DNA of 57,044 nucleotides from Acidobacteriota bacterium (lineage in GTDB: Bacteria > Acidobacteriota > UBA4820 > DSQY01). The stretch lies in assembly GCA_040752915.1 (NCBI GenBank), contig JBFMHB010000010.1:1-57044 (forward strand), read 5' to 3'. Position numbers and translations under genes: made by a program. Positions 1-57,044 of the stretch are shown here, one piece after another. The notes under the pieces were generated by a model. That model saw only the letters and a list, made by a program, of their open reading frames with translations. It was not told where the DNA came from and ran no database searches. Position 1 is the first letter of the stretch. Every line of letters begins with the position of its first letter.

Positions 1-450
<450 letters not shown>

Positions 451-1053
451 CTACCTCAGCTTCTTGAGATCCACCTCAATCTCGAGGGTCTTCCCCTCGG
501 GTTCGGTGACGACGATGGAGAGGAAGGTCGCGCCGGCAAGGTCCTCGGCGTCGAAGGAGAAGGTCTTGAGCGCCTGGTAGTAAGGTTCGGCGTAGAAGCC
601 CACCTGGCGGAGCCTCGTGGTCACGTGCTGGCTGGCGATGGGCGTCAGGGACTTGGCGTCCGTTTTCAGCGCCGCCTGGACCGCTTCGGCCTGCTCCCGC
701 CCCCGCGCCATGGACGAAACCTCCAGGGTGACCACGCCGGAGGTCAGGAAGGGCAGGGACCGCTCCAGGGTCATGGCCGCCTCGTCCTTCTCGTTCCTCT
801 GGACGAAGCCCGCCGTCTGCGCGAAGGGCGTCATGAGCCGAATTTCATGGTCGAAATTGCGTGACCGCTTGCTGAAATAGTAGGGCTTGGCGTCCAGGTT
901 GAGGTCCTTGAGCTCCTGGAGAAGGGAGGGCCACTGGGCCGCATCGCACCCCTTCACGAGCCTCCCTCCCGCTCCCACCGATAGACCCACGCAAAGGGCC
1001 GCACAGACAAGGCACACCGCCGCAGTCCTGTTTCGTCGAAGCTGAACCTTCAT
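451..1053 (-). CDS. exported protein of unknown function (200 aa)
   Basis: I do not recognise a family. The protein starts with a positively charged stretch and a hydrophobic segment (about residues 11-28, with Cys14, Cys17 and Cys21) that looks like a signal peptide or membrane anchor. It is not a convincing lipobox because Leu precedes Cys21. The remainder is a mixed alpha/beta domain of about 170 residues without cysteines suggestive of a metal site. The pattern of alternating strands and helices around TLEVSSM and FLSIVVTEPEGK resembles a periplasmic soluble domain. A GGAGGA ribosome-binding site lies 6 bases before the ATG. It is divergent from the DUF4097 gene. Confidence 0.7.
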   Translation of the reverse strand: MKVQLRRNRTAAVCLVCAALCVGLSVGAGGRLVKGCDAAQWPSLLQELKDLNLDAKPYYFSKRSRNFDHEIRLMTPFAQTAGFVQRNEKDEAAMTLERSLPFLTSGVVTLEVSSMARGREQAEAVQAALKTDAKSLTPIASQHVTTRLRQVGFYAEPYYQALKTFSFDAEDLAGATFLSIVVTEPEGKTLEIEVDLKKLR

Positions 1054-1391
1054 AGGGATTCCTCCAAGCCGACTCGCGACTCCAACGGCCCCCTGCGGCC
1101 CGCGGGACCGGGACTAGCTTCGTGATCAGGATACCTTAAGTCCGAAAGGCGCAACAGCCCCCTGAATTCGTGGGACCCCAAGGGCCAGGCGGACGATCCG
1201 CCCTCATCCCCCTCCGGCTCCAGGAGCCCTACGGCGTTTCAATCCGCCGGGTTTCGCGGCGGTTCGTTTGCTCGGAAGGATTCCGCCCGCCCTGGGTTGA
1301 AACTCGCTCCGCCGCACCTGCGTCTAATGCAACATCCGAAGGCCGCCGGGCGATGGACCTGGCGGCGCTTCGCGCGAGGGAGACAACGTCC
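1054..1391. other. 338-bp divergent intergenic region
   Basis: This stretch separates two divergently transcribed envelope genes and should hold both promoters. I see no clear -35/-10 pair on either strand and no hairpin with a T-run. No protein could be supported in it, although an open frame runs through from 1170 into the downstream gene. Confidence 0.5.
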
Positions 1392-2327
1392 ATGAAAACG
1401 CGCGCGCTACTCGTCGCCATTTCGGGATTCCTGATGGCCCTCTCCACGCTGGCCGGAACGGCCAAGCTTCACAAGGAGCACCGCTTCGCTCCCAAGCCCG
1501 GGGGCGCCTTCAAGGTGGAGGCCTCCTTCCACGACGTCTCCGTCACGATCAAGGAGGGCGCAACGGAGGTGGCCGTCGTGGTGGACGCCGAGCTGACCTC
1601 CTGGCCCTCGGACGCGGAGGAGGCCCTGGCGGCCTACGCGCCGGTCTTCCAGGAGTCGGGCGACACGCTCCTCGTCCGGTGCCGCCCCAAGTCCTCCATG
1701 CACGTGGGCTTTTTCAACGGGTCCGGTTCGGTGGTGGTGGTCCTGCCCCCCGGAATGGACCTGAACCTGGACACGGGTTCGGGCGAGATCACCCTCAAGG
1801 GCGAGAACCCGGACCGGGACCTCACCGTGGACACGGGCTCCGGGGACGTGCGGGTCGAGGGCTCGTGCAAGAACCTGGAGGCCGACGTGGGCTCGGGCCG
1901 CGTGGTGGTCCGCTTGTCCGCTCCGGCGGGCCGGGTGGCCGTCGACACGGGCTCTGGGGACGTGGAATTCCATGGAGAGGCCTCGGAATTCCGCGGCGAC
2001 ACCGGCTCCGGCTCCATCCGCGCCGAGGGCCTCGTGGGCCGGGCCACCTTCGACACCGGCTCCGGCGACGTGGAAGCCGTCTGGAGCAAGGTCCCCGGGG
2101 CCGTTCGAATCGTGGCCGACACGGGGTCGGGCGACGTCTTCCTGACCTTTCCGAAGAACTCCCGCCTCGGCGGCGAAATCGAAACGAGCTCGGGGAAAGT
2201 GCGGTGCGACTTTCCGGGAACGGCCGACGAGCAGGGAAAGTCCTTCGCCTTGTCCGGAGGGGCGGGCTCCGCGGACCTGCGCGTGGACACGGGATCGGGC
2301 GACGTGCGCGTGATCTCCGCGCCTTGA
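1392..2327 (+). CDS. DUF4097-type exported beta-solenoid protein
   Basis: A 311-aa protein with a clean signal peptide (about residues 1-22, ending in LAGTA). From about residue 125 it consists of successive short strands carrying the motif DTGSGD(V/I) or variants roughly every 18-25 residues, nine copies in all, the last just before the C-terminus. This is the hallmark of the DUF4097 / DUF4098 adhesin-like fold, a right-handed beta-solenoid; the biochemical role of the family is unknown. In this family such proteins are often encoded beside envelope-stress regulators; none is seen here. I chose the ATG at 1392, not the upstream in-frame one at 1170, because it places the signal peptide at the N-terminus and has a GAGGGAG ribosome-binding site about 10 bases upstream. 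Confidence 0.85.
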   Translation: MKTRALLVAISGFLMALSTLAGTAKLHKEHRFAPKPGGAFKVEASFHDVSVTIKEGATEVAVVVDAELTSWPSDAEEALAAYAPVFQESGDTLLVRCRPKSSMHVGFFNGSGSVVVVLPPGMDLNLDTGSGEITLKGENPDRDLTVDTGSGDVRVEGSCKNLEADVGSGRVVVRLSAPAGRVAVDTGSGDVEFHGEASEFRGDTGSGSIRAEGLVGRATFDTGSGDVEAVWSKVPGAVRIVADTGSGDVFLTFPKNSRLGGEIETSSGKVRCDFPGTADEQGKSFALSGGAGSADLRVDTGSGDVRVISAP

Positions 2328-2453
2328 CAGGCCCTGACCCATCGGCGTGTGGCCCGGCTCACGTTTTTCCGGTCCGCTCCGGCGTTATAGTTAAAGCGAT
2401 GGAACCGCGCGCCGGGAAGCAATCGGGCGTTCTCGGTTCCCGGAGGTGACCCG

Positions 2454-2930
2454 ATGCGTCGCACGACAGCCGTCTTGGGATTACTCGCTCTGCTTGCCTC
2501 CACCGCCGCCTGCGTGGCCAGCCTGTCGGGACAGGCTTACGGGCGCTCGGACGCCCGTCTTCCCATGACCGTCCAGCGCGGGGTCGTGGACAGCGTCCGC
2601 CTGGTGAAGATCGAAGGGACCCGCTCGGGGCTCGGCGGTCTCGCCGGCGCGGTGGCGGGCGCCACCGTCGGGTCCGGCGTGGGCGGCGGCGCGGGCCAGG
2701 CCATGGCGACGGTGGCGGGGGCCATTCTCGGCGGCCTCGCGGGCTCCGCCATCGAGCAGGACGCCACCACCCGCCAGGGCCTCGAAATCGTGGTGCGCCT
2801 CGATTCGGGCCCCCTGTACGCCATCGTCCAGGAACAGGCTCCAGGCGAGACCTTCACGCCCGGAGAGGAAGTCGAGGTCCTCACCGCCCAGGACGGCTCC
2901 ATGCGGGTCCGTCCCAGGCCCGGCCGCTGA
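2454..2930 (+). CDS. glycine-zipper outer-membrane lipoprotein (SlyB-like)
   Basis: A 158-aa protein with a lipoprotein signal peptide; the lipobox is around STAAC20, so Cys20 would be acylated after cleavage. Residues about 58-101 form a glycine-zipper pair of hydrophobic segments (GLGGLAGAVAG, GSGVGGGAG, AILGGLAGSA), the feature that defines the glycine-zipper 2TM / SlyB-PcP family of outer-membrane lipoproteins. The C-terminal 55 residues form a small beta-rich domain (IVVRLDSG, EEVEVLT). A GGAGGT ribosome-binding site lies 6-7 bases before the ATG. Family members contribute to envelope integrity; the specific partner is unknown. Confidence 0.85.
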   Translation: MRRTTAVLGLLALLASTAACVASLSGQAYGRSDARLPMTVQRGVVDSVRLVKIEGTRSGLGGLAGAVAGATVGSGVGGGAGQAMATVAGAILGGLAGSAIEQDATTRQGLEIVVRLDSGPLYAIVQEQAPGETFTPGEEVEVLTAQDGSMRVRPRPGR

Positions 2931-3129
2931 TTCAGGCTCGGGCGGGGGGAGGCCGGCGATCCCCCGAAGAGGAGCCGGCGCCCCCCGACCGCAACCCCGC
3001 CCTCCCCCTTCTCGTAAGAGCCCAAAGAGACGGGTCCCCTCCGTCCGGAGCCAGTCCAGGTGGGCGGCGAGCGCGCCTCCGCGCTCCCGCCGCCGGCAGG
3101 GACCCGCGGCCTCATCGAGGGGGTCTGCC

Positions 3130-4386
3130 ATGGTGCGATGGTCAACGCTGTGTGCCGTCCTTGCGGGTCTTGCGCTCCTGTCGGGTTCGGGGGCTCGGGC
3201 GCAGAGCCCGGCGCCTCAGGACGAACCGCCCGTGCAATCGGGCTTCGTGCCCGTGGAGAACGGCCGCCTGTTCTACGAGGCGGCCGGCCGGGGAGAGCCC
3301 CTCCTGCTCCTCCACGACGGGATTCTCCACCGGGAAAGCTGGTGCGGGCAGTTTCCCCAACTGGCGGCCCACTACCGGGTCGTCCGGTACGACCGCCGGG
3401 GGTTCGGGCGGTCCGACCCGCCCGCCGCCCCCTACTCGAGCGTGGCGGACCTCTTCGCCCTCATGAACGCGCTAGAGATCGATCGGGCCATTCTCGTGGG
3501 GTGCTCCTCGGGAGGCCAGCTGGCCGTCGATTTCGCCCTGGAGCACCCGGAAAAGGTGCGTGCCCTCCTCCTCGAAGGCGTCGTGGTGAGCGGCGCCCCC
3601 CTCGCCCTGAACCTCGTCCTGCGCGGCGGCCGCCGGGACTACGGGGCAACCCAGAGCCCCGAGGAGGCCACGGCGTACTGGACCGGCACGGACCCCTTCT
3701 TCCTCGCGCCCGAGAGCGTGGACGCGCGGGCCCAGGCCCGCGACCTCCTCCTCGCCAACCCCCAGAACTGGCGTCCCGAGAAGAACCGCTTCGAGAGGCC
3801 GCCGCGCCGGACCGCCTATCCGAACCTTCGAGAGCTGGACCTGCCGGTCCTGATCCTGACGGGAGAGTTCGACATCGCGGACGTCCACGCCCAGGCGGGC
3901 GTCCTGGAGCGGGAGATTCCGGGAGCGCGGAGGCTCGTCGTCCCGCACTCGGGGCACCTCGTCCACATGGAACAGCCCGCCGTCTTCAACCAGGCCGTGC
4001 GCGATTTCTTCGAGACGGGAAGGCTCTTCCACCTCCTCCGGACGCGGGACGCCGAGGAGGCCTTATCCTACTACCGGGACCTGAGGAAGCGCGTCCCGGG
4101 GATCCTCCCGCTGGAGGAGGCGGAACTCAACCTGGAGGGGTACCAGCTCCTCGGCCAGGGGAGGGTGAAACAGGCCGTGGCCGCCATGCGGATCGGCGCC
4201 GACCTGTATCCCGACTCTTGGAATGCCTACGACAGCCTCGGCGAAGTCCTGCTCGCGGACGGACAGCGGGAAGAGGGCATTCTGAACTACAGGAAGTCCC
4301 TCCGGCTGAACCCGGGAAACACCAACGCCCGGGACGTCCTCGCTGGGCTGGGAGTCCCCATTCAGGAGCCTCCCGCCGGAGAGTAG
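3130..4386 (+). CDS. exported alpha/beta hydrolase with C-terminal TPR repeats
   Basis: A 418-aa protein. Residues 1-24 form a signal peptide ending in GARAQ. Residues about 35-300 form an alpha/beta-hydrolase fold: the oxyanion-side motif LLLLHDG replaces the usual HGxP, the nucleophile elbow is GCSSGG, the acid is probably Asp in GEFDIAD, and the histidine is in SGHLVHME. The triad therefore appears complete. Residues about 310-410 hold two or more TPR-like helical pairs (DSWNAYDSLGEVLLADG, EEGILNYRKSLRLNPGN). Hydrolase-TPR fusions of this type are annotated in several phyla with unknown substrates; an esterase or lactonase is possible. A GAGGGGG ribosome-binding site precedes the ATG. Confidence 0.85.
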   Translation: MVRWSTLCAVLAGLALLSGSGARAQSPAPQDEPPVQSGFVPVENGRLFYEAAGRGEPLLLLHDGILHRESWCGQFPQLAAHYRVVRYDRRGFGRSDPPAAPYSSVADLFALMNALEIDRAILVGCSSGGQLAVDFALEHPEKVRALLLEGVVVSGAPLALNLVLRGGRRDYGATQSPEEATAYWTGTDPFFLAPESVDARAQARDLLLANPQNWRPEKNRFERPPRRTAYPNLRELDLPVLILTGEFDIADVHAQAGVLEREIPGARRLVVPHSGHLVHMEQPAVFNQAVRDFFETGRLFHLLRTRDAEEALSYYRDLRKRVPGILPLEEAELNLEGYQLLGQGRVKQAVAAMRIGADLYPDSWNAYDSLGEVLLADGQREEGILNYRKSLRLNPGNTNARDVLAGLGVPIQEPPAGE

Positions 4387-4489
4387 ACCGCCGAAGGCCC
4401 CCCGGCGGAAGCCACGGTACGCGGGCGCTTGGGCGGGCTGCCCTGTCCTTCGAGGCGCGCGAATTCGCGTGAGGGGCGAATCACGGGAT

Positions 4490-5863
4490 TTACAGCATGG
4501 TCACGCCGAGGAAGACGGCGTGGGTGGAGACGGCGAGGAGGAGGAAGAGGCTCCGGGCGCGCGGGGCGGACAGGCCGGGAAACCGATAGCCGATCTGGCC
4601 GTCCTTGCAGCGGCTGAGGCAGTCCCCGCAAAGGGTGCACGAAAAGCCCGCGCGACGCGCCGCGATGTCCTGGAGCGTGAGGGCGCCGTACCGGCACACG
4701 GGCATGCAGGCGTTGCAGTCGGTGCACATCTCTCCGATCTTCAGCCGGAAGGGAGAGATTCGTCCCCCCAGATTCGCCAGGAGGCCGATGGGGCAGAAGA
4801 CGGTGCAGTGGGCCATGGTCCCCGTTTTCCGCGACCAGAGAACCATGAGGACCACCCCCAGGGCCCCGAAGGCCACGCCCGCCGACGCCGCGACCCAGCC
4901 CGGAACGCCGAGGTGGCGCAGGAGGAGGGCCGCGCCCGCCACGGCGCCCAGGAGGCCCCACCGCAGGCCCTTCGTCCACGCGGGGAGTTCGAGGGGGCGC
5001 TTGCGCGCCGTCGAGGCCCTCAAATCCCAAGCCCCGATGTAACAGAGGTGACTGCACCAGGCGGGGCCCACGAGGAGGAGGGTCGCCCCGAAGAGAACGG
5101 GCATGAAGAGGCCCTCCCCCCGGAAGAGCGGCGCCGCGACGATGAGGGCCGGCACGGGCGGGTGGATCTTTTCGGCGTTCAACAAGAAGCGGTCCCATCC
5201 CGCGAGGCCGAGGGCGAACTGCCCGAGGACCACGACGGACAGGAGCGTCCAGACGCGCTTGCGCCACACGGGCTGGGCCTTCCGGTCGTTCATCCGGCCG
5301 GCCACGAAGGCCGCGTAGGTCCCGAGAAGGAGCGCCTCCGGCGCGCCGCCTCCGGGAAAGAACCGGTCCAGGAGGAGCATCCCGGCGGGCGCCTTGGCGT
5401 GGAGGAGGAGGAGAAGCCCAGAGGTCAAAAAGAATGCCCCCGACGAGAGGGAGGCCGAATCGGCGCCGCGGGAGAACCGCGTGCGCAGCGAGGGGACCCA
5501 GAATAGGCCCGCCGCTCCCGCGGCCAGGAGGGAAACGGCTCCCAGGATCAGGACCATCCGGAGGAAGGGCTCCCCCGCCGCCTGCCGCGCGTGGGCGATC
5601 CGGAGGCCCGTCAAGAGCCACAGGCCCGCCCCGTGGAAGAGGAAGACGACCGCCACCCGGCGCACCCAGGCTTCCCGGAGGAGGAACAGGAGGGGGAAGA
5701 GAGCGCAGGCCGCCGCGATCCCCAGCCTTCCCCCCCGCAGAAAGTGGGCCGCCACGAGCCAGGCGGACAGGACGGCGGGGACGAGGGCCGCGCTCCCGGC
5801 CCATCCGCCCGAGGCCGCCCCTCCCGCCCGACTCGCCAGCTCCGATTGCGTGTTTTCCGTCAA
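4490..5863 (-). CDS. membrane-bound 4Fe-4S polyferredoxin (NapH/CcoG-like)
   Basis: A 457-aa membrane protein with roughly ten hydrophobic segments and four cysteine clusters in the C-terminal half: WCSHLC, HCTVFCP, CTDCNACMPVC and CTLCGDCLSRC. The paired CxxxC(P) motifs between membrane segments plus two ferredoxin motifs are those of the NapH/NosR/RdxA membrane electron-carrier group, which passes electrons between quinol and periplasmic or cytoplasmic redox partners. It is the last gene of the run regulator, ferredoxin, polyferredoxin, so it probably works with the ferredoxin at 5933-6706. The start is uncertain: the upstream codon is TTG with a poor ribosome-binding site, and a GTG further in is possible. 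Confidence 0.85.
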   Translation of the reverse strand: MTENTQSELASRAGGAASGGWAGSAALVPAVLSAWLVAAHFLRGGRLGIAAACALFPLLFLLREAWVRRVAVVFLFHGAGLWLLTGLRIAHARQAAGEPFLRMVLILGAVSLLAAGAAGLFWVPSLRTRFSRGADSASLSSGAFFLTSGLLLLLHAKAPAGMLLLDRFFPGGGAPEALLLGTYAAFVAGRMNDRKAQPVWRKRVWTLLSVVVLGQFALGLAGWDRFLLNAEKIHPPVPALIVAAPLFRGEGLFMPVLFGATLLLVGPAWCSHLCYIGAWDLRASTARKRPLELPAWTKGLRWGLLGAVAGAALLLRHLGVPGWVAASAGVAFGALGVVLMVLWSRKTGTMAHCTVFCPIGLLANLGGRISPFRLKIGEMCTDCNACMPVCRYGALTLQDIAARRAGFSCTLCGDCLSRCKDGQIGYRFPGLSAPRARSLFLLLAVSTHAVFLGVTML

Positions 5864-5932
5864 GCCCGCCGCCCCAGATTCTCTCTCCGAATTCGCCGGT
5901 CCCTGGATGTTCCGCTCAACGGGCCCTGCCCT

Positions 5933-6706
5933 TCACATCCACTCCTGATCGAGGATATCACCCCGAAGGCCCACCACAACGCGCTTCACGGGAACCTTGC
6001 GCCGGGCCAGCCGAAGGGCCTCGGAGGCGAGGTGCACGAGCCCGCCGCAACAGGGGACCTCCATCACGAGGACGGTGAGGGTGTTGATCCGCGCCTCGTC
6101 GATGAGGGACACCAGCTTTTTCAGGTAGATCTCCTGGCCGTGGTCGAGCTTGGGACAGGCCACGGCCAGGGCCTTTCCGGCCAGCCAGCGGGAGTGGAAG
6201 TCGCCCATGGCGAAGGCCGTGCAGTCCGCCGCGAGGAGCACGTCGGCCTCCCGAAAGTACGGGGCCCCCGGGGAAACGAGGTGGAGCTGGACGGGCCACT
6301 GGCGGAGGGCCGACGGGGCGGGGCCGGAGAGCGCCTCGGCCGCCGAGGGGGAAGGCCCTCCGAAGGAGAGCGTGCGGGAACCGGGACATCCCCCTCCCCC
6401 CGCGTGGACCGGTGGGGCATGGAGGGGAAGGGGCGTCGCGAAGGATGTCGCGGCGACGGGACCCGTGCGGCCCAGGTGCGCCGCCACGGCCCTTTCGTCG
6501 AAGGCTTCCGCCTCGCGCTCCTCCACGGTGATCGCTCCGCGGGGGCACTCCCCGAGGCACGCGCCCAGCCCGTCGCACAGGACGTCCGCCACGAGCCGCG
6601 CCTTTCCGTCCACCACGCGGATCGCACCTTCCGCGCAGGACGGCACGCAGACGCCGCACCCGTCGCACTTCTCCTCGTCAATATGGACCACCTTGCGCAC
6701 CGCCAT
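5933..6706 (-). CDS. ferredoxin-domain iron-sulfur protein (FrdX-like)
   Basis: A 257-aa cytoplasmic protein. The N-terminus carries two ferredoxin motifs: Cys14-x2-Cys17-x2-Cys20-x3-Cys24, and Cys43-x2-Leu46-x2-Cys49-x3-Cys53-Pro, where the second cysteine of the latter is replaced by leucine. The C-terminal domain has ADCTAFA, ACPKLD and VPCCGG motifs. This arrangement matches the family often called 4Fe-4S ferredoxin or FrdX, encoded with hybrid-cluster protein and an HcpR regulator; hcp itself is not in the window. The ATG at 6706 is preferred over one ten codons upstream because of AGGAGA seven bases before it. A CRP/FNR operator lies in front of it. Confidence 0.85.
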   Translation of the reverse strand: MAVRKVVHIDEEKCDGCGVCVPSCAEGAIRVVDGKARLVADVLCDGLGACLGECPRGAITVEEREAEAFDERAVAAHLGRTGPVAATSFATPLPLHAPPVHAGGGGCPGSRTLSFGGPSPSAAEALSGPAPSALRQWPVQLHLVSPGAPYFREADVLLAADCTAFAMGDFHSRWLAGKALAVACPKLDHGQEIYLKKLVSLIDEARINTLTVLVMEVPCCGGLVHLASEALRLARRKVPVKRVVVGLRGDILDQEWM

Positions 6707-6731
6707 GGCCGTCTCTCCTATGAAGATGGAG

Positions 6732-6773
6732 AGCATAGGCCCGTGGAGCGCGCGGCGCCTTGACCCAGGTCAA
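6732..6773 (-). promoter_or_regulatory. CRP/FNR-family operator and class II promoter for the ferredoxin gene
   Basis: TTGACCCAGGTCAA at 6760-6773 is a perfect inverted repeat of the CRP/FNR superfamily type (TTGAC-N4-GTCAA). A -10-like TATGCT reads on the minus strand at 6737-6732. If transcription starts near 6725, the operator is centred about 41.5 bp upstream, the standard position for an activator that contacts RNA polymerase, and there is no good -35 hexamer. The regulator encoded immediately upstream (6790-7473) is the obvious candidate to bind it. Confidence 0.8.
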
Positions 6774-6789
6774 TCCGGCGCGGGAGGCG

Positions 6790-7473
6790 TTACAGGCCTT
6801 CCAGCCCGGGCCGGTCCAAGATGCGCACGGTGCGGCCCTCGACGGAGATGAGCCTCTGGCGCTGGAGCTTCGCGAGGGTCCGGCTGAGGGTCTCGGGGCT
6901 CATGCCCAGCCGGCTCGCGAGGGTGCCCTTGGCCGTTTCCAGCTCGACGCGGTCGCCGCCGGCTTCCCGCTGGAGGGCCAGAAGGTGCCTGGCCAGGCGG
7001 GCGGCGACCTCCTTGAGGGACAGGTCGTCCACGAGGTCCACCAGGGCCCGAAGGCGGCGCGAAAGGATGGCCAGCATGCCGAGAAGGATCTGGGGACGCC
7101 GGCCCGCCAGTTCGAGAAACGCCGCCCTGGCAAGGAAGAGGCTGTCCACGCGGCCGAGGGCCGATGCCGTCGCCGGATAGGCCCCCCCCTCGAAGACCGG
7201 GACTTCGCCGCAGGGCTGGCCGGGGCCCAGGAGGTGGATCACCTGCTCCCGGCCGTCCGCCCCGAACCGGCTCACCTTCACCTGCCCGGTCAGAACCAGG
7301 AAGAATCCGGCGGCTTCGTCCCCCGCCAGAAAGAGCACCTCGCCCGCCTCGTAGCGCCGGGCGGAGGCGATGCGGGCCAGGCACTCCAGGTCCTGCGGGG
7401 CCAGGCCCTGGAGGAGGGGGCTCGCCCCGAGGGCGGCGGCCCTGGACGGAGCATCGAGAGTTAGCGGCTTCAT
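6790..7473 (-). CDS. CRP/FNR-family transcription regulator (HcpR/DNR-like)
   Basis: A 227-aa regulator. Residues about 20-130 form a cyclic-nucleotide-binding-type beta barrel (RYEAGEVLFLAGDEA, GEVPVFEGG), followed by the long dimer helix and a winged helix-turn-helix (ASRLGMSPETLSRTLAKLQ). Only two cysteines are present and not in an FNR-type cluster, so oxygen sensing through an iron-sulfur centre is unlikely; haem-based NO sensing as in DNR or HcpR is possible. The signature SLKEVAARLARHLL after the barrel is typical of that subgroup. The ATG at 7473 has GGAGGG upstream; an upstream in-frame start at 7554 lacks support. It probably controls the ferredoxin/polyferredoxin genes downstream through the site at 6760-6773. 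Confidence 0.85.
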   Translation of the reverse strand: MKPLTLDAPSRAAALGASPLLQGLAPQDLECLARIASARRYEAGEVLFLAGDEAAGFFLVLTGQVKVSRFGADGREQVIHLLGPGQPCGEVPVFEGGAYPATASALGRVDSLFLARAAFLELAGRRPQILLGMLAILSRRLRALVDLVDDLSLKEVAARLARHLLALQREAGGDRVELETAKGTLASRLGMSPETLSRTLAKLQRQRLISVEGRTVRILDRPGLEGL

Positions 7474-7725
7474 GGGATCGGACCCTCCACGCGAAAGTCT
7501 ACCCCTTCGGGCGAGAACCCGAACAGCCTCCGGGCCCCTGGCGTTCAGAGCCATCCCAGGGCCCAGGGAGGCCCGGGACCGAAGCGCGGACGCGCTTGCG
7601 CGGAAGGGTCAAGTCCAGGCCTCCCGTGCCGCGCCAACGGCGCGGCGCCCGTCCCGCCTTGCTTCAAAGTCAACAAGGTTGCATGTTTTTCGGAGGGCGT
7701 GCATCCAGGCCTGTCCCCCGGGGTC

Positions 7726-8895
7726 TCATTCCCTTTCCCCTTCCCCGAACGACGCCGGCTCTTCGGCCGCGCGGAGGTCCTCCGCGGCGAATCGGCGCTC
7801 GAAGATCCGGTTCGTGGCGGCCGGAAAGGCGAGGGACCCTCTTTCCTCCGGCAGGATCCAGCGGTGTGGAACAGCAGGAGCCGGGGGGGGCGATCCGGGG
7901 GCGAGACGGCAGTCGAAGGGGTGCAGGACCACCTTGAAGTGGCTGTAGGCGTGGCGCACCACCGGAAGGCCAGCCAGGATTTCGCAGTCCGCTCCCACCT
8001 CCTCGCGGATCTCCCGCGCCAACGCCCCCTCGGGGCTTTCACCCTCCTCCACCTTCCCCCCTGGAAGTTCCCAGAGGCCCCCGAGGAGTCCGCCGGGCGG
8101 CCGCTTGGTCACGAGAAAGCGGTCCCCCCTCCAGAGCAGGGCCACCGCCACGGCCCACTCGGGATGGGCCTTCCTCGCCCGCGGCACGGGGTAGGACTCG
8201 GGGCGGCCCTCGCCCGCGGCGGCGCATTCCCTCCGGAGGGGGCAGGTCGGACAGGCCGGCCGGCGAGGCCCGCAGACCGTCGCCCCCAGTTCCATGAGCG
8301 CCTGGTTCACATCGCCCGGAGGTCCGGATTGGACGGCGAGCCGCGAGAGGTCCCAGAGCCTCCGCCGGAGATCCCCTCCGTCGGGTTCGCCGAGGGCGAA
8401 GAGGCGGCACCAGACCCTCCGGACGTTTCCGTCCAGGACCGGCTCGGGGAGTCCGAAGGCAATGGAGGCCACGGCGCCCGCGGTGTAGGGGCCGAATCCC
8501 GGGAGACTCAAGAGGGCTTTTGCGTCCCGGGGGAATCCGCCCGCCGCGCGGATCGCGCGCGCCGCCTCGGGCAGGCGCCTCGCACGGGCGTAGTATCCCA
8601 GCCCCTCCCAAGCCTTCAGGACCTCGTCGGTCTCCGCCTCGGCCAGGTGTTCTAGGGTGGGAAACCTCCGGAGAAATCGCTCGAAGTAGGGTCCGGCCGT
8701 GGAGACGCGGGTCTGCTGGAGCATGACCTCGCTGATCCAGACCCGGTACGGATCCCGATCGCGCCTCCAGGGAAGGTCCCGCGCGCTCGACCGGTACCAG
8801 GCCAGAAGCCTTCCGACGGCCGCCTTCCAGGGAAAGGTCTCCGCGCCGCGGAGGGCGGCTCCGCGCTGGGCGGACTCGCCCGTCCTCCGTTTCAT
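7726..8895 (-). CDS. mutY: A/G-specific adenine DNA glycosylase MutY
   Basis: A 389-aa base-excision repair enzyme that removes adenine mispaired with 8-oxoguanine. Visible features in order: the HhH-GPD glycosylase core with VWISEVMLQQTRV, the helix-hairpin-helix LLSLPGFGPYTAGAVASIAF followed by the catalytic-aspartate segment PVLDGNVRRV; a 4Fe-4S loop with Cys-x6-Cys-x2-Cys-x5-Cys (CGPRRPACPTCPLRREC); and a C-terminal Nudix-like domain (ELPGGKVEEGES, REIREEVGA) that recognises 8-oxoG. Length is normal for the family. Its ATG overlaps the cheD stop by four bases, so it is translationally coupled as the last gene of a long operon. Confidence 0.95.
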   Translation of the reverse strand: MKRRTGESAQRGAALRGAETFPWKAAVGRLLAWYRSSARDLPWRRDRDPYRVWISEVMLQQTRVSTAGPYFERFLRRFPTLEHLAEAETDEVLKAWEGLGYYARARRLPEAARAIRAAGGFPRDAKALLSLPGFGPYTAGAVASIAFGLPEPVLDGNVRRVWCRLFALGEPDGGDLRRRLWDLSRLAVQSGPPGDVNQALMELGATVCGPRRPACPTCPLRRECAAAGEGRPESYPVPRARKAHPEWAVAVALLWRGDRFLVTKRPPGGLLGGLWELPGGKVEEGESPEGALAREIREEVGADCEILAGLPVVRHAYSHFKVVLHPFDCRLAPGSPPPAPAVPHRWILPEERGSLAFPAATNRIFERRFAAEDLRAAEEPASFGEGERE

Positions 8896-9398
8896 GGAGC
8901 GAGGGGGATTTCGAAGCGGCCTCCGCGGAGGGTCTTCACCTCCAGGCGAAGGTCGGGCAGGTGAAAGTACACGGTGCGGCCCTGGGTGCCGCCCACTTCC
9001 TCGGCGGCGATGGGGATGGCGGCCTCCTGGAGGCCCTGGCGGGCGGCCGACGCGTTCCGGGGCCCGATGTTGCTGTCCACGTCCTCCTCGGCCTGGAAGA
9101 GCCTGGCCCCCCCCACCAAGGCCGCTCGGAGCGCCCTCCGCCTGCCCCCCAGGGCTTCGATGCGGCTCACGAGGGCCCCGAGGGCCTCGGTGGCGTATTT
9201 GGCGGGAAGATCCGTCAGGAGGTCCTGCGGCGGCCGAGGACCGGGAAGGAGCACGTGGGCGAGGCCGCCGACCCTCGCCTTCGGGTCGTAGAGAACCAGG
9301 GCCACGCAGGATCCCAGCCCGTACACGACGAGCGTCGCGGTTCCGGCTTCGGCCCGAAGGTCCCCGATGTGGATGGCCGTTAGGGCATCACCCGCCAA
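8892..9398 (-). CDS. cheD: CheD-like chemoreceptor glutamine deamidase
   Basis: A 168-aa protein of the CheD family, which deamidates receptor glutamines and interacts with CheC. The family core GLGSCVALVLYD holds the nucleophile Cys31, and His48 in GLAHVLLPG keeps the 17-residue spacing known for Thermotoga CheD. The residue six before the cysteine, normally threonine of the proposed triad, is Val25. VGGARLF and NIGxRNA motifs are present. The start is a TTG; no ATG or GTG fits the N-terminal strand. It overlaps the upstream 88-aa gene by 11 bases and mutY by 4. No other chemotaxis gene is nearby. Confidence 0.88.
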   Translation of the reverse strand: MAGDALTAIHIGDLRAEAGTATLVVYGLGSCVALVLYDPKARVGGLAHVLLPGPRPPQDLLTDLPAKYATEALGALVSRIEALGGRRRALRAALVGGARLFQAEEDVDSNIGPRNASAARQGLQEAAIPIAAEEVGGTQGRTVYFHLPDLRLEVKTLRGGRFEIPLAP

Positions 9399-9654
9399 GG
9401 AATTCCCTCACCTCGGGCTTCAGGAAGAGCCCCTCCAGGTCCACGCCCCGAATCTCCTTTCGAACCAGTTCCGCCTTCTCCTCCGCCTCCAGGGTCCGGT
9501 TGACGATGAGCACCCGCCGGCCCCGGACCCGGCACAAGGCTCCCGCGCTCCGGATGCGGGTCGTCTCCCGGAAATCGATGCCCATCTTGGAGAGGCCCAC
9601 CTTGAGCTCCTCCAAGAAAGACTCCCATTCCTTCTTCGTCCGCCGCGGCGTCAT
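9388..9654 (-). CDS. small conserved-looking protein of unknown function (88 aa)
   Basis: I do not recognise this protein. It is charged, lacks cysteine clusters and membrane segments, and has the pattern helix (KKEWESFLEELKVGL), strand, strand (RRVLIVNRTL), helix (EEKAELVRKEIRG). Its ATG overlaps the stop codon of the HMGL-like gene by four bases and its own end overlaps the cheD start by eleven, so it is embedded in a translationally coupled operon, which is the main reason to believe it is real. The long frame that continues upstream of 9654 is antisense-like or out-of-frame sequence inside the HMGL-like gene. Confidence 0.8.
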   Translation of the reverse strand: MTPRRTKKEWESFLEELKVGLSKMGIDFRETTRIRSAGALCRVRGRRVLIVNRTLEAEEKAELVRKEIRGVDLEGLFLKPEVREFLGG

Positions 9655-10892
9655 GGCTCTTCGAGGCGCTGGAGGAGGTCGAAGATATCGTCGTCCGAAA
9701 GCATCGTGTCCGACTCCTTGGCGAGCCGGCGGATCGCCGCCACCCGCTCCTGGTTGACCTCCTCCCGGTGGTCCTGGAGCCACGCCACGATGTTGGCGTC
9801 GCCCGACATGGGGCCCACTTCGATGGTCTGCCGGCGGCCCACCCACGAGGCGGGGACCGCGGAATACATGAGGTCCTCGAGGCGGGCGTCCCCCATCTGG
9901 CGAGCCTTGAGGAGCGCGGAGGCGTGCACGCCCGTCCCGGTCCGGAAAGCGTCCTGGCCGAATACGGGGTAATTCCAGGGAATGGGAATGCCCGTCCACC
10001 GGGAGGTCCACGCCACGTAATCGGTGAGCCGGGCCACGTCCCGCGGCCACCCGCCCATGAGCTTGAGGTTCAGGATCACGAGGTCCAGGGGCGCGTTCCC
10101 GACGCGCTCGCCCAGACCCAAGGCGGAGCCGTGAAGGCGGTCGGCGCCTGCGCTCCACGCGGCCAGGGTGCACACGAGGCCGAGCCCGCGGTCCATGTGG
10201 CCGTGCCAGTCCACGGCGACGTCCTCGCCGCTCGATCGGGCCAGGGCTCGAAGAAACGCCAGCAGACGTTCCGCACCCTGAGGCGTGGCGTGGCCGACGG
10301 TGTCTGCGGCGCAGATCCTCCTCGCCCCGCTCTCGATGGCGGCGCGGTAGAGTTCGCTCAAGATGTCCGGATGGGTCCGCGTCGTATCCTCCGTGACGAA
10401 CATGACCGGAAGCCCCGCCCGAACGGCCAGGGAAACGGAATCCCGCGTGAGCTTCAGGAGATGGGCGATGTCCCATCCTTCCACGCGGCGCCTCGCCGCG
10501 CTGCATCCGAGGAAGGCGGCCACCTCCACGGCGGTGCCGGCCCGCTGGGAGATCTCGATGATGGGCCGGATGTCCTTTGAAACCGTCCGGGCCGCGCAGT
10601 TGGGCCGGAGGGGAAGCCTGTGGCGAACGATCTCCTTGGCGAGGAGCACCGCGTCGCCCAGGGCCTGGACGCCCGAGGCGGGCATCCCGATGTCCACCGA
10701 GGTCACCCCGAGGTCGCACAGGATGTGGAGGAAGTCACGCTTGGCCTGAAGGGGAGGCGCTTTCGCGGACGGGCTCTGGAGGCCGTCCCGAAGGGTCTCG
10801 TCGTTGAGTTCGACCGTCCTCGGCGGCCCCTTCGCGGTCCCCGATTCCGGCGCGTTCCAGTCGTGGATCCAATCCGCATCGGAAGCCGTCAT
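9651..10892 (-). CDS. HMG-CoA lyase / isopropylmalate synthase-like aldolase-type enzyme
   Basis: A 413-aa TIM-barrel enzyme of the HMGL-like superfamily (LeuA, homocitrate synthase, HMG-CoA lyase). The first strand motif ELNDETLRDGLQ supplies the metal-binding and catalytic Arg-Asp pair. VDWHGHMDRGLGL supplies the HxH metal site. LGLGERVGNAPLD is the C-terminal glycine-rich signature. It is shorter than LeuA (about 510 residues) and lacks the C-terminal allosteric leucine-binding domain. Sitting directly behind thiolase and crotonase genes, it may condense or cleave an acyl-CoA rather than make leucine, but the substrate cannot be read from sequence. Confidence 0.82.
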   Translation of the reverse strand: MTASDADWIHDWNAPESGTAKGPPRTVELNDETLRDGLQSPSAKAPPLQAKRDFLHILCDLGVTSVDIGMPASGVQALGDAVLLAKEIVRHRLPLRPNCAARTVSKDIRPIIEISQRAGTAVEVAAFLGCSAARRRVEGWDIAHLLKLTRDSVSLAVRAGLPVMFVTEDTTRTHPDILSELYRAAIESGARRICAADTVGHATPQGAERLLAFLRALARSSGEDVAVDWHGHMDRGLGLVCTLAAWSAGADRLHGSALGLGERVGNAPLDLVILNLKLMGGWPRDVARLTDYVAWTSRWTGIPIPWNYPVFGQDAFRTGTGVHASALLKARQMGDARLEDLMYSAVPASWVGRRQTIEVGPMSGDANIVAWLQDHREEVNQERVAAIRRLAKESDTMLSDDDIFDLLQRLEEP

Positions 10893-10917
10893 GCCATCCC
10901 CTGGATCCGGCCGCGCC

Positions 10918-11700
10918 TCATCGGCCCTTGAACTCGGCCTTCCTCTTTTGAAGAAACGCCGAGGTCCCCTCCTTCATGTCCTCGGAAGCGCAGCACAACC
11001 CGAAGAGGGTGGCCTCCAGGTAGCAGCCCTCCTCCACGGGCATGTCGAGCCCCGTCTGGACCGCTTCCAGGCAGGCCCGAAGGGCGAGGGGGCCCTTCTG
11101 GATCATCTTGGAGGCCATTTCGCGGGCCTTTCCCACGGACTGCCCCGGCGGCACCACGGCGTTCACCAGGCCCAGTTCGAAGGCCCTCTGGGCCGTGATC
11201 ATGTCCCCCGTGAGAAGGAGCTCCAGGGCGGGCCCCTTGCCGATGAGCCGGGGAAGCCGCTGGGTCCCTCCGTATCCCGGGATCACGCCAAGGTTCACCT
11301 CGGGCTGGCCGAACCGGGCGTTCTCCGAGGCCACCCGCAGGTGGCAGGCCATGGCCAGCTCGCACCCTCCTCCGAGGGCGAACCCGTTCACCGCCGCGAT
11401 CACCGGCTTCGGAAAGATCTCGATGGAGCGGAAGAGGTTCTGCCCGAAGAGGGCGAAGTTCCTCCCCGCCTGGGCGTCGAGGGAGGCGATTTCGGCGATG
11501 TCCGCGCCGGCCACGAAGGCCTTTTCCCCCGCGCCCGTCACGATGAGGGCTTTCACCGAGGCGTCCTCCTCCGCCTGGGCGAGCACCAGGGCCAGCTCCT
11601 TCAGCGTCTCCCGGTTGAGGGCGTTCAGCTTGTCGGGGCGGTTCACCGTGACCACGGCGATGTGGTCGGAGGCTTCGTAGGACAGGTTCGTCAGTTCCAT
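10918..11700 (-). CDS. enoyl-CoA hydratase/isomerase family protein (crotonase)
   Basis: A 260-aa crotonase. The oxyanion-hole segment AFVAGADIAEI and both catalytic glutamates of classical enoyl-CoA hydratases are present: one in GGGCELAMACHLRVAS and one in GQPEVNLGVIPGYGGTQRL. Length is standard. It probably hydrates a 2,3-enoyl-CoA to a 3-hydroxyacyl-CoA in the cytoplasm. The thiolase gene ends only 14 bases upstream, so these two are co-transcribed and together cover two beta-oxidation-type steps; no 3-hydroxyacyl-CoA dehydrogenase or acyl-CoA dehydrogenase is in the window. Confidence 0.92.
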   Translation of the reverse strand: MELTNLSYEASDHIAVVTVNRPDKLNALNRETLKELALVLAQAEEDASVKALIVTGAGEKAFVAGADIAEIASLDAQAGRNFALFGQNLFRSIEIFPKPVIAAVNGFALGGGCELAMACHLRVASENARFGQPEVNLGVIPGYGGTQRLPRLIGKGPALELLLTGDMITAQRAFELGLVNAVVPPGQSVGKAREMASKMIQKGPLALRACLEAVQTGLDMPVEEGCYLEATLFGLCCASEDMKEGTSAFLQKRKAEFKGR

Positions 11701-11714
11701 TCAGGACTCCTCGT

Positions 11715-12905
11715 TCAGGCTTCGGGCGATTCCAGAAGCAGGGCCATCCCCTGCCCGCCTCCGATGCAGGCCGAGGCGACGCCGAGGCGAGCCCCTCGCC
11801 GCCTCATCTCGTACAGAAGGGTGAGGGTGAGGCGCGTCCCGGTCGCCCCGAGGGGGTGTCCGAGCGCGATGGCGCCTCCGTTCACGTTCGTGCGCTCCCG
11901 GTCCAGTCCCAGCGCCTTCTCACAGGCGAGGTACTGGGCGGCGAAGGCTTCGTTCACTTCGAACAGGTCGATGTCCTTGGCCATCAGGCCCTGGGCCGAA
12001 AGGAGCTTCTCGATGGCCGGAACGGGACCGAAACCCATGATTTCGGGAGGGACAGCCGCGTAGGACCACGCCCGAAGGTATCCCAGCGCGTGCCAGCCCT
12101 TTTCTCGGGCCGTCGACTCCTTGCACAGGATGACGGCCGCGGCCCCGTCCACGATTCCCGAGGCGTTTCCACCCGTCACCGTGCCGTCCTTGCGGAAGAC
12201 CGGCCGGAGCTTGGCCAGGGCCTCGAGGGTGGTGTCGGGCTTCCGGTGGGTGTCCTCCGAGAATTCGTAGGCGCCCCGCTTCCGATCCTCCAGCCGGATC
12301 GGGGCCACCTCGTCGGCGAAGCGTCCCGCTCGGAAGGCGGCTTCCGCCGCCTGCTGGGACCGGAGGGCGAGTTCGTCCTGCTCCTCGCGCGTGATCCCGT
12401 ACCGCTGGGCCAGGTTTTCGGCCGTCACCGCCATGGGCAGGTCGCAGTAAGGGTCTCGGAGGGATTCCATGAGGGTGTCCACCAGCGGGGCATGGCCGAG
12501 CCTCAATCCTTGCCGGAGGCCCCTCACGACGAAGGGCGCGTTGCTCATGCTCTCGGTGCCCCCGCACAGGACCGTGGCGGCCTCCCCCATCCGGATGAGG
12601 TGCGCCCCGCTCACGAGGGATTGGAATCCGGACCCGCACAGGCGGTTCACGGTGAGTGCGGGGACCTCGATGGGCACCCCCGATTTGAGCCCGATGTGGC
12701 GCGTCAGGTAGATGGCGTCGTTCCCCGTCTGGAGGACGTTCCCGAAAATCACGTGATCCACGTCGGCGGGGCCGACTCCAGCCTTCTCCAAGGCGGCCTT
12801 GGAAGCGTGGACCCCGAGGTCCACGGCGGAAAGGTGCGCCAGGTGGCCGTTGTACTCCGCCATGGGCGTCCGCGCGCCCCCGACGATGACCAGTCGATCC
12901 GTCAT
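11715..12905 (-). CDS. acetyl-CoA acetyltransferase (thiolase)
   Basis: A 396-aa thiolase. The acyl-accepting nucleophile is Cys90 in VNRLCGSG. The NEAFAAQ, GGAIALGHPLGATG and CIGGGQG motifs supply the asparagine/histidine oxyanion pair and the second catalytic cysteine. All key residues are intact and the length matches biosynthetic or degradative acetoacetyl-CoA thiolases. It either condenses two acetyl-CoA or cleaves acetoacetyl-CoA; the direction is not readable. The ATG overlaps the stop of the cNMP/FHA gene by four bases and the crotonase gene follows closely. Confidence 0.95.
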   Translation of the reverse strand: MTDRLVIVGGARTPMAEYNGHLAHLSAVDLGVHASKAALEKAGVGPADVDHVIFGNVLQTGNDAIYLTRHIGLKSGVPIEVPALTVNRLCGSGFQSLVSGAHLIRMGEAATVLCGGTESMSNAPFVVRGLRQGLRLGHAPLVDTLMESLRDPYCDLPMAVTAENLAQRYGITREEQDELALRSQQAAEAAFRAGRFADEVAPIRLEDRKRGAYEFSEDTHRKPDTTLEALAKLRPVFRKDGTVTGGNASGIVDGAAAVILCKESTAREKGWHALGYLRAWSYAAVPPEIMGFGPVPAIEKLLSAQGLMAKDIDLFEVNEAFAAQYLACEKALGLDRERTNVNGGAIALGHPLGATGTRLTLTLLYEMRRRGARLGVASACIGGGQGMALLLESPEA

Positions 12906-13696
12906 TCCATCCCCCCCTTTGCCGTGCGTTCGACGAACTTGAGCCGGAGCGTCCCGAAGCCCACCTGGATGCCCGACTTGATGGGCGTGAGCACCCCCGT
13001 CGGGATTCGCTTGCCTCCGATGAAGGTGCCGTTGAGGGTGCCGACCTCCTCCACGAGGTAGAACTGGCCGTTGCTGTGGATGACCTTGGCGTGGCGGCGC
13101 GACACGCTCCGCTTCACGTCCTCCTCCGTCAGGTCCACGTCCGGGACGATGCCCGTGACCGGGTCCCTGCGCCCGATGAGGGAGACGTCCTTGAAAATGC
13201 TGAAGACCCGGAGGGTCCCCTCCACGAGGAACTGGGCCAGCACCGGCGGCTTGGCCTCGGCGTCCTCCTGCGGCGGGCCCCCCGCGGGGAGTTCGGCCGG
13301 TTTCGGCACGTGCGTCAGGCCCTGCAGAAGCAGCGCGTTCTCGAGTTCGTCCGTGGTCTCCCTGAGCCTCCCGGAGAGTTTTCTGAGCATTCGGACGGCG
13401 ATCTCGATGTTGCTCTGCACCATTTGATGGAAGGTGCTTCCGTTGATGACGATGATCTCGGCGTCCTCCACCACCTCAGCGGTGGCGGAGCGGGGCACCT
13501 GCTCCAGAAGGCTCATCTCCCCGAAGAAGTCGCCCTTCTCGAAGAGCCTCCGGAAGCACTTCTCCCCATTGATGGTGCGGTAGATCTCGACGATGCCGGA
13601 CTGGACGATGAACATCTCCGAGCCGGGATCGCCCTCTTTGAACACCACGTCGCCCTTCTGGAAGGGCACGACAAAATCCTTCAGCGGATGGCCCAT
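12902..13696 (-). CDS. cyclic-nucleotide-binding domain plus FHA domain signalling protein
   Basis: A 264-aa protein combining two sensory modules. Residues about 5-120 form a cNMP-binding-type barrel (FKEGDPGSEMFIVQSG, FGEMSLLEQVPRSATAEV), the latter matching the phosphate-binding cassette. A low-complexity linker follows. Residues about 165-255 form an FHA domain with the phosphothreonine-binding GR, SRRH and NGTFIGG motifs. There is no DNA-binding or output domain, so it probably works through partner proteins. The ATG at 13696 is preferred over a GTG at 13711 because GAGGTGG lies six bases upstream. It is the first gene of the thiolase run and overlaps thiolase by four bases. Confidence 0.9.
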   Translation of the reverse strand: MGHPLKDFVVPFQKGDVVFKEGDPGSEMFIVQSGIVEIYRTINGEKCFRRLFEKGDFFGEMSLLEQVPRSATAEVVEDAEIIVINGSTFHQMVQSNIEIAVRMLRKLSGRLRETTDELENALLLQGLTHVPKPAELPAGGPPQEDAEAKPPVLAQFLVEGTLRVFSIFKDVSLIGRRDPVTGIVPDVDLTEEDVKRSVSRRHAKVIHSNGQFYLVEEVGTLNGTFIGGKRIPTGVLTPIKSGIQVGFGTLRLKFVERTAKGGME

Positions 13697-13756
13697 CCCC
13701 GTCCACCTCACGCGTGGGCTCAGTTTAATGCAAGGGCCGCCCCCGCGAAAAGCCCG

Positions 13757-16700
13757 TCATGGCGGAAGCGTGACCGAGAGTTGTCCCGATTCGGCGTCGT
13801 CCACGGCCTTCAGGAACGCCAGAAGGTCGGCGTAGCGTCCGGGCCAGACCACCTGGCTCGGAACGGCGAGCCTCCTCTGGACGCGGATCTCGTTCGTCTC
13901 CCTGGAAACCCTCAACACGTATTCTCCAAAGGGACCGCGAACGTCCTTGTCCGTCGGCCGAAAAGAAGCCTCGGCCCCCTCGGGCAGGCGGAAGGCAATC
14001 TCCTGCCGAAGGAAGATCGGCCCTCCGGTGGCGAGGGGAAGCTGCCTCTCCTTGAGACTTCCAAGGGCTCTGCCCAGGTGGAACGCGGGCAGGGGGTCCG
14101 CCGCCGTGAGACGGTTCCCGTCCTTGACCGCGCTCCCGTGAATCACCGCCGTGTAGGACCAGACCACGGGCCCCTCCGGGGATTCCAGGTTCTCCAGGTG
14201 ATAGTCCTCCAGGTCCACGCTCCCGTACCGATGGGAGACCGCCATCTGGATGGCCCTTCGCCACTGGTCCTTGGGGACCTGCGCCAGCGCCGAGCGCATT
14301 CCCTCGCTCGCGTCCGGATCGAGCTCCGCCCGATAGGTCACGCGGAAATCACCGTCGGGACGGATTTCCCGCGTTTCCCGTTCGTAGGCCCTCTCCCAGG
14401 GTCCGAAATCGGCGGGGATGGACTCGACCTTCCAGGGCTCCCTGGACGTTACGGGAAACGCCTCGGCGCCTTGAAGGAACCAGGGGAGGACCGAGGGATC
14501 CCGGCGGGGCCCGGAAAGGGTCAGGTACTTCGCCCCCGAGGGAAGCCCGACCTTGACCACCGGAACCCTGAACTGCCCCAAACGGGGGAGGCTCTCTCGG
14601 GACACCCGGTCGGGGACCGGCTCGGCGAGAAGAACCTCGAAGGGGAGGCCCGCCAGGGTCAAGTAGGCGCAAAGAAGGGGCAACCGCCCTCCCTGGCGCG
14701 TCAGGAGCGTCTGGGTGGGGTCCTGCCAGGACCCGTCGTCTTCTCCGTCCACGTCCTGCAGACAGGATTTCCAGAGCGCCTTCAAGACCTCTTCCCTCGA
14801 TTCCAGGCCGCCGGTCGTTTGCCGAAAGCGCCTCTCGATTTCCGGCGTCACCTGGTACGTCCCGAGGATGCTCTCCCGCATGAACAGGGCCACGTCCTTC
14901 CAGGTGATGGCCCCGGCGGCCTCCACCATCGGCACGAACAGGAGTTTGTTGGGGGTGTCCGGCTCGGGCGGGATCCTGGGCATGTCGCGGTAGGCCCAGC
15001 GGCTGTAGGCGTTCGGACCGCGAAGCCCCCTCTCGCCGGGGCCCGGGAGGTTCTTCTCCAGAAACTCCATGGCGAGTCCGGGGGGGTACTCGACCGTCCA
15101 CTCCGTGCGGTGGAAAGGCTTCTCGATGTCCTGGAAGAGGAAGACCTGGGACGTGATGTAGCTCCCCTCCTTGACCCGGTTGGGCGGACGGAGGGTGATG
15201 TACTCGAACTCCACGAGGTCCCCGGGCTCGAGCCCCTGCAGGCTCACCGTGTCCTTTTCAGGAATCTGCTCCGGTTCAAGGACCCGGCCGTCCGGCTTCA
15301 CGGTCCGGAGGGAGAGGAGGATCTGGCCGGGGATCTGCTGTTCGCCCTCCCGGTCCACCCCCTCCTTGTCATTGATCCTCAAGATTCCGTGGTATCTCTC
15401 CACCGAGGACCCGTCGGGCTCGATCCGGCTCAGAAGCTGGTCCAGAATCAGCGACGAAGGCGCTTGATCCGGCGCCTCGCCTCGGTCTTCCGCCAGCACC
15501 GTCTCGAGGTCCAGGTGACGGTCCTGGAAGGGCAAGGGTTCTCCCAGGGCCATGCGGGCCAGATCCACCTGAAAGGCCTCGGGACGGGCCTTCTTCAGGT
15601 TGCTCCAGGCCTGTCGCCCGCCGGCCTCGTCCTCTTGCAGGAAGGCGCACCGGGCCAGATCCAGGGCGATGCCCACGCTCGCCGGGTTGTCGGCCGCGAG
15701 CTTCTCCAGCGCGGCCCGCGCGGCGGGGTAATCGCCTATTTCCATGTCCACACCCGCGATCCGAAGGGCGAAGGACAGGTCGCGATCCCCCCACCGGTCC
15801 CGCTCCTCCACGAGGAGAGCGCGCAACCCGGCCAGGTCGCCGGTTGCCTCGAGGTAGGACTCCCGTTCGGGATCGGCCCGGCGCAACTTCTCCAACCTCT
15901 TGATGGCTTCCCTCTGTCTGGCCCGGTCGCCCAGGTCGTGAAAGAAGGAGACCCACGCCGATTCCACGCTTTCGCACTGCGGATGCCCCGCCGCCACTTC
16001 CTCGAGCACGCGGCGGGCCATGGTGTCCCAGCCTCTCGCGTGGAGCTTCTGGGCGAGGGCCAGCCCCCACCGCGGATCGGACGGAGCCTCCTTCATCAGG
16101 TCCCTCAGCACATCCAGGTCCTCGTCCCCTTCGGAGCTTTCCCCCAAAAGGAGCGCCTTGAAGAAGCGGGCGGAGGGACAGCCGGGCGCGCCGGCGAGGG
16201 CGCGGTCCACGGCCCTCTCGGCCCGGCTCTCGGCGATCTTTCGCGGCAGGTCGTCGGCCTCGAAGAGGTACATTTCGGCGGCGAGGAGGTTCCAGATCGG
16301 GGCCCCTCCGGCATCCTCCGCGGCGTTCTCCATGAGGATCCGGCCCCCCGCCACGTCTCCCCGCCAGCGGTGCCACAGGGCCGCGAACCCCGGCCGCCTC
16401 GGATCCGAGGCGGAGAAACCGGAGGTGAAGGCATCCACGAATTCGCCTTCCGGGACAAAGCCGGTTACGGGGGACGGGAGGTCGCCGGGCTCCTTGAGAA
16501 ACTCCACGGGCAGGGGATTCCCCTCGGGGTCAAGAAGGGCCGCGTATACCCCGTCGCCGGGGCCGGAGGCCAACACTTCCAGGGTGAGCCGGTGTCGCCC
16601 CTCCTTCAGGGCCACCCGCAGGACGTTGGTGGGGTTCTCCTGCCTCTTCAGGAAGTCCTTGACCAGGAGCGGCCGGCCGTCCAAGAAGACCCGGAAGGAG

Positions 16701-17431
16701 CGGGCCGCGTTGAACATCAATAGGGCTTTACCCGAGGCGGACACCCGGAAGGGCACGCAGGCGTAGTAGCGGGAATCCCTTTCCTGAGCCATGGCATGAA
16801 GGGGGGGACGCACCAGGGGGCTGTCCAGGGACGAGTAGGTCCAACCCCCGAGGGCGTTCCAGTCGGGCTCGGCGGCCGGGCCTTCGGTGAAGGCGGTGCG
16901 GGGCCGGTCCGTCAGGGGACCGGTGAAGAACGCGCCGGGCAGGAACCCCGCCGCCCGGAGAGCCGAGGCCCTCTGCGAAGGCTCCCCCCTCCGGGAGGCC
17001 AGGTTGAGGGCGAGCCAGCGGAGGTTGATTCGCACCATGGGGTCCATGGATCGGGCCGAGGATAGGGCGGGAAGGGAGTCCTCCACCAGCCGGGTCGTGA
17101 CCTCGTTGAAGGCGGCTCCCTCGCTCAAGAGGTCTTCCAGGAGAAAGGCGAGGGGATGGTCCGGGGCGCTCTTGAGCCCTTCCGCCGCCGCCAAGAGGGC
17201 CTTCTCGGGCTCCCCCACGGACCTCAGGACGAAGGCAAGGCCGAAGGCGGAGGAGGCGTCGCGAGGATCCTGTTCAACGCAGGAGCGAAAGGCCTTCTCG
17301 GCCTTTCGGAAATCCCCCCCCTCCAGGAGGATCCGCCAACCTTCCCCGGCCTCCGCCGCCAGGAAGGCGGCACTCCACAAGCCGGCGGCCACGAGGATCG
17401 TCCATCTTCGAAGAAAGGCTCCTTTTCTCAT
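13757..17431 (-). CDS. giant exported DUF3857 / transglutaminase-like protein, probable pseudoenzyme
   Basis: A 1,224-aa paralogue of the gene just upstream. Order: signal peptide (1-25), TPR-like helices, a galactose-binding-like beta domain (about 210-330), more TPR helices, a DUF3857 domain (about 640-760, with ERYHGILRIND and LEPGDLVEFEYI) and a transglutaminase-like core (about 850-1000). At the position of the catalytic cysteine (GDCKDKA in the paralogue) this protein reads TRQGGRL, with Gln near residue 913, and the histidine and aspartate positions are Val and Ser. Catalysis by the usual triad therefore looks impossible. The ATG at 17431 overlaps the upstream stop by four bases and has GGGAGG. 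The upstream in-frame extension to 17983 lies inside the other gene. Confidence 0.88.
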   Translation of the reverse strand: MRKGAFLRRWTILVAAGLWSAAFLAAEAGEGWRILLEGGDFRKAEKAFRSCVEQDPRDASSAFGLAFVLRSVGEPEKALLAAAEGLKSAPDHPLAFLLEDLLSEGAAFNEVTTRLVEDSLPALSSARSMDPMVRINLRWLALNLASRRGEPSQRASALRAAGFLPGAFFTGPLTDRPRTAFTEGPAAEPDWNALGGWTYSSLDSPLVRPPLHAMAQERDSRYYACVPFRVSASGKALLMFNAARSFRVFLDGRPLLVKDFLKRQENPTNVLRVALKEGRHRLTLEVLASGPGDGVYAALLDPEGNPLPVEFLKEPGDLPSPVTGFVPEGEFVDAFTSGFSASDPRRPGFAALWHRWRGDVAGGRILMENAAEDAGGAPIWNLLAAEMYLFEADDLPRKIAESRAERAVDRALAGAPGCPSARFFKALLLGESSEGDEDLDVLRDLMKEAPSDPRWGLALAQKLHARGWDTMARRVLEEVAAGHPQCESVESAWVSFFHDLGDRARQREAIKRLEKLRRADPERESYLEATGDLAGLRALLVEERDRWGDRDLSFALRIAGVDMEIGDYPAARAALEKLAADNPASVGIALDLARCAFLQEDEAGGRQAWSNLKKARPEAFQVDLARMALGEPLPFQDRHLDLETVLAEDRGEAPDQAPSSLILDQLLSRIEPDGSSVERYHGILRINDKEGVDREGEQQIPGQILLSLRTVKPDGRVLEPEQIPEKDTVSLQGLEPGDLVEFEYITLRPPNRVKEGSYITSQVFLFQDIEKPFHRTEWTVEYPPGLAMEFLEKNLPGPGERGLRGPNAYSRWAYRDMPRIPPEPDTPNKLLFVPMVEAAGAITWKDVALFMRESILGTYQVTPEIERRFRQTTGGLESREEVLKALWKSCLQDVDGEDDGSWQDPTQTLLTRQGGRLPLLCAYLTLAGLPFEVLLAEPVPDRVSRESLPRLGQFRVPVVKVGLPSGAKYLTLSGPRRDPSVLPWFLQGAEAFPVTSREPWKVESIPADFGPWERAYERETREIRPDGDFRVTYRAELDPDASEGMRSALAQVPKDQWRRAIQMAVSHRYGSVDLEDYHLENLESPEGPVVWSYTAVIHGSAVKDGNRLTAADPLPAFHLGRALGSLKERQLPLATGGPIFLRQEIAFRLPEGAEASFRPTDKDVRGPFGEYVLRVSRETNEIRVQRRLAVPSQVVWPGRYADLLAFLKAVDDAESGQLSVTLPP

Positions 17432-20400
17432 GGGGTGCCTCCCTTCGGGCGAACACGAAGCCTCTCCGGAATGACCCGATCCACCTGCTGGCAGAAGTCC
17501 CGAAAGGCCGGGTAATCCTGAGGTTCGATCCGCTCCGCCGCCACCGCCACCGTGGTCACCACCCGGACGCCTTCCGCCTCGCGGGTGATCGTCCGCTCCA
17601 CCTTCCCGAAGGCCGTTTCCAGCCGCACGGGCGGCGGGGGAATCGCCTCGGCGCCTCCGGGAAGGGCGTACGTGACGTCGTACGTCTGGTGCCAACCGTG
17701 GTCGAGCTGGAGAGGCAGGGAGCGGCGCTCGAGGGTGGCCAGCCGGGAAGAGAGGTCCAGCCTGCCCATCCAAAGGGGGAGGCTCACGATTCCTGCGCCG
17801 TCCGGCCGCGCGGCCTGGCCGAACCGGCCCACCATTTTGATCCGGAGCGGGGAAGTGAGGCTCCGCATGTCGCTGGATTCGGCCGCTGTCAGCCTGGAGC
17901 CGGGGAACGTCCCCGAAAGGTCCCGTTCCAGCACTTCCCGGAGGGTCCCGGGGTCTTCGTACCGGCTCCGGATCCAGGCGCACTCCTGGCCCCGGACCAT
18001 GACCTCGACGCTTCCCACGGCGTCGGCCGAGGCCGGGTCCATCTCCAGCCGGTAGACCGCCCGATACGTATTGGCCTCGGGACCTGCGACGGGGGTGCGC
18101 GCCGATCGGGTCCTCCCGTCGGGCCAGACGATCTGCACCCGGACTCCCTGGTCCATGTCCGGGAGTTCGTCCATGGCCGAATATTCGGCCGTCCCGTCCA
18201 GGTAGAGGTCCAGTTCAGGGACGTAACATATGGCGTGGTTGAACACGGCCAGGGAGGCCGGCTTTTCCGCGATCTCCCCGTTGTCGCGCGTCCTCACCAG
18301 CACCATGGCCGCGTCGAAGCCGGCCTGCCGGAGCAGGACGGCCATGAGCAGGGCCTTGTCCTTGCAATCTCCGAAGCGCCGCGCGTAGACCTGGCGCACC
18401 TTGTAGGGCAGGTAGCCGTGGACTCCGAATTCCAGCCCCACGTACCGCGTCTGCTGGACCACCCAGCGGTGAACGGCCCGGACCTTGGCCTCGTCGGAAT
18501 CCAGCCCCGCGATGATTTCCGCCGCCTTCGCCCGCATCTCCGCGTCGGGCTCCCACTGGTCCTGGGTGAAGCGCGCGTACCAGATCCCCATGGCATCCCG
18601 GTCCTCGAAGGTGGATACATGGAGGTAGGAGGCCGTTTCCGTAAACTCGGGGGAGCCGGGCTCCCGCTCCACGGGGGGCAGGTCGCGGACGTTCCAGCGG
18701 TAGACCTTCTCCTCTCTTCCGGAAACGACCATGGGGGCGACGTCCAGACGCTCCTGGTGCAGATACAGGGGGAACCCGGACGGAAGGAGCAGGGTGTACT
18801 GCTTGGTGAGAACGGGGAGGGATTCCCCGAAGGGCACGAAGTCCCCGAAATACTGGCCGAACTCGTTTCCCTGGCCCACGTCGGAAATCCGGTATTCCAC
18901 CCAGAGCAGGTCCCCGGGCTGGATGGAGGGAAAGGTCAGGACGAGGTTCCGGTTGCGGTAATAGAGCCGGACCTGAGGATCCGAGAGGGCATCGGTCACC
19001 ATCACTTCCGAGTGGACCCTCGTCCCGTCGGCTTTCTGAATGGACGCCTCCAGGACCTGGACCTCCTCCCGGTCGGGATCGAAAGTCACGGACACGGACT
19101 GGAACCGCTCGGCGGAGGCCGAGTCGAGGATCTTCACCACACGTTGCACATATCGGGAGGCCAGCCCCGTGGATTGAACCTTCACGACCTCCGAATCCAG
19201 GAGAACGGCGGCGGGCTGGCCCGCGAAGGGCCCGAGATCCCGGGAAAGATCCTCCGGGGACACCCTATAGGAGGCCCAGAACTCCTCCTGGCGAGGGCTC
19301 AGAAAGGCCACCTTGCGCTTAAGCGCCTCGTTCTGGGGCATCAGAATCAGGGCCTGCCTGTACGCGGCGAGGGCCCCTTCCCGGTCTCCCAAGGTCTCGA
19401 GGACGTCTCCCAGGAGGTCGTGGCCCTGGGACCAATCGGGGCACCAGCCCAGAAGCCGTTCCAGGAGGGCCCTGGCCTCGCCCGGGAGGTCCAGCTCCAG
19501 GAGCCTGGCGGCGTAGGCGGCGGGAAGTTCCCGGTCGAGGGGATGGAGGGCCATGGCCCGCTCGAAAAGCCGGCGCCCTTCCTCCACGCGGCCACGGTTC
19601 ATGGCTCTCTCGGCCTCCGAAGCCCAGACCCCGGGATCGTCCTGTCTCGCCTTCAGGAAGAGGTCCGAGAGCGCCTCCTCCTCGGACCTGGGCCCGAACC
19701 TCCGCAGAGCCGCCAGCGCCGCCGACCTCACGTCGGCGCAGTTCGGGTGGTCCTTCAGAAGGCGGCGAAGCGTGGCCGCCGCGGCGCCGTCCGAGGCGAA
19801 CTGCATTCGGACCCTGGCCTCCGCGGCCTCCAGGGAGGGGCTGGCCGGATCGGCGGATCGGGCCCTTCTCAGCCATTCCAGGGCCGGAAAAGGCATGTTC
19901 CGGTCCATGTAGTGGGCGGCGAGACCCGCCAGGAGCGCGGGGTGCTCGGGGTTGGCCTCGACCCCCTTCTCCAGGGCGGCGCGGCGCGCGTTGTGGTCCT
20001 CCTCCGCGTCCGCGAGGGCCAACCACGCCAAAGGATCTCCGGGACGGGCCTCGGCGGCCTTCCTCAGGTACTCGATGTGGCGCGGGTCCGAGCGGTCGTG
20101 CCAGCGGAGACGATGAAGATAGTACCCATAGTCACCCAGGGCTCCCGGATCCCCCGCGTCGGCCTGCTCCTTCAGGAGCTTCTCGGGGTCGCGAAAGACG
20201 AACCCCTCGGCCGGAGCGCCGTTCTTCGCCAGAATGGCCTCGCGTTTCTCCTTGACCAGCCGAGGATCTCCAACGGCCTCCCATCCGCCCAGGGGGTTTC
20301 CATCGGGATCCGTGAGGCGGAGGGTGAAGTTCCACCCCGACTCCTGGTTGCAGAGTTTCACGAGGATCGTGTTCCAGCCCCTCCGGAGCGTGCAGCCGTA

Positions 20401-21090
20401 GGCGTACTGGTCAAAGGCCCGGCCCGAGTAGGTCCGACGGGAGCCCACGAGTTCCCCATCCACCCAAACCTTGTGCGCCTCGTTGTAGCCGCCCCGGAGG
20501 ACGCACGGGGTGTCCGAGGCGACGCGCACGAAGGAGAGCGCGTAGCCGGTGACCTTCTCGGCGGGGTCGAGGACCTGGTCCAGGGGGACTACGCCCCCCG
20601 GCGCCGGCACGGGCAGAACCCTCCAGGAGATGGGATGGACCTTGCCCATGTACACGACGTCCATTTGCAGGTCGTTCTCGGGGGGGTAGGCGGCATCGAA
20701 GCCCGACTTGGATTCGTCCTCGAAGGGGCCCAGCAGGCTCCAGGCGCGGACGAAGGCAAGCGAGGCGTCCAGCGCTTCCGCCTCCTCGAAGTCCCCGCGC
20801 GCCCGCAACATGGCGGAAAGAACCGAGGCGGCGTGGGCCTTGACCTCGGGGGCCGAATCGGAGGCCGAGAGCAGGGCCCTCAGCCCGTCCTCCAACTCCC
20901 GATCCCCGTCCACCGCGTGGGCGAAGGACTCGGCCCGATACAACGCGCAGATCGCCCGGGGACCGGCGCGGTGTTCTTTCATGGAACGGATGCAGGCGGA
21001 CTGGAGATCCGAAAAGGAATCCGCCCAGGCACCCGCCGGAAGGATTGCGGCGAGAAGAAGGGCGGCTCGCAGGATCGCTCGGTATGGCAT
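17428..21090 (-). CDS. giant exported DUF3857 / transglutaminase-like protein with intact triad
   Basis: A 1,220-aa protein. Signal peptide at 1-24 (ending GAWAD); TPR-like helices; a galactose-binding-like beta domain (about 170-310: KVWVDGELVGSRR, GWNTILVKLCNQESGW); TPR array (about 340-640); DUF3857 (about 640-760); transglutaminase core with Cys909 in FGDCKDKA, His952 in FNHAICYV and Asp965 in YLDGTAEY. The triad is complete, so peptide-bond or ester chemistry in the periplasm is plausible; no member of this architecture has a function I can name. The ATG at 21090 overlaps the radical SAM stop by one base. Confidence 0.9.
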   Translation of the reverse strand: MPYRAILRAALLLAAILPAGAWADSFSDLQSACIRSMKEHRAGPRAICALYRAESFAHAVDGDRELEDGLRALLSASDSAPEVKAHAASVLSAMLRARGDFEEAEALDASLAFVRAWSLLGPFEDESKSGFDAAYPPENDLQMDVVYMGKVHPISWRVLPVPAPGGVVPLDQVLDPAEKVTGYALSFVRVASDTPCVLRGGYNEAHKVWVDGELVGSRRTYSGRAFDQYAYGCTLRRGWNTILVKLCNQESGWNFTLRLTDPDGNPLGGWEAVGDPRLVKEKREAILAKNGAPAEGFVFRDPEKLLKEQADAGDPGALGDYGYYLHRLRWHDRSDPRHIEYLRKAAEARPGDPLAWLALADAEEDHNARRAALEKGVEANPEHPALLAGLAAHYMDRNMPFPALEWLRRARSADPASPSLEAAEARVRMQFASDGAAAATLRRLLKDHPNCADVRSAALAALRRFGPRSEEEALSDLFLKARQDDPGVWASEAERAMNRGRVEEGRRLFERAMALHPLDRELPAAYAARLLELDLPGEARALLERLLGWCPDWSQGHDLLGDVLETLGDREGALAAYRQALILMPQNEALKRKVAFLSPRQEEFWASYRVSPEDLSRDLGPFAGQPAAVLLDSEVVKVQSTGLASRYVQRVVKILDSASAERFQSVSVTFDPDREEVQVLEASIQKADGTRVHSEVMVTDALSDPQVRLYYRNRNLVLTFPSIQPGDLLWVEYRISDVGQGNEFGQYFGDFVPFGESLPVLTKQYTLLLPSGFPLYLHQERLDVAPMVVSGREEKVYRWNVRDLPPVEREPGSPEFTETASYLHVSTFEDRDAMGIWYARFTQDQWEPDAEMRAKAAEIIAGLDSDEAKVRAVHRWVVQQTRYVGLEFGVHGYLPYKVRQVYARRFGDCKDKALLMAVLLRQAGFDAAMVLVRTRDNGEIAEKPASLAVFNHAICYVPELDLYLDGTAEYSAMDELPDMDQGVRVQIVWPDGRTRSARTPVAGPEANTYRAVYRLEMDPASADAVGSVEVMVRGQECAWIRSRYEDPGTLREVLERDLSGTFPGSRLTAAESSDMRSLTSPLRIKMVGRFGQAARPDGAGIVSLPLWMGRLDLSSRLATLERRSLPLQLDHGWHQTYDVTYALPGGAEAIPPPPVRLETAFGKVERTITREAEGVRVVTTVAVAAERIEPQDYPAFRDFCQQVDRVIPERLRVRPKGGTP

Positions 21091-21959
21091 CAAGTTCCTC
21101 TCAAGAAGGACGGACGGAGGGGGACGATCCCGGCCCTGGCCGCCGCCACGGCGGCGAGGAGCCGGTCCCGGTCCCTGGACAGGCGCCCTCCGATGGGCAA
21201 GGGGTTGGAGGCGTGATTGGCCCGAAAGACCGTGTCTCGAAGCTCCGAGTGCCGCAGGAGGATCTCCAGTTCCCGCAGGATCCCGAGGTCGTCGGGAAGG
21301 GAGAAGCGGCCGGCGGCGAGTTTCCTGAAAAGGGGGGCTTCCGGGACCGGATACCACGTGAGGGCCGAGAGGTACTCGGGCTGCATGAGGGAAACCACCT
21401 CGGCGCTGGCGCGGGCGTGGGCTTCGGATCCCTCGACTCCCCCGAGCCCCAGGAGGACCATGACCGAGGCCGCAAGGCCGGCGGCGCGTCCCTTCCGCAC
21501 GGCGTCCACGATCTCCTCCGCCGTGGCGCCCTTCCCCACGGTCCTGAGCACGTCGTCGGAGCCCGATTCCATGCCCAGGTAGAAGAGGTCCAGGCCCGCT
21601 TCCCTCAGAACCTGGAGTTCGCTCCCCGCCTTGTCGAGCAGGTTCATGGGCGTGGCGTAGAGCGAGGTCCGGCGAAGGCGGGGAAAGGCGGTCCGCAGCT
21701 CCCCCAGGACCTCCACCAGGAGCTCCGTCGGAGCGGCCAGGGCGTCGCCGTCGCCCAGGAAAACCCTCGGACAGTCCGGCCAATCAGCGGCGGCCTCCCG
21801 AACCTCCTCCCTGATTTCAGCCAGGTCTCGGACTCGGTACGCCTTGTTCCGGTACATGGCGCAGAAGGTACAGGCGTTGTGGCTGCACCCCACGGTCACC
21901 TGGAGGATGAGGCTTTCGGCTTCGGATGGCGGGCGGAAGACGGGTTCGACGTAGCGCAT
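21090..21959 (-). CDS. radical SAM protein with a CxxxxCxxC cluster
   Basis: A 289-aa radical SAM enzyme. The iron-sulfur site is Cys25-x4-Cys30-x2-Cys33 (GCSHNACTFCAMY), one residue longer than the textbook CxxxCxxC. This spacing is a known trait of a family sometimes mislabelled as histone acetyltransferase or coproporphyrinogen oxidase. FLGDGDAL and LGMESGSDDVL follow, matching the SAM-binding strands of the Elp3/MiaB-like fold. The start is set by MRYVEPVFRPPSEA, the usual family N-terminus. The reaction is unknown. It ends one base into the transglutaminase gene, so the two are coupled. Confidence 0.85.
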   Translation of the reverse strand: MRYVEPVFRPPSEAESLILQVTVGCSHNACTFCAMYRNKAYRVRDLAEIREEVREAAADWPDCPRVFLGDGDALAAPTELLVEVLGELRTAFPRLRRTSLYATPMNLLDKAGSELQVLREAGLDLFYLGMESGSDDVLRTVGKGATAEEIVDAVRKGRAAGLAASVMVLLGLGGVEGSEAHARASAEVVSLMQPEYLSALTWYPVPEAPLFRKLAAGRFSLPDDLGILRELEILLRHSELRDTVFRANHASNPLPIGGRLSRDRDRLLAAVAAARAGIVPLRPSFLRGT

Positions 21960-22032
21960 CAGGCCTCGGACCACCAGTATAGGCCAATCGCCGAAGCCTT
22001 GCACGGGGCCCGGTGCCCGCCGCTCCGATCCC

Positions 22033-22689
22033 CTACCCTGGAGATCGAACGTCCGGGGCCCGCACGTACAGGGGCGCCAGGGGCTCTCTCCTACGACCCT
22101 CCAGAAGGGCTTCCCAGGCATGGACGGCGGCCGGGACGGCCAGGTTGGGAACCTCGGCGAGGAGGCGGCAGGAGGCCTTCCAGCCCCCCACGAGAGGTAC
22201 CCCGTCCCCCACGGCCCAGGCGGCGCTGGCCGCCCTCTCCGCCGCATCGGCGGGCGATAGGGCCAGCGGGGGTCCCAGGGCGCTCACGGCGGCGCCCGCG
22301 CGCCGGAACCCCTGAACGTAGACCTCGCTCCGCCGCGCATCCAGGAGAGCCAGCCCGTCTCCCTCCCAGGCGACGGCGCGGGCTAGGGCCTCCAGGCTCC
22401 CCATCCCGAAAACCGGCAAAGCCAGGGCCGACTGGAGCCCGAGGGCCGTGGAGATCCCCACCCGGAGCCCCGTGAAGGAGCCGGGCCCCGTGACGATCCC
22501 GAGGCCCGCCAGCTCGCCCCTGTCCCTCCCCGCCTGGCGCAATACCCGATCCATCGAGGCCAGGACCCTCGTCGTGTGGGTGCGCACCTCCTCCCCGTGG
22601 CTGGCCAGCAACCGGCCGTCCCCCCCCACGAGGGCCACGTGGAGCCACCTCGTGCACGTATCCAGACCCAGAACGAGCGCGCCGGACAA
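22033..22689 (-). CDS. tsaB: tRNA threonylcarbamoyladenosine biosynthesis protein TsaB
   Basis: A 218-aa member of the TsaB (YeaZ) family, the scaffold that pairs with TsaD for t6A37 synthesis on ANN-decoding tRNAs. The ASKHA-fold landmarks are clear: LGLDTCTRWLHVAL for the phosphate-1 loop, and the family signature GPGSFTGLRVGIS around residues 70-82. Length is normal. The start is a TTG with GAGGA six or seven bases upstream. A GC-rich hairpin separates it from the membrane protein gene at 22763. Confidence 0.93.
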   Translation of the reverse strand: MSGALVLGLDTCTRWLHVALVGGDGRLLASHGEEVRTHTTRVLASMDRVLRQAGRDRGELAGLGIVTGPGSFTGLRVGISTALGLQSALALPVFGMGSLEALARAVAWEGDGLALLDARRSEVYVQGFRRAGAAVSALGPPLALSPADAAERAASAAWAVGDGVPLVGGWKASCRLLAEVPNLAVPAAVHAWEALLEGRRREPLAPLYVRAPDVRSPG

Positions 22690-22709
22690 ATGCCGTCCTC
22701 CGACGAGAA

Positions 22710-22734
22710 GAGGGGCCCGCGCCGCGGGCCCCTC
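22710..22734 (-). terminator. GC-rich hairpin, possible terminator of the DUF4870-like gene
   Basis: A near-perfect inverted repeat (GAGGGGCCCGCG with its complement) lies between the minus-strand membrane-protein gene and tsaB. On the minus strand it is followed by TTCTCG, a weak T-tract, so termination may be partial. Confidence 0.5.
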
Positions 22735-22762
22735 GCTCAGGACCGCGTCCCTGCGGCCCGGA

Positions 22763-23167
22763 TCAACCGAACATCTCGGCGATCTTGTGGACCAGGGGGA
22801 TCTCCCACTTTTCGCCCTTGAAGGCCTTCATCCAGGCCATGATGTTCACGACCAGCATGAAGATGAAGAGCCCGCACATGATGCAGGGCGTGAGGAAACC
22901 GCCGATGCCCATGGTGACGGCCCCGAGGACCATGCCCAGAACGATGGAGACGAAAACGCCGATGACCCAGAGAACCAGGACCACCGCGGCAAAGGCCAGA
23001 CCCTCCCGGCCGTGCCAGTACACGTATTCCTTCTGGGGGTCGCTGCGCTTGTCCTTGAACATGAAGAACGGAACCAGCGCGAGGATTCCGAAATACGCCA
23101 GGAACAGATGGATCTTGTCTTCGTCCGCGTACGGCTTCGCGCCGCCGACCATACCGGGGTCACTCAT
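22763..23167 (-). CDS. small Tic20/DUF4870-like membrane protein
   Basis: A 134-aa integral membrane protein with an N-terminal hydrophilic stretch and about four hydrophobic segments (FLAYFGILALVPFFM, GLAFAAVVLVLWVIGVF, and two after residue 80). The pattern DKIHLFLAYFGI, a conserved YWHGREGL loop after the first segment, and a final amphipathic WMKAFKGEKWEIPLV match the Tic20/DUF4870 superfamily, whose bacterial function is unknown. The ATG at 23167 is chosen because GGAGG lies five bases upstream; a GTG two codons earlier would overlap that site. Confidence 0.85.
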   Translation of the reverse strand: MSDPGMVGGAKPYADEDKIHLFLAYFGILALVPFFMFKDKRSDPQKEYVYWHGREGLAFAAVVLVLWVIGVFVSIVLGMVLGAVTMGIGGFLTPCIMCGLFIFMLVVNIMAWMKAFKGEKWEIPLVHKIAEMFG

Positions 23168-23193
23168 GGCCACCTCCCTTCCCAGTGAAATCA

Positions 23194-23222
23194 GTATACG
23201 CCCTCTCGTCGCTTTCCGAAAG
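23194..23222 (-). promoter_or_regulatory. probable promoter of the DUF4870-like gene
   Basis: On the minus strand TATACT (23199-23194) is preceded, after 17 bases, by a weak -35 (TTTCGG, 23222-23217). It sits 27 bases before the start codon. Confidence 0.45.
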
Positions 23223-23239
23223 ACCCGGCATGCGCCCCC

Positions 23240-24310
23240 TCAGACCTCCTGGAACATGAACGGCCGCAGGCACTCCAGCCGGGATTCCACGTCCTCCGGG
23301 TGGATCATCCAGGTGGCCGCGGCCACGCTGGACAGGATGGAGTTCCCGTCCTGCGGCGTGTAGCAAAAGCCCGTGATCTGCGTCCCCCCCCGGGAGACGG
23401 CGAGGGATCGCACGGGCAGGACCGTCTGGCTGAGGATCCGTCCGTAGTAGCCGTGGTCCCGCCCGAAGGAGAAGACCGTCCCGGAGGATTTCTTGTAGGT
23501 CACGGCGACGCGGCGGTTCGCGTGGATGTGCCCCATGAGAGCCTCGAGGGTGACGGGTTTGCGAACCCTGAGCTGGAACCAGATCGTGTGCATGTATTGG
23601 GTGTTGATCTTCACGGCCGAAGAGTAGATGTCGAGTTCCTGGCCCAGGGTCTTGAACAGGTGCCACGCGTCGCGGGCGTGATGGGTTCCGAAGGTCTCGT
23701 CCTCGTGCCTTCCCGCCTGGGGGGAGGGGATGTACGAACCCTCCTGGGAGATGTCGTTGGCCCTCCTCATGCACAAGAACCTCCCCTCGCCGAGGTTCTG
23801 CGGGTTCTCGCCGTTTTCCATGCCCAGGACGTGAAGGATCGCCGCGATGTTGTGGGTGTTGCACGAGACGATCTGGATGAAGCGGTCCTCGCCCGGCACC
23901 AGGGCCCTGTCGTTGATGCCGCGGGCGTACATCTTCCCGAACCCGAATTCGGAGCCCTGGGCGAGAAAGCCCTTGACGCCTTTTGCATAGGGGAGGTAGA
24001 GCTTTTCCTTGTTCTGGTTCCCCACCGGGGTGCAATCGATGACCACGGTGGCCCTCTGGAGGGCGTCCGAGGCCGTCAGGGAGGGCTCCATTCCCATCTT
24101 GTGAAAGCCCTCATAGGCCTCCGGGTCCGCCGCCAGCAGGGCCCCGTCCTGGAGGAGGGCCGTGACCTTGGATCGGTCCTCCAGAAGCGGCGTCCGCTTG
24201 TGGAAGGTCACCTCCTCGAAGCCGAAGTGCTCTTTCATGCGGCAGAGGAGGCCGATGAGAGGCTCTCCGATGGTCCCCGTACCGACGACGTGCACGACTT
24301 TCCTGGCCAT
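23240..24310 (-). CDS. archaeal-type (type II) glyceraldehyde-3-phosphate dehydrogenase-like protein
   Basis: A 356-aa oxidoreductase resembling archaeal GAPDH rather than the bacterial type. VVGTGTIG is the nucleotide-binding loop, and VVIDCTPVGNQNKEKLY matches the archaeal DATPxGxGxxN segment. VSCNTHNIAAIL carries the catalytic cysteine in the archaeal SCNT context. MRRANDISQ, then an FGTHHARDA stretch, follow in the archaeal order. It lacks the ASCTTN motif of bacterial GapA. Identity to true GAPDH is modest by eye, so substrate could differ. The ATG at 24310 has GAGGAGG eight bases upstream. It has its own promoter and lies downstream of ahcY. Confidence 0.75.
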   Translation of the reverse strand: MARKVVHVVGTGTIGEPLIGLLCRMKEHFGFEEVTFHKRTPLLEDRSKVTALLQDGALLAADPEAYEGFHKMGMEPSLTASDALQRATVVIDCTPVGNQNKEKLYLPYAKGVKGFLAQGSEFGFGKMYARGINDRALVPGEDRFIQIVSCNTHNIAAILHVLGMENGENPQNLGEGRFLCMRRANDISQEGSYIPSPQAGRHEDETFGTHHARDAWHLFKTLGQELDIYSSAVKINTQYMHTIWFQLRVRKPVTLEALMGHIHANRRVAVTYKKSSGTVFSFGRDHGYYGRILSQTVLPVRSLAVSRGGTQITGFCYTPQDGNSILSSVAAATWMIHPEDVESRLECLRPFMFQEV

Positions 24311-24469
24311 GGCATTCACCTCCTCGGGCGCTCGATTCGCAACCCCGAAAAGATCCCGCCCATCGCACCGGCTTCCTCTTCGATCCGGCCTCCCTGAAAT
24401 GGGACGGGGGAGCGTGCGCGCTCCCCCCGTCGCGGTCCTTCTCGCGGGCCCATCGGGCCCTTTTGTCTC

Positions 24470-24497
24470 AGTATAGGTCCCCCGCCGGGCGGCGCAA
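24470..24497 (-). promoter_or_regulatory. probable promoter of the GAPDH-like gene
   Basis: On the minus strand TATACT (24475-24470) is preceded after 16 bases by TTGCGC (24497-24492). The 238-bp region between ahcY and this gene also contains two T-less GC hairpins, at 24507-24526 and 24403-24431, of unknown role. Confidence 0.55.
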
Positions 24498-24548
24498 GTC
24501 CTGGTCGGGGCGCACCCGAGCGCCCCCCATCGGGACCCCTCGTTCGGC

Positions 24549-26995
<2,447 letters not shown>

Positions 26996-27037
26996 GGCTT
27001 TCTGTTCCCTTTCGAAAGGCTGAAAATCAGCGGGCTT

Positions 27038-27067
27038 TATAGCACCCGGGCGGCGGGCCGGTCAAGG
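27038..27067 (-). promoter_or_regulatory. promoter of metK-ahcY
   Basis: On the minus strand TTGACC (27067-27062) and TATAAA (27043-27038) are separated by 18 bases, a good housekeeping-type promoter. The deduced leader contains two small inverted repeats, GCTGATTTTCAGC and CCTTTCGAAAGG. Confidence 0.7.
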
Positions 27068-27082
27068 TCCGGGGCGGCGGGG

Positions 27083-27688
27083 TCACTTCACGATTTTCGC
27101 CTTCAGCGTGACCTTGCCTTCCTTGGAGGAGACCGTGAAGACCACGTCCTTGGCGCCGTACTTGGACGCGATGGCTTCCTTCTGCTTTCGGATGTGGGCC
27201 TCGAAGGCCTTGAAATCGGTCTGGGGGAGCTCCCCCGCGTCGATCCTGGCCCGAATGAATTCCTCGAACAGACTCCGGAGGGGGTCGGCCGGAGGGGCCG
27301 CCTTGGGGGCCGCCGCGGGCGGGGCCTTCCGTGGGGCGGGTTGGGGGCGCGCCAGCTCCAGATCCTGCAAGTCCTTCTTGGCCCGGCTGATGGAGCCCGC
27401 CAGCCGCGGATCCTTCACCAGCCCGTCCTCCCTGGCCCTCAGCCATTTGTTCCATTGCTCGTTGTGGAGGATGTACTTGTTCATGAAGCTCTGGAAGAGG
27501 AATTGCTGGGCGATCTTGCTCAGGCCCGATGCCGCGTAGGCGCGGGTCAGGCGGTCGAGCTCGCGGTGCTCCGCCGTGGGCGGGTCCTTGGCCCCGCCCG
27601 CGAAGAACAGATCGTACTGGTGCCGCACCACCTCGAAGAGGCGCTGCATGCGGGCCATGTCCTTCGGAAAGTCGCTCTCGCCCGGCAC
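27083..27688 (-). CDS. MXAN_5187-like protein of unknown function
   Basis: A 201-aa soluble protein. The N-terminal half is helical with conserved-looking aromatic residues (FLFQSFMNKYILHNEQWNKW). A proline/alanine-rich linker at about residues 110-133 follows. The C-terminal half ends in a helix and two strands (DVVFTVSSKEGKVTLKAKIV). This ending resembles what is annotated as the MXAN_5187 C-terminal domain; I offer that name tentatively. The start is uncertain: a GTG at 27688 with GGAG eight bases upstream, or an ATG at 27658 with AAGGA. It stands alone upstream of metK. Confidence 0.65.
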   Translation of the reverse strand: MPGESDFPKDMARMQRLFEVVRHQYDLFFAGGAKDPPTAEHRELDRLTRAYAASGLSKIAQQFLFQSFMNKYILHNEQWNKWLRAREDGLVKDPRLAGSISRAKKDLQDLELARPQPAPRKAPPAAAPKAAPPADPLRSLFEEFIRARIDAGELPQTDFKAFEAHIRKQKEAIASKYGAKDVVFTVSSKEGKVTLKAKIVK

Positions 27689-27773
27689 CTGGTGTACTCC
27701 GAGGCAAGGCTACTACGATCGCCTTTCTTTTTCCAGGCCGTAGGCGCACCCTCGTGCCGCGCCCAGCACCCTC

Positions 27774-27800
27774 TTGACAGGAGGGGGTGGGGGGTAAATT
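27774..27800 (+). promoter_or_regulatory. possible promoter for the small-peptide cluster
   Basis: TTGACA at 27774-27779 is a consensus -35. The best -10 is TAAATT at 27795-27800, with a short 15-base spacer. The transcript would have a leader of roughly 170 bases before the GTG at 27976. Confidence 0.45.
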
Positions 27801-27975
27801 CTTGCCCTGAAAAGGGCAGGAGAAGCGGTTCCCTCGGGGTCATCCGGGGCGTGGCTTCAGGAGGATGGCCGGGTAGGCCCTCGGGAGAGGCCCCTCCTCC
27901 CCGGCTTTGGAGGCGTGGCGAACCGGGAGTGTGTGTCTCCATAAGACCTTCAGGGACGCCAGGAGGGTGAGTGCC

Positions 27976-28155
27976 GTGAGCAAGAAGACGATCCGCAGGG
28001 TATCCATAAGCGTGGCATTGTGGGTCTGCTGCTCGATCTGGCTGTGGGCCATGAGACCCAGAGACACGTACATCGGCACTTGGTACGAAGGCACAATCTA
28101 CGGCGGTTGGTGCGCAGCCGACGTTCCATCGGATTGCGCGCAGGTCTTCCCGTAG
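27976..28155 (+). CDS. small membrane-anchored peptide with two C-terminal cysteines (59 aa)
   Basis: I do not recognise a family. The peptide has a basic start (VSKKTIRR), a single hydrophobic helix at about residues 9-26 that includes Cys18-Cys19, and then about 33 exported-side residues that are rich in Tyr, Trp and Gly (GTWYEGTIYGG). It ends WCAADVPSDCAQVFP with Cys46 and Cys54. The GTG start is supported by AGGAGG nine bases upstream. The composition, a leader-like helix followed by a short Cys-bearing tail, resembles precursor-type peptides such as the Bacteroidetes NVEALA family, which also neighbour six-bladed propellers. No sequence identity to that family is claimed. Confidence 0.6.
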   Translation: MSKKTIRRVSISVALWVCCSIWLWAMRPRDTYIGTWYEGTIYGGWCAADVPSDCAQVFP

Positions 28156-28162
28156 TGTTGCA

Positions 28163-28213
28163 GGAGGGGCGGAGGGGAACGATTCACGATGTCTCCTCCG
28201 CTCCTCCCTTTTT
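28163..28213 (+). terminator. intrinsic terminator or attenuator after the small peptide
   Basis: GGAGGGGCGGAGG (28163-28175) pairs with CCTCCGCTCCTCC (28195-28207) as a 13-bp stem with one G-U pair. A 19-base loop separates the arms, and the stem is followed closely by TTTTT. It lies between the peptide gene and the propeller gene and would let the peptide be made in excess. Confidence 0.65.
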
Positions 28214-28229
28214 CAGGGGGTGATGAAGG

Positions 28230-29291
28230 ATGATTCGCGAGGTCGCTCTGAGCACTTTCCTGGTGGGCATCGCTTTGGTCCCCGGCTACGCGAGACCGAA
28301 GACTCCGTCGATTTCGAGCCCTCGCGCCGTGGAGGTACACCCTCCGCCAGAGTTTCCCGTTTCCTTGGTTCCTTCCGGTAGTGGAGGGATTTGGATGCTG
28401 GACGCCCTGGGCTGCTCGGCGCTTCGAATCGACGCTTCGGGAAAGGTGTTGGGACGCATCGGTGGACCTGGCAGGGGAGACGGCAAGTTCTCCCAGCCGG
28501 GGACCATTTCCGTTGGCGACGGCCTGTTGGCCGTGGCCGACCAAAACCGAGAAGTTCAAGTATTTCAAGAACAAACGGGGAAGTTTGTGGCCCGCATTCC
28601 GGACGTGTATCTCTGCAACCCTTTCTTCGGTTTTCAGATCTCCAAGTCCAGGATTTTGTTTATTGGCCATGGGTTTGAGAGGCAGCCTCCCCCTGCGGAG
28701 GAGCCCGTCGAGGCATTGATCCTCTTCAGCAGGACCTGGAGCGATCCCACCCCCGAGATCTTGGACCGAATCGCCGTTCCGGGTTCCAAGCGCGGTGCGC
28801 TCTCGCTTCTTCCCTTCGGTTCAGGTTTCTCGACGTACTGGAAGGGACACGGCTATGCAGTGCTCAGCGCCGTGGACGGCCGCGTTTCTATCTTGGATGA
28901 AGGATTCAAGAGACGAAGAATCCATGGTGTCGGCACTTTGGAATTGCCCGATCTGTCCGCGCCCGCCCTTTCTTCCATGAGCCCCGCGGCCAGGGCGGCC
29001 CTTTGCGCGAAGACCCCTCATATTGTCGGGCTGACTCCATGGAAGGACTACCTGGGCATCGTTTGGTTCTTACCAAGACCCGGCGGCCCACAGCTGGTCG
29101 TCCGCTGGCTGGACACCGATCTTCGTTCCGCCGGAGAGAGTCCGGTTACCCTTCCTTGGGGCATCACCCAGGACGACACGATCGTGACAGCCAGCGACGA
29201 CCAGGGCCGTATTTGGTGGCTCTTGGTGCGGGTGGCGGGAGAAACGAGGTCATGGAAACTATGGGTGTCCGACGTTCGAATGGGATCGTGA
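28230..29291 (+). CDS. secreted NHL-like / six-bladed beta-propeller protein
   Basis: A 353-aa exported protein with a signal peptide at about 1-21 (ending VPGYA). The rest consists of repeated four-strand blades with NHL-like phrases: GIWMLDALGCSALRIDASGKVLGRIGG, a GKFSQPGTISVGDGLLAVAD turn and EVQVFQEQTGKFVARI. This pattern is that of the six-bladed beta-propeller group seen widely in Bacteroidota and Acidobacteriota secreted proteins of unknown function. Base composition is visibly lower in G+C than in the flanking housekeeping genes (55 of 120 bases at 28561-28680 by hand count). AGGGGGTGA gives a good ribosome-binding site; the gene ends inside the lipoprotein gene. Confidence 0.78.
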   Translation: MIREVALSTFLVGIALVPGYARPKTPSISSPRAVEVHPPPEFPVSLVPSGSGGIWMLDALGCSALRIDASGKVLGRIGGPGRGDGKFSQPGTISVGDGLLAVADQNREVQVFQEQTGKFVARIPDVYLCNPFFGFQISKSRILFIGHGFERQPPPAEEPVEALILFSRTWSDPTPEILDRIAVPGSKRGALSLLPFGSGFSTYWKGHGYAVLSAVDGRVSILDEGFKRRRIHGVGTLELPDLSAPALSSMSPAARAALCAKTPHIVGLTPWKDYLGIVWFLPRPGGPQLVVRWLDTDLRSAGESPVTLPWGITQDDTIVTASDDQGRIWWLLVRVAGETRSWKLWVSDVRMGS

Positions 29292-29785
29292 TCTCATCGG
29301 TCCTTTCCTTCGCAATCTTGTGGTCATTTGCCTTCGCCATCGGGTGCAGGCATAGTACGGCGTCCCCTTGGGATAAAGATGTGGTGCGTGAAGTGTTCGG
29401 CGCTTCGGACCAACGCTTCTACGCACTCCTCATTGTGGATGCGGGCGATTGCGCGTGTTCCTGGACGGGAGCCTACCGCGCCGCATCCTCGGCCATCAGA
29501 AGGGAAAACCTGCCGTGCTTCCTGGGGGTGGTCCTGGAAGGACAGCACCCGGATGCCAGCTCGTTTTTCAAGACCCACAGTATTTTGAACGGGTGCGGGT
29601 TTCAGGATCCTGAAGCCGCCTTCTCGACACTTCACGAACTTAGCCGTGATCAGCTTCCGATGCTCGCCGTCTGGGACAAGGCGGGCGGGTTCCCCCCGCG
29701 GCGGGTGCTCCAGATCCGAATTTCCCCGGTCGCTCGCGACCAGGAGATGGCCGGGGCCCTGGTGGCCTCTCTCCACGCCTTTTGA
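29261..29785 (+). CDS. thioredoxin-fold-like lipoprotein with a C-A-C motif
   Basis: A 174-aa lipoprotein; the lipobox is AIGC, with the acylated cysteine at about residue 28. The mature part follows a thioredoxin-like order: strand YALLIVDAGDC, then the C-A-C motif in place of CxxC, a helix, strand CFLGVVLEG, a helix (SSFFKTHSILNGCGF), then strand LPMLAVWDKAGG, where the proline may be the cis-Pro. I infer a degenerate thiol protein or scaffold; it is not a close match to any named family. It overlaps the propeller gene by 31 bases, so the two are coupled. The ATG at 29252 is an alternative, but its Shine-Dalgarno spacing is too short. Confidence 0.65.
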   Translation: MGVRRSNGIVISSVLSFAILWSFAFAIGCRHSTASPWDKDVVREVFGASDQRFYALLIVDAGDCACSWTGAYRAASSAIRRENLPCFLGVVLEGQHPDASSFFKTHSILNGCGFQDPEAAFSTLHELSRDQLPMLAVWDKAGGFPPRRVLQIRISPVARDQEMAGALVASLHAF

Positions 29786-29798
29786 GGACGGGTCGGGC

Positions 29799-32471
29799 AT
29801 GAGAAAGGCTGTCTTGTGGATCTTTGCGGGCTTGCTTCTCCCCCTTGCTCTTATCAATGCGAACGCCGAAGACGCGGCTTCTTGGTGGATCGCTCCCGCC
29901 AACGGGGGAGGACCAGCCATCCTGGCGGCACCTGGGGATCTTCATAAGCCCCAGGCCTTCGACGCCCTTCTCTGGAGGGAAGGCCGGCCTTTTCTGTCGG
30001 TCGGGAAGGGCTCGGTGCCCGAAGCCCTGGCAAGGGATTCGCTCCCTCTTGAAGTGCGGGTGGTCGGGGAGGATCTGGCGCCCCTTTCGAATCTTCTGAT
30101 CGAGTTCAGGCCATCCGACTCGCCGAATCTGCCAGAGCCCATGGGACGTGTGTTCACGAGCGCGGATGGGTCGGCTGTCCTGTGGCGCCTTCCCGGACAG
30201 TCGCTTGATGTGTGGATTGAAGACCCGACTTGGTTGCCCGCGAAGCGAACCGCCTCACCCGGCGAATGGGAAATCGTCCTGAAGACTCGCCGCACCCAGG
30301 GGTACTGGATCAAGGTCCAGGACACCTGGGGCAGGGACGTCAGCGGGGCAAGGGTCGTCGTGCCCACCTCGGCCCTGGAGAGTGACCCCTTTGCCCTTCT
30401 GAAGCCCGGCGCAAAGGAGGTCTCGGGCTGGGCCACGGACAACACGGGTCTTCTTCTCCTTCCCAATGGCGCACGCCCGAACGCGGTCTTTGTATGGGCG
30501 CCAGGCCTGGCTCTCGGAACGGTCGCGGTTCGCCCCTCGGGAAGCCGCGTCCGTCTTTCTCCGACCCAGGCGTTCTCCGTCAAACTAGCGGGATGGACCC
30601 CCTCCACCCAAGCCGTCGAAGTTCAGGGTGACTGTGTCTTCGCTTTGCCGGGGTTTCCTTCCTCAGTGCAACAATTCGAGGTGCGCTTTTCTCGCCATGC
30701 CGCGGAGGTCGCCCCGCCCGTTTACCCTTGCCGGCTGGAAGTCCGTTGTCCTGGCTACGCCACGCAGAGCGTCTACCTGGAGCGACATCCCGAACCGGAG
30801 ACGCTGCAAATCGCTTTGGAAAAGGCCATCTCTCTTCTTGTTCGTGTCACAGACGAGACCGACCGCGCCCTTCCCGGAGCGATCCTGACCTGGAAGGAGG
30901 ACGGAAGGCGGATTCGATTGGCAGCAGAAAACGACGGATCGGTTTCCCTGAAGGATCTTTCTCCCGCGCGCGTTCCGTACCGTTTCACCGTCCACAAGGA
31001 CGGTTTTCTCGAGGAGGACACCCCCCCCATTGACCCCCGGAGGACGCCTCTCGTTCATGTGCGGCTCAGTCAGGGAGCTCAGATTTCGGGGCGAGTGGCG
31101 CGGGAAGAGGATCTTCAACCCGTCGGCGGGACTCGTGGGGTCTGCGAGGCCTTGTCCGGGGACAGCTCACAAGGCCCCATCATGACGATTTCCACTCAGG
31201 ACGACGGCACATTTCGCGTATCCGGACTGGAAGGGGGGGATTACCGGCTGACCTTCGCTTCCTCCGAAGGGATCGCGGATGCCGTGGACGTTCATTTGCT
31301 CGATCGGCAAGTCGCGGACGTGGGGACCCTCCTCTTAAGGGAAAATCCCGTGTTGGAGGGACGGCTGGTCTTCCCGGAGGGCGACACGGTGCCTCCGGGG
31401 GTGCCCTTGACTCTCCGGCTCGCACAGGACTTCAAGGATGCGCTCGCGGAGCGTCCGTGGAAATCCCGTCAAACTTCCACGGGCGACAAGGGGATCTTCC
31501 GCTTTGCGGGCATCGGCAAGGGTTCGTTCTTTCTGGAGGCGCATTGGGCGGGTTGGACTCTTCGACATGGTCCGATTACCGTCGGCCGAGAGGACATTCA
31601 CCTTGGGGACATCGTTCTTCGGCGTCCCGCCGCATTGGGAGGGGTTGTGCTTTCGACCGGGTCCTTTCCTCTTGAGGGCTATCGGGTCTCCCTCAGCGAC
31701 GGACCCTTCGACATAAAGCCCAAAGTGGCTTGGCTCGCGGAGGATGGCACCTTTCGCTTTGACCAAGTGACGCCAGGCGTCCTCTTGATCTCCGTCTTCG
31801 AACCTCTCCATGCGACACCCAAAACGAGCCTCCCTGTTTCTCTGGCGGAGGGCGAAGAAAAAGAGATCCAAATTCCCCTCGAAGGCACCACACTCGAACT
31901 TCTGCTCAGCATTGAGGGAGTGCCCGCCTCGGAAGGGTATCTGGTAATCAGGCCATCCAGTCCCTTCCCCTTTCAAGGAATCCTGCAGGTTTTCGGAGAA
32001 GGGGGGAGCGTTACGCTGGGTTTGCCGCCGGGTCAAGTCCGAGGGAACGCGGATCAGGCCGGCCGCCTCGTGCTTCAAGGAGTAAGGCCGGGGCCGGCCC
32101 AAGCCCTCCTATCCCTGGGAGGAATGCGGTATCTGCAAAACGTCGTGGTCCCCGAGGGCTCCCCGGCCGCCGCTCAGTGGAATTTCCAAGGCAGAACCGT
32201 CACGGGAAGCGTGGTCGATTCGGAGGGGGCCCCAGTGTCCTCCGCCGTAATCCACGCCGGGTACTCAGGACAAGGCACCTTCCCCGGTTTCACGACCCGA
32301 ACCGATGCATCCGGGCGTTTCGAATTGGCCGGGCTGGGAGAAGGCGCGATCGTGCTTTCTGCGCGGACGGCCGATGGCCGAACGGCGACTTACGACCTGT
32401 CCCTTTCTTTCGAGGTGCCCAGCGCTCCCGTGGTGATTCGGCTGTCGGAACCCGGGCCAGGCGCGCCCTGA
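29799..32471 (+). CDS. exported protein with repeated carboxypeptidase-regulatory-like domains
   Basis: An 890-aa protein. It has a signal peptide at 1-23 (ending NANAE) and then a string of beta-sandwich modules of the CarboxypepD_reg / CNA-B-like type. These show repeats of V-x-G-x-V plus DG(T/S)FR(F/V)xGLxxGxY turns, e.g. TISTQDDGTFRVSGLEGG, KGIFRFAGIGKGSF, TRTDASGRFELAGLGEG. At least six modules are visible. No peptidase or sorting motif is seen. It starts 13 bases after the lipoprotein gene and is the last gene of the run; the next gene is convergent and begins four bases on. Likely a periplasmic or cell-surface adhesin or scaffold. Confidence 0.75.
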   Translation: MRKAVLWIFAGLLLPLALINANAEDAASWWIAPANGGGPAILAAPGDLHKPQAFDALLWREGRPFLSVGKGSVPEALARDSLPLEVRVVGEDLAPLSNLLIEFRPSDSPNLPEPMGRVFTSADGSAVLWRLPGQSLDVWIEDPTWLPAKRTASPGEWEIVLKTRRTQGYWIKVQDTWGRDVSGARVVVPTSALESDPFALLKPGAKEVSGWATDNTGLLLLPNGARPNAVFVWAPGLALGTVAVRPSGSRVRLSPTQAFSVKLAGWTPSTQAVEVQGDCVFALPGFPSSVQQFEVRFSRHAAEVAPPVYPCRLEVRCPGYATQSVYLERHPEPETLQIALEKAISLLVRVTDETDRALPGAILTWKEDGRRIRLAAENDGSVSLKDLSPARVPYRFTVHKDGFLEEDTPPIDPRRTPLVHVRLSQGAQISGRVAREEDLQPVGGTRGVCEALSGDSSQGPIMTISTQDDGTFRVSGLEGGDYRLTFASSEGIADAVDVHLLDRQVADVGTLLLRENPVLEGRLVFPEGDTVPPGVPLTLRLAQDFKDALAERPWKSRQTSTGDKGIFRFAGIGKGSFFLEAHWAGWTLRHGPITVGREDIHLGDIVLRRPAALGGVVLSTGSFPLEGYRVSLSDGPFDIKPKVAWLAEDGTFRFDQVTPGVLLISVFEPLHATPKTSLPVSLAEGEEKEIQIPLEGTTLELLLSIEGVPASEGYLVIRPSSPFPFQGILQVFGEGGSVTLGLPPGQVRGNADQAGRLVLQGVRPGPAQALLSLGGMRYLQNVVVPEGSPAAAQWNFQGRTVTGSVVDSEGAPVSSAVIHAGYSGQGTFPGFTTRTDASGRFELAGLGEGAIVLSARTADGRTATYDLSLSFEVPSAPVVIRLSEPGPGAP

Positions 32472-32475
32472 CTGA

Positions 32476-33060
32476 TCAGGCGCTCTCGCTCCCCTCGCTC
32501 CCGGCCTGCTGGTCCATGGCGAGGTTGGCGAGGCGGTCGGCCTCCACGTTCTTTTCGCGGGGCACGTGCTCGAAGACGACGGGACAGCTCGGGAGGTGGC
32601 GCCTCGCCTCGAGGTGGAGCTTCACCAGCTTCCGGTCCTTGATGCGCCATGCCCCTCGCATCTGCTGGATCACGAGGAGGCTGTCGGCGCGCACCACGAG
32701 GCGGGAGGGCCGCCTCGCCTTGGCCCGCTTGAGGCCTTCGATGAGGGCGTGGTACTCGGCCTCGTTGTTGGTGGCCACGCCCAGGGGGAGGGCGAAGTCC
32801 TCCACGCGGCCTCCCTCCGCATCGAGGAGGACGCCCCCCGCGCCGGCGGGCCCCGGATTGCCCCGGCTCCCCCCATCCGTGTGCAGGATCAATTCGCCCG
32901 TGGAACCGGACCCCACCGCGTTCTCCCTTTTCAGGGACGCAGCGAGGGTGGAGAAGAGGTCCTCGAATTCCCGGCGGCTCGCCTCCGAATCCTGGCCGAA
33001 GCCCGTGGCCTTGGCATGGCGGTAGAGGCGCCGAAGGAGGTCCAGGCGGTCCCGCGTCAC
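32476..33060 (-). CDS. ribonuclease H-like protein (RNase HI fold)
   Basis: A 194-aa protein. The C-terminal 140 residues are an RNase HI domain. ILHTDGGSRGNPGPAGAG carries the first catalytic aspartate, ATNNEAEYHALIEGLK the glutamate, VRADSLLVIQQMRG the second aspartate, and PREKNVEADRLANLAMD the histidine-replaced loop and final aspartate. The N-terminal 50 residues form a helical extension of unknown role. The start is a GTG that overlaps the upstream gene's stop by four bases. It belongs to the bacterial Rnhb-like group without the HBD motif. Confidence 0.85.
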   Translation of the reverse strand: MTRDRLDLLRRLYRHAKATGFGQDSEASRREFEDLFSTLAASLKRENAVGSGSTGELILHTDGGSRGNPGPAGAGGVLLDAEGGRVEDFALPLGVATNNEAEYHALIEGLKRAKARRPSRLVVRADSLLVIQQMRGAWRIKDRKLVKLHLEARRHLPSCPVVFEHVPREKNVEADRLANLAMDQQAGSEGSESA

Positions 33061-34232
33061 GCCTCTTCCCCCTTCCGGCCCGCGGGAGACAGAAGGGCCT
33101 CCTCGGGAGACAGCGGGCATCCCCTCAGCACATCCATGAGGCGGTACTCCCGCGTGCCCAATCCGAGGGACTCGGCGTAGGCGAGCTGGGCCTGCCAGTC
33201 CACCGACGGGTGGAGATCCCGGAACTTGTCGGACCCCGGCTCGTAGGCCCTCCTCAGCCTCGTGTTGGGGAGTCCGGGCGCCGCCTCCACGAGATCCGCC
33301 GAGGCCTGGTCGATGGCCACGGGGTCCGTGGACGCCAGGATGCCCACGTCCGGAACCAGCGGGTGGTCGGACCACGGAAGGCAATCGCAGTCGGGGGTCA
33401 TCTCCAGGAGGAAGTTCAGGAAGAGGGCCTTGCCCGTCTTGGCCCTCAGCACGCCGAAGGCCACCTCGGCCATCTTCTCGCCCAGGATCTCCGGAGCCGA
33501 GTCCCACTGGATTCGGAGGGCCCCCTGAGGGCAGTGGACGATGCAGTCCCCGCACCCCTGGCAAAGGTGCCAGTCGAAGCGCATGAGGGCCTCCTCCGCC
33601 TCCACCGCCCCGGCGGGGCAGACGGACGCGCAGGTCCCGCACAAGGTGCACTTTTCGGGTTCCTCGTAGGACGGCTTGACGTTTCCGTGCATCTGCTGCT
33701 TGGCGGCCCGGCTGCCGAGTCCCATGCCGACGTTCTTCACGGCGCCGCCGTACCCGGACGCCATGTGCCCCTTGAAGTGCGTCAGGACCACGAGGGAGTC
33801 GGCGTGGTGGGCCGCGGCCCCGTATCGAACGGACCGGAAATGCTTCAGGTGTACGGGAACTTCCACGAATTCCTTGGACGTGAGCCCGTCGGCCGCCAGG
33901 AAGGGGGCCCCCGTTCCATGAATGTCGTATCCGTGGGCGTGGGCGGCGAGGGCGTGGTCCACGGCGTTGTCCCGCGGGCCCCGGTAAAGGGTGTTCGAAT
34001 CCGTGAGGAAGGGCCGCCCTCCTCGCCGGCGGACCTCCTCCACCACGGCCCGGACGAACTGGGGACGAAGGAAGCGCGTCGTGCCCGGTTGGCCCACATG
34101 CACCTTGATGGCCACCAGGTCTCCCTCCCTCACGGTCCCCTCCCCCGCTTCCGCGTACAGGCGGGGAATGCCCTCCAGAACCGAACGGTTCCCGACGGAG
34201 CGTGAGGTCAGAAAATAGACGACCGCCGCCAT
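33057..34232 (-). CDS. DUF362-family iron-sulfur protein
   Basis: A 391-aa protein. Residues about 1-210 form a DUF362 domain (LVAIKVHVGQPGTTRFLRP, LTDSNTLYRGPRDNA, VVLTHFKGHMASGYGGAVKNVGMG). They are followed by two ferredoxin motifs, CTLCGTCASVCP and CQGCGDCIVHCP, and a C-terminal DUF362 remainder (DVGILASTDPVAIDQA). DUF362 proteins with dicluster ferredoxins are common in anaerobes and of unknown function; redox-coupled maturation is often suggested. The ATG at 34232 is preferred because GGAGG is six bases upstream. It overlaps the RNase H gene by four bases. Confidence 0.85.
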   Translation of the reverse strand: MAAVVYFLTSRSVGNRSVLEGIPRLYAEAGEGTVREGDLVAIKVHVGQPGTTRFLRPQFVRAVVEEVRRRGGRPFLTDSNTLYRGPRDNAVDHALAAHAHGYDIHGTGAPFLAADGLTSKEFVEVPVHLKHFRSVRYGAAAHHADSLVVLTHFKGHMASGYGGAVKNVGMGLGSRAAKQQMHGNVKPSYEEPEKCTLCGTCASVCPAGAVEAEEALMRFDWHLCQGCGDCIVHCPQGALRIQWDSAPEILGEKMAEVAFGVLRAKTGKALFLNFLLEMTPDCDCLPWSDHPLVPDVGILASTDPVAIDQASADLVEAAPGLPNTRLRRAYEPGSDKFRDLHPSVDWQAQLAYAESLGLGTREYRLMDVLRGCPLSPEEALLSPAGRKGEEA

Positions 34233-34330
34233 GAGGCCCTCCGTGACGGAGGCATTGTACACCCCGCGGGAGGCCTGGGCCGATAAGGTGCGGGAAAAGG
34301 CCCCAGGCCCGGCGGACAGGCCCTCCCGCG

Positions 34331-34360
34331 TTGACACTCCGCAGCCCCCCCTGCTAGAGT
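34331..34360 (+). promoter_or_regulatory. promoter of gdhA
   Basis: TTGACA (34331-34336) and TAGAGT (34355-34360) with an 18-base spacer; transcription would start near 34367, about 50 bases before the ATG. Confidence 0.65.
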
Positions 34361-34418
34361 CCCTGTCTTTGGGCGGGCCGACGTGAGCCGGCGCCCTCGA
34401 CGAGCGAGGTGAGTTCTG

Positions 34419-35705
34419 ATGGAAAAGAAGCCTTTCAATCCCTTTGAGATGGCCCAGCAGCAGTTCGACGCGGTGGCGGAGAAACTCGGCCTGGACCAGG
34501 GCACGCGCGACCTCCTGCGGAATCCCCTCCGCGAGTATCACTTCCTGATCCCCGTCCGCATGGATGACGGATCGTACAAAGTCTTCCGCGGGTTCCGCGT
34601 CCAGCACAGCGACGCGAGGGGCCCGTGCAAGGGCGGCATCCGCTTTCACCCCCACGAGACCGTGGACACGGTGCGGGCCCTCGCCACCTGGATGACGTGG
34701 AAGTGCGCGGTGGTGGACATCCCTCTCGGCGGCGGCAAGGGCGGCGTCATCTGCAACCCGCCGGACCTTTCCGATCGCGAGCAGGAAGGGATCTGCCGCG
34801 GATGGGTCCGCCAGGTCGCCCGAAACGTGGGCCCCGTTCAGGACGTGCCGGCGCCGGACGTCATGACCCACGGCCAGCACATGCTCTGGATGATGGACGA
34901 ACTCGAGAAGATCCGGGGGGAGAAGCTGCCCGGCTTCATCACCGGCAAGCCCGTGGGCATGGGCGGGTCCCTGGGCCGCACCGAGGCCACCGGATACGGC
35001 GTGGTCTACTGCATCCGCGAGGCCATGAAGGAACTCGGAATCGACATCAAGGGCGCCACGGCGTCCATCCAGGGCTCCGGCAACGTGGCCCAGTACACCC
35101 TCGACCTCTTCAGCCAGTACGGCGGTAAGGTCATCGCCATCTCCTGCTGGGACCAGAAAGAGAAGAAGGCCTACACCTACAAGTGCAAGGACGGGATCGC
35201 CTTTGACAAGCTCATGGCCGCCGTGGACAAGTTCGGCACCATCGACCAGGCCAAGGCCAAGTCCTACGGCTGGGAACAGCTCCCCGGGGACGCCTGGATC
35301 GACCAGGAGGTCACCGTTCTCGTCCCTGCGGCCCAGGAGAACATGATCAACGGCGACAACGTGAACCGCATCAAGGACTCGGTCAAGATCATCGCCGAAG
35401 GCGCCAACGGGCCCACGACCCCCGAGGCCGACGCCGTCATCAAGAAGCGGGGCATCTTCGTGATCCCCGACTTCCTGGCCAACGCCGGCGGCGTGACCTG
35501 CTCCTATTTCGAGCAGGTCCAGTGCAACATGAACTACTTCTGGGAAAAGGAAGAGGTCCTCTCCAAGCTCGACCAGAAGATGACCTCGGCCTTCAAGGCC
35601 GTCTCCAAGCTGGCGCGCGACAAGAAGGAGTTCATGCGCGACGCGGCCTACATGATCGCCATCCAGCGCGTGGCCCAGGCCTGCAAGCTCCGCGGCTGGG
35701 TGTAA
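34419..35705 (+). CDS. gdhA: glutamate dehydrogenase
   Basis: A 428-aa hexameric-type glutamate dehydrogenase interconverting glutamate with 2-oxoglutarate and ammonia. The glutamate-binding core GPCKGGIRFHP, the catalytic-lysine segment CAVVDIPLGGGKGGV, the QDVPAPDVMTH motif and the dinucleotide-binding ASIQGSGNVAQYTLDL are all present; VPAAQENMI and EGANGPTTPEAD complete the family pattern. Coenzyme preference cannot be fixed. There is a GAGGTGA ribosome-binding site, its own promoter upstream and a strong terminator downstream, so it is monocistronic. Confidence 0.96.
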   Translation: MEKKPFNPFEMAQQQFDAVAEKLGLDQGTRDLLRNPLREYHFLIPVRMDDGSYKVFRGFRVQHSDARGPCKGGIRFHPHETVDTVRALATWMTWKCAVVDIPLGGGKGGVICNPPDLSDREQEGICRGWVRQVARNVGPVQDVPAPDVMTHGQHMLWMMDELEKIRGEKLPGFITGKPVGMGGSLGRTEATGYGVVYCIREAMKELGIDIKGATASIQGSGNVAQYTLDLFSQYGGKVIAISCWDQKEKKAYTYKCKDGIAFDKLMAAVDKFGTIDQAKAKSYGWEQLPGDAWIDQEVTVLVPAAQENMINGDNVNRIKDSVKIIAEGANGPTTPEADAVIKKRGIFVIPDFLANAGGVTCSYFEQVQCNMNYFWEKEEVLSKLDQKMTSAFKAVSKLARDKKEFMRDAAYMIAIQRVAQACKLRGWV

Positions 35706-35706
35706 C

Positions 35707-35758
35707 GGGATTTCGAATTTCGAATTTCGAATTTCGGATTTCGAATTCCGGAATCCGG
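35707..35758. repeat. AT-rich tandem repeat after gdhA (ATTTCGA unit)
   Basis: Five or six near copies of ATTTCGA in tandem, ending in an inverted-repeat-like GAATTCCGGAATCC. It lies between the gdhA stop codon and its terminator and is similar in style to the repeat at 228-280. Confidence 0.75.
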
Positions 35759-35772
35759 AGTTAGGCTAGACA

Positions 35773-35806
35773 GGCGGCCCGGCGGCATAGCCGGGCCGCC
35801 TTTTCT
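35773..35806 (+). terminator. strong intrinsic terminator of gdhA
   Basis: GGCGGCCCGGC pairs perfectly with GCCGGGCCGCC around a six-base loop and is followed by TTTTCT. An 11-bp all-GC stem with a T-tract is a textbook terminator. Confidence 0.9.
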
Positions 35807-35876
35807 CATGGTCCCGCCCGATCCGGCCCGCGGGTATGGCATCATGGGACCCGAGGATCGTTCCGTGGGAGGTTCC

Positions 35877-38654
35877 ATGTCCGACCGGTCGTATGTCAAC
35901 GGCGAGGGTCCCCTACCCGAGGTTGTGGCGAGAAGCAAGGAACTGCGATGCCTGTTCGCCCTGTCCCGGGCCCTCGGGGAGCCCGGCCTCGACGTCGCCC
36001 GCCTGGCGGCCCGCGTCCACGAGATCCTGCCGGCCGGATTCCGCTTTCCGGAGTCCGTGGAAGTGAGAATTTCCTACCGGGGAGAGACCTTCTCCTCCCC
36101 CGGGTTCCGTCAGACCGCCTGGGTCCTCCGGGAGCCCCTTCCCATCGAGGGAGTGGGCCACGGGACCTTGGAGGTGGCCTACCTGTCCGTTCCGGATGAG
36201 GTCCACCGGGACCGGGCCTTCCACCTGGAGGAGAAGAAGCTGGTCCGCGTCGCGGCGCTCAAGATCGCCAAGGCTTTCTCCACCCTTTCGCAGGAAACGC
36301 CTTCCAGCGTGCCGGCGGCGGGGCCCCGTCCCGAATGGCAGATCATCCTCGATCTCCTCCGGGAAACGGATCCCAACCTCTGGAAGAGGCTCCTGAGGAA
36401 ATTCCTGAACTACCTGTCCAACGTGGGAGCCCCCGCCGTCAACGAACTCATCGCGCGCTTCGACCCGGGTTCGGGAGTGGAGAGGGACCGCGAGTCCTGG
36501 GGCTCCAACCAGCCCCTCCAGAAGCGTGACGTTTCGGCCTTCGAGGGCGTTTTCGACGACCTGCTCGCGGTGGCCAGCGTCATCCTGTCCCACGACGAGA
36601 TCACGGCTTTGGTCAAGAAGTGGATCCGGCAGGACCACGTCGGGTTTCTCGCTCTCGCGACGGAACAGAAAGACCTGACCCTGCCCCAGATCGCGGACAT
36701 CGTGGAGCGGATCGACGAAGCCTCCCGAGAGGGCGAAGAGGCCCTCTCGGCCACCGACGCCCTCAACGTCCGAGTGGCCCTGACGAGGCGCTTTCTCACG
36801 GAGAGGCTGCCCTTCATCCGGGTGGCGAAGGAGTACCTGGGCATTTCCATGTTCGCCCGCCTCCTCCGGAGGGTGATCGGCCCGGCCCGAAGCACGGGGA
36901 AATTGGGCGGAAAGGCCTCGGGGCTCCTGCTGGCCGAACAGATCCTGCGCCAGAAAGGCGCGGGGGATCCGCTCGTGGAGAGCATCCGGTTCCCGAGGGC
37001 CTGGTTCCTGGCCTCGGACGGGCTCTTCGAGTTCGTCAAGCACAACTCCCTGGAGGATACCCAATCCTTCAAGTACAGCCCCCCCGCCGAGGTCCGCCGA
37101 AGCTACCCCTACCTCGAGCAGGTCTTCAAGCACTCCTTCTTTCCTCCCGAACTCACGACCCAGCTCAAGGTGGCGTTGGACGAACTCGGGGAAGGCCCCC
37201 TCATCGTCCGATCCTCGAGCCTCCTCGAAGACAGCGAGGGCACGGCGTTTTCGGGGAAGTACCGGAGCCTGTTCCTGGCGAACATCGGGAGCCCCGAGCA
37301 GAGGCTCTCGGCCCTCCAGGACGCCATCGCCGAGGTGTACGCCTCGGTCCTCGGCCCGGACCCGATCCAGTACAGGCGGGAGCGCGGCCTGTTGGACTTC
37401 ATGGAGGAGATGGGAATCCTGATCCAGCGGGTGGTCGGCGTGCCCTGTGGGAAGTACTACCTTCCCGCCTTCGCGGGCGTCGCCTTCAGCCACAACGAGT
37501 TCCGATGGTCCCCGCGCCTCAAGCGGGAAGACGGCATCCTCCGCATCGTGGCGGGCCTGGGAACCCGGGCCGTGGACCGCGTGGGCGACGACTACCCCAC
37601 CCTGATCAGCCCCGGACAGCCCGGCCTCCGCGTAAACGCCGACGTGAGCCAGGCCATCCGGTACGCCCAAAAAAAGGTGGACGTCATCAACCTCGAATCC
37701 GGACGCTTCGAGTCCGTCGACTTTCAGGATCTGCTCCGGGAAGTGGGCGACGCGTATCCCCTTCTGGAGAAGGTCGTCTCCTTCTCCGAGGACGGCACCC
37801 TCCGCAAGCCCGCCGGCCGGCTGCTGGATTTCCGCCCGGAGGACCTCGTCATCACCTTCGCGGGCCTCTTCGAGGGAACCCTTTTTCTCAAGCAGATGCG
37901 GGCCATGATGACCCTCCTCGAACAGGCCATGGGGGGGCCGGTGGACGTGGAGTTCGCCCACGACGGTCGAAACCTGTACATGGTCCAGTGCAGGCCCCAG
38001 AGCCGGGCGGGCGACGAACGGCGCCTTCCCGTGCCGGAGGACGTTCCCCCGGAGCGCCGCCTGTTCACGGCGAACAAGTACGTCACGACGGCCCAGGTTC
38101 GGGGCATCCGGTACATCGTGTACGTGGACGGGGCGGCCTACGCGGCCATGGCTTCCGAAACGGACATGATGGCCGTCGGCGAGGCCGTGGGGCGGCTGAA
38201 CGCCCTCCTGCCGCACCGTTCTTTCATCCTCATGGGTCCGGGACGCTGGGGGAGCCGGGGAGACATTCTCCTCGGGGTCCGCGTGACTTACTCGGACATC
38301 AGCAACAGCGCCATGCTCGTGGAGGTCGCCCGGCGGAAGGGCTCGTACGTGCCCGATCTCTCCTTCGGGACCCACTTCTTCCAGGACCTCGTGGAGTCAC
38401 GCATCCGATACTTGGCGCTTTACCCGGACGACGAGGGAGTAATCTACAACGAAGGGTTCCTGGCGGGCGCTCCCAACGTCCTCCCGGTGCTCCTTCCGGA
38501 ATACACCTATCTGGAAGAGGTCCTCCGGGTGATCGACCTGGACCACGTGGCACCGGGTTGCCGCCTCGAGGTGATCATGGACGGGGAGCGGGACCAGGCC
38601 CTGGCCCACCTCGTGGAGGCCTCCGAGGCCGGGCGCGAGGACCTCTCAGGATAG
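35877..38654 (+). CDS. PEP/pyruvate-binding (PPDK N-domain) protein with sensor-like N-terminus
   Basis: A 925-aa protein. The N-terminal 135 residues resemble the input domain of some histidine kinases (ELRCLFALSRALGE, VRISYRGETFSS, GTLEVAYLSVPDE). A helical middle follows, then a PPDK/PEP-synthase ATP-grasp domain from about residue 340 (GKASGLLLAEQI, PLIVRSSSLLEDSEGTAFSG, VEFAHDGRNLYMVQCRPQ). The swivelling phosphohistidine domain and PEP-binding barrel of PEP synthase are absent; instead there is a C-terminal domain of about 230 residues of unknown role (FILMGPGRWGSRGDILLG). It cannot do the complete PEP synthase reaction; an ATP-dependent phosphotransfer or signalling role is inference. 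GGGAGG supports the ATG at 35877. Confidence 0.82.
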   Translation: MSDRSYVNGEGPLPEVVARSKELRCLFALSRALGEPGLDVARLAARVHEILPAGFRFPESVEVRISYRGETFSSPGFRQTAWVLREPLPIEGVGHGTLEVAYLSVPDEVHRDRAFHLEEKKLVRVAALKIAKAFSTLSQETPSSVPAAGPRPEWQIILDLLRETDPNLWKRLLRKFLNYLSNVGAPAVNELIARFDPGSGVERDRESWGSNQPLQKRDVSAFEGVFDDLLAVASVILSHDEITALVKKWIRQDHVGFLALATEQKDLTLPQIADIVERIDEASREGEEALSATDALNVRVALTRRFLTERLPFIRVAKEYLGISMFARLLRRVIGPARSTGKLGGKASGLLLAEQILRQKGAGDPLVESIRFPRAWFLASDGLFEFVKHNSLEDTQSFKYSPPAEVRRSYPYLEQVFKHSFFPPELTTQLKVALDELGEGPLIVRSSSLLEDSEGTAFSGKYRSLFLANIGSPEQRLSALQDAIAEVYASVLGPDPIQYRRERGLLDFMEEMGILIQRVVGVPCGKYYLPAFAGVAFSHNEFRWSPRLKREDGILRIVAGLGTRAVDRVGDDYPTLISPGQPGLRVNADVSQAIRYAQKKVDVINLESGRFESVDFQDLLREVGDAYPLLEKVVSFSEDGTLRKPAGRLLDFRPEDLVITFAGLFEGTLFLKQMRAMMTLLEQAMGGPVDVEFAHDGRNLYMVQCRPQSRAGDERRLPVPEDVPPERRLFTANKYVTTAQVRGIRYIVYVDGAAYAAMASETDMMAVGEAVGRLNALLPHRSFILMGPGRWGSRGDILLGVRVTYSDISNSAMLVEVARRKGSYVPDLSFGTHFFQDLVESRIRYLALYPDDEGVIYNEGFLAGAPNVLPVLLPEYTYLEEVLRVIDLDHVAPGCRLEVIMDGERDQALAHLVEASEAGREDLSG

Positions 38655-38760
38655 AGATTTTCACAGGCAACGGGCCCCTTCACCTCTCATTTTAAGGGAG
38701 TTTTGGATGGCCGGCCGGGCCGAGACCCGGATGGGGCCTCGCTTTGGGGCCCATCGCCCC

Positions 38761-38789
38761 TTGACAACCACAAGATGTTGCGCTATATT
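38761..38789 (+). promoter_or_regulatory. nrdJ promoter
   Basis: TTGACA (38761-38766) and TATATT (38784-38789) are separated by exactly 17 bases, close to the sigma-70 consensus. The transcript would carry a leader of nearly 100 bases before the ATG at 38893. Confidence 0.85.
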
Positions 38790-38814
38790 TTGGCCGCGCC
38801 TGAACATATTGGGG
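38768..38814 (+). promoter_or_regulatory. tandem NrdR-box-like operators over the nrdJ promoter
   Basis: NrdR boxes follow acaCwAtATaTwGtgt. The first site here has core CAAGATGTTG at 38771-38780, matching every strongly conserved position, and falls between the -35 and -10. The second has core GAACATATTG at 38802-38811, just past the -10, with one conserved mismatch (G for the leading C). They are 31 bp apart centre to centre, three helical turns, as in known NrdR operators. Binding of ATP/dATP-loaded NrdR would block RNA polymerase when deoxynucleotides are plentiful. No nrdR gene is in the window. Confidence 0.65.
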
Positions 38815-38892
38815 TATTCGGCGGCGAATAACCCCTTCCAATGCTGGACCTTAGGGGCAGGCCCCCCTTCGGCAGACGAGGAGAACGGAGAA

Positions 38893-41800
38893 ATGGACTC
38901 GACGAAAACCGCGGCGAACCCTCCCGGGCCGACCCCCCATCGCAAGAACCCTTCGAGCGAGCCCGCCGCAGGCCCGCCGCAGACCGACAAGCCCGGTTCC
39001 CCGCCCGGCCTGAACGTGGAGGCCCTCTTGCCGTTCCGCCTGAGCCGCCACTTCACGCGCCCCGAATTGGATCCGCTGGACGAGGTCCGCTACAGCCGCC
39101 GCACGTCCAAGATCGTGAACGTGGACGGCTCGGTGGTCTTCTCCATGGAGAACGCCGAGGTGCCCGAGGACTGGTCCCAGCTCGCCTCGGACATCGTCAT
39201 CAGCAAGTATTTTCGAAAGGCGGGCGTGCCGGGGGCGGGGCATGAAACCTCCGTGCGCCAGGTGATCCGCCGGATCGCCCACACCCTTCGCGCGGAGGGA
39301 GACCGCTTCGGCGGCTACTTCGAGAGCCGGGAGGAGGGAGACGCCTTTGAGGCGGAGCTGAGCCACCTGCTGGTGACCCAGAAGGGCGCCTTCAATTCCC
39401 CCGTCTGGTTCAACCTCGGCCTCTGGCACGAGTACGGGATCGAGGGGTCCGGCGGGTCCTATTACTGGAACCCCGACACGGGGAAGGTCGAGGAGACCGC
39501 CAACGCCTACCAGCACCCCCAATGCTCCGCCTGCTTCATCCAGAGCGTGGACGACGACCTCATGAGCATCTTCCAGCTCGTGAAGAACGAAGCGCGCCTC
39601 TTCAAGTATGGATCGGGCACCGGCACCAACTTCTCCCGCCTTCGCTCCAGGGAGGAGAAGCTCTCGGGCGGGGGGACCTCCTCGGGGCTCATGTCCTTCC
39701 TCGAGGTTCTCGACCGCGCCGCGGGCGCCACCAAATCCGGGGGGACCACCCGCCGGGCCGCCAAGATGGTCATCCTGGACATGGACCATCCCGAGATCCT
39801 CGATTTCATCAACTGGAAGCGCCGCGAGGAGGCCAAGGCCAAGAAGCTCGCCGCGCTGGGGGTGGACATCGATGACGCCGTCCACACGGTGGCCGGCCAG
39901 AACGCCAACAACTCCGTGCGCGCCACCGACGCCTTCATGGAGGCCTACGAGAAAGACGGGGAGTGGACGACCACCTACCGCACCGTGGATCAGAAGGCGC
40001 ACACCCACAAGGCTCGCCACATCATGAGGCAGGTGGCCGAGGCCGCCTGGGAGTGCGGCGATCCCGGCCTCCAGTTCGACACCACCATCAACCGGTGGCA
40101 CACGTGCAAGGCGACGGACCGGATCCACGCCAGCAACCCCTGCTCCGAGTACATGTTCCTCGACGACTCGGCCTGCAACCTGGCCAGCCTGAACCTCATG
40201 AAATTCCTCGCCGAGAACGGGTCCTTCGACGTGGAGGGGTTCAAGCACGCCGTGGGGATTTTCATCACCGCCCAGGAGATCCTCGTGGATCTCTCCTCCT
40301 ACCCCACGGACCGGATCGCCCAAAACAGCCACGATTACCGCCCCCTGGGCCTCGGGTATGCCAACCTGGGCACCCTCCTGATGGTCAAGGGGATCCCCTA
40401 CGACAGCCCCAAGGGGTTCGCCTGGTGCGGAGCCATCACGAGCCTCATGACGGGGCAGGCCTACTCCGTTTCGGCGCTTCTCGCGCGGCGGAAGGGGCCT
40501 TTCCCGGGCTACGGCCCCAACCGAGAACACATGCTGGAAGTCATCAACATGCACCGGGACGCGAGCCTCAAGCTGGAGACGGACCTCCTCCCGGAGCCCC
40601 TCGCCCTGGCCAGCCGGCAGGTCTGGGACGACGCCCTCGTCTTCGGCCGCCAGTACGGCTTCCGGAACGCCCAGGCCACCGTCCTGGCCCCCACGGGGAC
40701 CATCGGCCTCCTCATGGATTGCGACACGACGGGCATCGAGCCGGACTTCTCCCTGGTGAAGTTCAAGAAGCTCGCGGGGGGGGGCTACTTCAAGATCGTC
40801 AACCAGTCCGTGGAGAGGGCCCTGGACGCCCTGGGATACCCTCCCGCGCAGGTCCAGGAGATCCTGACCTACATCCTGGGGACGGGCCGCCTGGAGGGTA
40901 CCCCCCACATTCACCCCGCGTCCCTGCAGGCCAAGGGGCTCACGGAGGAGGAGACGGCCCGGGTGGAAAGCCAGATCCCCAGGATCATGGACCTTCCCCA
41001 GGCCTTTTCCATTCACGTGCTCGGCGAGGAGACCCTCAAGCGACTCGGTTTCTCGCCGGATGAGGCGCGCAAGCCCTCCTTCAATCTCCTGGCCGCGCTG
41101 GGCTTCACCCAGGCCCAGATCGAGGAAGCCTCGCTGGTTGCCTGCGGCCACATGACCATCGAGGGGGCGCCCTATCTCAAGGACGAGCACCTCCCCGTCT
41201 TCGATTGCGCGAACCGCTGCGGAAAGCTGGGCCGACGGTTCATCGCCCCCCTCGGCCACGTGAAGATGATGGCCGCCGCGCAGCCCTTCATCTCGGGCGC
41301 CATCAGCAAGACGGTGAACCTCCCGGCCTCCATCACCCCCGAGGAGATCGAGCGGATCTACGTCGAAGCCTGGAAGCGGGGATTGAAGGCCCTGGCCGTG
41401 TACCGGGACGGATCCAAGGTGACCCAGCCCCTCTCGGACGGTTCCACCCAGAAGAGCGCCTCCGCCGAGCCGTCGGCTCCCGCCACCACCGCGGATTTGA
41501 GGTGGACGCCCCTCCAGCGCAAGCGCCTGCCCAAGAAGCGCCACGGATTCACGCAGGAGGCCCGCGTCGGGGGGCAGAAGGTCTACCTGAGGACGGGCGA
41601 ATACGAAGACGGCCGCCTGGGAGAGCTCTTCATCGACATGCACAAGGAGGGAGCCGCCTTCCGGTCCCTCATGAACTGCTTCGCCATCGCCGTGTCCCTG
41701 GGCCTCCAGTACGGCGTGCCCCTGGAGGAATACGTGGACTGCTTCACCTTCACGCGCTTCGAACCCCAGGGCCCCGTCAGCGACCACCCCAACATCAAAT

Positions 41801-42144
41801 ACGCCACGTCGGTCATCGATTATCTCTTCCGGGTGCTCGGCATGGAGTATCTGGGACGGACGGACTTCGTCCAGGTGAAGCCGGAGGAGCTGGAGAAGAT
41901 CGAGGCGCAAAAGACGCTGGCTTCCCCGACGGCCAGCAACCAGGAGGTTCAGGCCGCCGAGAAGACCCTCAAGGCGCCCGCTCCTCAGGTTCCGGTGTAC
42001 AAGGCCTCGGGCGGGTCCCTTTCCTCCCACCTGTCGAGCATGATGGGTGACGCCCCCTTCTGCAACATCTGCGGCCACATCACCGTCCGCAACGGCTCCT
42101 GTTACAAATGCCTCAATTGCGGGAACAGCCTCGGCTGCTCCTGA
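38893..42144 (+). CDS. nrdJ: B12-dependent (class II) ribonucleoside-diphosphate/triphosphate reductase
   Basis: A 1,083-aa adenosylcobalamin-dependent ribonucleotide reductase that makes deoxynucleotides with or without oxygen. NSPVWFNLG, the redox Cys214 in [12 protein letters not shown], the NPCSE catalytic segment with Cys417 and Glu419, and [20 protein letters not shown] are intact. The C-terminal 180 residues include a TSCPD-like region ([19 protein letters not shown]) and a zinc-ribbon tail ([26 protein letters not shown]) that holds the re-reducing cysteines. Length is normal for the long NrdJ class. The start at 38893, not 38707, follows GAGGAGAA. No nrdAB or nrdD is nearby. Confidence 0.95.
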
Positions 42145-42166
42145 CGAACCTTCCACCCGTTGAAGC

Positions 42167-42200
42167 AGGGCCCGTCCTTCATCGGACGGGCCCTTTCTTT
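42167..42200 (+). terminator. intrinsic terminator of nrdJ
   Basis: AGGGCCCGTCC and GGACGGGCCCT form an 11-bp perfect stem with a six-base loop, followed by TTCTTT. Confidence 0.88.
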
Positions 42201-42293
42201 CAGGGCTCCCAAACCCGGCGAGCCCACACGGCCCTCGTGCCTCTCCTGAGAATATACCCCGCCCTACCCAGCGTTATGCTGTCGGAGGACCGG

Positions 42294-42956
42294 ATGCGCC
42301 CATCCAGAACTTTCATCGCAGCCGCCGTCTTCGCCACGATCGCCCTCCCCTTCTGCCGAGCGCAGGCTCGGGTTCCGGGGACGGCAAGGAGCGGACCCAT
42401 GGATCGCGAAGTCGTCACCCTTGCGGGGGGGTGCTTCTGGTGCCTCGAGGCCGTCTTTCAGGACCTCAAGGGCGTCGTCTCGGTGGAGTCCGGATACTCG
42501 GGAGGCCACGTGGAAAACCCCTCGTACAAGGACGTTTGCTCGGGTACGACGGGCCATGCCGAGGCGGTCCAGATCACCTTCGACCCCGCCGTCGTGAGCC
42601 TGGACGACCTTCTGGAGGTCTTCTTCGCCCTGCACGACCCCACGACCCTCAACCGACAGGGGGCGGACACGGGCACCCAGTACCGGTCGGCGATCTTCTA
42701 CCGGAACCCCGGGCAGAGAGCCGCCGCCGAAAAGGCGATCCGGAACCTGACGGAAGGGAAGGCCTACGCGGGCCCCATCGTGACCGAATTGGCGCCTTTC
42801 CGCGCCTTCTACCGCGCCGAGGCCTACCACCAGAACTACTACCGGCAGAACCCCTTCCAGCCCTACTGCCAGATGGTCATTTCTCCCAAACTGGCGAAGT
42901 TGCAGAAACTCTTCAAGGACAGGCTGGTCGAGACCGGTGAGGGCGGAGGGAAGTAG
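42294..42956 (+). CDS. msrA: peptide methionine sulfoxide reductase MsrA, exported
   Basis: A 220-aa MsrA. Residues 1-25 form a signal peptide ending in CRAQA, so this copy probably acts outside the cytoplasm, where it would repair S-methionine sulfoxide in envelope proteins. The nucleophile is Cys47 in GGCFWC (Cys50 follows), the Tyr/Asp/Glu substrate-binding residues are in [13 protein letters not shown] and TGHAEAV, and other cysteines lie in YKDVCSG and PYCQMV. The ATG at 42294 has GGAGG five bases upstream. There is no fused MsrB domain. The electron donor is unknown. Confidence 0.93.
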
Positions 42957-43025
42957 CGCGGGTGGGCACGGATCCAGGACGGAGACGGAAGGGAGGAGAG
43001 GTTCCGCGGCTTCCGCCCCGGCCCC

Positions 43026-43205
43026 TCACCCTTCTTCCAGCACTCCCGAATCAGGCAAGAGAATGGGGATCCCCTCCTCGATGGGATAGACCCTCCGGCA
43101 CTCGGTGCAGACGAGCTGTTCCTTCCCGCCCTTTTCCCGGTACTCGAAGGGCGCCTTGCAGAGGGGACAGGCGAGGATCTCCAAAAAGTCCTTGTCCAAC
43201 GGCAT
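43026..43205 (-). CDS. Trm112-family zinc-ribbon protein (59 aa)
   Basis: A short gene whose protein reads MPLDKDFLEILACPLC, a run to CTEC, then RVYPIEEGIPILLP. The two CxxC pairs (Cys13/Cys16 and Cys33/Cys36) form the zinc ribbon, and the YPIxxGIPxLL motif is the signature of bacterial Trm112 (YcaR-like) proteins. Eukaryotic and archaeal Trm112 activate methyltransferases; the bacterial partner is usually unclear. GGGAGG lies eight bases before the ATG. It is convergent with msrA and divergent from the DUF4388 operon. Confidence 0.88.
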   Translation of the reverse strand: MPLDKDFLEILACPLCKAPFEYREKGGKEQLVCTECRRVYPIEEGIPILLPDSGVLEEG

Positions 43206-43335
43206 GGAAACGGCCTCCCATCCCAGTGTAGTGCAATCGCCTTGCCCCGTCGAGGGACGAGGCGGGCGCCGCCGCGTTCGTTCCCCTGTCCACCCGGAGC
43301 CTTCCGGCCTGCCTCCGGCGCTCTCCGGAGGCAGG

Positions 43336-43364
43336 TTGAACCCCCGCTTACTCCAAGATATACT
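43336..43364 (+). promoter_or_regulatory. promoter of the DUF4388-rnj-uppP run
   Basis: TTGAAC (43336-43341) and TATACT (43359-43364) with a 17-base spacer. The start codon follows at 43385. Confidence 0.7.
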
Positions 43365-43384
43365 AAGGGTTTGAAGGGAGACGC

Positions 43385-44143
43385 ATGGCCGAGTTCATCT
43401 TCCAGGGGCCGCTGGCGGACAATCCCCTGCCCGAGGTCCTGCAGAAGATCCATTACTACAAGGTCCCCGGTGTCCTCAAGGTGAGCCGGGACGATGGCCA
43501 CAAGCAGATCTTCATTTCCGGGGGGGAGATCATCTTCGCCACGTCGTCCTTCAGCCCGGACCGCCTGGGAGAGTTCCTGCTGGACAGGGCCCGGATCACC
43601 CAGGCCCAGTACGACCTCTCGGTGGAGCGCATGCGCGCGACGGGAAAGCGGCAGGGGACGGTGCTGGTCGAGGCCGGCATCCTGACCCCCCAGGACCTCT
43701 TCGAGGCCGTCAAGGAACAGGTCATGGCCATCGTCTGGTCCCTGTTCGACTGGGTCGAGGGCGAGGTCACCTTCAAGGTCGGCAAATTCAAGGACGACGA
43801 GGTCATCAAGTTGAGCCTCGACACGCGGGCGGCCATCCTCCGCGGGATCAAGGGCATCACGGACCCCAAGAGGGTGGTGAAGTGGCTTGGCCGGAAGGAG
43901 GACGTGTTCGAGACCAGCGACAACGCCCTTCTCCTGCTTCCCAGCCTCCCGCTCACGGCCGAGGACCGCCACGTCTTCCGGCTCGTGGACGGCCAGCGCA
44001 CGCTCCTCGAGGTGATCCGGTCCGCCGCCGCGGATTCGGGCAAGACGGCCAAGATCCTCTACGCCCTCTACATTCTCGGGCTCATCCGCCGGAGGGAATC
44101 GGTGATCAAGGTCACCGTTTCCCCCACCCAGAGGCTCCCCTGA
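43385..44143 (+). CDS. DUF4388 (PATAN-like) domain protein
   Basis: A 252-aa soluble protein. The first 150 residues are a DUF4388 domain: FIFQGPLADNPLPEVLQKIHYYKVPGVLKVSR, ISGGEIIFATSS and the helix-rich DRLGEFLLDRARI. These domains are common in gliding bacteria, Deltaproteobacteria and Acidobacteriota next to two-component or GTPase genes and are thought to be protein-interaction modules. The last 80 residues form a winged-helix-like tail (LTAEDRHVFRLVDGQRTLLEVI). It starts the run DUF4388-rnj-uppP-MFS and ends one base before rnj. GAAGGGAG precedes the ATG. Confidence 0.85.
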   Translation: MAEFIFQGPLADNPLPEVLQKIHYYKVPGVLKVSRDDGHKQIFISGGEIIFATSSFSPDRLGEFLLDRARITQAQYDLSVERMRATGKRQGTVLVEAGILTPQDLFEAVKEQVMAIVWSLFDWVEGEVTFKVGKFKDDEVIKLSLDTRAAILRGIKGITDPKRVVKWLGRKEDVFETSDNALLLLPSLPLTAEDRHVFRLVDGQRTLLEVIRSAAADSGKTAKILYALYILGLIRRRESVIKVTVSPTQRLP

Positions 44144-44144
44144 C

Positions 44145-45791
44145 ATGCTCAAGATCGCGTTTCTCGGGGGGCTCGGGGATTTCGGGAAGAACCTCACGGT
44201 CCTCGACCAGGACGGGGACCTGCTGGTGGTGGATTGCGGGAGCCAGTTTCCCGAGTCCGACTTCCCGGGAGTGGATCTCGTCATCCCCGACTTCTCGTAC
44301 ATCGCGGAAAGGGCCGAGCGTCTGCGCGGCATCGTTCTCACCCACGGACACGAGGACCACATCGGCGCCGTGGGCTTCCTGCTCCGGGCCTGTCCGGCTC
44401 CCCTCTTCGGAACGGCGATCACGCTGGGGCTCGCGGGGCGGAAGATGCGCGAACTCGGCGCCGAAGCGCCCCGGGTCACCCTCCTCGATCCGGGAAAGCC
44501 CCTTTCGGCGGGCCCCTTTCGATTCGAGGGAATTCCCGTCACCCATTCGGTTCCCGACGCCGTCTCCCTCCTGATCCACGCTCCGGACGCCACGCTCCTC
44601 CACACGGGCGACTTCAAGTTCGACCAGGCCCCCCTCGACGGCCGGCTCTCCCATTACCACCGATTCCAGGAGGCCGGCCGGGCCGGCGTCACGGCGATGC
44701 TCATCGACAGCACGAACGTGGAATTGGAAGGCATGGTGGGCTCCGAGACCCGCGTGCGCCAGGCCCTGGAGCGCTACGTGGCGGGCCAGACGGCCAAGCT
44801 CTTCGTGGCGCTGTTCTCGACGAACCTCATGCGCGTCCAGGTTCTGCTCGATCTCGCCGCCCGGTACGGCCGGAAGGTCGCCCTCTTCGGCCGGTCCCTC
44901 TCCGAGAACGTCCGGGTGGGCCAGGATGTGGGGTACCTCCGGGTTCCCGAGGGCGTCCTGGTATCCCCGGAGGACGTGCCGGACCTCCCCAGGGAGAGCG
45001 TCATCGTCCTGACCTCGGGTTCCCAGGCGGAGCCCTTCTCGGCGCTCAGCCGCATCGCCTTCGACGAGAACAAGAACCTCTTCGTGGAGGAGGGGGACCT
45101 CCTCATCCTCTCCGCGCGCATCATCCCGGGCAACGAGAAGCGGGTGGCCCGGGTCGTGAACCAGGTTTACCGAAACGGCGGCGAGGTGGTCACCTCCCGC
45201 GACGATCGGGTCCACGTCTCCGGCCACGCGGCCCAGGAGGAAATCCGGCTCATGACCTCGTGGGTCAGGCCGACCTACTACATCCCCGTCCACGGCGAGT
45301 TCCGCCAGCTCAAGGGGAACGCCAAGCTCGCGGAGGAGATGGGCTACGAACGCCACAGAATCCTGCTGGCGGGGACGGGGGACGCGCTGAAGTTCGAGAA
45401 GGGCGCCTTTGCGGGCCGGGAGGAGGTCCCGGCGGGGAGCGTGCTCATCGACGGGGACTCGGCGGACCCCGTGGACCGGCTCGTCGTCCGCGACCGCCGC
45501 CACATCTCCACGGGAGGCGTCGTGGTCCCCATCGTCGTGGTCAACCGGCAGACCTGCCGGATGGAAACGGACCCCGAGATCATCAGCCGCGGCTACTCCT
45601 TCCTCGACGGAGAGAACGGAGGGGCGGAGGAGATCCGGAGAGAGATCGCGGGCCTGTTCCGGGGGCTCTCCCAGGAGGAGATCCGGGATGACGCCGTTCT
45701 CAAGGCCAAGGTCAAGTCCGCCGTGAAGCGCGTGCTCAAGCGCAACGAAGCGGGCATCCCCCTCATCATCCCCGTGGTCATGGGGATCTAA
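44145..45791 (+). CDS. rnj: ribonuclease J
   Basis: A 548-aa metallo-beta-lactamase/beta-CASP ribonuclease with 5'-3' exo- and endonuclease roles in mRNA decay and rRNA maturation. The zinc motif HGHEDHIGA starts at His67 (His67, His69, Asp71, His72). Further metal ligands are in GIPVTHSVPDA and LLHTGDFKFD. The beta-CASP motifs are FGRSLSENV, LTSGSQAEPF and YIPVHGEFRQL. The C-terminal dimer domain is complete. It is co-transcribed with the DUF4388 gene upstream. Confidence 0.95.
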   Translation: MLKIAFLGGLGDFGKNLTVLDQDGDLLVVDCGSQFPESDFPGVDLVIPDFSYIAERAERLRGIVLTHGHEDHIGAVGFLLRACPAPLFGTAITLGLAGRKMRELGAEAPRVTLLDPGKPLSAGPFRFEGIPVTHSVPDAVSLLIHAPDATLLHTGDFKFDQAPLDGRLSHYHRFQEAGRAGVTAMLIDSTNVELEGMVGSETRVRQALERYVAGQTAKLFVALFSTNLMRVQVLLDLAARYGRKVALFGRSLSENVRVGQDVGYLRVPEGVLVSPEDVPDLPRESVIVLTSGSQAEPFSALSRIAFDENKNLFVEEGDLLILSARIIPGNEKRVARVVNQVYRNGGEVVTSRDDRVHVSGHAAQEEIRLMTSWVRPTYYIPVHGEFRQLKGNAKLAEEMGYERHRILLAGTGDALKFEKGAFAGREEVPAGSVLIDGDSADPVDRLVVRDRRHISTGGVVVPIVVVNRQTCRMETDPEIISRGYSFLDGENGGAEEIRREIAGLFRGLSQEEIRDDAVLKAKVKSAVKRVLKRNEAGIPLIIPVVMGI

Positions 45792-45830
45792 CGCGGGCTC
45801 CCGCTCCAGCCCGCCCCTCCCGGAGGGCGC

Positions 45831-46622
45831 TTGAGTCTCTTCTGGACGATCCTCCTCGCCATCGCCCAGGGCCTGGCCGAGTTCTTCCCCGTGTCCTCGT
45901 CCGCCCACCTCACCATCCTCGGAGCCCTCGCGGGCGTCCGCGAAGAAGACGCGCTGGTCTTCTTCCTGGTCCTGCACTTCGGGACCCTCGCGGCCACCCT
46001 CGTCTTCTTTCGCAAGGACCTGTGGGGTCTTCTTCTCGGGGCCCTCCGCGGCGATCCGAAGGCCTGGCGCTTCGCGGGCCTCGTGGCCGTCACGACGGCC
46101 TTCACGGGCGCCCTGGGCTTCGGGCTCAAGCCCGTGACGGAGCGTCTCCTCACGTCCCCGGGAATCGCCGGCTCGGTCCTTCTCTTCACGGCCCTCTACC
46201 TCTGGTGCACCCAGTACCTCCCGAAGGGCCAGAAGACCTTCGACACCATGCGGTGGCGGGACGCGGCCCTCGTGGGGCTGGCCCAGGGCCTGGCGGTGAT
46301 CCCCGGCGTGTCCCGCTCCGGCGCGTCCATCAGCTCCGGCCTCGCCCTCGGCCTGGACCGGGAGTCGGCCTTCCGGTACTCGTTCCTGGCCTCCCTTCCG
46401 GCCATCGGGGGGGCCTTCGTGCTGGAGGCCCGGCAGGCGTTCTCCTCCTCCAATCCCCACCTCCTGGACGACCTCCTGGGAGCTTCGATTTCGTTCTCGG
46501 TGGGCTGTTTCGCCCTCTGGCTCTGGCGCCGCTCCGTCATCCGACACGGCCCCCACCGCTGGGCCTTCTGGTGCGTCATCGCGGGGCTCTCGGGCATCGC
46601 GGTGGCCACGTGGACCCGGTGA
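45831..46622 (+). CDS. uppP: undecaprenyl-diphosphatase
   Basis: A 263-aa BacA/UppP integral membrane protein that recycles the lipid carrier for peptidoglycan and O-antigen synthesis. The catalytic motifs are QGLAEFFPVSSSAHL (glutamate and serine) and GVSRSGASIS (serine and arginine). About eight hydrophobic segments are visible, and the length is normal. The start is TTG with GGAGG four bases upstream; no ATG is available. It follows rnj by 39 bases and precedes the MFS gene by 16. Confidence 0.93.
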   Translation: MSLFWTILLAIAQGLAEFFPVSSSAHLTILGALAGVREEDALVFFLVLHFGTLAATLVFFRKDLWGLLLGALRGDPKAWRFAGLVAVTTAFTGALGFGLKPVTERLLTSPGIAGSVLLFTALYLWCTQYLPKGQKTFDTMRWRDAALVGLAQGLAVIPGVSRSGASISSGLALGLDRESAFRYSFLASLPAIGGAFVLEARQAFSSSNPHLLDDLLGASISFSVGCFALWLWRRSVIRHGPHRWAFWCVIAGLSGIAVATWTR

Positions 46623-46638
46623 GGGAGGGCCCGCCTCC

Positions 46639-47919
46639 GTGGGCGCTTTGGCGGACTCCCTTTCGGCGACGCTGAGGGGCCTTCGCCACCGGAATTTCCG
46701 CCTCTTTTTTTTCGGCCAGCTGGTGTCCCTGGCCGGAAGCTGGATGCAGACCCTCGCCCAGGGGTGGCTCGTCTGGCGCCTGAGCGGATCGCCCTGGCTC
46801 CTCGGCCTCGTTGGATTCGCCCAGTTCAGCCCCGTTCTTTTGCTCGGACTCCTCGGCGGGTGGGCGGCGGACCGATTCGACCGCCGCCGGCTGGTGACGC
46901 TCACGCAGACGGCCTCCCTCGTTCAGTCCGTCGTCCTCGCCGCCCTGACCCTCTCGGGGGCCGTCCAGGTGTGGCACGTGATCGTCCTGGCCGCTTTCCT
47001 CGGGGCGGTGAACGCCTTCGACATGCCCGCGAGGCAGGCCTTCCTGGTCCGCATGGTGGGCCGGGAGGACCTCGGGAACGCCATCGCGCTCAACTCCTCC
47101 ATCTTCAACGGCGCCCGGATCGTCGGCCCCGCCGTGGCGGGCCTCGTCACGGGCCTGTGGGGGGAGGGGGTCTGCTTCGCCCTCAACGCGCTTTCTTTCG
47201 GCGCGGTCCTCGCCGGCCTGGCGGCCATGCGCCTCGAACGGGAGCGGCGTCCCCCCGGCCCCGGGGCCTGGCGCCAGATCCGGGAGGGCCTGGCCTACGC
47301 GTGGAGGACGCCTCACACGCGAGCCCTCCTGGGGCTGGTGACCGCCACGAGCCTCCTGGGACTCCCCTATTCGGTCCTGTTGCCCGCCTTCGCGGGGGGC
47401 GTCCTCGGAACCGACGCCCGCGGCCTGGGCCTGTTGATGAGCTGCGCCGGAATCGGCTCTCTGGCCGGGGCGCTCTCCATGGCGAGCCGGACCTCGCTCA
47501 AAGGCCTCGGGCGCCACGCGGGCCTCATGGCCGGCCTCTTCGGGACCGCCCTCGCCCTCTTCGCCCTTTCGGAGGGCTTCGCCCTTTCCGCGGCGCTCCT
47601 GGCGGTCCTGGGCTTCTGCTTCATGAGCCAGATGGCCGCCGTGAACACGCTTCTCCAGAGCCTCGTGCCCGAGGCGCTCCGCGGCCGGCTCATGAGCCTG
47701 TACGTGGTGACCTTCGTGGGGATGGCCCCGGTGGGAAGCCTGGCCATGGGCCGGCTCTCGGCGTGGTTCGGCGTCCGGGAGGCGCTCTTTTCGGGAGGCG
47801 TTCTGACCTTCGGCGCGGCCCTCGTGTTCCTCGCGACCCTCCGGCGCGTTCGGCCTTCCGTCCTGTCCCTCCTGCGGGCCCGGTCGGAAGCCTCCGCTAG
47901 CGACGCTCCACCACTTTGA
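46639..47919 (+). CDS. major facilitator superfamily transporter (MFS_3 / EntS-like)
   Basis: A 426-aa transporter with twelve hydrophobic segments and a cytoplasmic central loop at about residues 195-215 (RLERERRPPGPG). The family core motif is GGWAADRFDRRR after the second segment. FDMPARQAFLVRMV and NSSIFNGARIVGPAVAG are signature stretches of the MFS_3 group, which includes enterobactin exporter EntS. Substrate is unknown. The start is a GTG with GGGAGGG nine bases upstream; it may be the last gene of the rnj-uppP run. Its end overlaps the converging GGDEF gene by 23 bases. Confidence 0.9.
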   Translation: MGALADSLSATLRGLRHRNFRLFFFGQLVSLAGSWMQTLAQGWLVWRLSGSPWLLGLVGFAQFSPVLLLGLLGGWAADRFDRRRLVTLTQTASLVQSVVLAALTLSGAVQVWHVIVLAAFLGAVNAFDMPARQAFLVRMVGREDLGNAIALNSSIFNGARIVGPAVAGLVTGLWGEGVCFALNALSFGAVLAGLAAMRLERERRPPGPGAWRQIREGLAYAWRTPHTRALLGLVTATSLLGLPYSVLLPAFAGGVLGTDARGLGLLMSCAGIGSLAGALSMASRTSLKGLGRHAGLMAGLFGTALALFALSEGFALSAALLAVLGFCFMSQMAAVNTLLQSLVPEALRGRLMSLYVVTFVGMAPVGSLAMGRLSAWFGVREALFSGGVLTFGAALVFLATLRRVRPSVLSLLRARSEASASDAPPL

Positions 47920-50731
47920 ATCCTCCCCCGCCCGCCTTCTTCACTTCGTACAGGAGCCGGTCCGCCTCGGCGAGAAGGACGGCCTCCTCGGGCGGCATGC
48001 CCCCCGCCACGGCCACCCCGCCGCACGACGCGGTCACCGTCAAGGTGCGCCCGTGGGAAGTGAAGCTCTCGGACAGGGAGCTGACCCGCCTCGCAACGGA
48101 TTCGACGGCGGAAAGGTCGGCCCCGGGAAGGACCAGCAGGAATTCGTCGCCGCCGAACCGCCCCATGTGGTCCCCCTCCCGAAGCGCGCCCTTGATCCGG
48201 TTCGCGAGGACTTGGAGGACCTGATCGCCCGCCGCGTGGCCCATGGTGTCGTTGATCTGCTTGAAGCGGTCCAGGTCCACGAGAAGGACTCCGAAGCGGC
48301 GGACGATCCCGCTCCGGACTTCCAGGTGCTCCCGCAGGGACTTGAGGATGGCCCGCCGGTTGAAGAGGCCCGTGAGGGACTCGTAGGTGGCCAGTTGCTC
48401 CAGATCCAGGTTGGCCCGGGCCAGCGCCCTCGTCCGGTCGGCGACCACCTTCTCCAGCTCTTCCGCGCGGCGCCTCAGGAGGCTGGTGCGCCACCGGTGC
48501 CCGGCCGCGAGCGTCCCCGCAAGCAGAATCAGGAGTCCCACCCGGAACCAGCCCGTCATCCAGAAGGAGGGAACCACCTCCACGGGCACCCTCACCACCT
48601 CGCCCCACACGCCCGATTCGTTCACCGCCTGAAGAAGGAGGTTCCTCTTTCCCGGGGGGAGGTTCGTGTAGCGCAGGTCTCCGGCCCTCCTCAAGGGAAG
48701 CCAATCCTCCTCGATTCCCTCCATGCGCGCCCGATAGGCGCACCGCTGGGGGCTCTTGAAGGAGAGAACCGCCACCCGGAAGGTCACCCCGCGCTCGGGC
48801 CACCGCATCCGGACCTCGTCCGGGAAGGGGATCAGTTTTCCGCCCGAGCGTTCCGCTCCTTCGACGACCAGACGGGGTGGAGCGGTGTTCGCCGGCTGGA
48901 GCCGCGCCTCGAAGCGGGACAGGCCCGAGACGGTCCCGATCCAGACCGCGCCGGAAGGCTCGGCGAAAAAGGCCCCCTGGTTGGCCTCCAGCCCCGCCAG
49001 CCCGTCCTCGGGAGTGAGCGCCTGGACCGGCAGGCCCTCCCGGAAGCAGAAAACGCCCCGCGCGGTGCCGACCCACACGGCCCCCCCGGCGTCCTCGCCG
49101 AGAAAGTAGACGTGATGGTTGGTGAATCCGGCCTCCCCGTTGAGGAGCCGCCACCGGCCGTCCGTTTCCCGCACGGCGAGACCGCCGTCGTTCCCGGCCC
49201 AGAGCCGTCCCCGCCGGTCCTCGAGCAGCGCGCTCACGAAGCCCTTCAGTGGAATCGGGCCCGGCAGGGAGGAGGCCGTCGCGCCGTCGCACACGGCGAC
49301 CCCTCCCTCGAATCCCACCCAGACGCCGCCCGCCCTGCGCGGGGTAAGGGCCCGGCAGTTGGCCAGGGTCTCCCCTTCGGCGGTGCGGTTCCACCGTCGC
49401 CAGGTCCCGGCGGGCTCCTTCAGGCAGAGCCCTCCGCGGGCGTCGTCTCCCGTCAGCCACAGGCGGCCCGCCCCGTCCAGGCACATGTCCACGCCGGCCC
49501 CGTCGGCGAACTCGATCCCCTTCGGCTCCTCGAACCGGCCGCCCGGCCGGCTCCGAACGCGCCACCCCGAGTCGGTGAGGACCCAGGTCTCCCCGCCGGG
49601 AGTCTCGGTCACCTCCCAGACGTAGTTGTTCGGCAGACCCTGAGCCGTCGTGACCACCTCGAGGATCTCGAAATCGGGATGGCCGCGGAAGCGAACCCCG
49701 CCCTCCAGGGTTCCCGCCCAGATCTCCCCGGGCTTTCCCGCCGGGGAGATTCCCAGCACGCACGCGCTGGGAAAACCCGCGGCCTCCGAGAAATTCAGCG
49801 TGGCGAGGCTTCCGAGACGGCCGAGGCCGCCGATGTCCGTGCCCACCCAGAGGTTGCCCTCCCGGTCCTCGAAGGCGTCGCTGACCACGTCGGAGGGAAG
49901 GCCGTTCTCCTTCTTCCACCTCTGGAAATCCACGGCTCCGGGACGCCGGAAGAACAGCCCCCCGTTGTTGCACGAGGCGTACAGGGTGCCGGAGCCTCCC
50001 GAACTCACCCGCCACACGTCCATGGCGGCCGTGGCCTCCACGCTGGACCAGGCCCCCCCGCTCTTCCTCCAAAGGCCGCGCCCCTGCGTGCCCACCCAGA
50101 GCGCGTCCGCCGTCCGTCCCGCGCACCGGAGCAACTCGTGGGGGACGGGAGGGCCCTCCTCCTCCCGGGGACCTGCGCCCCCGAAAATCAACAGGCCCCG
50201 CGACGTGACAGCCAGCATCCCCTCCGGCAGGGCGAGGAGGTCGTAGATTCGAGCACCCAAAGTCCCCTGCCCTCCCGCCATTTCGAAGCGCCCGCCGCTC
50301 CAGACCGCCGCGCCGCGGTCGGTGCCCACCCACACGCGCCCCGCGGCGTCCTCCGCCAGGGCCCTGCAGCGAACATTCGCCACGGCGGGGTCCGGGACGG
50401 GGACGATCCGGCGGCCCTCCGTGCGGGCCAGGCCGTTCGTCGTGGCCACGAAGAGCGCTCCCCCCCGGGACGGGAGGATCTCGTGGATCCGGTTGCTGGG
50501 CAGGCCGTCCTCGATGTAGAAGGCCGTAAAGCCCCCGCCGTTGTACCGGGCCAGCCCGCCCCAGGTGCCCACCCACAGGTACCCCTCCGCGTCCTGCGCG
50601 ACGCAGGAGACCTGGGACTGGGGCACCCCCTCCGTCGTCCCGAAGCGCTCGAAGGGGAGGACTTGAGCGGGGAGATGGTTCGTCCACGCGATGGCGAGCG
50701 CAAGAATCGAAACGGCGGTGAAACGGCGCAT
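47897..50731 (-). CDS. periplasmic propeller sensor fused to a GGDEF diguanylate cyclase
   Basis: A 944-aa membrane signalling protein. Signal peptide at 1-22. A long periplasmic part (about 25-620) holds two-component-regulator-type propeller repeats with the phrases GYLWVGTWGGLARYNGG, GRVWVGTDRGAAVW and GAVWVGTARGVFCF. A Y_Y_Y-like domain precedes one membrane segment near residue 745 (VGLLILLAGTLAAGH). A coiled-coil linker and a GGDEF domain follow. The active site FGGDEF is intact (residues 860-864), and a RxxD product-inhibition site (REGD) sits five residues before it. This predicts an active, feedback-controlled c-di-GMP synthase gated by an unknown extracellular signal. Confidence 0.9.
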   Translation of the reverse strand: MRRFTAVSILALAIAWTNHLPAQVLPFERFGTTEGVPQSQVSCVAQDAEGYLWVGTWGGLARYNGGGFTAFYIEDGLPSNRIHEILPSRGGALFVATTNGLARTEGRRIVPVPDPAVANVRCRALAEDAAGRVWVGTDRGAAVWSGGRFEMAGGQGTLGARIYDLLALPEGMLAVTSRGLLIFGGAGPREEEGPPVPHELLRCAGRTADALWVGTQGRGLWRKSGGAWSSVEATAAMDVWRVSSGGSGTLYASCNNGGLFFRRPGAVDFQRWKKENGLPSDVVSDAFEDREGNLWVGTDIGGLGRLGSLATLNFSEAAGFPSACVLGISPAGKPGEIWAGTLEGGVRFRGHPDFEILEVVTTAQGLPNNYVWEVTETPGGETWVLTDSGWRVRSRPGGRFEEPKGIEFADGAGVDMCLDGAGRLWLTGDDARGGLCLKEPAGTWRRWNRTAEGETLANCRALTPRRAGGVWVGFEGGVAVCDGATASSLPGPIPLKGFVSALLEDRRGRLWAGNDGGLAVRETDGRWRLLNGEAGFTNHHVYFLGEDAGGAVWVGTARGVFCFREGLPVQALTPEDGLAGLEANQGAFFAEPSGAVWIGTVSGLSRFEARLQPANTAPPRLVVEGAERSGGKLIPFPDEVRMRWPERGVTFRVAVLSFKSPQRCAYRARMEGIEEDWLPLRRAGDLRYTNLPPGKRNLLLQAVNESGVWGEVVRVPVEVVPSFWMTGWFRVGLLILLAGTLAAGHRWRTSLLRRRAEELEKVVADRTRALARANLDLEQLATYESLTGLFNRRAILKSLREHLEVRSGIVRRFGVLLVDLDRFKQINDTMGHAAGDQVLQVLANRIKGALREGDHMGRFGGDEFLLVLPGADLSAVESVARRVSSLSESFTSHGRTLTVTASCGGVAVAGGMPPEEAVLLAEADRLLYEVKKAGGGGFKVVERR

Positions 50732-50860
50732 CGAGAGACCTCCCCATCCTTCGGAGCCCAGGCCCCATTAGACGGTCTCGGCCCGGGGGCCGTCAACCGG
50801 TTCTTGGTGGCGCTGGCCCGGGAATGCCGATTTCTGGCATCATGGCGAAGGGGGTTGACG

Positions 50861-51544
50861 ATGGACGCGAACGGAATCGAAGGGTGTCTCAGGCCGACGC
50901 CCGGCGTGGATTGCGACGAACCGGAGATCAAAGCCCTGGCGGCGAGGGTCACGGACGGGGCCCGGGACGCCGGGGAGGCCGCCGTCCGCCTGTTCGCGTT
51001 CGTGAGGGACGGGATCCGATACATCCCCTTCGCCCCCTTCCTGGCCATCGAGGACTACCACGGGCGGGCGGCCCTCGAACGGGGCTACGGCTTCTGCACG
51101 CAAAAGTCCTCCCTGCTCGTGGGCCTCTGCCGCGCCGCCGGCATCCCGGCGCGATTCCGCTACGCGGACCTCGTCAACCACAACCTTCCCGGGCGGCTGG
51201 GCTGGGTGCTCGGATCGGACCGCATGATCTACCACACCTACGTCGAGATCTTCCTGGACGGCCGGTGGCTCAAGGCCACGCCCTCCTTCGAAAAGTCCCT
51301 CTGCGAGAAGATGGGCTGGCGCCTCGTGGAGTTCGACGGCACGAAGGACGCCGTCCTGCACGCCCTCGACCTGAGCGGAAGGCCCCACATCGAATACGTA
51401 CAGGACCGTGGGGCCCTGCCGCACATTCCGCTTGCGGACATGCTCGCCACGTGGCTGCGAGAATACGGGCCGGCCACCCTCGACCGCTGGAGGGCCGCCA
51501 CCGCGGGCCTGGCCGATGAGAATGCGCCGCCCGCCCGCCCCTGA
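50861..51544 (+). CDS. transglutaminase-like protein (small, cytoplasmic)
   Basis: A 227-aa transglutaminase-like cysteine protein without a signal peptide. The catalytic cysteine is in GYGFCTQKSSLLVGLCRAAGI. The histidine is in YHTYVEIFLDG, where the WLKATPSFEKSL segment replaces the usual D-A/P-T(T/F). In this subfamily the acid is commonly displaced, so I do not call it inactive. It is divergent from the GGDEF gene, with a 129-bp intergenic region and GAAGGGGG before the ATG at 50861. Confidence 0.85.
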   Translation: MDANGIEGCLRPTPGVDCDEPEIKALAARVTDGARDAGEAAVRLFAFVRDGIRYIPFAPFLAIEDYHGRAALERGYGFCTQKSSLLVGLCRAAGIPARFRYADLVNHNLPGRLGWVLGSDRMIYHTYVEIFLDGRWLKATPSFEKSLCEKMGWRLVEFDGTKDAVLHALDLSGRPHIEYVQDRGALPHIPLADMLATWLREYGPATLDRWRAATAGLADENAPPARP

Positions 51545-51550
51545 AACGCG

Positions 51551-52336
51551 ATGGCCGGGCCCATGGACCTGTCCCTCTGGCTGATCCCCGTCCTGTTCGC
51601 CACCGGCCTCTTCGCCGGCCTGGTGGACACCATCGCCGGGGGTGGCGGCCTCATCACCATCCCCGTTCTGTTGGGCATCGGCGTCCCTCCCGCCTACGCC
51701 CTGGGGACCAACAAGCTCCAGGCCTCCTTCGGCTCCGGCAGCGCCACCTTCCACTTCCTGAGGGCCGGCGCCGTCACCTGGAGGGAGTGCGCCCTCGGGG
51801 TCGTTCTCACCTTCGCCGGCTCCGCCCTGGGCACCCTCGCCGTCCAGCGCCTCGACCCGGATCTATTGAGGCGCCTCATCCCCTTCCTGCTGGCGGCCGT
51901 GGCCCTGTACGTCTTCGTCAACCCCGAATTCGGGCGAACGCCCACCCGGCCCCGCCTGGAGCGCCTGCCCTTCTACCTCCTCGCGGGCCTCGGTCTGGGT
52001 TTCTACGACGGGTTCTTCGGCCCCGGCACGGGGTCTTTCTGGGTCGTCGCGCTGATGCTCGGGCTGGGCCAGGACATGAAGAAGGCCACGGCCACCACGA
52101 AGGTGATGAACTTCACCAGCAACGCGGCCTCCCTGCTCTTCTTCGCCCTGGGAGGGCACGTCCTCGTCGCCCCCGCCGTCGCCATGGCGGCGGGCCAGGT
52201 CATCGGGGGCCGGCTCGGGGCCAAAATGGTCCTCACCCGAGGGGCGCGGCTGGTCCGCCCCGCTCTCCTCGTCATGGTCGTCGTCGTCCTCGCCAAGCTC
52301 GTTTACGACGCGTGGCTCAAGCCGGCCGTCGGGTAG
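51551..52336 (+). CDS. TSUP-family (TauE/SafE) membrane permease
   Basis: A 261-aa membrane protein with seven to eight hydrophobic segments and the duplicated TSUP signature: GLVDTIAGGGGLITIPVLL in the first half and GFFGPGTGSFW in the second. This family exports sulfite, sulfoacetate or similar organosulfur compounds in known cases; the substrate here cannot be read. ATG codons at 51551 and 51563 are both possible starts. It follows the transglutaminase gene by six bases and is probably co-transcribed with it. Confidence 0.9.
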   Translation: MAGPMDLSLWLIPVLFATGLFAGLVDTIAGGGGLITIPVLLGIGVPPAYALGTNKLQASFGSGSATFHFLRAGAVTWRECALGVVLTFAGSALGTLAVQRLDPDLLRRLIPFLLAAVALYVFVNPEFGRTPTRPRLERLPFYLLAGLGLGFYDGFFGPGTGSFWVVALMLGLGQDMKKATATTKVMNFTSNAASLLFFALGGHVLVAPAVAMAAGQVIGGRLGAKMVLTRGARLVRPALLVMVVVVLAKLVYDAWLKPAVG

Positions 52337-52489
52337 GGCGAAGACCCGGAAATACGGCGAACGAATTCCCGATGAGAGGTCCGTTCACCTTTCTTCGCAA
52401 TCTTTGCCAACACCGGCGGGAGAGTCATTGCCTCCACCGAGCGACGCGGCGGTCCCGAAGATTCCCTGCCGATTCAAACGCCTTCGTCC
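52337..52489. other. short convergent intergenic region
   Basis: No promoter or terminator with a clear T-run is visible between the plus-strand permease gene and the end of the minus-strand RCC1/PKD gene. Confidence 0.4.
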
Positions 52490-55400
52490 TCAAGGCCACT
52501 GCCAGACGAGAACCGTCTCTCCTCCGTCGGGGTTGAGGAACCGGAACCGGCGTGGAGTGTTTTTGGGAACGGCAGTCTTCAAGGTGGACCCCTTGAGGAC
52601 CAGTGAGGTGTCGGACTTCCGTGTGAGGGTGGTCCACTCGGCTCCCTCGATGAAGACCCGGATGCCGGTCTGGAAGTTGGAGCCGGTCACCTTGATTTTG
52701 AAGGGGTTAGGGGTTTTCGCCAGGGAGGCGACCTGGGGAGGGACGACCCCGACGGCCACGCTCCCTTGGAAGGCCGCGCTCAAAGTCCCCGATGTGACCG
52801 TGAGCCTCCAGGCGTAGGAACCCGCGGCGGAGTAAGCGTGGGTCGGGTTCTGGCTCGCCCCGTGGGCCGTCCCGTCTCCGAAGTCCCAGTCGTAGGTGAA
52901 GGTCCCCGAGCAGCCCGAGAGAGTGGGGGTCGAGGTGAAGGCGGCCGTCTCGCCCACGACGGCCCTCCGGGGCCCGGCCGCCTCGAGGGAGAGTCCGCAC
53001 TCGGCCACCGCCAGGGTGTGGTAGTAGCCCGCCTCGACGGTCGAGACGCCTTGCAGGGCCGTGACCCGATTTGGAGTGGAGCGGTCCGTGGCGCCGCCGT
53101 CCCCCAATTGACCGTAGTAGTTGTAGCCCCAGGTCCACAGGGTTCCGTCGGAGCGCAGGACCGCGCTGTGGTACAGTCCGGCCGCCACATCTGCCACGGA
53201 AGTGAGGGCGGGCACCTGCACCGGCGTGGCGCGCCAGGTGTACGTCCCGTCGCCCAGCTGGCCGTTGCCGTTGTACCCCCACGCCCAGACCGTTCCGTCG
53301 GATTTCCGAGCCAGAACGTGGGCCCCCCCACACGCCAGGGAGGTCACGCCGGTGATGGATGCGAGAACCGGGGAGTGGCGGTTGGTCTGCGTTCCGTCGC
53401 CCAGCTGCCCCGCCCAGTTGGCCCCCCAGGTCCACACCGTGCCGCCGGCCAGGAGCGCCGCGCTGAAGGACTCTCCGGCGGCCACTTGCACGGCCCCAGC
53501 GAGCCCGGGCACCTGCACCGGATTGAGCCGCGCGTTCACGGTCCCGTCCCCGAGCTGGCCGTAATCGTTGCCTCCCCAGGCCCACACGGTCCCGTCCTGC
53601 GCTATGGCCAGGCTGTGCGCTCCTCCCGCCGCGACGGCCACGGCGGCCAGGGGAAGGTTGGTCCGAACCGGACTCGAATGGCCATAATTGGTCCCGTCGC
53701 CGATCTGGCCCGCCCATCCCCCGCCCCAGGCCCAGACGGCTCCGTCCACGCCCAGCGCAAGGGTATGCGAAGCCCCCAAGGATACCGCCGCCACGGGTCC
53801 AAGGCCCGAGACGCTTGTGGGCGTGGAGCGGTGCCGGTGGGACCCGTCTCCCAATTGTCCATCGCCGTTGTATCCCGTGGTCTTCAATTCTCCCGCCGTC
53901 CGGATAAAAGCAGAATGGCCGGAGCCTCCATCGACGCGCCGCGCATCGGCCATCCCGGCGACGGCGGCGGGCAGGGGCGCGAGCAGGGCCCGGCCCGTAC
54001 CCGATTGGCCGTAATCATCGGCCCCCGTGGCGTAGAGAGCACCATCCGCCCGGAGCGCGTGAACGTGATCGCCGCCGCCCGCTACCGCCGCGAAAGGCCC
54101 GGGAACGGTGTAGGCCTGGAATGTCCAGCGATCGGTGGTCGTGCCGTCTCCCAGTTCTCCGCTGTAGTTGTCCCCGCACACCCAGAGAGACCCGTCACTC
54201 TGAAGGGCGAAACTCGCATAATGGCTGGCGGCGGGCCTGGAAACGGAGGCCAGAGAAGGAACCTGCTGAGGAGTATTCTTGGACGCGGAGCTGCCGAGCC
54301 CGAGCTGGCCAGATCCACCGTAGCCCCAGGCCCAGAGGGTCCCATCGGTGCGGCTCGCCAGGCAATGGAAATACCCCGAGGCGATGGCCGCCACTCCCGA
54401 TAGCCCCGCCACCTGGGCGGGAGTTCCCCGGTCCGTGTTGGTTCCGTCCCCTAGTTGGCCGTAAAAGTTGTACCCCCAGGTCCAGACCGTCCCGTCGGAC
54501 CGGAGGGCCTGGACGGAATAGAAGCCGGGCGCCACGGCGACCATGCCCGAAAGTCCCGCCACCTGGGCCGGTGTGGAACGGCTGGTGGTCGTTCCGTCCC
54601 CAAGCTGGCCGTATGAGTTGTACCCCCAGGACCAGAGGGAGCCATCGGCGGTGACGGCGAAGCTGCTGTACCCCCCCGCGCCGACCGCCACCACTCCGGT
54701 GAGCCCCGAAACCTGCACCGGCGTCCTTCGGGCGGTCGTGGTGCCGTCCCCCAGCTGACCGCGCGAGTTCCGTCCCCAGGCCCAGAGGGTGCCGTCGCTT
54801 CTCAGCGCGAGAACATGGCTGTACCCGCAGGCCACCGCGCGAATGTGCCAGACGCCGGCCACCTCGGCGGGCGTGGAGCGGCTGAGGTTTGTGCCGTCGC
54901 CCAGCTGGCCGTTTCCGTTGTCCCCCCAGGTCCACACGGTGCCGTCGGGCTCCACGGCGACCGTGAAGTTGCCTCCCGAGGAGATCGTGGCGAATGCGGG
55001 GACGCCCGACAGGGCCGTCGGGGTCGCACGCTCAATAACGCTTCCCCGCCCCAGCTCGCCGTAATCGTCGATCCCCCACGCGAAGACCTGGCCCGCGGCC
55101 GAGCAGGCGCCCGCGCAAACCCGCACGGACCCTAATCGAACGGCCGTGCGTCCGGCCGCGGAAACTCGCAACACCCATCGGTACTCCCCTGTCTGAGCGT
55201 AGGTGTGCGAAGGATTTTGCACGGGGGTGCGGGCGGAGCCGTCTCCGAAGTCCCACTCGTAGGAGACCCCTCCGGAACACCCTCCCGAAAGTGTGGCGCT
55301 TCCCGCGAAGGAAACGGTGAGGGGCGCCGCTCCCGATTCGGCGGACGCCGTCGCCGTGACATCGAGGGAACAGACGGTGATGGTTCCCGTCTGCGTGCAG

Positions 55401-57044
55401 GTGGCGTTGTCCGCGTAGACCGTGAGGGTCCACGTGTACGTCCCGGCCTGGGCGTAGACGTGCGTGGGACTCGTCTCCCAGTTGGTCCCCGAACCGTCCC
55501 CGAAGTCCCACACGAAGTAAGGCTCGTACGTGCAACCCGTGGCGGTGGCCGCCCCCGCAAACGTGACCGGAAGGGGCGCGAAGCCCGTCGTGGTCGAGGG
55601 CGTGACCGAACAGGAAACCGCGCAGACCGTGACCTGGCCCGAGCGGGTGCAGGTCTGCGTCCCCAGGGTCACCGTGCAGGTCCACGTGAAGGTGCCGCCC
55701 GTCGTGTAGGTGTGGGTCGGGTTCAGCGCGTCGGAATGGGGGCTTCCGTCGCCGAAGTCCCAGTCGATGGAATGGGCGCCCGCACACCCTCCTGGGAAGG
55801 GGTTCTGGGTCGAGAAGAGAACCTGCAGCGGCGCGGAGCCCTCACTGACGTTCGCCACGGCGTCGCAGACCGGTCCGCAGACCGAGAGGCTCCCTCGCCG
55901 GGTGGTGGAGACCCCGGCCCCGCTCGCCGCCACGGACCACTCGTAGGAGCCGGGGGCGGAATAGGCGTGGGTCGGGTTCTGCAAGGAGGAGTGCGCCGAC
56001 CCATCCCCAAAGTCCCACTCGTACAGGAGGGCCCCCGTGCAGCCGCCGGCCAGGGAAGCGTCCGCGGTGAATGCGGCGGCCTCGGCGGGTTGGACGTGAA
56101 CCGGACCCGAGGCTTCGCAGATCACCCCGCAGGCGGCGGCCGCCAAGACGTGGTTCGCCCCCGCCCCTACGGCGACCACCCCTGACAGGGCCGGGATCTG
56201 GGCGGGCGTGTTTCTCCCTTCGTAACCCCCGTACCCGAGTTGCCCCGCGTTGGAGCCGCCCCAGGCCCAGAGGGTCCCGTCCGATTTCAATGCGTAGGAG
56301 CTGTACGTGCCCGCCGCCAGGGCCGTGATTCCGCCCAGGCCAGCAGTCTGAACGGGTGTCTTCCGCGCGGTGTAGGAGCCGTCCCCGAGCTGGCCCGAGG
56401 AGTTGGTCCCCCACCCCCGCACGGTCCCGTCGGAGCGGAGGGCGAGGCTGAAATAGCCGCCGCCTTCGATTCCCACCACGCTCGAGAGGCCGGTGACGGC
56501 CACGGGCGAATGGCGGTCCTCCGTGGTCCCGTCTCCCAACTGCCCATAGGCGTTGTATCCCCACGCCAGAACCGTCCCGTCCGTCAGGCGGCACAGGCTG
56601 TGGAAGTTGCCGGCGGCGACGGAAACGGCACCCGTCACGCCGGGGACTTGCACGGGAGCGGACCGGTGGGTCGTGGTGCCGTCCCCCAGCTGGCCGAAGC
56701 CGTTGTGGCCCCAGGCCCACACGGTTCCATCCTGCCGAACGGCGAGGGAGTGGGAGGTCCCCGCCGCAATGGAGATGAAGACCCCGGAGGCCATTACGGC
56801 GACAGGCTGGCTCCGGTTATCCGTCGTTCCGTCGCCCACCTGGCCGTAGTAGTTGGATCCCCAGGCCCGAAGGGTTCCGTCGGAAAGCAGGGCGAGGGCG
56901 TGGCTGGAGCCGGCGGCCACCGACGCCGCGGAGGTCAGGCCGGAGACTTGCACCGGCGTGCCGTGGTTCTCCCAGGCGCCGTTCCCCAGGGAGCCGCTCC
57001 CTCCGTATCCGCAGGTCCACACCGTCCCCCCGTTCCGAAGGAAA
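52490..57044 (-). CDS. giant RCC1-repeat / PKD-domain secreted protein (5'-truncated by the window)
   Basis: At least 1,517 residues are visible, and the frame stays open to the last base, so the N-terminus and signal peptide lie outside the window. Order in the visible part: six RCC1-type blades (each about 50 residues, e.g. LWAWGYNxYGQLGDGTT), four PKD domains (each with EWDFGDGS and NPTHxY), fourteen more RCC1 blades, one further PKD domain, and an IPT/TIG-like end (PNPFKIKVTGSNFQTGIRVFIEG). Fourteen blades equal two complete seven-bladed propellers. The tail has no sorting signal. Such proteins are usually surface or extracellular; the ligand is unknown. Confidence 0.9.
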   Translation of the reverse strand, partial: FLRNGGTVWTCGYGGSGSLGNGAWENHGTPVQVSGLTSAASVAAGSSHALALLSDGTLRAWGSNYYGQVGDGTTDNRSQPVAVMASGVFISIAAGTSHSLAVRQDGTVWAWGHNGFGQLGDGTTTHRSAPVQVPGVTGAVSVAAGNFHSLCRLTDGTVLAWGYNAYGQLGDGTTEDRHSPVAVTGLSSVVGIEGGGYFSLALRSDGTVRGWGTNSSGQLGDGSYTARKTPVQTAGLGGITALAAGTYSSYALKSDGTLWAWGGSNAGQLGYGGYEGRNTPAQIPALSGVVAVGAGANHVLAAAACGVICEASGPVHVQPAEAAAFTADASLAGGCTGALLYEWDFGDGSAHSSLQNPTHAYSAPGSYEWSVAASGAGVSTTRRGSLSVCGPVCDAVANVSEGSAPLQVLFSTQNPFPGGCAGAHSIDWDFGDGSPHSDALNPTHTYTTGGTFTWTCTVTLGTQTCTRSGQVTVCAVSCSVTPSTTTGFAPLPVTFAGAATATGCTYEPYFVWDFGDGSGTNWETSPTHVYAQAGTYTWTLTVYADNATCTQTGTITVCSLDVTATASAESGAAPLTVSFAGSATLSGGCSGGVSYEWDFGDGSARTPVQNPSHTYAQTGEYRWVLRVSAAGRTAVRLGSVRVCAGACSAAGQVFAWGIDDYGELGRGSVIERATPTALSGVPAFATISSGGNFTVAVEPDGTVWTWGDNGNGQLGDGTNLSRSTPAEVAGVWHIRAVACGYSHVLALRSDGTLWAWGRNSRGQLGDGTTTARRTPVQVSGLTGVVAVGAGGYSSFAVTADGSLWSWGYNSYGQLGDGTTTSRSTPAQVAGLSGMVAVAPGFYSVQALRSDGTVWTWGYNFYGQLGDGTNTDRGTPAQVAGLSGVAAIASGYFHCLASRTDGTLWAWGYGGSGQLGLGSSASKNTPQQVPSLASVSRPAASHYASFALQSDGSLWVCGDNYSGELGDGTTTDRWTFQAYTVPGPFAAVAGGGDHVHALRADGALYATGADDYGQSGTGRALLAPLPAAVAGMADARRVDGGSGHSAFIRTAGELKTTGYNGDGQLGDGSHRHRSTPTSVSGLGPVAAVSLGASHTLALGVDGAVWAWGGGWAGQIGDGTNYGHSSPVRTNLPLAAVAVAAGGAHSLAIAQDGTVWAWGGNDYGQLGDGTVNARLNPVQVPGLAGAVQVAAGESFSAALLAGGTVWTWGANWAGQLGDGTQTNRHSPVLASITGVTSLACGGAHVLARKSDGTVWAWGYNGNGQLGDGTYTWRATPVQVPALTSVADVAAGLYHSAVLRSDGTLWTWGYNYYGQLGDGGATDRSTPNRVTALQGVSTVEAGYYHTLAVAECGLSLEAAGPRRAVVGETAAFTSTPTLSGCSGTFTYDWDFGDGTAHGASQNPTHAYSAAGSYAWRLTVTSGTLSAAFQGSVAVGVVPPQVASLAKTPNPFKIKVTGSNFQTGIRVFIEGAEWTTLTRKSDTSLVLKGSTLKTAVPKNTPRRFRFLNPDGGETVLVWQWP

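Follow-up and report, generated by a model that had tools for sequence, protein, structure and literature searches.

A run of four genes on the plus strand of the window (the whole 57,044-nt stretch of Acidobacteriota DNA that was analysed) encoded, in order, a 59-aa Cys peptide, a 353-aa propeller, a 177-aa thiol protein and an 890-aa CarboxypepD_reg protein. We judged the chances about even that this island is a horizontally acquired cassette which would serve an exported, disulfide-bonded peptide and its propeller partner. Gene content and order, recurrence, predicted folds, foreign composition and empty sites were all directly supported. No earlier description of peptide/propeller cassettes was found in the literature searched.

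Parts of the window cassette

The run was flanked on one side by g201 (27083-27688) and on the other by an RNase H-like gene (32476-33078), both on the minus strand. Its features, with the basis of each in brackets, were:

27774..27800, plus strand: possible promoter, TTGACA, 15-nt G-rich spacer, TAAATT (read from the sequence)
27976..28155, plus strand: 59-aa exported or membrane-anchored Cys peptide, C-x7-C, ending in VFP (sequence; its position matches frames in L034 (two), L035, L036 and L080)
28163..28207, plus strand: strong hairpin followed by a T-run between the peptide and propeller genes, likely a (partial) terminator (folding energy)
28230..29291, plus strand: six-bladed NHL/DUF5128-type beta-propeller with an N-terminal signal (homology, predicted fold)
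29252..29785, plus strand: ResA/TlpA-like thiol protein with a C-x-C motif (GDCACSW) and a plausible lipobox, FAIGC (sequence, predicted fold)
29799..32471, plus strand: 890-aa exported multi-CarboxypepD_reg protein (Pfam match)
27689..34418, no strand: stretch absent at the same junction in genomes G001, G002 and G005, comprising the cassette with the RNase H-like and ferredoxin-type genes (synteny)

The first-pass annotation had described an island of peptide, propeller, thiol protein and large protein, and this island proved real and recurred in other loci. The propeller, thiol and large-protein frames were open, co-directional and exported-looking, and the overlap reported between two genes was located to the propeller and thiol genes, which share 40 bp. 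Two of the three exported proteins then named, the propeller and the thioredoxin-like protein (ResA/TlpA-like), kept their descriptions; the 890-aa protein, called Ig-like, carried repeated CarboxypepD_reg domains instead (PF13620, 1.5e-34), with a sub-threshold match to Big_1. Positions 1-68 of the window, at the contig end, were a run of 68 C, probably an assembly or sequencing artefact.

Membership of the DUF5128 ‘6-bladed beta-propeller’ group was measured as a match over the gathering score of PF17170 (22.9). The window propeller had no Pfam match at E<=1, DUF5128 included. Its sister in L036 scored 28.4 bits for DUF5128, and the five propellers tested in genome G067 scored 41-47 bits. 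The AlphaFold2 model of the window propeller (pLDDT 88, pTM 0.86) had six-bladed NHL propellers as its top structural matches and also matched the B. fragilis exported protein BF0058 (4raa), and its sequence profile matched NHL/Pizza6 as well. The window copy differs from the group in its missing Pfam match; its link to the group is supported by the predicted fold and by the L036 propeller. NHL-type propellers were also seen in L039, L040, L043, L044 and L166, amid proteins with many CxxC motifs that looked like multihaem cytochromes, a context unlike that of the peptide cassettes.

Foldseek searches with the model of the thiol protein, which was moderate only (pLDDT 68), found the thioredoxin fold and gave ResA/TlpA/DsbE as top matches (E 2e-5), supporting a predicted ResA/TlpA-like protein. 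The CxxC active site was absent: the window and sister loci had C-x-C, one L034 copy read CPCWTC, and the copy in genome G253 read CVPC. As for the large protein, the best match to its family outside the family of the host was partial (641 positions, in G253). A full-length 890-aa family beyond the host's family was not accepted, most further matches being generic CarboxypepD_reg stretches.

Recurrence in the host's family and signs of transfer

The propeller and the 890-aa family occurred together in six loci of the host's family, the window and L034-L038. Full-length relatives of the propeller were found on contig C60 of the host genome (two copies, 24-25% identity), in G002 (two loci), in G005 and in G007, all of the same family, and in each relative locus an 890-aa-type gene lay downstream of the propeller (E 1e-44 to 1e-123). 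The C60 locus, L034 (G000:C60), is a second copy of the cassette in the host genome. Four loci in three other same-family genomes had the propeller and the large protein, two of them with a peptide directly upstream. The thiol gene was present in 4/6 own-family loci (the window, L036, L038 and, in two copies, L034); L035 and L037 lacked it. Since L037 had neither peptide nor thiol gene, and L053 in G006 had no propeller upstream of the large gene, the parts of the cassette are separable. Directly upstream of the L037 propeller was a gene that by eye was dihydrofolate-reductase-like. L038 was cut by the contig end; a minus-strand frame at that end (6163-6352), directly upstream of the propeller, had the tail LLVRYEKFVQNYEALVHLAAAIICWRKANVI, which we take to resemble the C-terminus of an IS5-type transposase.

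A peptide frame lay directly upstream of the propeller in the window, L034 (two), L035 and L036. In all five copies the N-terminus was hydrophobic, Cys residues were present and the end was of a hydrophobic-Pro type; most had strong Shine-Dalgarno sites. The window frame starts with GTG, nine bases downstream of AGGAGG, a good ribosome site, and has a hydrophobic stretch and the tail WCAADVPSDCAQVFP, whose two Cys bear out the Cys-x7-Cys arrangement first reported. The tails on C60 were ...CGAVSDSGCYAVDVYP and ...CGVPTSEGCDAADVYP, and those in G002 were ...CTSITIALP (C53) and ...CRVIHLP (C64, L036). Mature tails in the family were about 30 aa long, with Trp and most Cys varying. In the second C60 peptide, the ATG that had a good ribosome site (ATG-A6) was shifted by one base from the frame of the conserved part (L034 5061-5078), and the L035 peptide had no clean start codon; both copies may be off or decayed.

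The four cassette genes had a third-position GC of 0.68-0.78 versus 0.87-0.93 in the neighbours, and GC was 59.6-62.9% in 28001-32000 versus 62.5-72% elsewhere in the window, in keeping with the AT-richer island noted at first pass. Synteny was established by tblastn, tblastx being too noisy in GC-rich DNA. G001 and G002 presented an empty site, in which SAHH-MetK-g201 was followed by glutamate dehydrogenase after about 350-410 bp, and the g201-dehydrogenase junction of G005, on a contig end, was likewise empty. In the window, g201 and glutamate dehydrogenase were separated by 6.7 kb, made up of the cassette and the RNase H-like and ferredoxin-type genes. None of the twelve relatives searched gave a match to the RNase H-like protein at E <= 1e-10.

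On C60 the cassette was flanked by two copies of the uvrB 3' end, 525 bp long and 98.7% identical (L034 2577-3101 and 9535-10059), and no integrase gene was noticed between them. The seven differences between the copies argue against a simple assembly duplicate; a strain chimera in the MAG is a possible source of the duplication. Flanking genes varied from locus to locus. A defence or phage origin was set aside for lack of supporting matches, with none in the defence database.

Cys peptides beside propellers in other genomes

G253, a member of another family, repeated the order of the window cassette, its genes encoding a 71-aa peptide (eight Cys), a propeller, a CVPC lipoprotein and a 917-aa protein related to the large one. 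At four G067 loci (L128, L130, L131 and L219), propellers had Cys peptides of 62-101 aa as neighbours; thioredoxin-like genes were present at all four and AraC-type regulators at three, one of the regulators being confirmed by Pfam. One of the four loci, reached by a peptide-profile search (E 0.008), was a peptide/propeller/MauE operon. It ran AraC-type, CRPC protein, propeller, Cys peptide, MauE, Cys peptide, propeller, ResA-like. The sole MauE of the window genome lay on another contig, C41, and not in the cassette.

Short exported Cys frames were found upstream of 10/54 propeller genes versus 11/428 other genes (p 1.9e-5), the background counts being those of the retrieved loci and one pattern search. 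Outside the host's family the enrichment was 6/49 versus 8/380 (p 0.0024), and 2/39 versus 8/358 when G067 was left out (p 0.26). Since most of the enrichment came from G067, the wider link between peptide and propeller rests mainly on G067 and G253; the peptide sequences outside the host's family were very different, so common descent is unproven. Further candidate cases, L090, L092 and L180, were weaker. L092 and L180 had a peptide frame and a large protein, but their middle gene was only weakly propeller-like and they were not counted. In L220 (G325), an 88-aa Cys-rich exported peptide (1048-1314) was divergent from a gene for a 334-aa MauE-containing protein (1483-2487), and this pair lay several kb from a propeller/CarboxypepD_reg cluster.

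Proposed mechanism and alternatives

In the mechanism that we propose, the short precursor would leave by the Sec route, and outside the inner membrane the cassette's own ResA/TlpA-like protein (plus MauE in one other genome) would oxidise or shuffle its Cys pair. Binding, escorting or sensing the peptide would fall to the six-bladed propeller as its putative cognate partner, with the CarboxypepD_reg protein as a putative envelope scaffold. The peptide may have a role in cell-cell signalling or antagonism.

Antagonism in its full form, in which the peptide is a secreted microcin-like antagonist and the propeller or the large protein gives self-protection, has a small but appreciable probability. 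Horizontal movement and tandem duplication are consistent with it, as are the several different peptides per genome in G067 and the divergent mature parts that follow a near-identical leader in L034 (leader pN 0.02, core pN 0.45). However, synonymous change in the L034 core was saturated, so amino-acid change there was not excessive compared with that in the propeller. The L034 leaders were nearly identical even at silent sites, which suggests that their 5' part may have undergone conversion or recent copying. With the core saturated and the leader DNA near-identical, we make no claim of positive selection on the mature peptide. Neither a dedicated exporter nor a small membrane immunity protein was seen in the cassette, and there was no match in the defence database, which also argue against an antagonist.

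A small probability attaches to reading the short frame as a regulatory leader ORF or a chance frame, with only the propeller, the thiol protein and the scaffold as the functional unit. A profile of the four sister peptides recovered those four and not the window peptide (held-out search, E<=5), L037 was without a peptide, and the hairpin with a T-run described at first pass indeed stood directly 3' of the frame. This hairpin (28163-28207) had 16 pairs with a U-run after it and a folding energy of -37.5 kcal/mol (z -3.3), which 0/200 shuffles equalled. The equivalent gaps in two sister loci (L035 and L036), however, folded no better than shuffles, so the hairpin was rejected as a conserved part of the cassette. 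Frames of the same architecture at the same place in five own-family copies, with their mostly strong Shine-Dalgarno sites, speak for a gene, and the G067 peptides were separate genes, some located after propellers. The first-pass annotation had named the lack of any homologue at this position as evidence against the peptide and had proposed a profile search: the profile did not reach the window peptide, but four other peptide frames occupy that position in own-family loci. In an alignment of seven peptides only two Cys and a Pro near or at the C-terminus were invariant, and the window peptide, upstream of its propeller, has a hydrophobic N-terminus, a Cys pair and a C-terminal Pro. It is assigned to the group by position and architecture and not by significant sequence homology; position and architecture say that it is a real gene, sequence alone does not.

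The first-pass annotation placed the NVEALA-type peptides of Bacteroidetes beside six-bladed propellers and thiol proteins. The likeness to these, drawn at first pass, held for the short peptides but did not extend to membership: the PF14055 model of the Bacteroidales NVEALA family had no match in the window peptide at E<=1 and none in G000, G002 or G253, and membership was rejected.

The methylamine dehydrogenase (mau) system consists of a propeller subunit, a small disulfide-rich subunit, the thiol protein MauD, and MauE. There is a slight probability that a periplasmic propeller enzyme is matured in that way and has the peptide as a small subunit, structural or catalytic, and one G067 operon has all four kinds of parts together (propeller, small Cys protein, thioredoxin-like protein, MauE). 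The cassettes differ from the mau cluster in that their peptides are much smaller (the own-family tails of about 30 aa, with Trp and most Cys not conserved), in that the matches of the propeller are to NHL domains and not to methylamine dehydrogenase, and in that the MauE of the window genome lies elsewhere. Passages of one study speculate that MauE forms disulfides in the mau system, and propose that MauE/MauD homologues near candidate RiPP precursors, detected in Streptomyces with decRiPPter, modify them (PMC7794033). Those candidates resemble the cassettes in having small precursors beside MauE/MauD-type genes, but they come from Actinobacteria with different precursors, and the passages do not mention a propeller (PMC7794033). 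By analogy, the mau system together with the MauE/MauD-RiPP proposal is the nearest precedent for a small Cys product handled by such proteins. A metal-binding system like the bufferins (secreted Cys peptides whose maturation involves DoxX-type proteins) has a very slight chance: the MauE of L219 weakly matched the HvfX copper-RiPP maturation model (E 5e-5), but at 23.5 bits it was far under the cut-off of 80, and there are only two Cys in the tail of the window peptide.

The promoter regions bear on how such peptides might be switched. Four own-family peptides had TTGACA/T upstream, followed by a spacer with a homopolymer or G-rich run: G5TG6 in the window (15 nt to TAAATT), G14 in L036, A9 in L034a and A6 in L034b. 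A consensus promoter scan, which requires a spacer of 16-18 nt, did not find the TTGACA/TAAATT pair of the window, and the promoter-like site in G253 had a plain 17-nt spacer. The 3.07-Mb host genome had only five A9 sites, including the one upstream of the L034a peptide. In L036 (G002:C64), an N gap upstream of the peptide separated G14 (522-535) from G20 (612-631), each followed by CGTATCGTTTGG; the two runs look like one length-variable tract assembled twice. Such runs are no more than suggestive of phase variation of the peptide promoters or starts. We consider it improbable that the cassettes form a mobile phase-variable system for cell-cell recognition, in which homopolymer slippage in the promoter spacer or start region would switch secreted disulfide peptides on and off, each peptide being served by a dedicated thiol protein and a cognate propeller.

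Under the reading that we prefer, a transferred cassette for an exported disulfide peptide with a propeller partner, the coupling has a bearing on the propellers themselves. In the literature searched, neither a paper on NVEALA or DUF5128 nor a function for a DUF5128 propeller was found. DUF5128 propellers coupled to short exported Cys peptides and to thiol-handling proteins in a moving cassette lead to the testable hypothesis that the propeller partners a secreted peptide, and the cassettes suggest that this phylum, largely uncultured, is a source of small disulfide peptides that has yet to be explored.
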